Source of the DNA: Tieghemostelium lacteum
Taxonomy: Eukaryota > Evosea > Eumycetozoa > Dictyosteliales > Raperosteliaceae
NCBI GenBank assembly: GCA_001606155.1
Contig: LODT01000049.1
Span: 1-64,000 of the forward strand
Direction of reading: 5' to 3'
Length of the DNA stretch: 64,000 bases
A program made the position numbers and the translations under genes. Each line of letters begins with the position of its first letter. Within the stretch, counting starts at the first letter, position 1. The notes beneath the pieces were generated by a model. It saw only the letters and a program-made list of their open reading frames with translations. It did not search any database and was not told the origin of the DNA. Positions 1-64,000 of this stretch are shown here, one piece after another.

Positions 1-1936
1 ATAAAAAAAAAGTAGATTATAAATTAACAATAGGTTAGTATTTATGATATAAATATTAGAGAAATTAAATTATAAAATATTAATAAAAGTGCAATAACAA
101 TAACAACAACAACAACAACTCTAGAGAACAAATCTGAAATAATAAAATCCATCTAAAATTGAATACAAGGTGTACTGATGACTGATGAATCATTAAATGA
201 TTATCCAAAATACTACTCAACATCTGATAATATCCCTACAGATTGTATATTTAATTATACTGTTTGTGTTTAGGTGTATGTATATATAATGTCTGTTGAT
301 ATGTGTGTATGTTTAGTGTGATTGTGTTTAAATTATTTAATTATTGTTGTTTTTGTTGTTGATAGTAGTGTAAAAACAGAAATTGAGATCTCTAGTTTGT
401 GTCTGATAGGTAGGATGTGTAAATTTGTTTTATATATAGAAATAATAACAAAATTTTAGATAAACTGACTAGAGTGATGAATTAACTTGGGGTGAAATAA
501 TAATAAATGTTAAAGATAAAAACAATATTTTTAAAAAAATTTTTATAGTCGTTTGATGGAAATTAATGTTAAAGTGGTAATGGTGGGGGTGGTATTAGGG
601 TGGGTTTGGTTTGTTTTTTTTTTTTTTCCTGATATTCTTTCCTATTCTATTATCATATTGTTTTGATATTTGTTACATTATTTGTGACTGTTATTTCATG
701 TTTACATGTTTTAAATAACAATGTACACTATCATCGGGAAGAAGAGAATGTATATATGTTTTCACATCTCCATCCCCAATACCACTAAAACACACTCTCT
801 CATTATTTAAATAATATGACCCTAATTTTAAAATTTCTCTGAAAATGGATAAAAATGATGGTATTGGCCAATTATAATATTACCTGTGTACTATTTTTGA
901 TTTTATATGGGTTGTGTATTTATATATCTATCACTCTCTACTACTATAACCTCGAGAAAAAAATTTATCTGAAAAAATAAAAATTCAAAAAAAGACTTTG
1001 ATTGATTTTGATGATTTTTAAAAAAAGTTTTTACAATAATAAAAAAAAGTGTTAAAGCAATCTATTTTGGAATCAAAGAATTATATTGAAATTCCAGCTT
1101 TTATATCTATATCTTTGTTGTCAAAATTTAAATAATTTATTATTTTTTTTTTTTTATAACTATTTTTCCATACCCCTCACATCCACACCAACACATTGTA
1201 ATATTACCACGCTTTTCTTATTTCTTAATTTATAACTGAAAAGATGTGAAAATATTTAAATTTTAGATGCACACAATTAAGTGATAGTGGGTGTGTTTGC
1301 TATTGTTGTTGTTTTGTTGTTATTTAGATAAATTTATATATCACTAATGTGAAATTTCTTGATGTTATGTCTGATACATTCTATAATAGAGTATACTATT
1401 AAATTATGTCACTTTATTCTTTATCCACTATCCATTGTAAGAATTTCGCTCTCTATTAATTTTTTCATATCATTTTTTGATTTTATGATCACTGTATTAA
1501 TATGGCAGTTGTTTTACCAATATTTCAGAGGAGTGTGTGAGTGTTAATGGGGATATCATTTCAATAAATTTAATATTTATTCAAAATTGTATTAAATGAT
1601 AAACGATTATTATATATAAATTACTGATATAGAAATACAATGTAAAATATAACAATATTTAAACTAACCTTATTAAAAGAAAATGGTGTTTATATCTAAA
1701 TCTATCTTGTTATATGTGTTATATATTCTAGTAAAACTGACAAGTTATCATAATAATTATTATTTTTTAATTTTTCATTATTCTACTTTCTCACTCTATA
1801 CACAACTAGTGAACTGTATACTTGTGTTTTTTAAACCAAATATGTAAAATTAACAAATGATACAAAAGGGATAGAATAGAAAAGTTGAGATTGTGATATA
1901 TATATTGTGTTTTGTTTTGTTTATTGTGTTTTTAAT
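1..1936. other. Intergenic, no gene seen
   Basis: AT-rich sequence with T and A runs and no open frame that reads like a protein. The only long frame (1359-1547) is rich in Ile, Phe and Leu, as expected from AT-rich noise. A G-rich patch lies at about 572-613. The stretch probably contains the 3' flank of UTP18 and the flank of a gene outside the window. No tRNA or structured RNA was recognised by eye. Confidence 0.6.
572..613 (+). other. G-rich tract in AT-rich spacer
   Basis: A run of about 40 bases contains repeated GG, GGG and GGGGG blocks spaced by short T/A stretches, in a spacer that is otherwise nearly all A and T. It could form a G-quadruplex or resemble the G/T-rich boxes bound by the dictyostelid factor GBF. 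Either reading is inference. Confidence 0.3.
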
Positions 1937-3266
1937 TTATTTGAATAATGGTAGTTTGAAGGTGAATATTGTACCATTACTATTACCAATAGTGAACCAA
2001 TTGGCTAGAGGTGAAAAATCCAGTGCGGTAATATGTTTACATTGTTTAGTTTGGTTGGTAGGGATATAGGTATGATGTGAAGGATACTGGAAGAAACGAA
2101 TGAGATTATCATCCAATTTAGAAAATGCAACCATAATTGAACTACTAGGATGAAAGTGAATTGATGTAATGGGATGTACTAAATTATCAAAGTCTTTCAA
2201 TGGTTTAGGATTGGTCTCTGTCATACAATTTGCCAAATCATAGCTGTTAATATACCCAAATTCACTACCAGTGCATAAATAGGTAGTTTTAGTACCTGTA
2301 CTATTCTTGAGATTATAAACATCAGAGATGGCAATAGATGTAACAGACTTTGAATTGGCATTACCATAATCTTTGAATTTATGAAACAGTTTCATATCAG
2401 TCATTGAAAAACAGTGAATTTGACCATTGTAACTGAGAAATAGTGTGTTACCATCCGGTGAAAATGTTATAGCACTAACTTGGGTACTTGCTAGAATTGA
2501 TTCGTGTACTACTGATCTTGTATCTGATCTAACTATACTCAAAGTCCCCTGAACATCTACAGTTGCTATATAGTCACCTGAGATTGCATACTTATTAAAC
2601 TTGAATTTAGATGATCTCAATTTAACCTGTTCGCTAACTCTACTATCCATATTATATATATAAAAATAAGATTGTTCACCAAAGATTACAATCTCATTTC
2701 TACCATCTACAAAATCTGCAAATCTAATATGAAAATTTTTCAATTCACCACTATGAATTGGTTTCACAAATTCATCAGAACTTGACAAAATTGCAAATGT
2801 ACCTTTACTTCCACAAACCAATAACAATTCTCCATCTCTATGATATTTTATGACTGTAATCTCTGCCTATAAATTATAAATATTAATACACATTCCAAAT
2901 CTATTGAATAATCATTCATAACACCTACCCTTAATACATTTGATTTTGACAATAATCTATAATCTAAAACATTAGAGTCAACTGATTTTCCTTTAGTAAG
3001 TGCAAAATTGGATTGTGTAATTAATTCTTCAATTTCATTTCTCTCTACCTCTATAGTTTGTTTTTGTATTATTGCCCATTTTGGAATACTATTGAATAAT
3101 CAGACCTCTAGGTATTAGTGTCATATTAGGTATATCAAGTTCCTAACTATTATACAAACACTTGATAGTTATTAGGTTTTACTGTATAATTTGAGTCATC
3201 TTCATCAACCCATGCTGGTTTTAATCCAATTTCATTATTTTCTAACATATCAGTATCATTACTCAT
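1937..3266 (-). CDS. utp18: UTP18, U3 snoRNP/SSU processome WD40 protein
   Basis: WD40 protein of the small-subunit processome, acting in the nucleolus in early 18S rRNA processing. It reads 5' to 3' on the minus strand. Exon 1 starts at ATG 3266 and carries the acidic motif AWVDEDDS, typical of Utp18. Exon 2 is 3088-2929 and contains IPKWAIIQ. Exon 3 is 2866-1937. The last intron is phase 0 (GTAGGT..TAG). The first intron's donor near 3155-3160 is ambiguous, and I favour the phase-2 GTTTGT. The C-terminal stretch ETNPKPLKDFDNLV followed by ITSIHFHPSS and ALDFSPLANWFTIGN matches the conserved end of human and yeast UTP18 as I remember it. The product is about 400 residues, somewhat short for the family, mainly because of a short N-terminus. 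The gene diverges from the MUS81 gene across a T-rich spacer of about 150 bp. Confidence 0.85.
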
Positions 3267-3413
3267 TTTTTGTAAACTTTCGTCTTCTTCGTTATTTTTT
3301 TCAAAATGATAAAAAAAATACAAAACTAATCAATTCTCCCTCTCTTTTTTTAATTTTTTTTTTTTAATTTTAATTTGATTTGATTATCATTTTACAACAG
3401 ATATGATTATAAA

Positions 3414-5528
3414 ATGAATAGTAATAATACGATATCAAATCCTCACATTATAGAATTTTTAAATAAAAAGATACAATATATAAAAGATAATGGAGGTGAT
3501 ATAAAGAAAACTGGTATTTACAAGAAGGCTATAATCTCACTTCAACTCTATCCACTACCTATATTCTCTGGTAAAGATGCTGAGATATTAAGTGGTATCG
3601 GTCCATCACTATCCAAACAAATTGATACATTTTTAAAAACTAATAAACATCCTCTCCACCTAAATGGTCCACCAACACCTCTAAAATTACTATATAATCA
3701 ACAATCTTCTCAACCTACACAACCATCTCAATCAACACAATCATCCCAACCAAACACAACCAAAACATCTAAATCAAAATCATTAAAATCAAAATTATTA
3801 TCATCTTCAACACAATCTAAAAAATCAACAAATAATTCAAAGAATAATTCAACTGTAACATCCAATACAACATCTAAAAGTAAAAAAACACAAATAGACA
3901 CTGAAAATGATAAAGAAAATCAAAATTGTAATGTTACAATGGATTTTGATTTTGATGATGAAAATCTATTTTCAGATTTAAATAATAATAAGAATAATAG
4001 TAGTATTGGGAAAGTTTTACCAGTATTTTCAGGAATTAATAATAATATAACACAAAAGAATAATGATATTTTTAATGATAGTTTAATATTTAATGATAGT
4101 GATGTTGATGATAGGAATATGAATCAACAATCAATATTTACACCAATTAAGTCACCAATTGGGAATAGTATAATGACACCACCACAATCACAATATAAAT
4201 CTATATTTTCACCATTGAATACCATGTCTACACCTGTACATAGACAAAGACTAGGTAGTCTTAGAAAAACACCATTATTTACATCACCAACCAAATCACC
4301 AAAGACTATAGTATTCTCTCCACGTTCAAAAACAAGTCTACTCACATCACCATCACCATTTAAATCACCTAGAAAATCAAAATCATTTAAAAAGAAATTA
4401 GATCACAGACCAATATTCTCACCAATTAAAAAGAGAAAAACTAATCATCTAAAAATCATTAATACTCTTGTAGACAGTGATAATGAAGAAGAAAGAAGAG
4501 AAGAAGAAATAGAAAATGAAATGGAAGAGCAAGAGGATGAAATTATAAGCACACAATATTTTGTGAAAAAGAAATCTAAATCTGGTAATGTGGGGGACAG
4601 TGATATTTCAAATAACCATGATGGTGGTAAATTACCAAAATTTAAAAAGATTATTTGTATTATTGATAATAGAGAGGTGAAATCTGTGAATGAAAGAGAT
4701 TATATTGTTAGGAAACTGAATGAACGTGGTGTTGAATCAGTGGTAAAGAAATTGGAACTTGGTGATTTTGTATGGGTTGCTGTGGATATGGAAGATAGGG
4801 AATGGATGTTAAATTATGTTATTGAGAGAAAGAAGACAGATGATCTTAGTAGTTCTATAATGGATGGTAGATATAAGGAACAGAAATTCAGGTTACGTAA
4901 ATCAGGGTTTAGTAATATAATCTATTTGGTTGAGGGTAACCTCTCATTGTGTACCTTTCAGAAAACCAATCAAAAGAGATGGGGTAGTATAAACTTTGGT
5001 CTGTCACCTGAGATTTTGTTGAAGGCTTTTGTATCGACTATGGTTCAACCTAGAATGGTTTGTAGAGAATCACCGGATTTGGATGGTACTATAAAGTTTA
5101 TTGAAGGAATTACAGTGTATTTACAAAAGATGTTAATTGGTTCAGTGTCAATGACAGAGGATGGCAATGATGAGAATACAACTAGATTATCAAAATACAT
5201 TTACAATAACAATAGAAATGGGGATGATGAAAATGTGGATTTGGAGACATTTAATCAGAGTAATGGGAAATCAAAATCTTTGACAATGAGGGAGTTTTTT
5301 GCAAAGTCTTTATTGCAGATACCTGGAATCTCACCAGAGAGAGCACATAGTATTGTGTCATTCTATCCTACACCAATATCCTTAATTCAAAAGTACCAGT
5401 CCATGAAGAAACATCAAGAAGACCCTGAACTTTTATTTAAAGATTTAATCTATGGTAGAAATGGTAAGAAATTAGGTGCTGAATTAAGTAAAAGAATTTA
5501 TCATTTTTACACTGATTTAGAATTATAG
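3414..5528 (+). CDS. mus81: MUS81, structure-specific endonuclease catalytic subunit
   Basis: Catalytic subunit of the Mus81-Eme1 type nuclease, which cuts replication-fork and recombination intermediates in the nucleus. Its 704 residues are encoded by one exon. Residues 1-70 form a Mus81-type N-terminal helix-hairpin-helix region (LSGIGPSLSKQID). Residues 75-400 are a low-complexity Ser/Thr/Asn/Lys linker with many Ser-Pro and Thr-Pro sites (TPIKSP, SPLNT, SPFKSP), possible CDK targets. Residues about 415-560 form the ERCC4 nuclease fold, with IIDNRE and the catalytic IERKKTDDL near residue 470. A second helix-hairpin-helix, IPGISPERAHSIV, lies near 645. All catalytic-motif residues are present. 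The linker makes it longer than the usual 550-610 residues. The frame 4124-4345 on the opposite strand is a shadow. Confidence 0.93.
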   Translation: MNSNNTISNPHIIEFLNKKIQYIKDNGGDIKKTGIYKKAIISLQLYPLPIFSGKDAEILSGIGPSLSKQIDTFLKTNKHPLHLNGPPTPLKLLYNQQSSQPTQPSQSTQSSQPNTTKTSKSKSLKSKLLSSSTQSKKSTNNSKNNSTVTSNTTSKSKKTQIDTENDKENQNCNVTMDFDFDDENLFSDLNNNKNNSSIGKVLPVFSGINNNITQKNNDIFNDSLIFNDSDVDDRNMNQQSIFTPIKSPIGNSIMTPPQSQYKSIFSPLNTMSTPVHRQRLGSLRKTPLFTSPTKSPKTIVFSPRSKTSLLTSPSPFKSPRKSKSFKKKLDHRPIFSPIKKRKTNHLKIINTLVDSDNEEERREEEIENEMEEQEDEIISTQYFVKKKSKSGNVGDSDISNNHDGGKLPKFKKIICIIDNREVKSVNERDYIVRKLNERGVESVVKKLELGDFVWVAVDMEDREWMLNYVIERKKTDDLSSSIMDGRYKEQKFRLRKSGFSNIIYLVEGNLSLCTFQKTNQKRWGSINFGLSPEILLKAFVSTMVQPRMVCRESPDLDGTIKFIEGITVYLQKMLIGSVSMTEDGNDENTTRLSKYIYNNNRNGDDENVDLETFNQSNGKSKSLTMREFFAKSLLQIPGISPERAHSIVSFYPTPISLIQKYQSMKKHQEDPELLFKDLIYGRNGKKLGAELSKRIYHFYTDLEL

Positions 5529-5702
5529 ATATCTATAAATCTTTGATAATATAAATTTATCTTTATTTTCTAAATTAAGAACAATCCCCACACTTTAAAC
5601 CAAATCCAAAATGAGGTCTTTTTAAAAAAAATACAAAAAATTTTTTTTTTAAAATTCATTTTCAAAGATCTTCACATTGTTTCATTTATTTAGATATATA
5701 TA

Positions 5703-7096
5703 ATGCCAATTTTATTCTCATTGAATCTTTGGGCTGATATTGGAAATGATGAACCTGCTTATAAATTAAATAGATTAATGGTATGTGTTAACACCAGCAA
5801 ACAGACATTGTCACTGAAAAATAAAAATATTTTTTTTTATTTTTAACACATATCTACCCCCTTCATTTCACATAAAAGGATAAATGTTTGTGGTATGAAC
5901 ATGAATCAGGTGGTTTAGGAATACCAATTAGTTGGGGATTGTCAGGACAAACAATGAAAGCCATTGCCAAAGTTGACCAATCAATTATAGGTTCAATTAG
6001 AATTAGAACTTCAAATAAGGGTGTATTCTCATCATGGGATCAATCTGAGATTATAGGTTCAACTTATCATGCATCTGGTATTGCACATGTATGTACACGA
6101 CATTGACATTCATCAGTATTATAAACATTTACTCATTATATATATTTGATATCAACTAGCCTAGTTTACATGACGATCTCTCTACCAATGCTTATATAGA
6201 CGGATTTGTTAAAGAAGATATTAAACTTACAAATCAAGTACTTTGGGATCTATTTGAAAGATCACCAAAAGGGTTTTGTCCATCTGAGGTATGTTTACAG
6301 ATACTCTTTTATATAAACCTATAGAGATTGGATTATTAATCATTGAAAATAGAAATTATTTAATATACAATCAAGTAGAGCTATAAAGGAAGAAGGTTAT
6401 GAATATACAATTATAGGTGGTGAGGCATTTGGATCAGATTCACATGCACAACATAATAAGGGTAATATATTTCAAGTTGAGAATGGATTGAAAGTGATTC
6501 CAACAGTAAATGAAATTCTTCCAAGTGATTTTAATAAGTATCCACATGCTGAGATGTTAGTAGACGAGATTATAAACTATTGTAGAAGAAATCACATTGG
6601 AAGAGTATGTTTGTCTGCTGATGTTGATTTTTGGCTTGACGATCAAGGTTTTGACAGACTTAAATGGCTGTTTATAAAGTGTAGGGAAAGAGGTGAGGAA
6701 ATTCGTATGGTAAACACTAATGCTCTGATAGAGTCTAGTTGGTGTACTGGATATGCCGGGTTGGTATCACTAGAGAGATTCTACGAATCCATTGGAATTC
6801 AAAATTATTTTAAACACATTTCATCTTGGACTAATGCCAGGGGTGATTTAGAGTTTATAGATTGGGAGAGGTCTCAAAGGTCAGCTGACTTTATCAAGGC
6901 TCATACTGACAAGTATCTAAAAGGCATCAGTCACCAACAATGGGTTGACGGTTACAAATTACAAAGATCCAAAGAAATGTGGTTGAATATCTCTGGTACG
7001 GTATTTTACGACTCCAGAGAACAATGGAAACACTTTATGCCTGAATGTTTTAATGAGAATATGGAAAAGGCTTGGAACCTTTTAAATGAAGCTTAA
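5703..7096 (+). CDS. GH57/polysaccharide-deacetylase-like protein, four exons
   Basis: Four exons join in phase 0: 5703-5780, 5879-6088, 6160-6288 and 6353-7096, with GTATGT donors on the three introns. The product is about 386 residues. It starts MPILFSLNLWADIG and contains an ISWGLSGQTM segment, a histidine-bearing YHASGIAHPSL segment, and SPKGFCPSE. This order resembles the start, middle and 'GFxPPE' turn of GH57 / polysaccharide deacetylase-like beta/alpha barrels. A later stretch with DVDFWLDDQGFD may hold acidic residues. There is no signal peptide, so it is probably cytosolic. The family call is recognition by motif order only, and the substrate is unknown. The gene could instead be a dictyostelid-specific family. 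Confidence 0.75.
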
Positions 7097-7336
7097 ATTT
7101 GAAGAATAAACCATTAACTAATTGTACATTTGGATCCAAAATATATATAAAAATTTGTTAAATATGGACATTACATGTAGGAAATTTTTATTTTTAAATC
7201 TTTAATTTAAAGCTTTCATTAAAATCATTACTCCCCCTATCATAATCAAAAATGGAAAAAAAAAATTTTTTGAATAAAAATATTGTCAGTCGGGTTTTAA
7301 AAAAGTTTTGAGTTAAATAAGATTAAGATAATGGGA

Positions 7337-7543
7337 TTAATTATACATACAGATAATTGACCAGACCCAACCAACAAATGGGATCAAAAGTTGTAAAACA
7401 CCGACAATGACACAATTGATGTTACAATTATCCAATGCACCAAGGATTATAGTACCAAGACCAAAGAAGAAAAAGTCAAGGATACCACAAATTAACATGA
7501 GGTTTTTTTCAAGTTTTGGAATGGCAAAAAAGTCTTTACTCAT
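7337..7543 (-). CDS. Small two-helix membrane protein
   Basis: A 68-residue protein starting at ATG 7543. After a short charged start (SKDFFAIPKLEKN) there are two hydrophobic segments: LMLICGILDFFFFGLGTIILGAL, and IVGVLQLLIPFVGWVWSIICM. A short NCNIN loop joins them. The arrangement matches small dictyostelid/eukaryotic membrane proteins of about 70 residues that have a G-T-I turn and a W-x-W-S-I end. Its function is unknown. It sits head to head with the B-box gene array, about 340 bp apart. Confidence 0.7.
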   Translation of the reverse strand: MSKDFFAIPKLEKNLMLICGILDFFFFGLGTIILGALDNCNINCVIVGVLQLLIPFVGWVWSIICMYN

Positions 7544-7887
7544 TTTGTTATTACTATCGTATTTCTATGTTTGATGGATTGGGACAAGAAACTTTTTTTG
7601 ATGATGTATGATAAAAATCAAAAATAAAAAACAAAAAAAAAATAGATATTTATAAACCCAAATAATTTTTATTGTCTTCTCAGATGATGTCAGGACACAC
7701 CTTTGATCTTAAAGATACTTTCTTTATCATTCTTTGATTTTAAAAAGTGTAAGGTAATATTTTTTTTATAAAATCTTCGGATATTTTTGACAATGTTGAA
7801 GTTTAGAACTCTTTGTGAAAACCAATATGCACAAAGAATATTTTTTGGAATTTTTTGATATTTACAGAAACGAAGAAATTTTCAAAA
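7544..7887. promoter_or_regulatory. Divergent intergenic spacer
   Basis: This spacer lies between the small membrane protein (-) and the first B-box gene (+) and must hold both upstream regions. It is AT-rich with A and T runs. I could not point to a specific motif. Confidence 0.35.
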
Positions 7888-9381
7888 ATGGCGGAATTAG
7901 TACCAACAGAATGTACAGGGGATAATCATGTAGTAAAAATCTCCATTTATTGTAATGATTGTAAAATATTAGTGTGTTTAAAGTGTTTTAACAATCATAA
8001 CAAACATGATATGGTTGACATTGATACTCTTTTTGAGAATCTATGTAAAAAACTTAAAACTATCAATGATAAACAATTAATTGATTTAAAAGTAAAATTC
8101 ACAAATAATGTACAATCATTTGAGACACTTCAGACATTGTATAACAGTGAAAAATTAAAAATTGATAATATGTTTAAAGATTTAGTTGACTATATTCATA
8201 TTAAACAAGTTTCAATTCAGAGAGAATTAAAATCACATTTTGATGATTTAGAAGAAAAACACACTCTTCAACAAACAATGATTGAAAGCAATTTAAAGAT
8301 TATCAGTATAATTGAACATATTGCACAGGGAATTAGTAAACAGGAAATTCAAGCTACATCTTTACTTCAACTTATAGAAAATGTTAATAAAAGTGAAGTG
8401 AAGTTTGAGATTATGGAATATGGACCAATGAAATATAAATTAGATGATAATGGGTTTGAATTAGTAAAAGAAAGAATTGAGTTGTTGGAATTGACAACTA
8501 CATCTAGTAATAATCTATACATGTATTCTATAAGGAGTCAATCACAAATAATGGAGATTTATAATCTGACAAAAAAGACTATAAAAGAAATTCCAATATC
8601 TAAATTTGAATTAAATGGACAACTATTTACTTTACAATGTTCAGCAACTTCTGAAAAGTATTTGTATATACTGACTAGTTCTGGGTTAATAACAATTGAT
8701 ATTAGAAATAGTAACTATAAATTGGAGTTAAAACCAATTAATATACCTATTAAATATGAAATTCCACAATCATACTCTACCATTTATGATGGAAAGAATT
8801 CAATTTATTTATTTGGTGGTGTAGATCATGATTCTATTTATCGACTGGATTTGACAAGTTATGATATACATAAATTAGATGCTAAACTACCTGAACCATC
8901 TATATGGTATAGTATGTCTATTGATACTGATACCTATGATGATATATATCTAGTTGGGGGTGTAACCAAACTAGGTGGGTTATTTCAAATTTTAAAATTT
9001 AATATTACCACACAAAATATACAAACCATTTTAATTCCAGGTATGGCACCTTATTCAGAAAATTATCATGATATATTTGGTGTTTATGTTGGTGCAAGTG
9101 AAAAGTCATTATTTATAAGATATACTAAAAATAACAATTTCTTCAGTTTTAATCCAATATTAAATATAAAAACCCCTCTTCCAAGTCCACCTACTCACAT
9201 TGGTGGAGAATCTGGTTCTAGAATGTACTATAATCCACCAAATCACTCCATTTATCTTTTAGACAATGGAGATACCACCATCTATTCCTACAATATCCAT
9301 AAAAAAACTTGGTCAAAAGAAATGGATCTTTCATTATCCCTAAAAGCATCACAAAATATTTCATTTTCAAATTTTGCATAA
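7888..9381 (+). CDS. B-box zinc-finger protein with kelch-like C-terminus, copy 1
   Basis: The start is taken at ATG 7888 (MAELVPTEC), because the frame upstream has no ATG. About 497 residues. Residues 8-50 form a B-box: a Cys/His start, then YCNDCKILVCLKCFNNHNKHD. Residues 55-155 are predicted coiled coil rich in Lys, Glu and Leu. The C-terminal part has kelch-like beta repeats, for example IYLFGGVDHDSIYRLDL and DDIYLVGG. The layout B-box, coiled coil, beta-propeller resembles a TRIM-like protein without a RING, and dictyostelids carry many such genes. It is the first of three tandem same-strand paralogs, and its propeller is the best preserved. Ligand and function are unknown. Confidence 0.85.
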   Translation: MAELVPTECTGDNHVVKISIYCNDCKILVCLKCFNNHNKHDMVDIDTLFENLCKKLKTINDKQLIDLKVKFTNNVQSFETLQTLYNSEKLKIDNMFKDLVDYIHIKQVSIQRELKSHFDDLEEKHTLQQTMIESNLKIISIIEHIAQGISKQEIQATSLLQLIENVNKSEVKFEIMEYGPMKYKLDDNGFELVKERIELLELTTTSSNNLYMYSIRSQSQIMEIYNLTKKTIKEIPISKFELNGQLFTLQCSATSEKYLYILTSSGLITIDIRNSNYKLELKPINIPIKYEIPQSYSTIYDGKNSIYLFGGVDHDSIYRLDLTSYDIHKLDAKLPEPSIWYSMSIDTDTYDDIYLVGGVTKLGGLFQILKFNITTQNIQTILIPGMAPYSENYHDIFGVYVGASEKSLFIRYTKNNNFFSFNPILNIKTPLPSPPTHIGGESGSRMYYNPPNHSIYLLDNGDTTIYSYNIHKKTWSKEMDLSLSLKASQNISFSNFA

Positions 9382-9810
9382 ACAACCTGAATATCTGGAA
9401 ATATTTGTTTCTAAAAAGATGTTAGAATAATTAACCAACAGATAAATCAAAATCATAGGAGCAATTTATAAATAATTTATTACAACATTTATGATGAGTA
9501 TGAGTAATATTCAAATTTTTTAAGAAGTTTATTGATTTCTAGGTTCAATGCTAAGCACAACAAAAAAATTTTCTTCCAATTGGAAAATTTTCCTGCCCTA
9601 TAATTTTTTGCTATTGCAACTAAGTAAGAGTGTTTTTTATATGCGGTTTTCACGACTTAGAAATTTTCAATTTTTTTATTATGTAAAAATCGCTCCCAAA
9701 AAAGATTTGAATTTTGTTTTAAAATCCTAAAAAAAATAAGTTTTGGAAAAAAAAAATTTACAATATATTAAATAAATACTTTATTTTTTTACAACTTTTT
9801 TTTGTTAGCA
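9382..9810. other. Spacer between B-box paralogs 1 and 2
   Basis: AT-rich spacer. A short open frame (9548-9730) is biased to Phe, Leu and Lys and shows no domain, so I treat it as chance. Confidence 0.5.
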
Positions 9811-11358
9811 ATGGACGCTATAACAAAATGTACAATAGAAAACCATGTTGAAATAGTTAATATGTATTGTAATGATTGTAAAGTTTCAATATGCATTCGT
9901 TGTATGAAAGATCACAGAAAACATGATATGATAGACAATGATACATTGTATAATGAACAAATAGCAAAAGCAAATAATGCTATTAAATCTATTGCCACTC
10001 AAGTTGGCAGCTTGAAAATGAAATTCGAGAAAAATGAACAGTCTTTTATGATGGTTAAATCTAGATATGAAGAATCAAAAGCAAAGATTGAAAGTGTTAG
10101 TAGAGATCTCATTGATGTAATTCTAAAACTAGAACTACAAAGAGAATTGGATTCACACTTTAATGATGTATCGGATAATCAATCTAATATACAAAAAAAC
10201 ATTGAGAGTGATATACAACTTCTTCAGAAGATGTCAAGTGATATTCAAGTAAAAGAAACTGTTCCTAATAATATGGAAATGGTTGAATATATTCACTCAT
10301 TTAACAGCTATTTAGATAAGCAAGCAATAGATAAGAAGAAGATTACTGACAATATCAATGATGATATTGATTATAGTCTATCTATCCCTTTTTTTAATGA
10401 TTCAGCATCAATTGATACTAGCAATCACATTCAGTTATTGCATTTATGTGACAATAACTATATGTATATTTTGAAAGGTATTGACTGTTTAGAAATCTAT
10501 GATCTAAATAGAAATGCTTCAAAATCTATCAATATTCCACCAATTTTTATTGAAAACCAATTTCAGTGCCTCCATACCGTAAATAATTGTATCTATGTAT
10601 TTACAAAGACATCAATATATGTTTTAAATACTATCTCTGATGAATTAAAATGGGAAATTCATAGTCAACCAAAATCAAATTATATAGTTGGCCCATTGTT
10701 TGCTATTTTCAATGGAATTGATAAATTCTATATAGTAGCATCTTCAACTGGGTACGTATGGACTTTTGATACCAACACTAAAAAAGTTTATCAACTTGCT
10801 GATTTTATGCAGACGGCATATCATTGTAGTCTTTTTCTAGCTCCAGATAAGAGTATTATAATTATTAATCATCCTAATCAACATTCAACATCATCAATCT
10901 ATAAAATCGTAAATAACTCGATTAGTAATTTATATAATAACAACAATAACAACAATAATTATAATAACCTCAAAATGGCTATTGGAAATTCCAACCACTT
11001 TAGTCATTACCATTATCCAAGTAAAATCAACTCAATTAATTGCCATGTTGATAATTATTTTTATTCTCTGAATGAAAATCTATTTACTAAAACCCTATAC
11101 GATCCAGTAGCAAATAACTATTCAGGAATAGAGATTCCACTTTCCAAACCCCCATTAAAAGTAAACCCAATTACTCAACAGAGTAGAATTCTCTACAAAG
11201 GGAACCAAAATTTAATCTATCTATTTGAAAACAAAAACCCTAATATGTATATTTATAACATTCTTCAAAATACTTGGTCGCAGTATAAATTACATTCTGA
11301 ACTCTCCTTACCATCTTTAATATTTTTTTCAAAATCTTGTAATCATTTTTATAAATAA
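9811..11358 (+). CDS. B-box zinc-finger protein with kelch-like C-terminus, copy 2
   Basis: ATG 9811 (MDAITKCTIENHVE) is chosen because it aligns with the start of copy 3. About 515 residues. The B-box reads YCNDCKVSICIRCMKDHRKHD, followed by DNDTLYNEQ, which is nearly the same in copy 3. A long coiled coil covers about residues 45-170. The C-terminal half has degenerate kelch-like strands (CIYVFTKTSIYVLN, KFYIVASSTGYVWTFD). It contains a short Asn-rich tract (NNNNNNNNYNN) near residue 380, caused by an AAC/AAT repeat. Copies 2 and 3 are closer to each other than to copy 1, most clearly around the B-box and coiled coil. Confidence 0.85.
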   Translation: MDAITKCTIENHVEIVNMYCNDCKVSICIRCMKDHRKHDMIDNDTLYNEQIAKANNAIKSIATQVGSLKMKFEKNEQSFMMVKSRYEESKAKIESVSRDLIDVILKLELQRELDSHFNDVSDNQSNIQKNIESDIQLLQKMSSDIQVKETVPNNMEMVEYIHSFNSYLDKQAIDKKKITDNINDDIDYSLSIPFFNDSASIDTSNHIQLLHLCDNNYMYILKGIDCLEIYDLNRNASKSINIPPIFIENQFQCLHTVNNCIYVFTKTSIYVLNTISDELKWEIHSQPKSNYIVGPLFAIFNGIDKFYIVASSTGYVWTFDTNTKKVYQLADFMQTAYHCSLFLAPDKSIIIINHPNQHSTSSIYKIVNNSISNLYNNNNNNNNYNNLKMAIGNSNHFSHYHYPSKINSINCHVDNYFYSLNENLFTKTLYDPVANNYSGIEIPLSKPPLKVNPITQQSRILYKGNQNLIYLFENKNPNMYIYNILQNTWSQYKLHSELSLPSLIFFSKSCNHFYK

Positions 11359-12070
11359 AACTTTTCAATATGTCTTTTTTGTTTGAAAGATCATAGGCAA
11401 TGTTTATCAAAAAAAAAGACTTGTGGAATAGGGTTTATCCTTTTATGATTTCATTTTTGTGTTTCACTCTGCTCTAATATTCATTATGAACTACAAAGTA
11501 AAAGTAGTAAAGATGTACTATAACAATTTCAGAACATTTCATATGAAATTCAAGTGAAATTAGATAGATAAATTTAATACAATCAATGAAAAAGTATTTG
11601 AATTTAAGTATATGTATACTACTTAGTGATTGTGATTTAATTGATATCGTAAATCACAATTGATATGTGATCTAAATAGAGGTATTTCAAATTAGTTAAG
11701 ATTACCACCTATACCATATCACAATATCAACAGTGTTGATATCGTAAATTTAGATACAATTATTTAATCTAATATTGAATTTTAGATTATTATTTCAACC
11801 TTTATTTGAAAATATTATGCAACTCTTTTCGAAAGTTTTTTACAAGTAAATTAAAGCCGCATCTATTCAATTTTCTTTATATTGGAAATGGAATACTATA
11901 ATATTTGGTTGAAAATTATATTCTCCCGTTGTAAAATATCATCTGAAAATCTAAAAGTTGTTTATAAGGTGAAATTTGAAAGAGAATTGATGGATATCTC
12001 ATTTTTATAAGTTTTCTTTTGCTTAAAAATCTATTTTAATTTATCATATTTTATTTTAGTTAGAGCAATT
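11359..12070. other. Spacer between B-box paralogs 2 and 3
   Basis: A 0.7-kb AT-rich spacer without a readable gene. It contains a perfect 10-bp inverted repeat at 11629-11638 / 11651-11660, and the string TTGATATCGTAAAT twice (about 11641 and 11736). These may be regulatory repeats or leftovers of duplication. Confidence 0.45.
11629..11660. repeat. Perfect 10-bp inverted repeat
   Basis: Left arm ATTGTGATTT and right arm AAATCACAAT are separated by 12 bases that include GATATC. The repeat lies about 410 bp upstream of B-box copy 3. It could bind a dimeric factor, but no function is shown. Confidence 0.5.
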
Positions 12071-13558
12071 ATGGACAATATAAATTGTACAAAAGTTACC
12101 CATAAGGAAGATATTTATGTATATTGTAATGACTGTAATGCTTCAGTTTGTCGTAGTTGTTTTAAAAATCATAGAAGACATGATATGTTAGACAATGATA
12201 CTTTATACAACGAAAAAGTAGAAAAAGCAAATGGTGCTATTAAATCTATAGAAAATCAAGTAAACAACATTGATTCCAGAATTAAACAAAATTCAAGAAA
12301 TTTTCAGCTAGTTGAAAACAGTTACCAACAAGTGAAAGAAAAGATTGAGAGAGTTTGCCAAGAGTTGGTTGATAGCATTCATGTTAAAAAAGTAGAGTTA
12401 ACCAAAGAATTGGATTCCTATTATAATGATATCTCTGGCTCTCATAAATCTCTTCAAAAAGACTTAGAAAAAGATATTGAAACATTTCAGAAGATGTCGA
12501 AAGACATCCAAGTGAACAAAGAATCAATGCCTAATGATATTCAAAAGGTTGATTATATCATCTTATTTAACAACTATTTGAACACTATGCAAAAAAAGAG
12601 AGAAATTGAAGATAGGAATTTCAACCAAAATTTAGATTATAGTGGAAGCATTCCTTTATTTAATGATAAAGCAACAACAAAAATCATCAATAAGATTCAA
12701 CTCTTATACCTATATGAAAATTCCTATTTTTATATAATTAAACATAAAAGTGACTATATGGAAATTTATGATATTAGTGGTTCAAAATCTCATCTCATTA
12801 AAATTCCTCCAATTCCAATTGAAAATCCAATTCCAATGGAAAATCCAATTCAATGTTCCTGTACTGTTAATAATTGTATATACATTTTTTCAACACAAAA
12901 TTTATACACATTGAATCTGCAAGAAGAAAAGTTAAATTGGATAAGAACTGAATATAAATACAGTAGAGTAAAACCACAATTTAATAACCAACCAACAGCC
13001 ATATTCAACGGAGCTGATAAATTCTACCTATTTTCAAAAGGGTCATACATCTGTTTCACCTTTGATATCAACACGAATCAATTTGATCAACTCCATATGC
13101 AAAGAACCTTTACCCATTTTAGACTATTTCTTGACAGCGAAAATATTATATGTGTGATGCATGATAATCATCATACTGGCTCAACTGCAATGTATAAATA
13201 CCCCAAAAATGGCGACTTTAATTTATCACTAACTACCCCTTTGCGCTCTCTACCCAAACCTTTGAGCTCTAACATTTCAGTGTGTTATGCTGTTGATAGC
13301 ATTTATTATTTGACTCCAAACCAGTTTCTTAAACTTCCTAACCAGCCTCTTTCCTATCCACCTGATTTCGATAGTAATAACCTGCAAGAATCTAGAATGT
13401 ACTACCAAAAGAGCGTAAACTCAATATATCTATTTAAAAGCTTATCTCCTTTGTTAATTTATAATATTTCCAATAACTCTTGGTCTAAAGTGGGTCTGCA
13501 ATCGCCAATTGACCAATATTGCGTAATTGCGTCTTCGTCAACAGGTTATCATTTTTAA
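12071..13558 (+). CDS. B-box zinc-finger protein with kelch-like C-terminus, copy 3
   Basis: 495 residues from ATG 12071 (MDNINCTKVTHKED). The B-box reads YCNDCNASVCRSCFKNHRRHD, followed by LDNDTLYNEKVEKANGAIKSI, very like copy 2. The coiled coil covers about residues 45-175. The C-terminal beta region has strands such as CIYIFSTQNLYTLNL and KFYLFSKGSYICFTFD. Near residue 250 a small internal duplication gives PIPIENPIPMENPI. There is no RING domain, so any ubiquitin-ligase role is not supported. It is the last of the tandem array, and a CDC50 gene follows on the other strand. Confidence 0.85.
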   Translation: MDNINCTKVTHKEDIYVYCNDCNASVCRSCFKNHRRHDMLDNDTLYNEKVEKANGAIKSIENQVNNIDSRIKQNSRNFQLVENSYQQVKEKIERVCQELVDSIHVKKVELTKELDSYYNDISGSHKSLQKDLEKDIETFQKMSKDIQVNKESMPNDIQKVDYIILFNNYLNTMQKKREIEDRNFNQNLDYSGSIPLFNDKATTKIINKIQLLYLYENSYFYIIKHKSDYMEIYDISGSKSHLIKIPPIPIENPIPMENPIQCSCTVNNCIYIFSTQNLYTLNLQEEKLNWIRTEYKYSRVKPQFNNQPTAIFNGADKFYLFSKGSYICFTFDINTNQFDQLHMQRTFTHFRLFLDSENIICVMHDNHHTGSTAMYKYPKNGDFNLSLTTPLRSLPKPLSSNISVCYAVDSIYYLTPNQFLKLPNQPLSYPPDFDSNNLQESRMYYQKSVNSIYLFKSLSPLLIYNISNNSWSKVGLQSPIDQYCVIASSSTGYHF

Positions 13559-13760
13559 ATAAAAACTTATTTCTCAAGTAGAATTGATTTGTTTTTGTTA
13601 TTGAAAGGTTTATTTAAATAAAAAAAGGAAAGAGTTAAATGGAAATAAAGTTTTGTATTTTTTTTGTTTTTTGGAGATTCTGTTGTGTTATTGATGGTGT
13701 TGTACTGGAATTAAATAAATGTTATTTAAATTGATTTCATATGTGTTGATTGTACTAATA

Positions 13761-14839
13761 TTATTTACTGAATTCTAAATATTTTGGATCACCCAATTTT
13801 CTTGGTGAAACTTTATGTTTGATAAAGAAGGCAATACCCTGAACAAAACATATACAACCGACAATGACATAGGCGTAACCCAAGAATGGATTTTTTCCAC
13901 CAATCCAAGTAGTAGTGGATAGAACAATATATTTTTTACCATCAAAAGAATCAACAGGATAATTGGAAGTCACTTGAATGGTAACTTCACCAGAGATATC
14001 TTGATTGATAATTCTATAGAGTTTTTTGAAATCTGGTAGACCAGCAGTTCTCATCCAAACAATAAAGTCCTCATCTTCAAAATCTGGAATAATTCTGATA
14101 CCTGGTGCATCAGCTGGTGGATTTTTAAATTTCTTTTCCTTATCAGATGTCCATGCAATACCTTCTTTTTGTAAAGGTACTGTTTTATTACCTTGTCTCA
14201 TAATAAATGTATCTATAGTAGTACAATATTATTAGTATATTATGGTAGATTATCACAAAATAGATTGGTTTATAAATACCATTAAACATCGAGCTGGCAA
14301 TAAGACCACATGGTAAATAGAATTTTGAAGGATCTTGAGAATCACCTTCAGATTTTAATGGATCACAGTCTTGTAGGGCAGAGTAATCTTTTACAATAAC
14401 ACCTCTAAGTTGATCATCATTTCTAGATTTTACATAACGACGGTGATTCTGATAAAAGTTTTCAAGTCTATAGTATAGATAAACTGGTGCTTTCATTTCT
14501 TGGTCAACATTAATAGTTACATTACACACACTTCCAACTGAACATTCATCTAAATTATCATATCTTGCTATCTTTTCTACAACATCTTTTGAAGCTGTAA
14601 TCATAACTGCTCCAATTGGTATAAATACAATACCAATAATTATAAATGATATAATAACTGGTCCAGGAGTCAAAATTGGCTCCCATGCTTTTAATCTCTG
14701 TTGTTTAAATGCTGTATCTATTATATTGATTATAATTTTATATAGTGTATTAATATACTCTTGTTTTCTTGTATTCCCCAAATAACTATCTCTGTTACAT
14801 ACTAGCTGGTCTCTTTGAATGAGGCTCTTTAGAAGACAT
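13761..14839 (-). CDS. CDC50/LEM3 family P4-ATPase (flippase) beta subunit
   Basis: Accessory subunit of phospholipid flippases, needed for their exit from the ER. The exons are 14839-14803, 14711-14280 and 14212-13761, with GT..AG introns whose phases fit. The product starts MSSKEPHSKRPA and continues TFKQQRLKAW-EPILTPGP, the hallmark CDC50 N-terminal motif. Transmembrane segment 1 follows (VIISFIIIGIVFIPIGAVMI). The lumenal domain contains the conserved YYRLENFYQNHRRYVKSRND and the CGLIASSMFND turn. Transmembrane segment 2 is near the C-terminus (FLGYAYVIVGCICFVQGIAFFI). About 306 residues, normal for the family. Cysteines for the usual disulfides are present (CSVGSVC, DCDPLKS..PC). Confidence 0.93.
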
Positions 14840-15575
14840 TTTTATGATTGTATATTGCTATTATTATTATTAAATGTCTTCAAGATAATAATAAATAAAT
14901 ATTAAATATTAGAATATATCTGTTAAATTATTATTAAATGAGAAAGTGAGAGTTAGAATATATATTGTTTTTTTTTTGTAGGAAAATAAAATTAAAATAC
15001 AATAATATCAAAATTGAATAATAACAAGGAGAAGAAGAGGAGGATGAACACAACTAGTTGATCTTTTTAAAAATATTAATTTGATTTATAGAATACTTTT
15101 GTTTTTTTTTTTTAAAATACAATTATTCGATTGAAATGTTTATGTTCTTATATATAAACCAACACAATATTTTTAATAGTGTTGTTTGTATAAAATTATT
15201 TTAATTAACCACTCTCTTTTTTTTGTGGTTTTTTGTGTTTTCTAATAATTTGTTGAATAAGGTTGAGGATACTGTAAAAGTCTGTATTGTTGTAACTCTA
15301 GATACTTTACTTATAATACAATAGTTTGAGAAACTATATTTTAAAAGAATAAAACTAAATTTTAGAAGGTTTTATTCAATTGAAATGAATGAAAAATAAA
15401 AAAAAAAAAAAAAAAAAATAGTTTTATCTTTCGAGAGGTTTTATCTGTGTGTGTAAAAGGTGACATTTTGATAAGTTACAAAAATCAAAATATATCTTTT
15501 TTTTAAAAGTTAAAAAGATCAAATTAGATTCATCTGCACACCACACTTTTCACATAAAAGGTAACAAAACCTCAC
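14840..15575. promoter_or_regulatory. Divergent intergenic spacer
   Basis: Shared upstream region of the CDC50 gene (-) and the F-box/LRR-like gene (+). It is AT-rich with a long A run at about 15399-15418 and several T runs. No specific site was identified. Confidence 0.35.
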
Positions 15576-17486
15576 ATGCTTAATCAATTACTAGGTGCAT
15601 TTAAAAAGCTAAATCCAAGCTCAACATCCAATAGTAATAGTACTAGAAGTTCTACACCATTAACACCTGAACAAATTAATCTTTTGAATTTATTTAACAA
15701 TCAAAATCCAAAGAATGGTCATGTAATTAGTAGTGTTAATCCACACGTTCATTCTATACGAGGAACACTTCCAAACTATTTACTAAAGAAGATATTGGAT
15801 CAGTTGATTGTGGAAATTGGTAGAGACCTATATTTAACAAATTATAATAGTGAGATTATTAGTATAGTTAGACTAACACTAGTATCCAAAAGTTGGTCAA
15901 CTTCTATAATACCTCAGTTAAACTATCAAACTGCCTTTTCAATTAGTGATAGAAGTGATATGATATTACTATTAAAACTGATAGAAAATGGTGTTGTAGG
16001 TGTACCTATACCACTTCGATATTTACATTTGAAATTTGATGAAAATTATAGTAATACACTAAAAGAAGAGACTTTGGAGATGCTTTTGGGATCTAATAGT
16101 AGTTGTAAATTTGATTGTTTAAATGTAGATTTTCAAATGAGTTCTCATTTGGGATGGAATGTAAAGAAGATGTTGTCTAAGATTATAAGTAGATTTCAGT
16201 TTACCAATATAGTAATACATGGATCAATGGTTGATATTAATCAAATGGAGCAAAGTGCATCTAAAGATCTCCAAGAACTCTACATGAAAACTAGTTTACT
16301 ATTAATAAGTAAACTATGTAATTTACAAAAGTTCATAGGATTACAAGTTCTAGAGCTTCCAAATTGTCTCATTGGTGAGCATATTGAATTTTTAGAAAAA
16401 CAAAGTACATTTAGATTTCAGTTCCCTCTATTGAGAAAACTCAATTTGAGTTACAACATGTTAGCTGATAAAGTGGGCTTTGTTGCAAAGTGTCTGGAAG
16501 ATAATACACCTAACCTTGAGATACTGGATCTTGAAAGAAACGATTTTAACTCATCAGTGGCTACTGAATGTCTATTTCCGGTTCTGCAAAGACTAGTCAA
16601 ATTACACACACTAAATATCTCCAATAACAAAATCTATCTCCAAAAACTAAATAGATTCACGTTATCATTGACACATTTGAATGCCTCTGCATTGTGTGGT
16701 GACACTAATTCTCAATCAGCTATTGAATTTGTAGTTGGAAATGGACCATCTCTAAGATACCTTGAATTCTCACCTGCTTTTATGTTCCTAAATCTAAGTG
16801 AGAGTTTAGTACTCTTTAGGTCACTGGTAGATCACAAATGTAGAAATATCAAATCACTGGAATTATGTAAATTAAACATGTCAAATTCCATTTTAGAGGT
16901 ATTTAAAGAATTCCTAGAATCACTACATTCACTATCTAAACTATTCTTAAATATAGTTTTATTTAATAATGATAGTGAATGTAAAAATCAATATCTCTCG
17001 TATATTCTTAAAAGTAAGACTATAAGAGATTTAACATTACAGGCACATGAAATAAATTCAATTCACTGTAAAGTCATTGCAGAGTCATTACAGAATAACA
17101 ATGTGCTAGAAAGTCTGGATCTATCAAATAATGTCTTATTAGGATCAGGTGCCAATTCCATCATGTCATCACTAACATTGAACAATACTCTAAAAAGTTT
17201 GTCAATGAATTACTGTTTTATTAATAGTAGTTCTTATAACAGTGACAGTATATCACATATAGTTTACAATAGAACTACACCAAATATCAAAACATTTCAT
17301 AGTAACTCACTGCAAACTCTTAGTTTAAATGACAATTATCTAAATTCATTTGATCTTTCTGTAATCTTGGGTAGTCTAAAGTCATCAAATAGTATTAAAT
17401 TAATTAACCTCAAAGGAATTACCCAAGAAGACACCCTTGTGAAAGAATTCCAAAAATATAAACCAAAAACCACTATTTTGTTTTAA
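15576..17486 (+). CDS. F-box-like/leucine-rich repeat protein
   Basis: 636 residues in one exon. After a Ser/Thr/Asn-rich start, residues about 65-115 read LPNYLLKKILDQLIVEIG...IVRLTLVSKSWSTSII, which matches the F-box-like pattern (LP..L...IL, then L.LVSK.W). From about residue 180 come leucine-rich repeats, including LRKLNLSYNMLADKVG, LEILDLERNDFNSS, LHTLNISNNKI, LESLDLSNNVLL and LQTLSLNDNYLN. This is a common dictyostelid architecture, and an SCF adaptor role is plausible but inferred. No transmembrane segment or signal peptide is seen. Its target is unknown. Confidence 0.8.
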   Translation: MLNQLLGAFKKLNPSSTSNSNSTRSSTPLTPEQINLLNLFNNQNPKNGHVISSVNPHVHSIRGTLPNYLLKKILDQLIVEIGRDLYLTNYNSEIISIVRLTLVSKSWSTSIIPQLNYQTAFSISDRSDMILLLKLIENGVVGVPIPLRYLHLKFDENYSNTLKEETLEMLLGSNSSCKFDCLNVDFQMSSHLGWNVKKMLSKIISRFQFTNIVIHGSMVDINQMEQSASKDLQELYMKTSLLLISKLCNLQKFIGLQVLELPNCLIGEHIEFLEKQSTFRFQFPLLRKLNLSYNMLADKVGFVAKCLEDNTPNLEILDLERNDFNSSVATECLFPVLQRLVKLHTLNISNNKIYLQKLNRFTLSLTHLNASALCGDTNSQSAIEFVVGNGPSLRYLEFSPAFMFLNLSESLVLFRSLVDHKCRNIKSLELCKLNMSNSILEVFKEFLESLHSLSKLFLNIVLFNNDSECKNQYLSYILKSKTIRDLTLQAHEINSIHCKVIAESLQNNNVLESLDLSNNVLLGSGANSIMSSLTLNNTLKSLSMNYCFINSSSYNSDSISHIVYNRTTPNIKTFHSNSLQTLSLNDNYLNSFDLSVILGSLKSSNSIKLINLKGITQEDTLVKEFQKYKPKTTILF

Positions 17487-17598
17487 AAGGGGGTTCTATT
17501 ATCATAATAAATCATTTTAAAAAAAAATAATTTAGATTTATTAGGATTGTGGTGTGTAGTATATATTTTTACAACATTTGAATTATTATTATTTGTTA

Positions 17599-19842
17599 TT
17601 ATTTATGAGATTTTTGTGTGCTTGTTGTTGTAGTTGTTGTAGTTTGTTTTGATTTTTGAGATCTTGATGATGAACTACTACCACCACCTGATGTCTTAAT
17701 TGGCGCTGTAGTTGGTTTAGTTGATGTACTACTTGAGGTGATTGTAGGTACTGATCCTGAGGAAGTTTTTGTACTTGGACCTGAGGGAGTTGTAGTTGAA
17801 GTAGTAGTAGTAGTTGTCTGTTGTTTACCACTACCACCACCTGATGTAGTTGTAGATGTACTACCAGAGGTAGTAGCACCAGGTGTACCGACATGTTGAG
17901 ATTGCGATCTCTTAATAATTCTAGATTCCTTTTTCAAATTATTATTGCTAATAGTGTGAACAGCATTCTTGTGAACAATAACTTCTTTTTCTTCTTTTAC
18001 GAAAGGTAAGAGTTTAGTAATTCTACCAATACCTTTTGCACGACCTTCACGAAAGATAAATTTGGAGTCAACAGTTAGAAACTCTGGTTTCTGCATAAAT
18101 CTAAATCTCACTTTAGCTTTATCACCAGTTCTAATGATATTCTTATCAATCTCCATAATACGAGCACACTGTTGACTTACACAACAATGAACAACAGCCT
18201 CGTAACCCACAGCTATAGTAGTACTGTGATACAATACCAAAACCTCAGCTTCAAATTCCCTAGTTGGTTGAGGCTTAGCACTTGGATGTACAAGTACCAT
18301 ACCTTTTCTAATTTGAGATTTTTTAATTTTTTTCAGTGCAACGGAAGCTGTCAAACCTGCTCTAACCTGTTTAACAGGTAGTCTTTTAGTATGAATACTC
18401 TTGACTTGAACAGGAAGGAAATTTCCACTGTCATCAGGACCCAGTAGTAAATTATCGTTAATGTTGATAACCCCCTTCATAACAGTACCAGAAACAACAG
18501 TACCAGCACCAGTAACAGTCCATGTAGAATCGATATCCAGTTGAGCTGGTTTATCAATTACAGAATCCCACTCCTTCTTTGAAGGCAACAAATTGAGAAA
18601 AGATCTTAAAAGATCAAGATTCTCACCAGTTACATTACTAACCTGGAAAATTGGTGCAATACGTTCAGAAATAAAGTTTCTAGCAGCAACTACAACATCA
18701 TCATGAGACTTGATGACAACAGGTAGTTTTCTACTGCCTGGTGACTTGAGAATCTTTTTAACATCGTTTAGAGTCTCAGTAAGAACATTTTCAGGGGCTC
18801 TATCAATTTTTGTAATTACCACAAAAACTGGTAGTTTAAGACAAACTGCCAGACCCAAATGCTCTTTAGTCATACCTACGATACCCATATTGGCACCAAC
18901 CATCAACATACAAAAATCAGGTTGTAAACCTGTGCATCCATATACAGTAGTCTTGAGGTATCTTTCGTGGCCTGCCAAATCAATAAAATTGATAATTTTG
19001 GAAGAGAGTTCGCAAATCTCATTTGGAGACATTGCAGCGTGTACTGAATTGTAGTTTACAATCTTACCCTTACTGTCAAAACCCATAATCTCTTGTGAAA
19101 TGGATGAAGTACGACCAGACTCAATTTCATGTTTATGACGAAACATGTAGGCTCTTGCTAAACCTCTACCGTTATCTAACTGACCTCTAGTGAGAACACC
19201 TAAAAGAGATGATTTACCACTGTCTACATTACCCAATACCGATACACGAACCTCTGAAAAGTCACCTGACGCAAACTTTCTAATTAATAGTTCAAGTACT
19301 TTACCATTGGTACCGTTTCTCTCACGAAGTACAGTTAGATCAGCATTGATTCTCGATGCCATCTCTTTTAGTGTGTCTAATGAGGCATTTAATTCCTCAT
19401 CTGACAAACCAACTGCTGTACCATCATCTTCTACACCCAACTCATATATAGCCTCACCTTGACCTTCACCAATTCTATACATTAACTGTGAGAGTAAATG
19501 TTCAAATCTATCTGGTGTTGGGTTAACTAATTTCAGTTTATATTCAATATTACCAGTTTCAACTTCAGGTTTTAAGTTTTCAACTGTATTATCAACTGAT
19601 GATGTTGTTGTTGTTGTAGTTGTAGTTTTATTCTTATGATTACTATTGTTATTATTGTTATTATTACTATTTAATGCTGTATTAGCTGTATCTGCTTGAT
19701 TTTCTGTTGTATTTGTTATTGTTGATGGTTGTTCATTTTCTTTTGTATTTAATAATGCAGTTACTGATTCTGTCATTGTTGTATTTGAGATTACAACTGA
19801 CTCTGACGCACTTGTTGTTGCTGAGGATTCATTACAATCCAT
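17599..19842 (-). CDS. GTPBP1/GTPBP2-type translational GTPase
   Basis: 747 residues from ATG 19842, one exon. It belongs to the GTPBP1 family of EF1A-like GTPases, linked in animals to mRNA decay and ribosome rescue. An Asn/Thr-rich N-terminus precedes the family's own domain (YRIGEGQGEAIYELGVEDDG). The G domain then shows G1 GNVDSGKS near residue 205, the switch region GRTSSISQEIMGFD, G3 DLAGHERY near 289 and G4 TKID near 345. Two beta-barrel domains follow, including the sequence TWTVTGAGTVVSGTVMKGV and a C-terminal REGRAKGIGRI segment. The last 110 residues are a low-complexity Thr/Ser/Gly/Lys tail (TTTTTTSTTTP). The frames on the opposite strand over this gene are shadows. Confidence 0.92.
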   Translation of the reverse strand: MDCNESSATTSASESVVISNTTMTESVTALLNTKENEQPSTITNTTENQADTANTALNSNNNNNNNSNHKNKTTTTTTTTSSVDNTVENLKPEVETGNIEYKLKLVNPTPDRFEHLLSQLMYRIGEGQGEAIYELGVEDDGTAVGLSDEELNASLDTLKEMASRINADLTVLRERNGTNGKVLELLIRKFASGDFSEVRVSVLGNVDSGKSSLLGVLTRGQLDNGRGLARAYMFRHKHEIESGRTSSISQEIMGFDSKGKIVNYNSVHAAMSPNEICELSSKIINFIDLAGHERYLKTTVYGCTGLQPDFCMLMVGANMGIVGMTKEHLGLAVCLKLPVFVVITKIDRAPENVLTETLNDVKKILKSPGSRKLPVVIKSHDDVVVAARNFISERIAPIFQVSNVTGENLDLLRSFLNLLPSKKEWDSVIDKPAQLDIDSTWTVTGAGTVVSGTVMKGVININDNLLLGPDDSGNFLPVQVKSIHTKRLPVKQVRAGLTASVALKKIKKSQIRKGMVLVHPSAKPQPTREFEAEVLVLYHSTTIAVGYEAVVHCCVSQQCARIMEIDKNIIRTGDKAKVRFRFMQKPEFLTVDSKFIFREGRAKGIGRITKLLPFVKEEKEVIVHKNAVHTISNNNLKKESRIIKRSQSQHVGTPGATTSGSTSTTTSGGGSGKQQTTTTTTSTTTPSGPSTKTSSGSVPTITSSSTSTKPTTAPIKTSGGGSSSSSRSQKSKQTTTTTTTSTQKSHK

Positions 19843-20580
19843 TTTTTTAATATATTAAATTATATAAATAAGGAAAAAGGGGTAGGGAAATGTAAAAAAA
19901 TAAAATTTTTGAGAAGTAAGGCTCTTTTTGAAAACTTAAAAGTACAATGTTTAACTGACTTTTTTTACCTTTTTTTCAAAAAAAAAAAATTAAATATATC
20001 TATTTATCTAAGTCTTATTAATTATTGTGGCTATGTTCTATATTGTTATGTGTTTATATATTATTGTATTGTGATTGTGAAAAGGGTTCAAAACTATGTA
20101 TTGTGTAAATGTGTTGTATCTGTAAATGTAATTTGATTTTCTGTGTTGTATAATATCATTCCAAAAAGTTATAAAATAATAAAATGCAAATGGGTGGTAG
20201 TGGTTTGCGTTTTGGATTGTTGTTATAACTAATGAAGAAAAAAAAAAAATTTTTTTTGTCATTTATTAATATAGAGAAATTTTGCTGAAATAAATAAAGA
20301 AATCAAATGGAATGAGTCGACACTCTACTGAATAACTATTTCATGAGTGATTCTCAATAAGACACAAATGAAGAATTTCAGTGATACTTTAAAGAAAATT
20401 AGCAAATTCAATTATTCACAATTTCTTTGAATCAACAAGTTTATACCAAAATGATATTTCTGAAATGATGAATGGTGTATTTTGGTTGTGGAATAAAAAA
20501 AAAAAAAAAAAAAGGAAGATGTAAAAGGAATTTAATTTGAAAACAAATAATTTAATTTAATTATTACTTTTTGTTGTTTT
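19843..20580. other. Intergenic spacer, no gene
   Basis: AT-rich spacer between two minus-strand genes. It must hold the GTPBP1 promoter and the 3' end of the START/F-box/WD40 gene. Two short overlapping frames near 19909-20262 are biased to Tyr, Ile and Phe and show no domain, so I treat them as chance. Confidence 0.5.
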
Positions 20581-22568
20581 TTAGAAATCATATCTTCTGA
20601 TATAACCATTATTCAAACCAACTACAATACCACTATCATTGGTACATATTGAGGTAATTCCAACATTTAAATTATGACTACTACCTCCACCATTAGAACT
20701 ACTATTTCTATTGGTTTGGTAGAGTTTAATCTCACCAATTTGGTTGAAAGTACCTGGTTTTTTGAGAGATTGATCAGTGAGTGTAGGTAATTGAAGGAAT
20801 GGTGAGGATGAGATATTGGAGTGATTCCAATTGTCAAGATTCCAAATTTTAATCAGACCAAAATCATCACCTGTAACCACTCTACCTCCACGTTCTTCAT
20901 AGGAGATGCATTTGATTGGATTAACAGTATTGTAGGTACATACCGATGCTGAGGCATTTCTAAAATCCCATAACTTGATAGTCTTATCCTGAGAACCAGT
21001 TAGGAGATATGTATCTCCAATCTGTTCGAGACAGTTAATTGGTTTACTGTGTCCTGTTAGGGTATATAAAAGGTTTCCAGTTTCCAAATCACTAATAAGT
21101 GCAGTCTTATCTGAAGAACATGTTCCTACTAATCCACCGTATGCAATAGTGCTTTGAAGTACACGAACATCATTAATCTTTTTAGTGTGTCTAGTTTCTG
21201 TCCATATCTTTGCTCTCTTATCTTCGTCCCAAAACTCCACTTTCATTTTTTCCCATGAAATGTATTTTCCTGGAATGGTAAAATCAAAACCATCAGCTAA
21301 CAAAACAATACGGTGACTTGATATAGGTGCACTTGATTTTTGATGAAGTTCTGTGAAATCATAGTGACTGACTGTTCCATTCTTGTGTCCTACACGAATT
21401 CTAGTGTACTCTGATAGAGGCCAGATATATGAACATCTTTTCGATCTATCATATTCCACAGAAACAACTGAACTTATAGAGTCTTCATAATTTGCAATAG
21501 ATTCACCAGAATTTACATTCCATACCTTTATACCCTTGTTATTCAAACTTACAGACAATGCAGTACGACCTTGACAACGAACACTTTTTACTGCTTTACT
21601 ATGTCCCTGGAACTCCATAATCTTTCTAGGTCTTGCTTGGTTCCATCTCTCCTCAAGTTTAAGTTTCTCCATATACTGACTCTTCCAATTGGCACCTGTC
21701 AAATCTCTATCACAATTACAATCAATTTGACAACAATAGTTACATATAGAGTCAATAACCATCTCATCATTAGGGCCTGATGATTTACCTTTGTTTTGTT
21801 GTCCATTTGCATTTTGATTGTGGTGATCTGCAATGATGTTATTGATATGGGTGTCATCTTGTGATCTGGAATTTGGAGATGAACTACCTCCATTTCCAGA
21901 GGTTCCATTTACATCAGATCCAGGTGGATTTGCACCCGAAGCTTGTTGGTCAATTGGTGGAGGATTAGCAGCCATTGCATTAATGATCTTGGTATGTATA
22001 TCCTTTATCATCTCTTCAATTGCCTCTGAGGACAATTGGTTGAGGTCATAGTCTTCTCCCACAAGTTCCTTCAACTGTTCCTGACTGAGTCCTACTATAT
22101 TCTGACTGTTTACAGCTTGATTGTATAAAGCTATATACAAAGGATTGTTCTCCATTTGTTTTTGTTTTTGTTTTTCCATAGACTGTGCAACAGTGAGTTT
22201 CTTTGGATTGGATTTCTTAAAGAGTGGGTTATTCTCATACAAGAACTTCCATAAACTTGAAGAATCAGTAGAGAGTTTAAATCTCTTACAAACCAAACTC
22301 ACAGTCAAGATATCCGAAGCTGATAGATTACATAGTATAACTTGAACAATCTCCTCAGGAACTCTATCAAAATCACTATTAGATATACAATATTCCTTTC
22401 TCTGAAGTTTTCTTCGAAGGAACAAATCCTGAACTATTCCAACATTCTGATCTGGTCCATTACTAACAGGGAAATCAGCACCATTTGCCTGGTTTTCATT
22501 TTCTGACATTAAAAATAAAAATGGTTGTTTTTTAGTCCACTGAATTGGGTGACTGATATCCATACTAC

Positions 22569-22622
<54 letters not shown>

Positions 22623-24687
22623 GATCAAATTCATCATCATCTTGAGTAACTGATTTTAATCTTTTGGTTGTTGTGTAGTTATTTGTCATTTTTATAGTCA
22701 ATCTGACATTATTTTGTTTTTGGGATTGTAATTGTTTTCGTATCAATTCAGCATGTTGGGTCTCTTGAGATTGCTTTTGTTGTTGTTGTAGTAACTGTTG
22801 TTGGTGAGTCTGATGTTTAATTTGCATTTCAATCATTGATAGTTGACTTTGTTCCTTTGGACCAATATTTATATTGGTAGGAGATGTAGATATTATATTT
22901 GTTAATTCATCCAATTGACTATTTTCACATTCATTATCATCTGAAAAATCTCTCTTTCTCTTGTTATCTTTTTTATTCGTACTTGTACTGCCATTAGATA
23001 TACTTGTTGTTGTAGTTGTAGTAGTTATGGCTTTAGTACTAGAGGTACTAGTAGTTATTGGTTTAGAAGGTTGTTTTTGGTGTTTAATATCTGATTCATC
23101 ATCATCATCATTATTAGATTGAAGTACAATATTAGCAAATAGTTCAACCATAGTTGCAAAATGAGAAGGAATTGCACCAGATCCAACATCAATACCATTG
23201 TCATCACAATGTGATTTTATAGTTGGAATAATTGGTAACTCCTTTTCATTAATTACAATATTTACACGTTTAGCCATCTCTCTTACAATGTTATTCTGAG
23301 TGGAAATGATACGAGCTGCAAATAGTTTCTTAAAGAGATCTTCTTCGTTAGCAGATTTGGCACCTCTGATCTCCAGTGACACCAAGAAACTGGTATAAGT
23401 ACCCTGTTCTAAACCATAATTAAACAAACCACTTGGAAGAAAGGTGAAATCAATACTAATATTGCTATTCTCTGCAGAGGATTCAAGAGGTGGTGAGATG
23501 GATCTCCATACCATAGAACTATAATTTCCAGGACCTTTTTTACATGATTGAATAACACGACTCTGACAAGATTCATGCCACATACGATAGAACAACAGTA
23601 CCTCTCGATGTTGATCGTCTATATTCTCCACAATTGTACCATTATCAAAAAAGGTATCCCAAGCCCATGGTTTATCAGCAAAGAGATCGGCAATTTGAAA
23701 CGGTGTGTAAATGGATGAAAAAGATCCTTTTCCAAGCAGTAAATAGGATTCTGGTGTTCGTTTGTAAAAAATCTCCATATCGTATTTTCTAATGGTTCTA
23801 GTCCATCCATATTCAGCACCGATGCCAAACATTTCATTAACCTCTTTTTCAGCTTGAGCTATAATAGACAAACGAGTATCCTTGATTTGAATAGACTTTA
23901 GATTCAATGTCACATAATTTCCTATACTTTGAAAGATCGTTCCCAGTCTACCAGAGACAGTCGATGGAAATATAGAGAGATAGTGAAAATCATTTAGAGT
24001 TACTATTTTGTGAAATGACCTGTAACGGTAAATCTCTTGGTTTTCAAGATCTTTCAAATGGCATTGTTGAACAAATGTGAGAATACAACGATCTTTACAT
24101 CCTTTTACACCTTCTATAACCCATCCATTAGGTAGAAAATCTAAAGAATCATCGATATCGTCTAATCCAATCGATCTCATGGCAATCACATAGATTCTCT
24201 GATGTGGATCATATTTACAACTTCTAAATATATTCATAGGAAATATACCTAGTGGATTTACAACTTTCATCTTTATAATATGGTTTAAATGATCATACTT
24301 TTCAATAATTTCAATTTCATTACAAAACATATCCCACTATTTATTATTATTATTATTATTATAATTATTATTAATTATATTAAAAATATAGTGTTAATAG
24401 AAATAATTTTTTTTTTTATTAATAATAATAGAAATAATAGAAATACAAACCTTTTTTCTTAAATTTACATTATAAAGTAAATCAAACATATTTTCAGGAC
24501 TGATTGCGAATTCACAAACTCCCTTATCAAGAAATATACCCTTTTCTTTGGATGTATAACTATATATTGAATATAATTCACTTGACTCATTTTGTAAATG
24601 TATCCAAGGTACTCTTCGAGAAAATGCTAAATCATATACATTATTTATACTGTAACTTGATATATCATGACCATTAACATATTGCAT
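20581..24687 (-). CDS. fbxA: START-START-F-box-WD40 protein, FbxA/CheaterA-like
   Basis: Two exons, 24687-24451 and 24336-20581, join in phase 0 to give the START-typical LRKKWDMFCNEIEIIEKYD. About 1330 residues. Residues 1-200 form a first START-like lipid-binding fold. About 240-440 form a second, with TRTIRKYDMEIFYKR, LLGKGSFSSIYTP and WAWDTFFDNGTIVE. A Gln/Asn-rich linker (poly-Asn near 657) leads to the F-box near 740 (DRVPEEIVQVILCNL..LVCKRF). A Cys cluster (ICNYCCQIDCNCD) lies near 950. WD40 repeats then run to the C-terminus (SVSLNNKGIKVWNV, LTGSQDKTIKLWDFR, VVTGDDFGLIKIWNL). Size and F-box/WD40 order fit D. discoideum FbxA/CheaterA, the SCF subunit controlling prespore/prestalk choice. 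Orthology is inferred. Confidence 0.85.
22559..22622. repeat. ATT/AAT trinucleotide repeat coding poly-Asn
   Basis: About 20 tandem ATT units on the plus strand, read as AAT on the minus strand. They encode a poly-asparagine run in the linker before the F-box of the START/F-box/WD40 protein. This is typical of dictyostelid coding microsatellites and likely to vary in length. Confidence 0.9.
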
Positions 24688-25965
24688 TATTGTATATATT
24701 TCTCTTTGGTTTCTTGATTGTTTAAACGTCCCTCTGTTGTTTTTTATTTTAATACACTTTTGTACAAATAAATATTAAACTAGTTGACAGGGTGTTATAT
24801 TAATATAAATATTACTATAATTATAAAATTTAAAAAAAAATGGAGAAAGAAGCTAGATTTAGCTAATTGATGATGAGGTGAACTGATTTGAATATATTTA
24901 TATAAATGTATAATATTATTATAAAATAAAAAAAACAATAATTAATTATGTGAAGAGAGAGAAAAGAGAAGAAAAAAAGGACACAAATATATAAATTTTT
25001 AGGTACTATACAGTATTAATTTATTATTATATAAATATATAAAAAAATAGAAAAAAAGTAATAGTATTACTTTCTTGTTATATACTATATTATTGATATG
25101 TTGGTTTCAAACCTCTTTTTTTTAAATCTTTTTATATATATATTGATATTGTGATTCTATAAAAACAACACACACCTCCCCTCTTTATTTTTAAAAAAAA
25201 ATGGTGTGGGAGTGGTGGGAGGGGGATAGAGAGTGGCTCTTCTCTTTTAAAAAATAAGAACAAGAGGTAAAGTCGATTGTAATAAATCTTGATATTTGTA
25301 TCACATGTTTTAAAAAAAAAACTTATATTACAAATAATATAAAAAAAAAAAAAAAAAAAAAAAATAATCTCGACAGTCGATGTTGTTGATCAAACAAAAT
25401 TTTCCACACCCACTCAATTTTAATTAAAATTGAAAGAGTGAGATAAATATATATATACTTTACTCTTTTAATAATCTTGGTAAAAATATAATAAAATGAT
25501 ACACAATTTAATAACTTAACAAAAAAATTTTTTTAAATTAAATTTAATTCTGTTTGTTAGTTTTAAACAAATCAAAATTAGTTTAAACAAAAGACAAGTT
25601 TTTCAAAAATAGACTTTTTTAGTATACTGATTGCAATCAAGTGATTATTAAAATCTATCATTGAACACTATAATTACATGAGATTTGATATAGGACCTTT
25701 TCAAGTGGTAAAAAAAGGTTATTTATTTAATCTCTAGATTTTTTTTTCTCTCTCATCACGCATTTTGGTCTTTTCATAATTGTAAGATACCATATCTAGT
25801 TTACAATTTTTTATGTGAATTTTTTAAAAAATCTCTGGATGTAGAGGTGTGTGGGGTGGATAGATGGAAGTGTGGTTAAAAGAGTCTTCTTATCGAATAA
25901 CCCAAATCAAAAACCGTCTTTGATTTTATTTAAATTAATGTACATTTTATAATTACATTTTAGTA
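24688..25965. promoter_or_regulatory. Intergenic spacer upstream of the START/F-box/WD40 gene
   Basis: A 1.3-kb AT-rich spacer with a run of about 23 A near 25342-25364 and a G-rich patch at 25202-25236 (GG-GGG blocks with T and A spacers). It holds the promoter of the minus-strand F-box gene and the 3' flank of the TOM1-like gene. No coding frame reads like a protein. Confidence 0.4.
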
Positions 25966-27170
25966 TCAAATAGTGAGTTTTGTAGTTGAATATAATGTAC
26001 TTTTACGTTGTTGTTCTGATGATTGTTTAGCTTGTGGTGTTCTGAGGAAATATAACATTGCAAGTGTTGGTATAATTTCTAAACTGACAAAGAACACTAA
26101 TATCCAATACCAAGATACATTATAAGAAAAAGTATCTGGATCATTCTGTTAAATTTTGAAATGACAAGTTAGATGCTTTTGAAGAGGTTTTTCATGTTAA
26201 GTTAAAATGTTTACATCACAAAACAAACACCCAAAAATATCATTTTACAAAAAAACCTATAAATACAAAAATCTAAAAATACTGGTACTAGGTATGTGGG
26301 GGTGTGATATTCTCGTTTCTCAATGAATTCATAAATACACAAATAACCTTTCATACTAGACAGCGAATAATGATGAATACATACCGTCAATGTCAATACA
26401 CTGAACATCATCAAAGATGTTCTACATAGAAAACACAGTGAGCATATCCATGTAATTGCCTTTATCTTCCAAGAATGTTTTCTCTTTAGAATTTCATTCT
26501 CACCTATTAACCTAAATATCAATATACCATATAACGTAAACAATATTGCCGTTATAAAATTCAATATTGCTATATAGAATGTTGACACCATATCCACTAA
26601 TCTACACTATAGTTGATGTTATAGTTTTACGGTTAGATATATATACACTTTATAAATCATCTTATCTATATCATTCCTTACTTGAATATTGTCAGCAGCT
26701 ATAAATGAAAATACAGCAAATGATGTAACACTAACTACAATGAATACAATCAATAGTGCAATAGTATATTTATGTCTAAAGAAATTTGAACCTGTTCCAG
26801 ATGATGCTTGATAGTATATATCAGCCCATGATATAAATAGCATAAAATATGCCAAAAAAAATGAAAAATCTATCATATGGTCTAATATAGGTATATCAGG
26901 TGTTAATAAGGTAGATAGGGGTAGGTTTATTGATAACTTACTCCAAAATATAAAAGGGTTGAGAGGAAATGTTGATAAATTGCCATCAATGATTGATGGA
27001 CTTAGTAGGAAATAGATTCCACGTGAAAACATTGCAAATACAATTACTAGTAAAAATAGCTTTTTTGGATACATTTTTGGGAAGAAACATAGTCTAACTA
27101 GTTGAATGATGGCAAGTATACCAATACAAACCATCACACCACCTAAAACATAGTAAAATGAATTATACAT
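25966..27170 (-). CDS. Seven-helix TOM1/THH1-type membrane protein
   Basis: Three exons, 27170-26682, 26606-26385 and 26145-25966, join in phase 0 to give about 296 residues. Seven hydrophobic helices are visible: VMVCIGILAIIQLVRLCFF, LFLLVIVFAMFSRGIYFLL, FSFFLAYFMLFISWADIYY, ALLIVFIVVSVTSFAVFSF, YIAILNFITAILFTLYGIL, an ICSLCFLCRTSLMMF helix, and WILVFFVSLEIIPTLAMLY ending LRTPQ. The pattern of a short lumenal start, the S-W-A-D turn after helix 3, Arg-Ser/Thr in helix 6 and the E-I-I-P turn in helix 7 fits the THH1/TOM1/TOM3 (GPR137-related) family of endomembrane proteins. Function in amoebae is unknown. Confidence 0.8.
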
Positions 27171-28248
27171 ATTATACTATGATTCACTCTTTTTAATATA
27201 AATTTTTATATATGCACAATATTTTACAAAAAAAAAACTAACACCTCTTATCTCTAATTTGATTGTGGGTGTTTGAAGTATAAAAATTATTTTGTGTGTT
27301 TATATGAAATTCAAAATCAAATGATTTATTTTAAAAAAAAATCATTCTCGAGTCGTCATATGACTATTTAATCTAAAAAATCAAAAGATATTTATGAATT
27401 TGAAAAAAGTTGTAAAAGCCTATATAATAATAAAAAAAATCAAGTATATTTCCACATTTTTTGTGTTTTATTTGTTTCCTGTAGGAATCATTTCTGTATT
27501 CTTCAGATTCCCTCGTTGGTTTTCAATTTAACTTTTTAGTATTATTTGTTCTTTCTTGCAAAATTCTTTGAGTTACATCCATGGACCTATTTGAATTAAA
27601 AAAAAAATCATTTTGTTTTATTTGTTGGGATAAATTCTCATCTGTTTCTATACCTTGTTGTTGGATGTGGTAATATATATATTATATCTAAAATTTTTAT
27701 TTGGGGATGATGTTATTGGAAATTTGATAAACATATTGCATTGTAAGTAATACCAAATTTTATTTCAACCTCACAAGTCACAATTTTCATTTTAGATTTT
27801 AATTTATATCCAAATATTGGTTTCAAACAAAGCTTGGTTACCCTCTAGATTACAACTTCTGATTAAAAAAAAATTTGTATTTTAATGAGAAGACGAATTT
27901 AGTTCTTGATATTGAATTACATAATTTTTAATTATAGAAGGTAGTTTTATTGGAGGTTGACCTTTCATGTAATACTTCCATTGGTAATGGCATTCGAAAA
28001 CTTTTCTTTTCATTTTTTTGTTTTAAGAATTTTTTTATAATATTCTATATATTCATTAACTTAAAGAAATAAATAAGTATTCGAAGTTTTATATTCATTT
28101 TTAAATTTCTCTGATGAGATTTGTCCCAAATTCAAAGAAATATTTATATTTATAAAAAGTTGGGTTTTTTTATTTTTCGTTTTAAAAGTTTATTCTTCAA
28201 AACCAACTAAAAAATCGATTTTATTGTCCTATTACTTCATTTACAATA
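27171..28248. promoter_or_regulatory. Divergent intergenic spacer
   Basis: About 1.1 kb between the TOM1-like gene (-) and the first ComC-like gene (+). It is AT-rich and contains no protein-like frame. It should hold both promoters, but no specific site was identified. Confidence 0.4.
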
Positions 28249-31200
28249 ATGAAATATTCAATAATATTTATTTTTTTATTAATATTTATATTTAAACATA
28301 TCAGTAAGATGAAACGAAATTTCAAATTTATTTTAAAAATTAAAAATTAACATTGGATAAAAATAAAGATTGTCAATTTGTTGTTCAAAAAATTATATTT
28401 GATGAATCCAATAATTTTTATTCAGCAGATGGTTCTAAATGTATATTTCGGTATAGTGTTATAGTGGATACTGGAGGATCAATTTTCACAGCTTTATCAA
28501 ATGGTGAAACTCCCTATATTGATCAATTCTTTGGTAATACACATTATTTGTCATATAAATTTAATGTACCTATATCACAGATTACACCTATTATATTAAC
28601 AGTAACCACATTGTCAGATACGTTAAATGTGAATATTACAAATTACTCTTGTGATGCTATTGATTTTAATTTGGTAGATAGTCTAGGTATCAGTACATTT
28701 AAAACACCTCCTACCACTGGTGTATACAGTGTACTACCGCTGAAATTTACAATGTTGGAAAAGAGTGTGACCTATAATTCACTGATTTTAAGTGTAAATC
28801 CAAGTTCAGGTTACAACTGTTACTATAGAGTTCACCAAATAGTTAATTTCTTTGTCTATTGTTATGTAGTAACTCAACCTGTTGGTTCATTTGAGATTAT
28901 ATTCAAATATTTGGGTAATGAAATATTCCGAAATGAATATTCATTTATATTACCGTCTCAGTCTATAAACTATATATCAACACCTCAGGATGGTTATGGT
29001 AACTTTTACCAATCACCTTACTCAAACACCAAAAATACCTACATTTTCAGTAAAACCGTTAGTCCTTATCCATCAATGATTCGTCCTAATGTGGATTATA
29101 GATTTTTATCAAATTACATGTATATCAGTGGAAGTCAATCTACACCAAAAACACTATTATTCATTTACAACAGAAATACTAATTTCGAAATAGGATACAC
29201 CTATTTCTCAACAGGTCAAATAGAGAGCTATAACACAACCATCATGTTAGCATACCCAGCTGAAACTAAAAGTGTATTGGAATTAATAGGATCTGTTACC
29301 CCTGCTGTTACAGTATCCATGGAAAACTCTAAAATTGTCTTTCTAACTTTACAATACAGACAAAAAGCATTAATATTTGATAATGTACCCATTGCTGCAA
29401 CTTTCAATAACCTAGCTACTACCATCTACATTAACTATCCATATGGAATAACTGGTCCTAACTTAAATGGATCTTCTCCAGTTATCAATAACCAAATACT
29501 CATCTATTTTCCACCATTTTTTGGTAGTAGTTATTTGGTATCTACTTTAGGAGGTCCCCTTACTCCACCTGATAATCAAACTACAGGTAATGTATATTCT
29601 ATATATATTTAAATATATACAATTTAGATTTCTAACTATTTAATCTATAGATTTGGTTCCACCAATATTGGTGTCTATTAATAGTAGAAGGTTACCAAAT
29701 TTATCAATACTAGTACAAATGACTATAACTGATAACCTTTCTGGAGTTTATATGATATCTGCACCATTTGGTGATATGACTTATAGAGATTTGGCTAAAG
29801 GTACATTGGTTAATGGTACTTTTGAAAAAGTATTTACTTATCAGTATGGTGATATATTTAATACAATGGATGTATATATTAGTATATATGATTACTCTGG
29901 CAATGTACGAACTGAAACAATTAATCCATTTATAGGTGAGAATGCAGCTCCATCTTTTCAATTTGTAACTAGAGATACTTTACCAATGATCAAGGAGTTC
30001 TATTTTGCATCTAATAACATTAATGTTACATCCAGTGGTTTCAGTAATATACTATATATTGATTTTGTTGATAATTCACCTATAATCAATTCAGCAATAT
30101 TCTTTGAACCTCTATATGATAATGTCATTTTACCTCAAAATATTGCTAGAGGTTCTTGGGATTCAAATATTCGTAGATTTGTAATACCATTTTACATTCC
30201 ACAAAAGATCTTTGATGGCTCTCTAATATATAATATAACAATTCCAGAAACTACATTATCAAGTGTAGAACTACAAGTTATAGTTGGCACTAATGCAACT
30301 TTAAATATAATTTCTACAGGTAAGTTTTTAAATAGTACAGATATAGTTATTCAATAGACATTAATACCATTTTATATAAACAAATAGATGCTGATAGAAT
30401 GCCACCTATTATTAGTTTTTATAATGTATCATCAACAGTTACAACAGTTAGATCAATTACATGGTCATTTGATATTGAAGATATAGGTAGTGGGTTGAAA
30501 GATGGTATTCTACATATTAGAAGTACATTTGATTATAAACCTTATATATTCTCAATTTCATCCGTTGGAAAGAATAGTAGGCTTGATTCCTATACATTTA
30601 CTATTAATTTAGAGTCACCTTATTGTTATGGAAATTTTTATGTTTCATATCTTAGATTGGTAGATAATGGTGGTGCTATTAGTGAGTTTAATATAACTGC
30701 TAATAGAGAAACCTATTTTAATCCATTCTATAGAGTGATACCTGGAATTGTTCCTTATTCATGTCAAACTGTTGTGTCACCACCACTAATTGGTGATCTA
30801 CAAATTGTACAAACCATCATTTCAAATTCACTTTTAGATGTGGGTTCAAATAGTAGAACTCTAAATATAAACTTTACAATAGGAGACGCAACTTATGGGG
30901 TTTCTAAGAGACACATTCCAGTGCTATATCTAACATCTATGCTTGGAGAGTATATATCATTACCAACATCTTTGGTTTTACATAATGGTACTAAGGCTTA
31001 TTATATAGCTAAAGGTGAGGTTCCAGTTGGTTTTGGTATTCAAGCTCCTCAACCTGGTGTCTCTGATGGTGTTGGAATTCTTTCACTTTCCATTAGTGGG
31101 TATGCTAATACAAACTACTATGTATCAGGTGGTTATTTAAATAGTTCTATCATAGTACACTATTCATCTACTACACCTAATGTATTATCAAGTTCTAAAT

Positions 31201-32539
31201 TAAAATATAATTTGGCAAGTTCTTTGACAGTATATGGAAAGAAATTTGCACCAAATTCAGTAATTTCAGTAACTTCAGCATTGAATACAGCAACTAATTA
31301 CACTGGTATATCCATTTCATCTTCAATGATATATATTGATCAACTTCCTGGATATATATCAGAGGATATTAGTATTACTGTCTTTAGTAATAATATCATG
31401 TCTAATGTTTTTTTAATACCAGTTGAAAAAAGTAGTGATACACCAGTGATTCCATCTCAACAATGCACAGGTACACCACTTTGCGGTGGTACTAATAATG
31501 GTGTATGTTCACCAACTGGTTGTCAATGTATAAATGGATGGCAAGGTAATGACTGTCTTTCAAGAACTGTTAATACAACTGAACCCGGAATCAATCCAAA
31601 TCAACCATCAATAGATAACGATTTTGAAGTAACTTTACCCAATGGTGAGACAGTTACACTCAAAAGTCTAATCAATCTCCTTTCACTGGATGAATATGAT
31701 CACAATAATCTACTAGTATCTGCACATCCATTAACCATTTGGAAATTCTCTAATTTAACTACTACTACCAATTCAGAGAAATATCATGAATATATGTATT
31801 CAACTGAAATTACACAATCTAATGTAGTAACTACAGTACGTTGTTTCATTCAGTGGTTTAAAGTACAACAAACTGTTAATTTTGCAGGACAATCAATCTA
31901 CATGAATCCATCTACCTTAAAATATAGAATTGAACTATCAAACTATTATTTTGGTAGTGGTTTAAATCATTTAGAATTGGTATTTTCAGCATCTGTAGCA
32001 CCTCCAAATTCAGATGGCCAGTATTGTTCCTATCAAGAAACAGGAACACCAGTAAACGAAGATTCAGATTACTTTAAATTACAAATTAATTCTGTTTCAC
32101 TCTATGGAAGATTTGTAAAAAGAGGTATTGTAGATAACAGACCACAAGTTTTATCTAATGTAATTAAAACCTCTGAATCATCAACCAATATTACTATTCT
32201 AATTCCACATTACCAATCAAACGTTTTACTTGACCCAGTATGTATACTTTAACCCTCTTTCTAAAGATTTGCACAAATCTAACATATGTTAAACCCCTTA
32301 TATAGGACTTTTCACTTTTAATTGACTCTACAGATGCTGAATCTAAAGAGGGTTCAGTTTGTAGTTCAAAATCAACTGGACTTACTAGAGCACAATTAGC
32401 AGGTATTATAGTTGCATCTGTTGTTGGTGGACTTATTCTTATCATTATCATCGTTACTATAATCCTGAAAACATCTCACAACCAAAAAGTTTTAAAAATT
32501 GCAATTAAAATGAGAGGTTTACTTAGAAGAAAAGAATAA
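28249..32539 (+). CDS. ComC-like EGF/TIG surface glycoprotein A
   Basis: Type I membrane protein of about 1341 residues. Exons 28249-28303, 28369-29586, 29651-30319, 30388-32237 and 32306-32539 join with matching phases. Three introns split a codon after its first base. The signal peptide is MKYSIIFIFLLIFIFKHIS, followed by a mature start at Cys-Gln. The ectodomain has beta-sandwich repeats with many N-x-S/T sites, a TIG-like part (LTVYGKKFAPNSVISVTS) and an EGF-like module (CGGTNNGVCSPTGCQCINGW..C). A ComC-type domain follows (VTLPNGETVTLKSLI .. SLYGRFVKRGIVDNR). A single transmembrane helix (AGIIVASVVGGLILIIIIVTII) precedes a short basic tail. Related dictyostelid proteins act in cell-cell signalling, and the ligand is unknown. 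Unlike B and C it lacks N-terminal leucine-rich repeats. Confidence 0.85.
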
Positions 32540-32640
32540 ATTAGGATAAAAAAAATACAATAAAAATAACATAAAAAATATATTACAATAACATTTTATA
32601 CCACCTATTTATTTATTTATGTTGCCTGTTATCTACGATT

Positions 32641-35600
32641 TCAATTAATTGCATTATTATTTACTTGTTGTAACTTTTGTTGAATTTTTTGGAAACTTAT
32701 TTTAGTTTGGTGTCTTTTATATAGTGAGTATCCAACTGCAACTCCAACCACTAATGCAAATCCAACAACCCCAATTATTATTCCTGCCAATTGTGATGAT
32801 GTTAATTTTTTAGAAGATTCAGTTTCTGTAGAACAAAATGAATCTGATTTTGCAGATGCTTCTTTAGTGTCAATTAAAACACTGAAATCCTTATAAAAAA
32901 AAATGTAAATATTTCTAAAAATAGATGGTAATGTATCAATACATACTGGATCAAGTTGAACATCTTTAGTGAAATATGGAATATTGATTCCAATTAATGT
33001 TCCTGATTTGGTTGAAATTTGTGTTGAATTATCAGAAATGAAGGAATTTGAAATGATCCTGGTTCTATTATCTACAATACCATATTTAATGAATTTACCA
33101 TATAAACTGACCTCATTGACTTGAAGTCTAACAAATTGGTAATCATCAGATGTTGGATCATCTCCATAATTGATATTCGAACAACTTTCTTCAAGTTCTG
33201 ATCTTTCAATTTGAGTATTGAAAACTAACATTAGTGTACTGGTAGTTTTATCAAAATGATAAGGTGATATTGAAATCTGATATTTCAATGTTGATGGTAG
33301 AATTGTAATTGATTGATTTGCAAATTCAATTGTTTGTTTACTTGAAAAATATTTTATATTGACTTGAATACCAGTTGTGATGGTATTGGTGAAATTGGTA
33401 TTGTATTGATATTCATTTTCATTGATTTTCTTGACTAACCACATATTGAATGGGAATACTTTAATCATTTGATTGGTTGCTGAATTGTATTCTCTCAATT
33501 CCAAAATAGAAACCAATGTTGAGAATTGAATAGTTTCACCACCTGGAAGTGTAACTGTTGAGTTTCCTCCGGTTGATGGTGATGTATTGTTAAATCCAGG
33601 ATCTACAATAACAATTTGAGATGAACAATCTTCACCTGACCATCCTTCATCACATACAATTTGATTATTTATACAAGTTGAATGTGTTATTGGTACACAC
33701 CCTGATGTAGGTGATTTTATCTTAATTGAAGCTGAATCAGAATAATCACCACCATTTATTAAAACTACCATATCTTTCAAACCTCCCGTTGAAAATGATG
33801 AATAGTTATAAAAGTATTGATTGTTACTGGTTGCGGTAATAGTACAAAGTTTACTATCAATTCTTAAACTCACCAAACTCTGTTCAATGGAATCAACATT
33901 TTCCAATGAAAATGATGATGATCCACCTTGAATATCCAATTCAGGTAATGGAGTAGAGATTTTTGGTGGTGCTTGGAGATTGTCATAAATTACAGTATCA
34001 GATTGTCCACCAACAGTAAGAATTACTTTAAACATTCTATTAGGAATTGCAAAGTTATGACCAATAGCATTCATAGTAGCAATGGTTTCATAAGCAGATC
34101 CAGCTGGAAAACTAACACCATATACATTAAATGATACTTGTGATAATGTAGATCCAAAATTACTTCCTTGAACTGTAACTGATGAGGATACTATACTCAA
34201 TGATGTTATTTTAGGTGGCATATAATCAAATAGAAGAGGAATTTCTCTTTCTGACCCTACGATAGATGGATAGAATCTAAAGGTTATAGACTTATCTTTT
34301 CCAACCCCAGCAGGAACCTGAAAGTGAAATTGTCTGAATGGAATATCAAATGTAATTGCTGGACTATTAGGTAAAAGAACTTCACCAGTATCACCCAAAT
34401 CAACACCATAAACAAACATAGGTGCACCAGCCGTTGGAAACTTTCTAGTATAGTTTGATATTGCCAATGTATCTTTTATTAAAATATTTACATAATTTGA
34501 ATTGTTAAAATTAATTAAAATTTCAATAGTTATTAAAAAATATACATACTACATGATGATGATGCAACTACAGGTAAATTAGGATTTGGGTAAATGGAGC
34601 TAGTAAATTTAGCAATATTACATTTCATACATGAAGGGAGACTATCAAATTGGTTATTTATAAGACTTAGAGAAGATGCAGTACAAACTGATGATGGAAT
34701 TGCACCACTTAGCATATTAGATTGTAAAACTCTAGTTGAATACATTAATATTAATTGTATAATTAATGGTTAATTATAGTTTATACATACATATTTTTAC
34801 CTAGATAATAGTCAACATCATCTACTAGACCTGAGGATAATTGACCTCCAATAGATTGTACAGTTTGATAATAGGATAAATCTAAATTTAAAATACTTGT
34901 AAATGTTGAATGTGGAACAATGTTTAATGTTGCATAAGTTGCAGCATTTATATTTCCTAATATACATGGATATTGACATCTATCTAAATATGACCCTGAT
35001 ATCACGCTAATTGTACCTCAATTCTATTAGTTTTGGAAATTAATTTTATATATGGTTTTAGAATAAAATCTTACATGGTGGTTAAATATAAATTTGAAAA
35101 ATCATAGTATGTTGAGGTACTTGTAAACCAATTTGCACCTATTGTTAATTTTGTTAATGTTGTACATAGACTTATTGATGTAGGTAGAGTTGGTGAACCC
35201 ATATTAAGAGTCACACTTGATTCTGTGAAATCACTTATTTATAATATTAATTTATATTCTATTTAGAATCATTAAAAATAAACATACAGGTTATCAAGTA
35301 TTGGGAATAAATCAAATCTATTAAAACTGAAAATACCTAATCCTGTTTTATCAAGTTTTCTGTAAAAATAAAAAAAAAGATATTAATAAACAATTAATTG
35401 AATCATGATTCAAAGTGGATAGAAGAGTACATACAAATTCTTTAATGCTATAAATTTAGAGACTGAATTATTATCAAAAAAGAATGTTGATAAACCGTAT
35501 ATATTTCTTAATACCAATTAAATTAATAATTATTAAAAATAAAAATAATTTGATTTCAATGTATACTTACAAAGTATATAATTGTGATACATCTGATGTT

Positions 35601-36329
35601 AATACAGGTAATGAAGTTACTGAAGGTGTTATAGTTAAAGTCAAACTTTCAATAGATTTTGTAAATAAATTTAGAGGAATATTAAAATTAACATTAATAG
35701 TTAATATTTTCAGAGTATTTAGAATTGTAGATCCAAAAGGTAAACTAGGTTGATTAATAGGTTCTAAAACACGTCTATAATTATTTAAATGTTAGAAATA
35801 TTCAATTTTATAAGGTTGGTTATAAACATACAGGGTTTGTAAATAATTTAGAGTTCCAATATCATTATCCCAAAATGTAGATGGTACATTAACATATCTT
35901 CCTAAATTCCTGTTGTAATAGAATTCAAATGTTAATATATTATATATATATAATGGTAGACATTTTTAAAGTTAAAATTACATTAAAGTTAGTCTTGTTA
36001 AAGCTTGAACACTTGGTAAATTTTGGTTTGATCCTATATTTAAGCTTGTTAAAGTTAATGATTCAACATATAATTCACTAGGATCACATTGAAAATATTG
36101 AAGATTACTATTATTCTGACAAACATAATTCGACAAATACAATGGAATGTTAAATGTATCAGCTAAATTTTGTAAAACTTGAACTATACTCTAAAATTAG
36201 GTTTTGTGTGATTTGTGAGTTTTTTTCTAGATTTTCAAACATACTTTCAAAAATAGAAGGATCACATTTTACATTTTCTATTCTAAATAGAAATAATAAA
36301 ATAAACACTAACAATAATTTTAATTTCAT
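32641..36329 (-). CDS. ComC-like LRR/TIG/EGF surface glycoprotein B
   Basis: Starts at ATG 36329 with signal peptide MKLKLLLVFILLFLFRIENVKC. About ten introns fall mostly in the leucine-rich region (36.2-34.5 kb), close to one per repeat. The first joins SIFE to TDTFNIPLYLSNYVC, and the last removes 32953-32891 so that LDP joins DFSVLIDT. Long exons then encode TIG domains (PPKITSLSIVSSSVTVQGSNFG), an EGF-like motif (CINNQIVCDEGWSGEDC) and the ComC-type domain with SLYGKFIKYGIVDNRTRI. The transmembrane helix is GIIIGVVGFALVVGVAVGYSLY with a basic tail. It faces gene A tail to tail, 100 bp away, and is a tandem paralog of C. It is probably a developmental adhesion or signalling protein; that role is inferred from the family. 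Confidence 0.82.
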
Positions 36330-37155
36330 TTTTGATCATCAATAATCCCTTGCACTAATTTTTTTTATGTGGACAAATTAAATTTTTTTAAAAATAAAAT
36401 ATCTTTCACATGATATGTAGAAGATATTAAGTTTAATATCAATTGTTTATTATTTTGCGGTTTTATGAATAAAATAATTTATTTTAGATGTTAAAATTTA
36501 TTTATTGGTTAAAAGAAGGCCTCAATATTTGAAGATTTATATTATAATAATGTTCTTTTTTTGTCAAGGCATCACCTTCAACCATATATCTGCGAAATTA
36601 AAATATTTGACATATTTGTTAAAAAAAAAAAAGTTAACTTTTTTTATATTTGCATGAGTTTTGATAAAATAAAAAAAAATATTTGTGTTGTATTTGATAT
36701 AATTATATCTATGGTTCGGTTATCTACAATACCATATTTATTGAATTTCTATATAGGTTGTGTCGTCACCCATATTCAATGGTTATTCATAAAATTAATA
36801 AATTTAGATTTAATACACAATTCACAAGTCTAAAGTATTTTTTTTTTATAATTAATATTACTGAGAATGCTCACTAAACAGATAAATTAGGTATTTGTTT
36901 ATGTGTTTTGAATATTGAATTAATTTGTTAAATTTTGGGAAAAATGGACTTAGTTATTTCTTTTTAGAAATGTGTGTGAGAGTTGGTGTTTACTGTTGAT
37001 TTTCTGGTTTGATTCTAATTCTGATTTTGAGGCTGAGTTTATCTTAGAATTCTAATTCAAGAATGGTTTAAAAATATTGATAACATAAAAATAAAATTAC
37101 AAAAATGAATTGATCAATCTATGATAGTAAATAAAAAATATGCAAAGACTTCAAT
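36330..37155. other. Spacer with a decayed ComC-like scrap
   Basis: AT-rich spacer upstream of gene B and left of the LINE. No gene can be read. A stretch at 36713-36748 still resembles part of the ComC-type coding sequence of genes B and C on the minus strand. The rest gives no signal. Confidence 0.45.
36713..36748 (-). pseudogene. Relic fragment of another ComC-like paralog
   Basis: The 26-base core GTTATCTACAATACCATATT...GAATTT matches the stretches at 33066-33100 and 45598-45632, which encode the YGIVDNRT motif of genes B and C. Similarity fades quickly on both sides. It is best explained as the last recognisable piece of a third tandem copy. The match is short, so chance or local gene conversion cannot be excluded. 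Confidence 0.45.
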
Positions 37156-37172
37156 AAGAATTACTACAGAGC
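37156..37172. repeat. LINE target-site duplication, left
   Basis: AAGAATTACTACAGAGC occurs here and, exactly, at 39063-39079. The pair brackets the LINE copy, as expected for target-primed reverse transcription. It gives the exact insertion boundaries. Confidence 0.9.
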
Positions 37173-37173
37173 G

Positions 37174-39002
37174 AAATCTCTCATAATCAATCTATTAAAG
37201 GACACATATGTTCCTATTCTCGTAAATGGCCACATCACCAAAGAAATAATAATAGGTAGAGGAGTCAAACAAGGAGATCCTCTCTCTCCTCTAATCTTCA
37301 ACCTAGTCATTGCTCTCCTAGACACTGCCATATCAACCCATCCAGAACTAAAAGGAATACCAGCCCACAATAGTGAAATAAACTCCACACAGGCCTCGGT
37401 CTCTAGAGTAAGCCTCTTCGCTGACGACACTTGGACCCCAGCTTAAACCAACCAGAAGCTGAAATAATACAAGAAATCATTACCCGCTACTGTGATGCTA
37501 CCACCGCTAAAATCAACCCTTCCAAAACAGTTATAGTCAACATAAACCGTAAGAACCCAAATGGCTACAATCTAATCAGCGACCATGAAAGATATCTTGG
37601 ATACTACTTTGACATAAGAGGCATCATCAACTACACCCCAACACTCACAAACAGAATCATTTCCCTCCTAATAGCATACAAAAGCAAATCATGGAACATA
37701 AAAGAGAAAATAACAATAATCAAAACATACATCCTATCTAAACTCACGTATCATCTCTTTCTCAACCCACTACAAAAAAGAGATATACTAAAAATCAACA
37801 ACTGCATCAACTGGTTCTTATTTTACAACAAGGATTTCAACAGTAACCAACGTTATACTCCAAAATTCAACCAAACCAGATCAATAATTCCTCTCAAATA
37901 TGGTGGATTAGGTCTCTGGGACCTTAAAGGGAGATCAGTAGCCCAAAGAGCTCTAATCTTCGACAAATTCCTCAATGACCTATCCAACTCAAATCACACG
38001 CCCAATTGGAGAGTCAACCTCCAATACCAAATAGAATATAATCAAGGTATCAACTATCAAAACCAACCAATCTCAACACTTACTTGTGCTCTATCCAACA
38101 TCCAAAAAGACTGCCTCCTAGCCTGGATGAAATTAAATCCAAACTACAAATTAAATCAATACCCCAATCCTATCTTCAACCACTCAAAAGAGATTTGTCA
38201 CCAACTCCCCTACAAAAACTTCTTTTCAATTAATGACAATCCTATTTTCCAAATCAACTACAAAAAATTTACCACACAACACTACTACCACCTGTACCTA
38301 TACATCAAATACAAAAAAGACCTATCCAAACAACCTCAAACTAATAATTACCAACCCAAGGAAGGTGAATTTATTCCTCTTCTACAAATAGATACAACCA
38401 AACCTCCTCCATCTATAATCCTACCCCTCACCCCTTCCCAACTAAAAATGGAAAAAAAATACCATATCAACTGTACCAAACTACTCCTAACAATCAACAA
38501 AGTTAAAGATCCAAACCACCACAACATTATATTCCGCTACATTACCAAATCTCTTCCATTAGACTACTCCAACAAAAAGTGCACCTTGTGCAACACAGTC
38601 TCTGAATCTATTTCCACCCACATCTTTTTTGAATGCCTAACAACCACCACTGAATACACTCATCAATTCAAAAACACAATCAAATACTTCCAACTCAAAG
38701 ATATTGAATGGACTCCTTCTTCAATTCTCAACATCTACAATAGTAAATATCACATAATTCTAATCAACATAATCGCCATCACCTTCAAATCAATCTGGAA
38801 CAAATGGACATCATTCTTATACACGGACACATCCAATTTAATCAAAATACCTACCCTTAACCAAATCCTAAATATAATCCAACTAGAAAAAGAACTCCTT
38901 AAAGACAAAATCCTGCAACTCCAAATAAATAGAGATCTAGACAAAATCAATTTCTCCATACTCAAATTCAACAATACTTATAAACAAAACTACAAAATAT
39001 AA
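37174..39002 (+). pseudogene. LINE reverse transcriptase, C-terminal part
   Basis: The coding part starts mid-domain (KSLIINLLKDTYVPILVNGH) and includes the RT palm with FADDT. The frame shifts by one base near 37430-37440: the first frame meets a stop at 37443, and the next frame carries LNQPEAEIIQEIITRYC onward to the stop at 39000-39002. The second copy of this element reads TTGCGACAGCTT at that place, which keeps frame, so the shift belongs to this copy. The remaining 520 residues are open and include the RT thumb and the CCHC-like zinc motif near 38580-38640. With the 5' end and endonuclease missing, this copy is dead. Confidence 0.88.
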
Positions 39003-39011
39003 ATAAAAAAG

Positions 39012-39043
39012 CAACTGATGTCGGCTTTGTGAGCCCCCTCAGT
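39012..39043 (+). other. LINE 3'-UTR stem-loop
   Basis: Nested pairing is visible: CTGA with TCAG outside and GGCT with AGCC inside, with the loop TTGTG. It sits just after the stop codon and before the element's end. In other LINEs such 3' hairpins are bound by the element's own reverse transcriptase; that role here is inferred. Confidence 0.5.
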
Positions 39044-39062
39044 ATAATTAAAACTTTAAAAA

Positions 39063-39079
39063 AAGAATTACTACAGAGC
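39063..39079. repeat. LINE target-site duplication, right
   Basis: Exact copy of the 17 bases at 37156-37172. Together they mark the empty site, which lies at the 3' end of a minus-strand reading frame belonging to the SAM-like gene region. Confidence 0.9.
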
Positions 39080-39871
39080 AATTCACAAAATCCATCGATA
39101 CGAAAGTCTTCAAAAATTGGGACCTGGTTTCTTTCACTTTCATTACATATTTGATAATTAGTTCATTTTGTTGTTGAATTTTTTCTTCATCTTTTTGTGG
39201 TTCATTGATAGGTGAGATTGGAGGAAAGAAATAAATGGGGTTACATGAAATGCAATTGTTATTGTTGCACGGATGTTTGGATGTGCATGGAGGAGAATTT
39301 TGATGATAGAAAATGAGTGCCAGAAAGGAGATTCTCCTCTCCGGCATTTTGGACATTAGAGATTTCATCTTCCTCTAGAACAGAAAATTTTCTCTTTCTA
39401 CTCAGTAATTCTTTTTCTAATTCCTCTGTTGATATTTTGCTAAGACTATCTATGGCTATTGTGGGGTAGTAGTTAATAGTTTTAAAAATTGTATAAAAGT
39501 TTATGTAACAAAATATGTTAGTATAAATGAACAAATGGTGTTGTAATTGGTGAAAGGTGTTTAGTGTACATACATATGGGGTTGGGTTGTGAATGCTTTT
39601 TAATTATTGACTGAAGATCGTCATACAGTGGAGAACCATATTGTCTAGACAAGTTATTAAATGTTTCTCTGCTGTATTTAACTAATAGTGATCCTTTGAC
39701 ATTCAATGCAGTTTCAAAATTTATATCCTCATCAAAATTGCTTTTGAAATCATCTAACCAATCTTTGGTGTTGTCAATAGTCCAATCTCGAGGATCTATC
39801 TCTATGTGTGTTCTAGGATTGCTTGTATTACTTGAACTGGTGGTAGTTGTAGTTGTTTTATATGTATTCAT
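39080..39871 (-). CDS. SAM-like domain protein, probably decaying
   Basis: ATG 39871 opens exon 1 (39871-39574), which joins exon 2 (39455-39259) at a phase-1 intron to give 164 residues. Residues 28-95 look like a SAM (sterile alpha motif) helix bundle: DWTIDNTKDWLDDF, ALNVKGSLLVKYS, YGSPLYDDLQSII. A Lys/Glu-rich part follows (EELEKELLSRKRKF). Past about 39300 another frame on the same strand stays open to the LINE junction and looks more protein-like (Cys cluster CTSKHPCNNNNCISC, then a Lys/Glu/Gln-rich helix). The annotated 164-residue product may therefore be a shortened version of a longer protein. The LINE entered this region's 3' end. Function unknown. It may belong to the neighbouring virus-like block or to the host. 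Confidence 0.5.
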
Positions 39872-39972
39872 GTTTGGGTGTAAATACAAAACATATGTAT
39901 TTAAAAAACTTTTGTTTTTATATATTAAAAATGACTCCATTTTTTAGTAGATCTTTTCAAATAATTAAATAT

Positions 39973-41109
39973 TATATTACAATATTTGTATTGGGTGAAC
40001 TAAGTTGTATATTATTTCCAACAGTTGCAGTTAAAGATATTCCTGTATTATTTACTTTAATATTATTATTTAAAACATTATTTGTTATTGACACTTCATT
40101 GTTTGTTCCAATTGCAAGATTAGTTGTTATTGGTAAAATATTGTTTGTTTTAATCGTATTAGAATTGTTAATATTGGATCCTGATAGTGGTGCATAATTG
40201 ATTGTTGTTCCACTAATTAAATCCTATATAACTGATCTGGCTTTTATTGACCACTTGGAGTAGGTGTTGGTGGATATTGGGTAAGATCAATATTTCTACC
40301 AACTGAATCTTCATAGGTTAATTGGCCATTAATAGTAGCTCCCAAACCATTAGCAACAAGAGATTGACCTAGAACAGATCCATAAGAATATATAGATCCT
40401 GTATTAACAAGACCACCTATATTAATAGACACAGGTGATGGAAATGGTGTTAATGAATTGATTGTATCTACATTTAATAAAGGTCCACTTAGTACTGTTG
40501 TTGCACTTACATTTGGTGCTGTGATGTTGTTGTTAACAATTAATGAAGGTGTTGTAATGGATGTTGTTGCATTTATAGTGTCGCTGTCTAATGAATCTAT
40601 ATCACCATTAGTTGCATTTAATGATGGTGTAGTGATTGATGTTGTTGAATTGATTGTATCAGTTGTAAGGGTATCAATGGTTCCGTTGTTGGTAACATTT
40701 AATGAAGGTGTTGTAATCGATATTGTTGAATTGGTTGTCACTGTTGTTAGAGTATCAATTGTACCATGTTGGTGTCTAAATTATTTATAGTTCCATTTGT
40801 TGATGTTAAATTACTTGTAACTATATCCTCTGCTATTAATGTATCATTGAATTTCTTTACTCCATTAATAGATTGGTCTGTTTCTGTCAGAACAACATCT
40901 GCAACTAGATGGGGTGCAGTAGATGGGATATTGATTGTTGATTTAAAACTTGTATACACATTTAATGTAACTTGATTGGGATCATCACCAAATACAATCT
41001 GATTTGTGTTGTTCTCCAATATGAGCTGATCTGTTACTGTGAGCTCATCAATTTCTGCTATATCTATATCCTCGTATTCATTTAAAAGGTCTACAAATCT
41101 TGATGACAT
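39973..41109 (-). pseudogene. Fibre/adhesin-like repeat protein of the virus-like fossil
   Basis: The start reads like a virion fibre head (MSSRFVDLLNEYEDIDIAEIDE) and is followed by an acidic, Thr/Asn/Ile-rich region. The motif ITTPSLN/VTN.GTIDTL recurs several times, as in trimeric beta-fibre shafts. A Pro-rich segment (YPPTPTPS) follows, and similar Thr/Asn/Ile-rich coding continues to about 39973. The family call rests on composition and repeats. Such proteins attach virus particles to the host surface. The gene is broken. Confidence 0.5.
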
Positions 41110-41220
41110 TTAATCTATGTAAATAAATTAGATATTAATATTAGTGTAAATTAGTGAAAATTAGTATAAAATAGTATAAATAAATAGTTTAAATATTAAT
41201 CATTTAATAATTATTAATAT

Positions 41221-41517
41221 TTACTTTTTAGATTTACCTCTCTTTCTTCCATACTTTTGAGCAACATCACCAACAGTACCAGCAATTGGGACACCTGCTT
41301 TATCTAGTGCCTTAGCTACAGTTGAAATAATCTTTTTATCTTTTAAATAAGAATTTGCTTTCTTTAACCAATCTCTTAAACCTTCACCTTGTTGACCACC
41401 TAAACTTGTCTGCATATTAGGACCACCAAAAGAGCTAATCATTCCACTGGATTGATATGCATCTTGCAAAGCAGCTTTTGAATGCAATACTGGACTTGCC
41501 TTTCCCATGTTTAACAT
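41221..41517 (-). pseudogene. Small basic Gly-rich virion-like protein of the fossil
   Basis: A 98-residue frame that looks whole. A Gly/Gln/Ser-rich middle (SSFGGPNMQTSLGGQQGEG) leads to an amphipathic helix and a strongly basic end, KYGRKRGKSKK. Small basic proteins of this kind sit next to capsid genes in many Polinton-like viruses and adenoviruses. The assignment is by position and composition only. Confidence 0.45.
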
Positions 41518-41559
41518 CTATATTGTATGTTTAGATATTATTCTAATTCATACTGCGAA

Positions 41560-42371
41560 CCAAAGTCTTTTCTGAATACACCATTCCTGTCAATTAAAAA
41601 GAAATGGTATTTTTCCTTTGTTGCATGATAATACAATTGTAAACAAATCAAGTGGGTAGGTTATTGATAGTTCTTCATATATTGTATCTAATGTATCATC
41701 ATTAATGTTTTTGAATAACAATATATAATCCAAATTACCTTTTCTGATTGAACTTGATGTATCCTTCCATGATTGCGTACTAATGATAATTTTCGAACTG
41801 AAATGTCTATGTATCTTCATTAATTTAGGTATTGATTTATCTTTCAATTCATTAGATATATCATCAAAAATAATAATATAATCAGGTGCTACATACTTGG
41901 GTTTCTTAAGCTTATTTGGGCTATCTGGTTATATCAAATCATCTTTGTTTGTTACTATTATAGTTGATCCTGGTTTTCTCAATGGTTGCACTCTTAGATC
42001 TTATGGTGGTTTTTCATTTATATTATTCTTCTGAAGAGCCATAATTAGTGCATCAATAAAATTGACTTTATCATCGAGAATGGTGGTAAAACAAGTAAAT
42101 TGAATATTTTTTTTTGCAAGATCTTTTTGAATTTCTAACCAGATGCATCATTATTTACTGTACCACAGAATATGATAACTTTAGTATCCAAACTAGCACA
42201 TTCATCAAGTATTTTCTTTATCACAACAGTTTTACCATTATTCTTAGGAGCACATAATAATATATTTGCACTCACTTGATTAAACAAATCTGATCCCAGG
42301 ATGTGTTTTGGTGGTTTAGGTAATTTAATTGGCTCCACCATTACATCATTAACTTTTTTGATCTTAATCAT
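41560..42371 (-). pseudogene. Packaging ATPase (A32/FtsK-HerA-like) remains
   Basis: The N-terminal part has the P-loop-like CAPKNNGKTVVIKKIL after a short basic start, and VIIFCGTV as the following strand. The downstream part has SKIIISTQSWKDTSSSIRKG, which fits the sensor region with a Gln/Ser-Trp, typical of A32-like genome-packaging ATPases. The gene is broken. Confidence 0.62.
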
Positions 42372-42435
42372 ATATTATATAATATAACTAAGATTATTGA
42401 AGAGCTAAGACTCTTCAAAAATTTACAAGCTATTT

Positions 42436-42750
42436 ATTAAAACTTAATAAATTCAATCACCAATGCTAAATCTAAATCCTGATCAATACTATTATTATTC
42501 TGATCGACACATTCAAAAGAATATTGTCCTTGATAACTTGATTTACTTTTATTTGTAAATTTGAAATTTGATTTTTGTGTTGTTGGTTGTAGGAAATTAA
42601 AGAGATTGTTATCACTAATTAAGTTGGTTCTAATAGTATAGACTGTATGTAGATTTAGTGCATTTTCAACATCAATTGCATATTGTTTTAAAGTAATCAG
42701 ATCAGGAACAAAGTCTAAATTGATAGGACAATAAAATTTGTCATTTTTTT
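42436..42750 (-). pseudogene. Unassigned virion-associated remnant
   Basis: A minus-strand reading lacking its own ATG reads like a protein (LKQYAIDVENALNLHTVYTI, SYQGQYSFECVDQNN, DLALVIEFIKF). It lies between the ATPase and the major capsid pieces. Its style (a short beta-rich protein) suggests a minor virion component. I do not recognise the family. Confidence 0.4.
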
Positions 42751-42939
42751 GTTGGAATCACACCACTAATTGTAATTGTTTTAATACTCGAATTAATTGT
42801 AAGTTGAAATGATGTCATTATTATTATATTAAGATAATAATATTCATGATGAATTGGTAGCAGGGCTCAAGAATGCAACAAAATCCCATTTCTGTTCTCC
42901 TAAATTCAAATCTATTCCAGTTACAACATTATCAGGATT

Positions 42940-44117
42940 CTAATCAAATGAACCATCACCAAACTCTTCAACCCAACACCAGTTATAATCATAAATGTTA
43001 GGAGTTTGAATTGTTGAATTGATTAATATTGGTCTCAGTACTTTATAATCATCAAATTGTGATGGATAGTAATCGTATTGCATTAATTTATTGTTGTTTA
43101 GATTTGTATAGAAGTGATCTAGATGAGTATCAGCAATGTTATTATCATAAATGGCAATATTAGCAGTACCACCACCTGGAATAAATAAGCTGTGATATAT
43201 TCTTTCAAGTGTCATACCATTTTGTCTATTAATTCTCAATGTAACTGATTGGTTGGTTCCTTGTAGTGATGCTTGGTTTGGTAACAATATGGAATCATAA
43301 ATGAAAAACCTTCCGTACTTGATATCTTTTGTTGGAGGTTGTTTACTATTGCTAAATTCTTTTCAACTGCAAAATGTATCTCCATGTTCAATACATTAGG
43401 TGTTGCTGGAGCAGTTAGAGCTATTGGATTAGTAGCAGGTGTTGCTGCGGCATCAGCTCCAAACCCAATATTTGAAAGTTCAGACCATACAAATCTTACC
43501 AACAGAGTTTCGTTTAACATGATATCTTTGTTTACTTCCAAAATAGATTCATAAAGTTCATTGAATGGGATTGTTACATTAAGTGTAATCAATGTATTGG
43601 CAGCACTACCAACAACCAAATAGGATGGTTCAGTGTATGATCTATCAGAATTACTTGAGTCGTATCTTTTAGATGCGGTATTTAGTGCATTGCTAGAGTA
43701 ACAAGGTAAATATGATTGTGTAGCTGTTGATGGTGCACTATTATAGGTATTCATTGTTTCTATTAATCTCTTATTTATTTTTGTTACTTGTTTAGAATGT
43801 AAATGAAAATTAGTATGATCCATCAAATAAAGACCACCTCTTGTATAAACCTGAATCTGTCTAAAAAATGGTGTAAAGTCTGCAAATGCGAATCCAAATT
43901 TAGCTGCTGTTGCTGGTAATTGAAATTGAAATTGAAACCATGATTTACCAAAATTGTATGCTTTAGATGGAGGAATTTCAAAGATAGTATCATTACCGCC
44001 AGCTGATACTGTAGTATAAGTGGTACCTGATTGTGGGAATAATCTGGTGAATTCATATTCTGGTTCAGAAACCAAGAGTGGTCTGTAATCTAATTCTTTA
44101 CTAACTACTTGTTCCAT
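42940..44117 (-). pseudogene. Major capsid protein (double jelly-roll) remains
   Basis: The start MEQVVSKELDYRPLLVSEPE leads into beta strands (SWFQFQFQLPATAAKFGFAF). The segment FFRQIQVYTRGGLYLMDHTN resembles the conserved 'R-x-Q-x-Y-T-R-x-G' and 'D-x-x-N' region of Polinton-like virus major capsid proteins. Later there is VTIPFNELYESILEVNKDIMLN, the strand-helix signature at the second jelly roll. The C-terminal part has RIYHSLFIPGGGTANIAIYD and an acidic end. The gene is broken. The assignment is from motifs and size; a structure-based search would settle it. Confidence 0.65.
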
Positions 44118-44260
44118 TTATTATATAATATATAAAATATATTATATAATAATGTTAGCTTGATAAAAACATTTAAATGTTTTGTCAAGGTTCCATTTAT
44201 ATTTAATACAAAAGATATTATATTTCATCTAGTATTTCAATTGTTTCACGTGTAAATATA

Positions 44261-45065
44261 TTATATCTCGTCGGAGATTGGTATATTTTCATTCTCTTTA
44301 ACTAATAAATAATTTATATATCCTCTTGCTAATTGGTAAATATCATTATGTTTAAATAGTATTAAAGTAATATTCATATTCACACCATTTAAATTGATTT
44401 CATTGCCGTCTTGATCTGTTAGATAAATAGTGCATGTAGTTTTTGTGCTTGACACTAATTGCTTACTGTATGATTCTACATCATAATTCTCCCAACGAAA
44501 GTTTGAAAAATCTGGATTACCTGCTGCAGCATATATCTCTTGTAATATATCATCCTCTCCATTGGTGCATAGATCTGAATGAATATAAATTACATTATCT
44601 GATTGTAAATTGATTACATTGATTGATACTAATCCAAAGTCTATGAATTGATTAACTGAGTTTTCATTAAATCCCATTTGTCTAAATAATTTATCATTGA
44701 AGGTGAATATAGGTTGTATATTACTAACATTAGAGCAAGTGAATGTATATTTACCTATATTTGGTTGTTTACTTGTTGGCCATGTTAAGAATAACTAATG
44801 TTATTTGGTGATGCATCATTGAGTAATGTTTGTATTGTATCTTGTAATGATTTCCTGTTATAGTTTCCAATAGGTATGGCGATGGTTACTGAGGAAGCAC
44901 CTTCTGTTAATGTAAAGGTATTCAGGTTTCTTCTTATTGTGTAAAATGATTTTGGTATTGTGGCCTGTAGTACTGCAACTCTATCAATGGTGATGGACGA
45001 AATAAAATTAATAAATGAACTATTTGTTTGATTTTGTACTCTTTGGAAATTGTAATTTTTTAGCT
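44261..45065 (-). pseudogene. Penton/minor capsid protein remains
   Basis: The upstream part has the penton hallmark ATIPKSFYTIRRNLNTFTL followed by VTIAIPIGNYNRKSLQDTIQ, as in single-jelly-roll penton proteins of Polintons and Polinton-like viruses. The downstream part reads MGFNENSVNQFIDFGLVSIN and ends in a helix-rich tail. The gene is broken. Confidence 0.7.
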
Positions 45066-45176
45066 ATTTGTAAAGTATTAGTACTATATTATCCTATCCA
45101 GTGGGATCGATCTACAATATTATTCTATATCGTTTCAAAGTCAATAGGTTAAATTTTTTCAAACCCACATTTTATT

Positions 45177-48100
45177 TTAATTAATGTTATTTACTTGATC
45201 TAATTTATTCTTAAAGTTATTTAATTCTCTCTTGATTTTAAGATTTCTATAAACTACATAACCTATTGCAATTGATGCAACTGCAACAAATCCAACAACA
45301 CTTACAACTATACCTGCAACTTGTGAAGATGTTAATTTTTTATTAACATCAGCTACAGAACACAATGAATTGGTTTTAGTTGATGCTGATTTTGTATCTA
45401 CTAATACACTGAAATCCTAAAATATTATAAATTACATTAGTATATATATATATTAGATATAGATTAGAAATACATACTGGATCAAGTATAACTTCTTTAG
45501 TGAAATATGGAATATTGATTCCAATTAATGTTCCTGATTTGGTTGAAATTTGTGTTGAATTATCAGGAATGAAGGAATTTGATATTACTCTAGTTCTGTT
45601 ATCTACAATACCATATTTAATGAATTTACCATATAAACTGACTTCATTGACTTGAAGTCTAACAAATTGGTAATCATCAGATGTTGGGTCATCTCCATAA
45701 TTGATATTCGAACAACTTTCTTCTGATTGTTGTGATCTTTCAATTTGAGTATTGAAAACTAACATTAGAGAGCTAGTTGTTTTCTCAAAATGATAAGGTG
45801 ATATTGAAATCTGATATTTCAATGTTGATGGAAGAATTGTAATTGATTGATTTGCAAATTCAATTGTTTGTTTACTTGAATAATATTTTATATTAACTTC
45901 AATACTAGTTGTAAAGGTATTGGTGAATAATGCCCTGTACTGAAACTCACTATCATTGAGCTTCTTTAATGCCCATTCATTGAATGGAAATACCTTTATA
46001 ACTTCATTTGTAGCCGAATTGTATTCTCTCAATTCCAAAATAGAAACCAATGTTGAGAATTTAACAATTTCACCACCTGGAAGAGTTGCATTAGATTCAC
46101 TTCCAGTTGATGGTGATGTATTATTAAAACCAGGATACACAATAATAATTTGAGAAGAGCAATCTTCACCTGACCATCCCTCATCACAAACAATTTCATT
46201 ATTGACACAAGTGGAATGTGGTATTGGTACGCAAGAAACAGGAGCATTTACATTAATAGATGCAGTATCAGTATAAAGACCATCTTGAATGGAAACTACC
46301 ATAGACTTTAACCCACCGCTTGTAAATTCAGTATAATTAAAATCAAATAGATTGTGTGTTGATGAGGTTATAATACAAGTTTTACCATCAATAGTCAGAG
46401 TTACTAAATTAGCTTCTAAATCATAGACATTGTTTAAAACAAAATAAGAAGAGCCACCTTTTATGTTAAGATCAGGTATAGGTTGTGCAATTTTTGGTAA
46501 ACCATTTTGTAGATTTTTGTAGAGTATTGAATCGGTTTGTCCACCAACTGTAAGATGTAGTGTAAATATAGCATCTAGTAATTCAATCTTTTGTGGTAGG
46601 TTTAAAATAACTGTGGTATGGGTTACTGATGCAATTTGGTAATCTTGATCTAGTATTCTAACTGATGTACTAGTAGGTATATTTCCAAAGTTTGTACCTT
46701 TTATAGTAATCCTACCTGATTGTATACTCAATGATGATATCTTTGGTGGCATATAATCAAATGTTAATGGGATATTAATTTGTGATCCAACAATATTAGG
46801 ATATAATTTAACATTAACTACTTGGTTTCGTCCAACTCCAGAAGGTAACTGAAAATGAAATTGTTTAAATGGAATATCAAATGTAACGGTAGGTGGGTTA
46901 CTAATTACAATTTCAGCACTATCACCCAAATCAATTCCAACAACATTCATCACACCACCAGTAGTATAAAATGATTTAGTACTATTCTGAATTAATAAAG
47001 TTGCTATTGTCAAATTGTTAATATATCTTATCTTAAATTAATCTAAAAGTTATACATACGACATGATGAAGTTGAAATTACAGGCAATAAAGAATTTGGG
47101 TAAATATATGGACTAAATTTAGCAATATTACATCTCATACATGAAGGAATTGAAGTAAATAAATTATTTTTAATATTTATAGATGAGGCTGTACATAGTG
47201 ATGATGGTATAGCTCCAGATAAACTGTTACTACTTAAATAGCTATTATAAATCGTAAATATCTATAGTTATAATCTAAATTATAAATGAATACATACATT
47301 TCCTTTTTTAAATAAAAGTTTTGGTTATCTAGAAGAGTAGATGCCAAATAACCATTTTCTGAAGATACCACAGTAAAATTTGTCAAATCTAGATTTTGTA
47401 TATTTGTAAAAGAGGTATCGCCTGTAATTGATAATTGAAAGGAAAGGTGAGGGTCAACACTTAAACAAGGATATTGACAAGCTGATAAATAGGTCCCAGA
47501 AATTGAACTAACATATTTTTTATAAAATTAGTATATGATATGTTCATTTTAAAATACTGAATAATATACTAACATGTAACTTAAAGTTGCTATTGCTGAA
47601 AAGTCATAAAAACTAGTTGTTGGTGTGAACCATCCTTTTGCAATAAATAGAGAAGCCAATTTAGTACATTGTGTTAATGAATTTGGTATTGATGTTGCAC
47701 CTGATGGTAGTGCTGTCTCACTACCTGAAAATAATCTTTAATTCATTGTATTAATATTTATATGTATCACTCTATAGAGAATCAATTTACATAATCTTAC
47801 AATGTTGTTAAAGAAGGGAATAGATTAAATTTATTGAAACCGAATAAATCGTTTGATCTCCTATTTAAATTTCTATTTTAAAGTAAGTGTTTAGATGCTT
47901 CCTATTTATTAATACTTATACATACAAATATTCCAAGTTTATAAATTTTGAAACTGAGCTGTCTAAGAAAAAAAATGTAGATAACCCATTCAAATGGCTT
48001 TAATTTAGTTAGTTAAATTTTGATCAAAATTGAAAAACTAATCTAAAAATTAATATACATACAATGTTTTAATTACAACATTTTGAGTAAGTGTTGGTAA

Positions 48101-48802
48101 TGCAGTTACAGCATTCGATATCGAGAGGTAGAGGGTTGTAATTTGAGTTTGGAACAACTCAGGAGGAGGATTAAATCTTACTTTTACACCTAAGGTTTTT
48201 AATGTTGGGAAGAATTTTGATCCTAAAGGATAAATAGGTTGTGAAATAAGTTCATCAACAAGACTATATAATTATTAGACTCAACTATCTATAAAATAAT
48301 AAATTTATACTTACACAGTTTCTAGTTTTTCCAACGAACCAATTTCATTATCCCAAAAATTAGTATTTACCAATACAAATACACCTAATGTTCTTTAAAT
48401 GCATTGTATTTATATTAATAAAAATATTTTTAATAATAAACTATACTAAAGATTAATATATACAATTGTTTTAAATTTGTTAAACCATCTATAGATGGTA
48501 AATATTGTGCTGGACCTGTTGATAATGATAATGATAGTGTTGTTATAAATGAATTGGTGACATCACATGAAAAATAATTTGCATTTTGTGTTGATGTACA
48601 TATTTTTCCATTTGATAAATCAAATGGTAGTGAATAAGTTGATGCAATGGAATTTAAAATACTAACTATAATGTATAGATTTAGTATTAATTATTATCTC
48701 TTTTTTTTTATAAAATTAATTAAAATTACTTTCTGTAGGTGGTGGATCACATTTAATTTTCATTAAAACATATAAAGATATTATAAATATTAGTAATCTC
48801 AT
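45177..48802 (-). CDS. ComC-like LRR/TIG/EGF surface glycoprotein C
   Basis: ATG 48802 with signal peptide MRLLIFIISLYVLMKIKC, then about ten introns through a leucine-rich region (48.7-47.0 kb). Long exons encode TIG domains (PPKISSLSIQSGRITIKGTNFG), the EGF-like CVNNEIVCDEGWSGEDC, and the ComC-type domain containing SLYGKFIKYGIVDNRTRV. The last intron (about 45481-45421) joins LDP to DFSVLVDTKSAS. The transmembrane helix is GIVVSVVGFVAVASIAIGYVVY with a basic tail ending VNNIN. It is a tandem paralog of gene B in layout and in most residues of the C-terminal 300 amino acids. The 3' halves are nearly identical at base level (for example 45510-45860 against 32990-33330), while LRR and TIG parts are clearly diverged. 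Confidence 0.82.
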
Positions 48803-49380
48803 TCTTTTTTTTATTCAAACTCTTTGGTTTAAAATAAAAATAAAAAAGTTTCAAATATAAGAATATTAGTTCTTTTAATAAAATGTATAAAAACTCTTCC
48901 AAATATCTTTGGGAAAACTATTAAAATATCCATGGTGAGATCAGAGTATATCTTTTGATATTTAACAACGAAAATGTGGTAGTATATTTTTTCATTATTC
49001 TGTGAAAATATTGTTTCAAAAACACTTCATTTTCTAAATATCATGATTTTCTGTTGGAAAATAGATTTAAAAAAAACACACATCATACATATCTTGATCT
49101 ATCTGATGTGAATTTAGAAAGAAGATGGTAAATTATAAATTTGTAAAATGATTGAAATTTGTTATAGAAGGAGGTTAGAAAACACACAAACTAATTACCG
49201 AATTAATTTATTTATTATTTTGAGTTTTCAAAGAAAAAAATAGACAAATTCTATCTATTCTTTCTGTTTTTAATAACCTTAAGAGTTTGGGTGGGATTGT
49301 TGTTGGGTTTTTTTTTTGAAATAAAACGGAACAGAATATTAGTTATTAGATATATTATTATTATTAATTATTATAGATTT
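48803..49380. other. Spacer upstream of gene C
   Basis: AT-rich with T runs. It should hold the promoter of ComC-like gene C and the 3' end of the oxysterol-binding protein gene. No protein-like frame. Confidence 0.4.
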
Positions 49381-50712
49381 TTAAGAAGATGTTGTTGTAG
49401 TTGGAGTAATAGTAGGACTTAAAATTTGAGGAGCTATTTGACTTTGACTATTTTGAGTTGGCAATGATGGGTGGCTATTAAATATATAATCAGATTTCAG
49501 AGGAGACTCTGGAGTTGTTTGCATAAAATATATTGGTTTAAAATGATAATTTGGATCCTTTGCCAAGAGTGCTTTTGCTTTCTTTCTTTGGTACTCTTCA
49601 ATCTTTTGTTTTTCCAAACCAGCTTTTCTACCATCCTTCTTGAGGAATGATTCACATACACCTTTCCAGACACGTGCAGAAGCGTTTTCTTTTAGAGTGT
49701 CAAATGGAAGATCTTGAACAGGTTCTTGACGTAGAGTATTATAATTTAAGAATACAGATGAACTCTTGTCCTTGAGATTGGTGATGGTCAATACATCTAC
49801 ATGTGTACCGTGGATATCATAGAGAGCCTCTGATCCCTTACTGACAATAATCTGGACATCATGCCATTTACCAGAGAGTAATGGTTTATCTTTGAAATTA
49901 ATGGCGGCACTATATCCAGTTTCTGGACATGTAAAATTATATTTTCCAGAGAATTCAAATTTCCAACGAAGTAGACGAAGATAACCTTCACAGAACTTGT
50001 CGTTCATGTAGGTTTCTTTAACATCACCACCACGATGTAAAGTTACGCAACTCTTGATATCCATAGTTGCACGAATGCATTTACCCTTGAAAACTGGAGT
50101 AATTTGTTGTCTGCTGTCAAATGAGAAACCGTGTTTCTCATTTTGAAAATGGAAGCAAGATACGGGTGGATGATGACTAACTTGTTCAGCCATAAATACA
50201 GTCTTACCCTGGTCCATTGGCTGTTGAGTCTTTTCATCTAGATGTTGAACAGAACATTCATAAGTCTCACCCAAAATTGGATTTAATGGGTTCTTTGGGA
50301 AATACATTTTGGGCCAAGTCATATGATATTTAAGTACCTGAAGGAAACGTTCACCGTCATCCTTAATTGTTGGTGCTGATAATAGCAAATGGGAATATAT
50401 GGCAGATTGTTGTTGAATGGCTTGTAGAAAACTAATTGGTGCTACAAAAGTTGCTGGAATTGGTAGACGAGTCATATCAGCCCCAACCTTTAAATGGTTC
50501 TTTATGAATCCAAATGCCTGTTTCATAATACCTTCAGTTGAACCTGATGATCCATCATCAACTAGTATATTATCTGCACCTGAATCTGTACCTTGATCAA
50601 CACCTTCCACCTCTACACCATCACTAGACAAATCACTGACTGAGTCTTCTGTCAATGACATGTCTTTATCTTTTATAACTCCTAAATTTCCATTTGATAT
50701 TTTTGCTGACAT
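49381..50712 (-). CDS. Oxysterol-binding protein-related protein (short ORP)
   Basis: 443 residues, one exon. It has the ORD lipid-transfer domain without a PH domain, as in the short ORPs of dictyostelids (osb family). An acidic start (residues 1-65) is followed by LPIPATFVAPISFLQAIQQQ, NPILGETYEC and the signature EQVSHHPPVSCFHFQNE near residue 182. EYQRKKAKALLAKDPNYHFKPIYF ends the core, followed by a Pro/Thr/Ser tail. The conserved KPLLSGKW segment is also present. It moves sterols and phosphoinositides between membranes at contact sites. Both frames on the opposite strand over it are shadows. Confidence 0.93.
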   Translation of the reverse strand: MSAKISNGNLGVIKDKDMSLTEDSVSDLSSDGVEVEGVDQGTDSGADNILVDDGSSGSTEGIMKQAFGFIKNHLKVGADMTRLPIPATFVAPISFLQAIQQQSAIYSHLLLSAPTIKDDGERFLQVLKYHMTWPKMYFPKNPLNPILGETYECSVQHLDEKTQQPMDQGKTVFMAEQVSHHPPVSCFHFQNEKHGFSFDSRQQITPVFKGKCIRATMDIKSCVTLHRGGDVKETYMNDKFCEGYLRLLRWKFEFSGKYNFTCPETGYSAAINFKDKPLLSGKWHDVQIIVSKGSEALYDIHGTHVDVLTITNLKDKSSSVFLNYNTLRQEPVQDLPFDTLKENASARVWKGVCESFLKKDGRKAGLEKQKIEEYQRKKAKALLAKDPNYHFKPIYFMQTTPESPLKSDYIFNSHPSLPTQNSQSQIAPQILSPTITPTTTTSS

Positions 50713-51966
50713 GTTTTACTTATTCTAGAATATATATATATAAAAATTTTGATTTGATTTGAGATTTTTTTTTGATTATTATAATTATTGGACTGAATAA
50801 AAAAAAATTATTAAAGATGGTTGGAAAAGGAGCAGAATATATTTGATTTGTTGAACGTTTGATAAATTTGCTGTTGTTTGATTATTATTATTATGATAAA
50901 AATACAAATAATTTTACAAAAAAAAAAATAGGAAGAAACTATAGTTGGTTGTTTTAAATGAAATTTTGATTGGAATCTGAAAATATAAAAAAAAAAAAAA
51001 AAAATTTTTTTGATTTAGGTTAGATTGATTCAATTGTTTACTATAAATATTTATAATAATAATTAATGAAAGGTTTTTTCAATTTTGTGAATAATACTAG
51101 AGTATAAAAATAAATAATTTTATAATAAGAAGAGTTTTGAATTTTTTTTTTGAATTTATATATAAAAATAAAAATAAATTTTTTGTGTTAAAAAGGGGTT
51201 AAAAAAAAGATATTATTCACATAAAAACAATTACGACAGTTGTTGGTAGTGGTAGTGGTGAGATACCACCACCCCAAATTGTTAGGGTATAAAATTGAAT
51301 TCATATGAAAAACACAACTAACAACAAGTAAAAATAAAAAATCAATGATTTGAAAAACAGTGAGGAGGTGTGGTTGGTGATGTGCTATCTTCTTATTATA
51401 TATACACAACGAAAAACAATACAATATAGAAGTTCTATTTTTAAAATGTAACGGATATCTTGATATATTACATTAAATTATTGTGTGTGTTTTAAGCTAT
51501 CTTCTAGTTTCTACTACTTTTCTATGTGTGATAAAAATAAACTAGTCAAAAAAAAAAAAAAAAAAATAATATTTTCAGTTTAAAAATATTTGATCAAATT
51601 TTTGAGTTAAACTGATTTTTAACCAAACACAACTTTGAGATTCCCATGTGACCTTTTTATATGATGTAGGAACTGTGGGAATTATCATAATATGAAAAAT
51701 ATATAAGGGGTAGTTAGGGGTAATAGATATAATTTTAATTTACTTACTATAAATAAATAATTTTATAAAAATAAAATAAAAAAAAATTAGTGTTAAAATG
51801 ATTTTGTTTGAAAAAATTCGGTTTTGGACTTTTGTTTTTTTTTTTACAAAAAATCTATTAAAATTTGCAGGTCAAAAAAGAACATTGGAAGACCTAGATC
51901 CAATGTTTCAATATTTCTTAAATTATTGATAAATGTGATATTTCACCAATTAATTAAATTTTATTA
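50713..51966. other. Intergenic spacer, no gene
   Basis: A 1.25-kb AT-rich spacer with A and T runs of up to about 20. At about 51248-51274 GGTAGTGGT-GAGAT-ACCACCACC forms a short hairpin, a GC island in AT-rich DNA. Frames near 51188-51424 are biased to Phe, Tyr and Asn and show no domain. Confidence 0.45.
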
Positions 51967-53088
51967 TTATTCTACAATGGGTTTATCAATTTCGCTACTA
52001 TTCTCTTTTTTATCACCTTTTTTGATTTGTTGTTCATTATCATCAATTTTTATAGAACCACTTGAATGTTTCATAATATCATTGGGTTCAGTATTATCCT
52101 TGTTGTTACCTAAAATCTCTTTTTTCAAATCATCTTTATCAAATAGCTCCTCATCAGAGTCATCATCAGAGTCATCATCAGATTTTTTTCTTCTATTGTG
52201 TGAGGTATCTTCATTTTTGTTATCGGAGGAATTAGTGATATTATTATCGGTCTTTTCTGAGGCTGGTAAATAGTTTTGTAGTTGAAAATGGTGTTTGTCT
52301 GCTAATGAATTCAGTGTAAAATAAATATGAGGTTTTGAAACTGTTTTATATTTGAATTTCGATAAAGTTCTTTCATGTAAATTCCACCCTTCAATCTAAA
52401 TTTAATATTTAATTGAAAAAGTTTCAAGTTAATAATTTCTTAATTAAGTTTAAACACATTTTGATAAATTATTTGAAAATACACTTACCAAAATTTTGTT
52501 TTCTAATAACTCTTGTTTCTTTACTAAATCCTCATGGTGTTTTAATTCCTTTTCTTTCATTTGTTGTTTTTTAACTTTTTCACGTTCCTCTCTTTCTTCT
52601 TCTTCTTTAGATATCACCTGTTCAATTTTATTTTCAATAACCTCTCTCTTTAGATCTGCTTCAGTCTTTTTTGAAGTTTCATTTTTGAAATCGATTAAAG
52701 TCCTATTTAACAAACCCATAAACATTTTTCCTCTTTGTTTATTATCGGGAAGTTTTTTCTTATCGTCTGCGGTAATCGTAGTGGTAGTAGATTGTGAATC
52801 ACTCTTTGACTCATCTGTGTTTCCACTGCTGGTTGTACTAGACTTTACAACTTTCCTTTGAAACATTGAAGAATCTGTACTTGGTCTTTTATTTTGTTGA
52901 CTATTATTACTACCATTTCTATTATTATTATTATTATTATCCGATGAAAAACTCTCTCTATCTCTTTTTCCTATATATTGGCTTTTTTCAGTTTTATTCA
53001 ATCTTTCTATTTTATTCTCTACATATTTCTTTTCTTTTTCAATAGATTTTAATTGATTAATTAGCTGATTTTGTGATCTATAACTCAT
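51967..53088 (-). CDS. Pinin-like splicing/exon-junction protein
   Basis: Two exons, 53088-52489 and 52395-51967, join in phase 0 (donor GTAAGT) to give 342 residues. The N-terminal half has a coiled coil (LINQLKSIEKEKKYVENKIERL) and a Ser/Asn/Thr-rich linker. The pinin/SDK/memA signature follows, NKQRGKMFMGLLNRTLIDFK, then a Lys/Glu-rich helix, and the joined exon gives IEGWNLHERTLSKFKYKTVSKPHIYF. This fits human pinin, where EEWNEHNAKIIKYIRTKTKPHLFY holds the same place. The C-terminal end is acidic and Ser-rich. It probably acts in the nucleus with the exon-junction complex. The long plus-strand frames (51824-52273, 52496-52861) are shadows. Confidence 0.88.
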
Positions 53089-53624
53089 TACTATAAATAT
53101 TATAAAGTTTCAGTCAAATTTTAATTTGTTAGAGTTTTAAAAAAAGGAAAAATAATTTTTATTATTTGATTTTCAATAATCTATCAAAAGATAATCCAAA
53201 ATCCTATTTTCAACTTTTAAAACTAAATCCATACTGAAAGTCCTATAATGGTAATATACTTATACATTCATTAAGAATTCACAGTCTCTCCTGAACTCGT
53301 TCTCGCAATGTCATTGAAAGATAAATTGTTATTAATTAGTGTAAAAGTTTCTTTATCCAGTGAATTATCAATTTTATATACTGAAGTATCATTTGGTGAA
53401 AGACCTCCTGTAATTTTAAATTATTTTATAGTGTTTCTAGGTAGTTGTAGTTTCTGTCATTTTGACATTTAACTCATACAAAATTTCAATAGAAAAGTTC
53501 ATTGTACTGCTTGTTGTTATTGAAGAATATTCTCATTATTTATGAAATTATATGTTATCTAAAATATGTTTTTAACTTTGAAAAATAAAAAAAATTTTAA
53601 TCATTTTTGCTTATTACATAAACA
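53089..53624. other. Spacer with possible coding remnant
   Basis: Spacer between divergent pinin and glutaredoxin genes. On the minus strand, about 53410-53278 reads GGLSPNDTSVYKIDNSLDKE...SFNDIARTSSGETVNS, ending in a stop. This reads more like protein than chance, but no gene was found to attach it to. Confidence 0.35.
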
Positions 53625-54225
53625 ATGGTAAAGATTTTGGAGATAGATTAAAAAGGTACAATTACTAATTATAGTGATGATGAATGTGAAATTAGATTAA
53701 AGGATTAATTAAGACTATACAGATTAGTAGCAGATATAGAAATGTTGGATCAATAAATGTTTTACAATCATTGAATAGTAGTCAACAAACATTAAACTAT
53801 ACAAAGAGATGTTATAGCTCACTTTCAGATTCATTAAAATTAAAGATTGAAGGTCAGATTAAAGAACATTCTTGTGTAGTTTATATGAAAGGTACACCAG
53901 AGAGACCAATGTGTGGGTTCAGCAACACTGTTGTAAGAATACTCGAAGCTGAAGGTGCTGATTTTAAATCTCATAATATATTAGAAGATCAAGAATTAAG
54001 AGAAGGAATTAAAGTATTTTCGTACGTGTAGAGTTAATATTGCGATAGTATAGTCTCAATAGAATAGGTTAGTACTAACTAAGATTTTTTTATAGAAATT
54101 GGCCAACTCTGCCTCAAGTTTATGTTAAAGGTGAATTCGTTGGAGGTGCTGATATTATGATGAATATGTATAAATCTGGTGAACTTTCAAAATTATTAGA
54201 GAATGCAGGTGTAGTTGAAAAATAA
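53625..54225 (+). CDS. Mitochondrial monothiol glutaredoxin (GLRX5-like)
   Basis: Reading phases support ATG 53625-53627 directly followed by an intron (GTAAAG..CAG), then exon 2, 53723-54021, and exon 3, 54096-54225. About 143 residues. The start after the intron gives [14 protein letters not shown], Arg-rich and suited as a mitochondrial targeting peptide. The glutaredoxin core has [15 protein letters not shown] with the monothiol CGFS active site and [17 protein letters not shown]. It binds 2Fe-2S clusters and hands them to recipient proteins. The intron right after the start codon is unusual, and the first exon needs transcript support. Confidence 0.85.
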
Positions 54226-54346
54226 ATGAATACAGTAATTTAAGAGATAGCATAATGCAAAATCATATTGTTCAAAAATTTTTTTTTTTTTTTCGTTTTC
54301 ATTATTGAGTTGATCAAGAAAAGAGAGGGATTAGTCATCAAAAAAA

Positions 54347-55378
54347 ATGAATAATCTTTTTAGAAGAAATATATTTCAAATCAATGAAATGATGATGGGT
54401 AGAAAGAGAGGTATTGCAGGATCATTGTATATACCTAAACCATCATTTGGACAGAAACTTCAAGAAGCACCATTTCTAAGAGATACAAAGAGTGGATGGA
54501 CTCATCTTACACACAGAGTCGGTGCAATTGGTAAAAAGATTGGAATGGTTACTACATATATTGATGGAATACAATATCCAGCAACAGTTATTCAGATTCC
54601 AAGTAATCAGGTAACTCAAATTAAGAGATTAGTCAATGACGGTGTAGATTCAGTACAGATAGGTGCAGATGAAATTCGTTTGAAAAATGTCAATAAACAA
54701 CAACAAGGACATTTTGCAAAAATTGACGTCGCACCAAAACGTGTGTTAATGGAGTTTCCAGTAACTAGAAACGCATTAAAAAATCTAAATGTTGGAACTA
54801 CAATCTCTGCAAAACATTTTGTACCAGGACAGTTGATTAATGTTCAGGGTATATCAAAAGGTAAAGGTTTTGCAGGTGCAATGAAACGTTGGAATTTCAG
54901 AGGACAACCAGCAACACATGGTGTCTCTAGAACACATAGATCCATAGGTTCTACTGGGTGTCGTCAGACTCCAGGTAGAGTATTCAAAGGAAAGAAGATG
55001 CCGGGTAGATTGGGTGGTGAGAAATGCACTGAACAGAATCTACAGGTTATACGTATAAACACAGAGATGAATTGTATTATGGTTAAAGGTGCTGTACCAG
55101 GTGGAAAGAATGGTTACTTGCGTCTAACTGATAGTCGTTCGAATAAATGGAAGAGTGCACCACCCTTCCCAACTTATTTCACTCAACCTGGTGAGATGGA
55201 AGAGGAACTTGTAATTTCCAAGACTGGTCAAGTAGTTGTTGAATCTTCTTATCCAACTCCAATTCAACCAAAATTATTGACTACACAAGAATATGAAGAT
55301 ATTATGCAAAAGAACAGACAAAGACATCAAGATCAATTACTGAAAATTGAAAAGAAACAAGAGGAAAATTCAATATAA
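54347..55378 (+). CDS. mrpl3: Mitochondrial ribosomal protein L3 (bL3m)
   Basis: 343 residues, single exon. A bacterial-type L3 of the mitochondrial large subunit. The N-terminal 40 residues (RRNIFQINEMMMGRKRGIAGS) are basic and suit mitochondrial import. Core motifs are GAIGKKIGMVTTYIDGIQYP, ISKGKGFAGAMKRWNF and ATHGVSRTHRSIGSTGCRQ-TPGRVFKGKKMPG, with the long loop reaching the peptidyl-transferase centre, then KGAVPGGKNGYL. A Lys/Glu/Gln-rich tail (EYEDIMQKNRQRHQDQLLKI) extends it beyond bacterial L3 (about 210 residues). Confidence 0.95.
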   Translation: MNNLFRRNIFQINEMMMGRKRGIAGSLYIPKPSFGQKLQEAPFLRDTKSGWTHLTHRVGAIGKKIGMVTTYIDGIQYPATVIQIPSNQVTQIKRLVNDGVDSVQIGADEIRLKNVNKQQQGHFAKIDVAPKRVLMEFPVTRNALKNLNVGTTISAKHFVPGQLINVQGISKGKGFAGAMKRWNFRGQPATHGVSRTHRSIGSTGCRQTPGRVFKGKKMPGRLGGEKCTEQNLQVIRINTEMNCIMVKGAVPGGKNGYLRLTDSRSNKWKSAPPFPTYFTQPGEMEEELVISKTGQVVVESSYPTPIQPKLLTTQEYEDIMQKNRQRHQDQLLKIEKKQEENSI

Positions 55379-55658
55379 AAATAAATATTCTCAAAAATAA
55401 TTAATAATAATAATTTATAGTTTATATAACTATAAATTGTTGTACATATAAAAGAAACTAAATGAAATTTCAAAAGTCTACTTGTGTGTAGACCACCCCC
55501 AACTGATTTTAAAATAATTTTAAATTTTCAAAAAAAATGAGGGATAGGTGGTTTTTTTTTTCACACCAAAAATAAAAAATAAAAAAAAAGATCTCATCAA
55601 ATTTTGAAAAAATAGAGTTGTAATTATTTATTTTAAGTGTAATAATACAACTTTTTAA

Positions 55659-58600
55659 ATGGCAGATAAAAAGAAAGGAGGTGCAGGTAATGCACACGAG
55701 GAGAAAGAAGAGATCAAAAAGAATGTAGTAGTTGGAAATTATGTAAGGTTTAAAAAATTGAAATTTGAATGACACAATTGATTTTGTCTCATGATAATCC
55801 ATATGCAGTATTAACAATGATCCGATTGGTTATATTAAATAGAATTTAGGTGTGGCAATTGGTAAAGGTGGATTTGGTACAGTGTACCAAGGATTGGATA
55901 CAGAAAATGGTGATTTTGTAGCTATTAAACAGATTAATTTACAAAAGATTCCAAAAGATCAGTTACAAGGTATCATGAATGAAATTGATTTACTAAAGAA
56001 TTTAAATCACACCAATATTGTAAAATATATAAAATATGTAAAGACAAAGGATAATTTATACATTGTGTTGGAGTATGTTGAAAATGGATCTTTAAGTGGT
56101 ATTATTAAGAAATTTGGTAAATTCCCAGAATCATTGGTATGTGTCTACATTAGACAAGTTTTGGAAGGTCTTGTATATCTACATGAACAGGGTGTGGTGC
56201 ATCGTGATATCAAAGGTGCAAATATTCTCACAACCAAAGAAGGTAAAATTAAATTGGCTGATTTTGGTGTAGCTACAAAATTTGATGATAAAGAAGCAAT
56301 TTCTGTAGTTGGTGTATGTATATCTAAGATTTATATTAATATAAAGATATATATCATAACTCTAAGATTTACTAATATTTAATCAAAAATATTTTAGACA
56401 CCATATTGGATGGCACCAGAGATTATAGAGTTAAATGGTGCAACTACAAAATCAGATATTTGGAGTGTTGGTTGTACTGTTATTGAATTACTTACAGGAT
56501 CACCACCATATTATGATCTAGGTCAAATGCCAGCACTATTTAGAATTGTATCAGATGATTTTCCACCTCTACCAGAAGGTATCTCACCAGCACTTAAAGA
56601 TTGGTTAATGCAATGTTTCCAAAAAGATCCCAATCTTAGAATTTCAGCACAAAAGTTACTAAAACATAGGTGGATTGCATCACAGGTAAAGAAAAAAGTT
56701 GAACAACAAGTTGAGACACCTTCTAATATCGATGATATTGCACGTAATATTCAAGACTACAATCAAAGAATTAATCAATCTAAACACACCCGTAAACCAT
56801 CTATTCATCCAAAATCACCAAAATCCAAACCAATTTTACCCCCACCTGAAGAGGATGAAGATGAGTGGGATGATGATTTTACTCCAAAATCTATAAAGAT
56901 TAATAAGTCACCTGTAGGTCAAAAGAAATTACAGTTACCAGTTCAACAACAACAAAAACCAACAACAACTCCACAAAAGAAACCAGAAACTCCATTGAAA
57001 TTAGCAATTCCAAAACCATCAATTGAACCTGAAGAAGATGAATTGGAATGGGATGATGATTTTAAGACAGTTTCAGATCTAACCAAAGCATTAAAAGATA
57101 AAACTTCATTTGTTGAACAAGAAGATGAAGATTTTAACAGTGGTTTTGATGATCCACCTACTGTTATAAAATTGAATAATGGTGCAAGTTCACCAAGTAC
57201 CACATCAGCTCCACTTAAATTGGCATTGAACAATAATAATAACAAGATGGGAAGTGGAAGTGGTACTGTAAAATCACAAAATTCACAAAAATCTGTTGGA
57301 AGTGCTAGTAGTTCAAGTACACAAAAGGAATCTGTAAAGTCAAATATTGATCAATGGGGTGAAGGTAAAGAGGATGATGAGGATTGGAATGATGTTGCTA
57401 CTATGACATTTGATAAATCAAAATTGGTAAGAAAGGGGTCCGTTAACAAACCAGATCTCTCACAGAGACTAAAGAATAGAATGCAAAATAGTATTGAGAA
57501 ATCTGGTGGTGATGAAGAGGATGAGGATGATCCATTTGCTGATGCTATGGATGATATGGAGGAAGAAAACTTTGATCTTGACAAGAATCTCCTGAAGGAT
57601 AACTATGCAAAAATGTCAGAGGAGATTATCAAACTCATGAATCTCCTTCAACCTGATCAGACTGAAGAGGCACTAAACAGAACTTGCGACCAGTTGATTA
57701 CAATGTTTAAAGAGAACTCTGAGCAAAAGACATTACTTATTCGTAGACATGGTGTTATTCCCATTATGGAGATGTTGGAAGTCAGTAATATTAATGCCAT
57801 GGTACTATGCTCCATTTTGAAGGTTGTCAATCAGATTATTGACAATAACATGGAAATTCAAGAAAACTTGTGTTTGGTAGGTGGTATACCTGCTATTATG
57901 AAGTTCTCAACTAGGGAGTATTCAGCAGGTGTCAGATTGGAAACTGCCAGTTTTATCAGTAAAATGTGTTCAACATCTACCCTCACTCTACAGATGTTCA
58001 TTGCATGTAAAGGTCTACCTATTCTCGTTGATTTCTTGTTGAGTAACTACCAAGAATCTAAAAAACTAGTTCTAATGGCTGTAGATGCAATTATCAATGT
58101 TTTTGAACTACAATCACCAACTCCAAAAAATGACTTTTGTCGTCTGTTTTCAAAATGTGGTCTACTTAAAACCCTTCCTATTGTATTGAGAGATGTCATT
58201 CAAGACCCCGAAGTTGCATCTACATATCCAGATAAGATTATCAATCTGTTTATAATGTTCAGTTCCGCTGATAGTGTTGTTAGGAAGTCAATGTCATCAG
58301 TTGAGGTTATTCGTACTGTTTTAGATACACTTTCACACTTGTCATCTGAACAGTTGGTTAAGGTACTGAAATCAATCAGACAATTGTCCATGGACCATAA
58401 CACACTACAAAATCTTCAAAATGCCGGTACTATTCGTACATTGGTTCCATATCTAGGTCAAAGAACCGGTCCTCATATTGCAGAGATTCATAATCAGGTT
58501 TTGAACACCATGTTCCATTTGTGTCGTTTGGAACCAGAAAGACAATATCAAGCAGCTGTCGATGGTATCATTCCACATTTACAATTCTTTATCACTACAC

Positions 58601-59166
58601 ATTCACCATTGAATCAGTTTGCATTACCTATTATATGTGACTTGGCACACTCCAAGAAAGCCAGAGTTGAACTATGGAAACATGATGGTGTTAACTTCTA
58701 TCTCGATCTTCTAGAGGAAAGATACTGGCAAGTAAATGCCATTGACTCTCTAGCAAGTTGGTTAGTAGACGAAACCTATCGTGTTGAGAAAATCATTGCA
58801 GGCCAACAAGGTATCAAGAGAATCATTAACGCATTCCAGTCTGCTGATGGTCAATCCTTTGCTGGTATTTTAGAACCATTGTTAAAGATTATCAATACCA
58901 GTCCAGTTGTAAATGTACTTTTGGGTACCTCTGCATTGGTCTCTAAAATCTTGGAAAAACTCACACATACCAACCCACAAATACGTTTAAATTTACTCAA
59001 GATTATCACTTCCATTTATGAAGGTCACCAAAATCCCAAGAAACTCATTCAAGATTACAATCTCTATCCAATCATCAAAAATGTTGCCAAAACTGATAAA
59101 TCTATTCTAGTACAAGCTGTTGCCAATAACCTCTTTGAGGCTTTTAATGCAAATTCTGTAATTTAA
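55659..59166 (+). CDS. sepA: SepA/Cdc7-like SIN-pathway protein kinase
   Basis: Exons 55659-55742, 55843-56313 and 56398-59166 join in phase 0 to about 1107 residues. The N-terminus [20 protein letters not shown] is charged. The kinase domain (about 35-290) has the P-loop [37 protein letters not shown] and TPYWMAPEI, followed by [14 protein letters not shown] Pro/Ser/Asp-rich linker repeats the acidic [22 protein letters not shown] motif, and a C-terminal ARM-like helical region follows from about residue 600. The architecture matches D. discoideum SepA (fission yeast Cdc7, plant MAP3K-epsilon), which is needed for cytokinesis. All kinase catalytic residues are present. The minus-strand frames in this gene are shadows. 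Confidence 0.92.
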
Positions 59167-59576
59167 TGTTAATCTAATGGAAAATAAATATATTTATTCG
59201 AATTATTTTCACCTTTATCTCCTTGAAAATGGACCATTTTCACTGAGCTTAAATATTGCAATGGTTGTGTAAAATTTATGTTGTAGAATCTGTAAGGAAA
59301 GAAACGAATAATGATATTAAAAACAAAAAAAAACTCTTCGGCTCTAACTCTCCTCTCTGTTTCTATCAATCAAACCCATATTTCAACTCCACCTAAAAGA
59401 TTCACTCTCTCTCACCTACTACAAAGAATAATTTGATATTTGAATCTTCAATAAAATAGATGTTTAATAATTAATTTTTTTTATCAATTTTTGTTGATAA
59501 CTATTAGAAAAGTTATTGGCACTGTTTTAGAATTTTATTATCCTAACACTGTTGTACTACATTTGATATCTTTATC
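59167..59576. other. Spacer downstream of sepA
   Basis: AT-rich 3' flank. No protein-like frame is seen; 59169-59369 (minus) is biased to Phe and Asn and has no domain. It passes into a relic zone at 59577. Confidence 0.45.
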
Positions 59577-59828
59577 TTACAGAATCACTACGAAGACTTG
59601 GAGATTTTTCTTAAAGAATTCCATGATGCATAAGAATTCTTTAAGAAAAATCTCCAAGTCTTCATCTTGGTTTCCTTCGTAGAATTCTATAGAATGGTAA
59701 ATTTTTAATGATAGATAACCTTTCTTGATTTCATCTTCAGTTCTTTTGTTCTTTAAAATTTCTAGTTCCTTCTTGAGTTCCAGGATCGTATTCTCATAAT
59801 TTGGTTCATTCTTATTTACCTTACTCAT
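59577..59828 (-). pseudogene. Possible retroelement gag-like fragment
   Basis: A short minus-strand reading with coiled-coil (ELKKELEILKNKRTEDEIKK) followed by FYEGNQDEDLEIFLKEF. That segment recalls the 'F-x-G ... E-x-x-x-F-L-x-x-F' pattern of LTR-retrotransposon gag proteins. It overlaps the palindrome, which duplicates part of it in inverted orientation. It is only a fragment. The call is weak; an ordinary gene fragment is also possible. Confidence 0.3.
59592..59663. repeat. Perfect palindrome, 30-bp arms, 12-bp loop
   Basis: Left arm 59592-59621 is the exact reverse complement of right arm 59634-59663, separated by a 12-base loop. Further out, CTACGAAG left of the palindrome pairs with CTTCGTAG at 59674-59681, with about 10 extra bases in between, so the inverted region was longer. 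A recent fold-back duplication or a mobile-element end is the likely origin. Confidence 0.95.
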
Positions 59829-59927
59829 TTAATTTTACTAGCAGGTGATACCAATTGTAAGAATGATTCTATTTATGAGTTGAATGTTTTGATTATGGTT
59901 ATTTTCTCTTTCCATGATTCTTGGGGT

Positions 59928-60136
59928 GTAGTTGATGATGCCTCGTATGTCAAAGTCTAAGGTATCTTTCTTAGTCGCTGATTACGTTGTAGCCTTTTGG
60001 ATTCTTGCGGTTTATATTGACTAAAAATGTTTTGGAAGGGGTAATTTTAGCTGTAGTAGCTTTACAATAGTTGTTTATGATTTCTTCTATTATCTCAGCT
60101 TCTGGTTGGTTTAAGCTGTCGCAAGGCTTACTCTTA
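59928..60136 (-). mobile_element. Antisense fragment of the 37.2-39.1 kb LINE family
   Basis: The reverse complement runs CAGCTTAAACCAACCAGAAG...CATCATCAACTACACCCC and follows 37410-37650 of the LINE copy closely. The fragment matches the segment just after the FADD motif. It has clear differences (a gap of about 16 bases where the other copy has TCTTCGCTGACGACAC, several substitutions and a further gap), so it is an older, independent copy. Nothing of the element's ends was found nearby. Confidence 0.82.
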
Positions 60137-62218
60137 TTTATGAGTTAAAAGGATAATTATTAATTAATTTTGTAAAAGTATTTATATTAATTTTGTAAAG
60201 ATTCTAGAACCTTCTAGAATCTTTTGCTAATATGTATGTTTTAAAAAAAAGATGCAAAGATATAAAAAATTTATTCATAATTAAAACTAAATTGATGAAA
60301 ATACACAATATCTTTAAAATTTATATTGCATTTGGTACAATTTAGAATCTTATTCTTAGGGTTAATAAGGTATTCCTATTAGATTATAAAAAATCTAGCC
60401 AATTTACAAATTTAATTTATATAGTGTATAAAAATAGTTTTTTGGTAATGAAAGCCTTTTTTCTTCTACAATAACATAATAGATTAGATGATAAATAAAC
60501 CCCTAGAGAAATCATGTTTTCCAAATAAAATTTATTTGATTTAAATTAAATTAAATTAAATAAATTATTTTAATTATTTCTAAAGAAAATTATATGATAA
60601 TCCACTGGTATGGTATTGGTACACTTTAATACCAGTGGTAATCCATGGCCAATATTAAACACTAGTTATAAAATCGTGCCTCTTTTGACATCTTTTTTTG
60701 GATAAGATTGAAAATTTCCACAACTGATAAAATAATGTAGAACTCCATTAATTCTATCTATATACAATTAGGTATCATCCTCTTTCACTTTCATTTAAAT
60801 TGATATTGTTATTTTTAAGGCAATTAAAATCAATTCCATTAATAAAATGCAAATATAAATTTTAAAATAAAGAAAGAACGAGAACATATTCTTAACAAAC
60901 TAAAAGTTATATGAATAAGAAAAAAATAACAATTTGGATGGTTATTTTGCAGTTGTGTGTGTTTGGAAGATTTTTCAAAATGTTGTTCTTCACATGCTTC
61001 ATCATACCAAGACTGCTCTACATCCCAAGAACTTCTTTTTTAGTTGAATGAGATACATAATGTGCTACTTAATGTCACATAGGATGGAGTGTTATTATCA
61101 ATAGATGCAAATACTTCAAATAACTAATTTCCCAACAGTAACTAAAGACTATTTTACATCCAGTTGATATAGCCATAATTGTTTATTCAGTCTTGTAGTT
61201 GAAATATAATAGAAATACAACTTGTATTTTCAAATTGCAATACAAAATTAGATTAGTTAAAATCTTTTCATATTTTCTACTTTCATCAAATCTATTCAAC
61301 TTATATATATATATCCTTAAAAATCTAATTTTCCCCTCAAGGTTACTGTTTTTAGATTTTTAAATAAAACAATTATCAACAAGATAGTAATGAGTAATTC
61401 AATATTGGAAGTCTTAAAATTACTTTTAGTGAAAATTCTTGATTTGAAATCAATTCACTGCAAAAGTAGCAATTTATTCAGAATATATACCACCAAATGA
61501 AATATATTTACTTTACCATTTGAATAACATTGAGAGTTTTGTATCTTTTGCAAATTAGGTGTTAAATTGGTTTATACTAAATATAACAACAAGTAAAATT
61601 GTTGAGCTAATGGTATACATAAAAGTATTTAATTTTTAATTGTGGCAAATGGATTCAAAGAATTCAAATAAAGAGAAAATACAAAGAAACTGCTACTTTA
61701 TTATACCCTAAACTTGTGCCGCTATTGTACTTTTATTTTTAATCTTCACAATTACATGAGAAGAGCAATCTTGAGGACATGGGTTACCAAAATAGTAGGT
61801 TTTAATTATAGTTGGTATATTAGTATCCTGAAATATTAATTTGTCACTTATTTGTATATTTGCTGGTGGGTGCAATTAACATTTCCTAGAGTCAATTGAT
61901 TACAAGTCAAAGCAGTACCATTGATTGTTGTGGTCATATATATACTCTATAGCATAGAAATTTGTACCATGTGATTTATCTTGATATCTGATACCACAGT
62001 GAACAAAATTTCCTTCAATTTGTAGAAGGGAAATTAACTTGAATAAGATGTAATACCTGTAAATATAATTTTACTTTTTATTTGAGTTGACAAAATCAAT
62101 TGATAGACAAATATTAAGTGTCTTCATTGTGGAATTAAAAAAAATTTTATTTTTTTTTTTTATAATTTGGTGACTTTCGTTCGTTTTTTTTATTTAAACA
62201 AATCTGATAAAAATAAGA
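60137..62218. other. Gene-poor relic zone
   Basis: About 2.1 kb without an intact gene. Most of it is AT-rich with no readable frame. The last part (about 61690-62040) carries a broken minus-strand reading, listed separately. The promoter of UTP21 must lie in the final few hundred bases. Confidence 0.5.
61690..62040 (-). pseudogene. Broken secreted-type protein remnant
   Basis: Reading on the minus strand gives two protein-like pieces in different frames: HCGIRYQDKSHGTNFYAIEYIYDHNN and, further on, TIIKTYYFGNPCPQDCSSHVIVKIKNKS. The Cys pattern and beta-like composition suggest an extracellular or carbohydrate-binding type protein. I cannot name the family. Stops separate the pieces, so this is a decayed gene. 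Confidence 0.35.
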
Positions 62219-64000
62219 ATGGATACTCATTTATTTACACCATTTAAATCAGTCGGATATATAACTAGTCCAGTTCCATATGCATTAAAACGTCAAGGAT
62301 TAGAAAATTTGTTTATGATTGCAACTGGTAATGAATATAACGTTGTAGAGGTATGTCTTTGTCAATTTACCACATTGCCATTTCTATATAAAATATTAAG
62401 ATATATATAATTTAAAATGAATATAGTCAGGTAAATTAAGAGTAGTAAGAACATCAGAAAAGCAAAATGGTAAAATTAGATCAGTTGCATGGTTTGGTAG
62501 ATTAAATTTAACATCATGTAAAAATGATATATTATTATGGAATACATCAGTAGGTACAAAATATAGTATTGCTTTTGAATTTGAATTTTAGTATTTTTAA
62601 CTTTATGAAATAGTTTTTACAATATACATTTAAAGGTCACTCAAGTAAAGTTACAAAAATCTATGTATTTGATAATATTTTATTATCTTTATCGATGAAT
62701 AATGAGTTTTTTATTTGGGATTTGAAAGCAAAGAAAATTCTACCTAATCAATTACCACCATTTAGTAATTCTCAAAAAGTAACACAGTTTATTCATCCAA
62801 AGGGATATTATAATAAGATTATAGTGGCTTTTGAAAATGGTCAAATTCAATTGTGGAATGTGAAGACTAGACAATTAATATATACATTTAAAGGATGGGG
62901 ATCTGAAGTTACATATTTGGAACAGTCACCAGTACAGGATATAGTTGCTATTGGTTTGGCAGATGGTAGAGTAATTCTACATCATCTTAGATTTGATATG
63001 ACTTTATGTAGTTATACTCAAGAGGGTATGGTTACAAGTATAAGTTTCCGTACTGATGGAACCCATCATATGGCATCTTCAAATAACAATGGTCACATTT
63101 CAGTATGGAATCTCGATAATAAGACTTTGTTTCATGAGTGGAGACCACATAGATCATCCATTGCCAATATTGAGTATCTTCCAGAAGAACCTATTCTAGT
63201 GAGTAACGGTAATGATAATGCTCTTAGAGTATGGTCATTTACAAAATATGATGGATACCCTTATATTCTCAGAGAACTTTCTGGACATTCTGAACCACCT
63301 ACACAATGTCAATTCTATGGTAACTCTAACCCAGATTCCATCATTACAATCTCCAAACACTCCATTCGATCCATTTCAACTAAAGCTGCATCCCACAGCA
63401 AGGAATTCTCACACAAAAAAGAACATTTGAAAATTCTTCAACAGATATCAGTTAATGATCGTAGACATCAGGCATGGGATACAGTAGTAAGTTCCCATAA
63501 AAACGCAAAATCAGCATATTCATGGGATGCCAATCACGCTACTATTAATAGTAAACATAAATACAATTGTAAATCGAACATCAATTGTCTGACATTATCC
63601 AATTGTGGTAATTTTGTCTTTTTGGGACAAGAAAATGGTTGTATTTCAAAATTCAATGTACAATCTGGAATTAAAAGAGCTGATACAAAATTTGACGAAT
63701 CATCTAGAATTGGTAGTATAAGTGCACTGGTTGCTGATCCTATCAACAGATTCCTAGTTTCTGGTAGTACTAGAGGTCAATTAAATTTTTGGAATTTTGA
63801 AACCTTGTCTCTGGAACACACTATAAAATTAGGTTCACCAGTGACCTTAATGGAATTACATAAAGATTCTGGAATGGTTGCAGTGGTTACTGATGAGAAT
63901 ATAATCAGACTTTATGATGTAGATAATAGAAATCTAGTTAGGGAGTTTTCTATTGACAGTAACAGCAGAATCAATGCATTGACTTTTAATCATGATGGTC
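62219..64000 (+). CDS. utp21: UTP21/WDR36, SSU processome WD40 protein (5' part)
   Basis: Exons 62219-62350, 62427-62549 and 62614 onward join in phase 0; the gene runs past the window end. The start, MDTHLFTPFKSVGYITSPVP, and the piece LKRQGLENLFMIATGNEYNVVE, match the Utp21 beginning. WD40 blades follow, including GHSSKVTKIYVFDNILLSLS, KIIVAFENGQIQLWNV, MASSNNNGHISVWNL, PILVSNGNDNALRVWSF and LVSGSTRGQLNFWNF, with the Utp21 motif GHSEPPTQCQFYG. The bridging insert (HSKEFSHKKEHLKILQQISVN) also fits. It acts in the UTP-B subcomplex of the small-subunit processome with UTP18, the first gene of this window. The C-terminal Utp21 domain lies outside. Confidence 0.93.

Follow-up and report, generated by a model that had tools for sequence, protein, structure and literature searches.

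The window, the whole 64,000-nucleotide stretch of Tieghemostelium lacteum DNA analysed here, carries on its minus strand, at 39,975-45,081, the remnants of six genes which, by frame translation and tblastn, run in the order penton, major capsid protein (MCP), a protein of about 132 residues, packaging ATPase, basic protein and fibre-like protein. The initial annotation had described six consecutive minus-strand pieces with penton, MCP, ATPase, basic and fibre features, and tblastn finds all of them in that order; the block lies where it had been placed (39,973-45,065), although the matches reach slightly further. The tblastn queries were 31 proteins, some of them non-viral flanking frames, from two other loci of the same genome (C23 and C36), and open frames were surveyed by translating all frames over 36-48.5 kb. 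Twelve of the 31 match the window at 36-81% identity, namely two versions each of the penton, MCP, ~132-residue protein, ATPase, basic protein and fibre, and the remaining 19, including helicase, integrase, polymerase and protease, have no match there at E 1e-4.

32641..36190, minus strand: paralogue, on the other side of the block, of the right-flank gene (74% DNA identity over 1977 bases; open reading frames); boundary beyond 34,707 drawn by eye
37138..39002, plus strand: retrotransposon reverse-transcriptase fragment in two frames, non-viral (RVT_1, E 3.8e-6, under cut-off, on 37138-37446)
39521..39943, minus strand: SAM/Pointed-domain fragment, non-viral (Pfam SAM_PNT, E 6.7e-10), abutting the fibre end
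39975..41109, minus strand: remnant of fibre-like repeat protein (tblastn 41-79% against the C23 fibre); about two frame breaks, one or two internal stops, ending at about residue 357 of 533
41224..41517, minus strand: basic protein, 98 residues, open (open reading frame; tblastn 79-81%)
41541..42371, minus strand: remnant of A32-like packaging ATPase (tblastn 69-76% against the C36 ATPase); two frame breaks, about three internal stops
42440..42818, minus strand: remnant of ~132-residue protein, role unassigned (tblastn 52-62% against the C23 protein); one frame break
42853..44117, minus strand: MCP remnant (tblastn 70-77% against the C23 and C36 MCPs); 293-residue open piece, one frame break, an internal stop, C-terminus lost
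44264..45081, minus strand: penton remnant (tblastn against the C23 penton, 64% over residues 4-104 and 78% over 105-279); degraded start, internal stop, one frame break
45177..48690, minus strand: host gene of the right flank, called ComC-like in the initial annotation (TIG, E 5.5e-5, on 45379-47037; open reading frames); boundary beyond 47,037 drawn by eye

The 3' end of the right-hand host gene lies about 100 bases from the viral block. The claim that the block sits between tandem ComC-like genes holds as regards the paralogues on both sides, with TIG and EGF-like domains seen in the right-hand gene, the one covered by the domain scan. Comparison of the flanking paralogues did not reveal the insertion point, because their similarity stops before the right-hand stop codon. 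The SAM fragment was dropped as a candidate viral gene, having many short matches and a 95% identical stretch at C23:949290-949680, away from the C23 element. In the reverse-transcriptase fragment, positions 37428-39002 have no Pfam match at E 0.01, and the GC skew is strong (-0.635) at 38,001-39,000. The block and these two fragments together form a cluster of dead elements. Sites containing GATC occur some 20-25 bases beyond either edge of the block, at 39949-39954 and 45105-45112, and could be due to chance or be the trace of a library chimera.

The penton identification, a model-based prediction, is strong: its family model matches pentons, and the best match is the PBCV-1 variant P1v1. 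Profile searches of the pieces, as proposed in the initial annotation, upheld the A32-like ATPase, but with Pox_A32 just under its cut-off in Pfam (E 2.1e-4 and 21.3 bits, the cut-off being 22.8, for the window piece; E 1.5e-4 for the C36 protein, which also matches the PHROGs terminase large subunit at E 1.8e-4), and the C23 ATPase has no Pox_A32 match. Neither PHROGs, for MCP, penton and fibre, nor NCBIfam, for MCP and penton, returned anything informative; a fold search with the C36 MCP was suggestive only. The fibre-like protein matches no Pfam family, and the name 'fibre' is based on its repeats and position. The window basic protein is shorter at its C-terminus than its C23 and C36 counterparts, whose frames have 130 and 142 residues, and the minus-strand frame of 179-185 residues that occupies the gap between basic protein and fibre in other copies has no match in the window. 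Two Pfam matches below cut-off were rejected, a weak one to Triabin for the ~132-residue protein and one to BppL_N in the window.

Fuller copies in the same genome

It is clear that the window block is one of many related pieces in the T. lacteum genome. The C36 MCP is DLAC_10491, a protein of 476 residues at C36:24,834 with a UniRef name beginning 'Major capsid protein N-termina'; another open MCP is found at C23:1,143,715, and the genes around both follow the same order as in the window. Counting these and the window, related pieces occur at 34 places on 19 contigs, a figure obtained by merging 63 of 81 match rows from seven whole-genome searches, the remaining 18 falling at the same places; the matches reach about E 1e-3, and places with polymerase only may be other elements.

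The C23 element is bounded by 218-bp inverted repeats, 94.5% identical, at 1,132,950-1,133,166 and 1,150,181-1,150,396, and measures 17.45 kb end to end. Its left end may be more complex, because an additional 74-base repeat piece lies 1.6 kb outside the left repeat. Within the repeats the capsid genes are found together with a replication half, which includes a helicase (DUF5906, E 5.8e-22; PHROGs DNA primase family, E 2.5e-26), an rve integrase just under its cut-off (E 1.7e-7, 31.9 of 32.6 bits) and a 719-codon frame with the UniRef name DNA-directed DNA polymerase. Pfam recognises nothing in that frame directly, while P0108, its relative from Acytostelium, is a match to DNA_pol_B_2 (PF03175) at E 8.7e-8. 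The PF03175 profile found no match over the whole genome, and the controls were equally silent. An Ulp1-type protease is present in the sister copies, in C23 between the repeats (Peptidase_C48, E 1.8e-8 for C23 and 1.2e-8). A MUG113/T5orf172-type protein is also encoded within the C23 repeats (L029:8109-8945).

For the C36 copy, by comparison, the 30 kb examined contain nothing that matches the helicase, integrase or polymerase of C23. On its replication side, at L025:3893-5670, are frames resembling other transposons, which we take to be of the piggyBac transposase type. The window has no long match to the C23 inverted repeat, the matches listed being scattered, 26-87 bases long and 72-88% identical. 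The initial annotation had reported no polymerase, integrase or inverted repeats, and none is matched in the window when the C23 versions are used as queries. Of the two options it offered, survival of only the structural half is borne out, and replication genes of an unrecognised kind are not, those of the C23 type being missing by tblastn.

Decay and age of the window copy

Five of the six genes in the block are broken, the basic protein being the only one without an internal break. The alignments contain about seven frame breaks (penton one, MCP one, ~132-residue protein one, ATPase two, fibre two) and six to nine internal stops (penton one or two, MCP one or two, ATPase three, fibre one or two), counts which come from BLAST and may shift by one or two; the five to seven breaks originally proposed are thus an underestimate. 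Further losses are the degraded start of the penton, the C-terminus of the MCP and the last third of the fibre.

Substitution rates were taken from an alignment of 1151 codons in nine in-frame pieces, with gapped and stop columns dropped. Ks is near saturation (1.24 between window and C36, 1.12 between window and C23, 1.11 between C36 and C23), and Ka among the three copies is 0.17-0.21. The window branch has a Ka/Ks of 0.118 (bootstrap range 0.087-0.164), lower than the 0.190 (0.154-0.230) of the two open copies, and its neutral part, estimated at -0.056 (-0.116 to -0.005), does not exceed zero. That a broken copy should have a lower Ka/Ks than open ones is the opposite of what decay would lead one to expect; the sole account we can offer for the low and negative values is that the aligned pieces are those still open, so that conserved stretches are favoured. 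Read plainly, these values would assign nearly all of the divergence to the functional phase of the lineage, with breakage recent on that scale. The term 'fossil' therefore overstates the age of the relic, since a neutral excess is absent from its branch. Separate insertions of lineages that had already diverged would fit the Ka/Ks values better than the copying of one old insertion, and long-term active copying within the genome may be an alternative to such insertions.

Affiliation, alternative readings and proposed life cycle

We consider it highly probable that the window block represents what is left, in decayed form, of a Polinton-type virus integrated in T. lacteum, namely its morphogenesis half. 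That viral DNA had integrated into a dictyostelid and then decayed was also the initial reading, and the breaks and the sister copies in the same genome agree with it. Excerpts of the literature give family-B polymerase (PolB), integrase, protease and ATPase as the Polinton core (PMC3671162), to which MCP and penton were added (PMC4028283). In T. lacteum a single-jelly-roll penton is encoded beside the MCP, as in Polintons/Mavericks, and the packaging ATPase is found in the window and in C36, with Pox_A32 matches just under cut-off. The Ulp1-type protease occurs in the sister copies and has no window match; PolB (recognised through P0108) and the rve integrase, likewise without window matches, occur in C23 only, as do terminal inverted repeats and an element length of 15-20 kb, the repeats being absent from the window copy. 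The earlier name 'Polinton-like virus' was right in pointing to a DNA virus of the Polinton, Polinton-like virus (PLV) and virophage group, but 'Polinton' fits better, because C23 has PolB, rve integrase, Ulp1-type protease, ATPase and inverted repeats. This label, given on sequence grounds, rests on the core genes and repeats of C23 and not on placement of the MCP among PLV groups.

It is unlikely, in our judgement, that the block is instead a relic of a Polinton-like virus proper, lacking Polinton-type integrase and PolB, and that C23 gained its replication half by recombination. The C36 copy, where no C23-type helicase, integrase or polymerase was matched, would suit such a history, and module exchange between Polintons and virophages is argued in excerpts of PMC6905037 and PMC3671162; yet in C23 both halves lie within one pair of inverted repeats, and simple loss in C36 is easier to accept than recombination because of the other-transposon frames on its replication side. 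That the block arose in assembly, or is contaminating sequence fused to the amoeba contig, is very improbable. A ligation chimera could explain the GATC sites outside both edges, but related pieces are spread over many contigs of this genome, relatives exist in the genomes of Acytostelium and Cavenderia, the decay is typical of host-resident DNA, and for segment 39,973-41,500 none of the matches listed elsewhere in the assembly exceeds 87%, that one over 84 bases. Equally hard to credit is that the host has retained the capsid genes for purposes of its own, such as defence against other viruses: the low window-branch Ka/Ks, the open N-terminal part of the MCP and the open basic protein are what it would predict, but most of the genes are broken, and low Ka/Ks is also expected from evolution before insertion.

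For the Polinton-type virus that we favour, a life cycle may be proposed that takes in the route of infection, the formation of virions and the manner in which the window copy lost its ends. The full element, of about 17.4 kb with inverted terminal repeats, would be put into the amoeba genome as linear viral DNA by the integrase and replicated by the family-B polymerase and helicase. MCP and penton would form an icosahedral shell, matured by the protease and filled with DNA by the ATPase, while the fibre would bind cells and the basic protein would probably bind DNA or act on membranes. The window copy has lost everything outside the penton-to-fibre region, and the genes that remain are broken except that of the basic protein, so that it would make no virus.

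Relatives and infection history

MCP relatives are found in Acytostelium subglobosum and Cavenderia fasciculata, and several of them look truncated or fused. Scans of IMG/VR with MCP or penton queries yielded no confirmed relative, an argument against such free viruses being frequent in that collection. An environmental contig of 7.9 kb, JANYGR010000047.1 (L066), filed under a Bacteroidetes metagenome-assembled genome, probably through a binning error, has protease, small ORF, penton, MCP, 170-residue ORF, ATPase and basic protein in matching positions, the two small ORFs being paired by position only. Identity is 36% for the ATPase, 39% for the protease and 43% over 46 residues for the basic protein; the MCPs align with an hhalign probability of 99.8 but at 24% identity, and the 288-residue ORF beside the C36 protease has no separate counterpart. 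Metagenome contigs of 16-20 kb also carry relatives of the penton.

Among known systems, C23 resembles Polintons/Mavericks as excerpted from PMC4028283 and PMC3671162 in its penton, MCP, ATPase, protease, PolB, rve integrase and 15-20 kb length, whereas the window keeps only penton, MCP and ATPase of that list, and the MCP and penton lie far from curated models. Mavirus-type virophages differ in that the best penton match is PBCV-1 P1v1 and that a PDB sequence search with the MCP found no match. P1v1 itself, as described in excerpts of PMC9617893, differs in length (278 against 530 residues) and by a large rmsd, meaning that the domains are placed differently.

We know of no laboratory-established virus of dictyostelids. 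The name Dictyostelium lacteum, which appears in the literature, is presumably the older name of T. lacteum. Excerpts of PMC6905037 report polintons of Polysphondylium pallidum and D. lacteum with integrase and PolB grouping with Mavirus-type virophages; the D. lacteum element, which may or may not be C23 itself, would share with C23 the species and an rve integrase and PolB module, although those excerpts mention only its integrase and PolB and leave the window relic out. Other dictyostelids appear in trees in excerpts of PMC4642659 and PMC3671162. Section 9 of PMC10120064 puts several Evosea MCPs in a Metamonada group and Amoebozoa under PaM1, naming no amoebozoan species, and dictyostelid names are absent from the main texts of PMC10328495 and PMC9952930 and from PMC4028283 as excerpted. 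Our literature search found no gene-level account of the window relic.

An integrated Polinton-type virus is an already known kind of element, and the window relic, correctly read in essence at the outset, is ordinary in kind. The new points concern the more complete elements that the genome also contains, the strong case for the penton, an environmental contig of the same layout and the evidence that the copies diverged while functioning. We put forward tentatively, at somewhat less than even odds, the possibility that a circulating family of Polinton-type viruses with a giant-virus-like P1v1 penton infects dictyostelids repeatedly, or did so until recently, that relatives of these viruses are widespread in environmental metagenomes, and that each of the three copies in T. 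lacteum goes back to an infection of its own and not to one ancestral insertion that was copied within the genome. The inverted-repeat element, the second open capsid set and some 30 further places offer a readable history of infection in a model group of amoebae, and the environmental penton relatives are a route to finding the viruses themselves.
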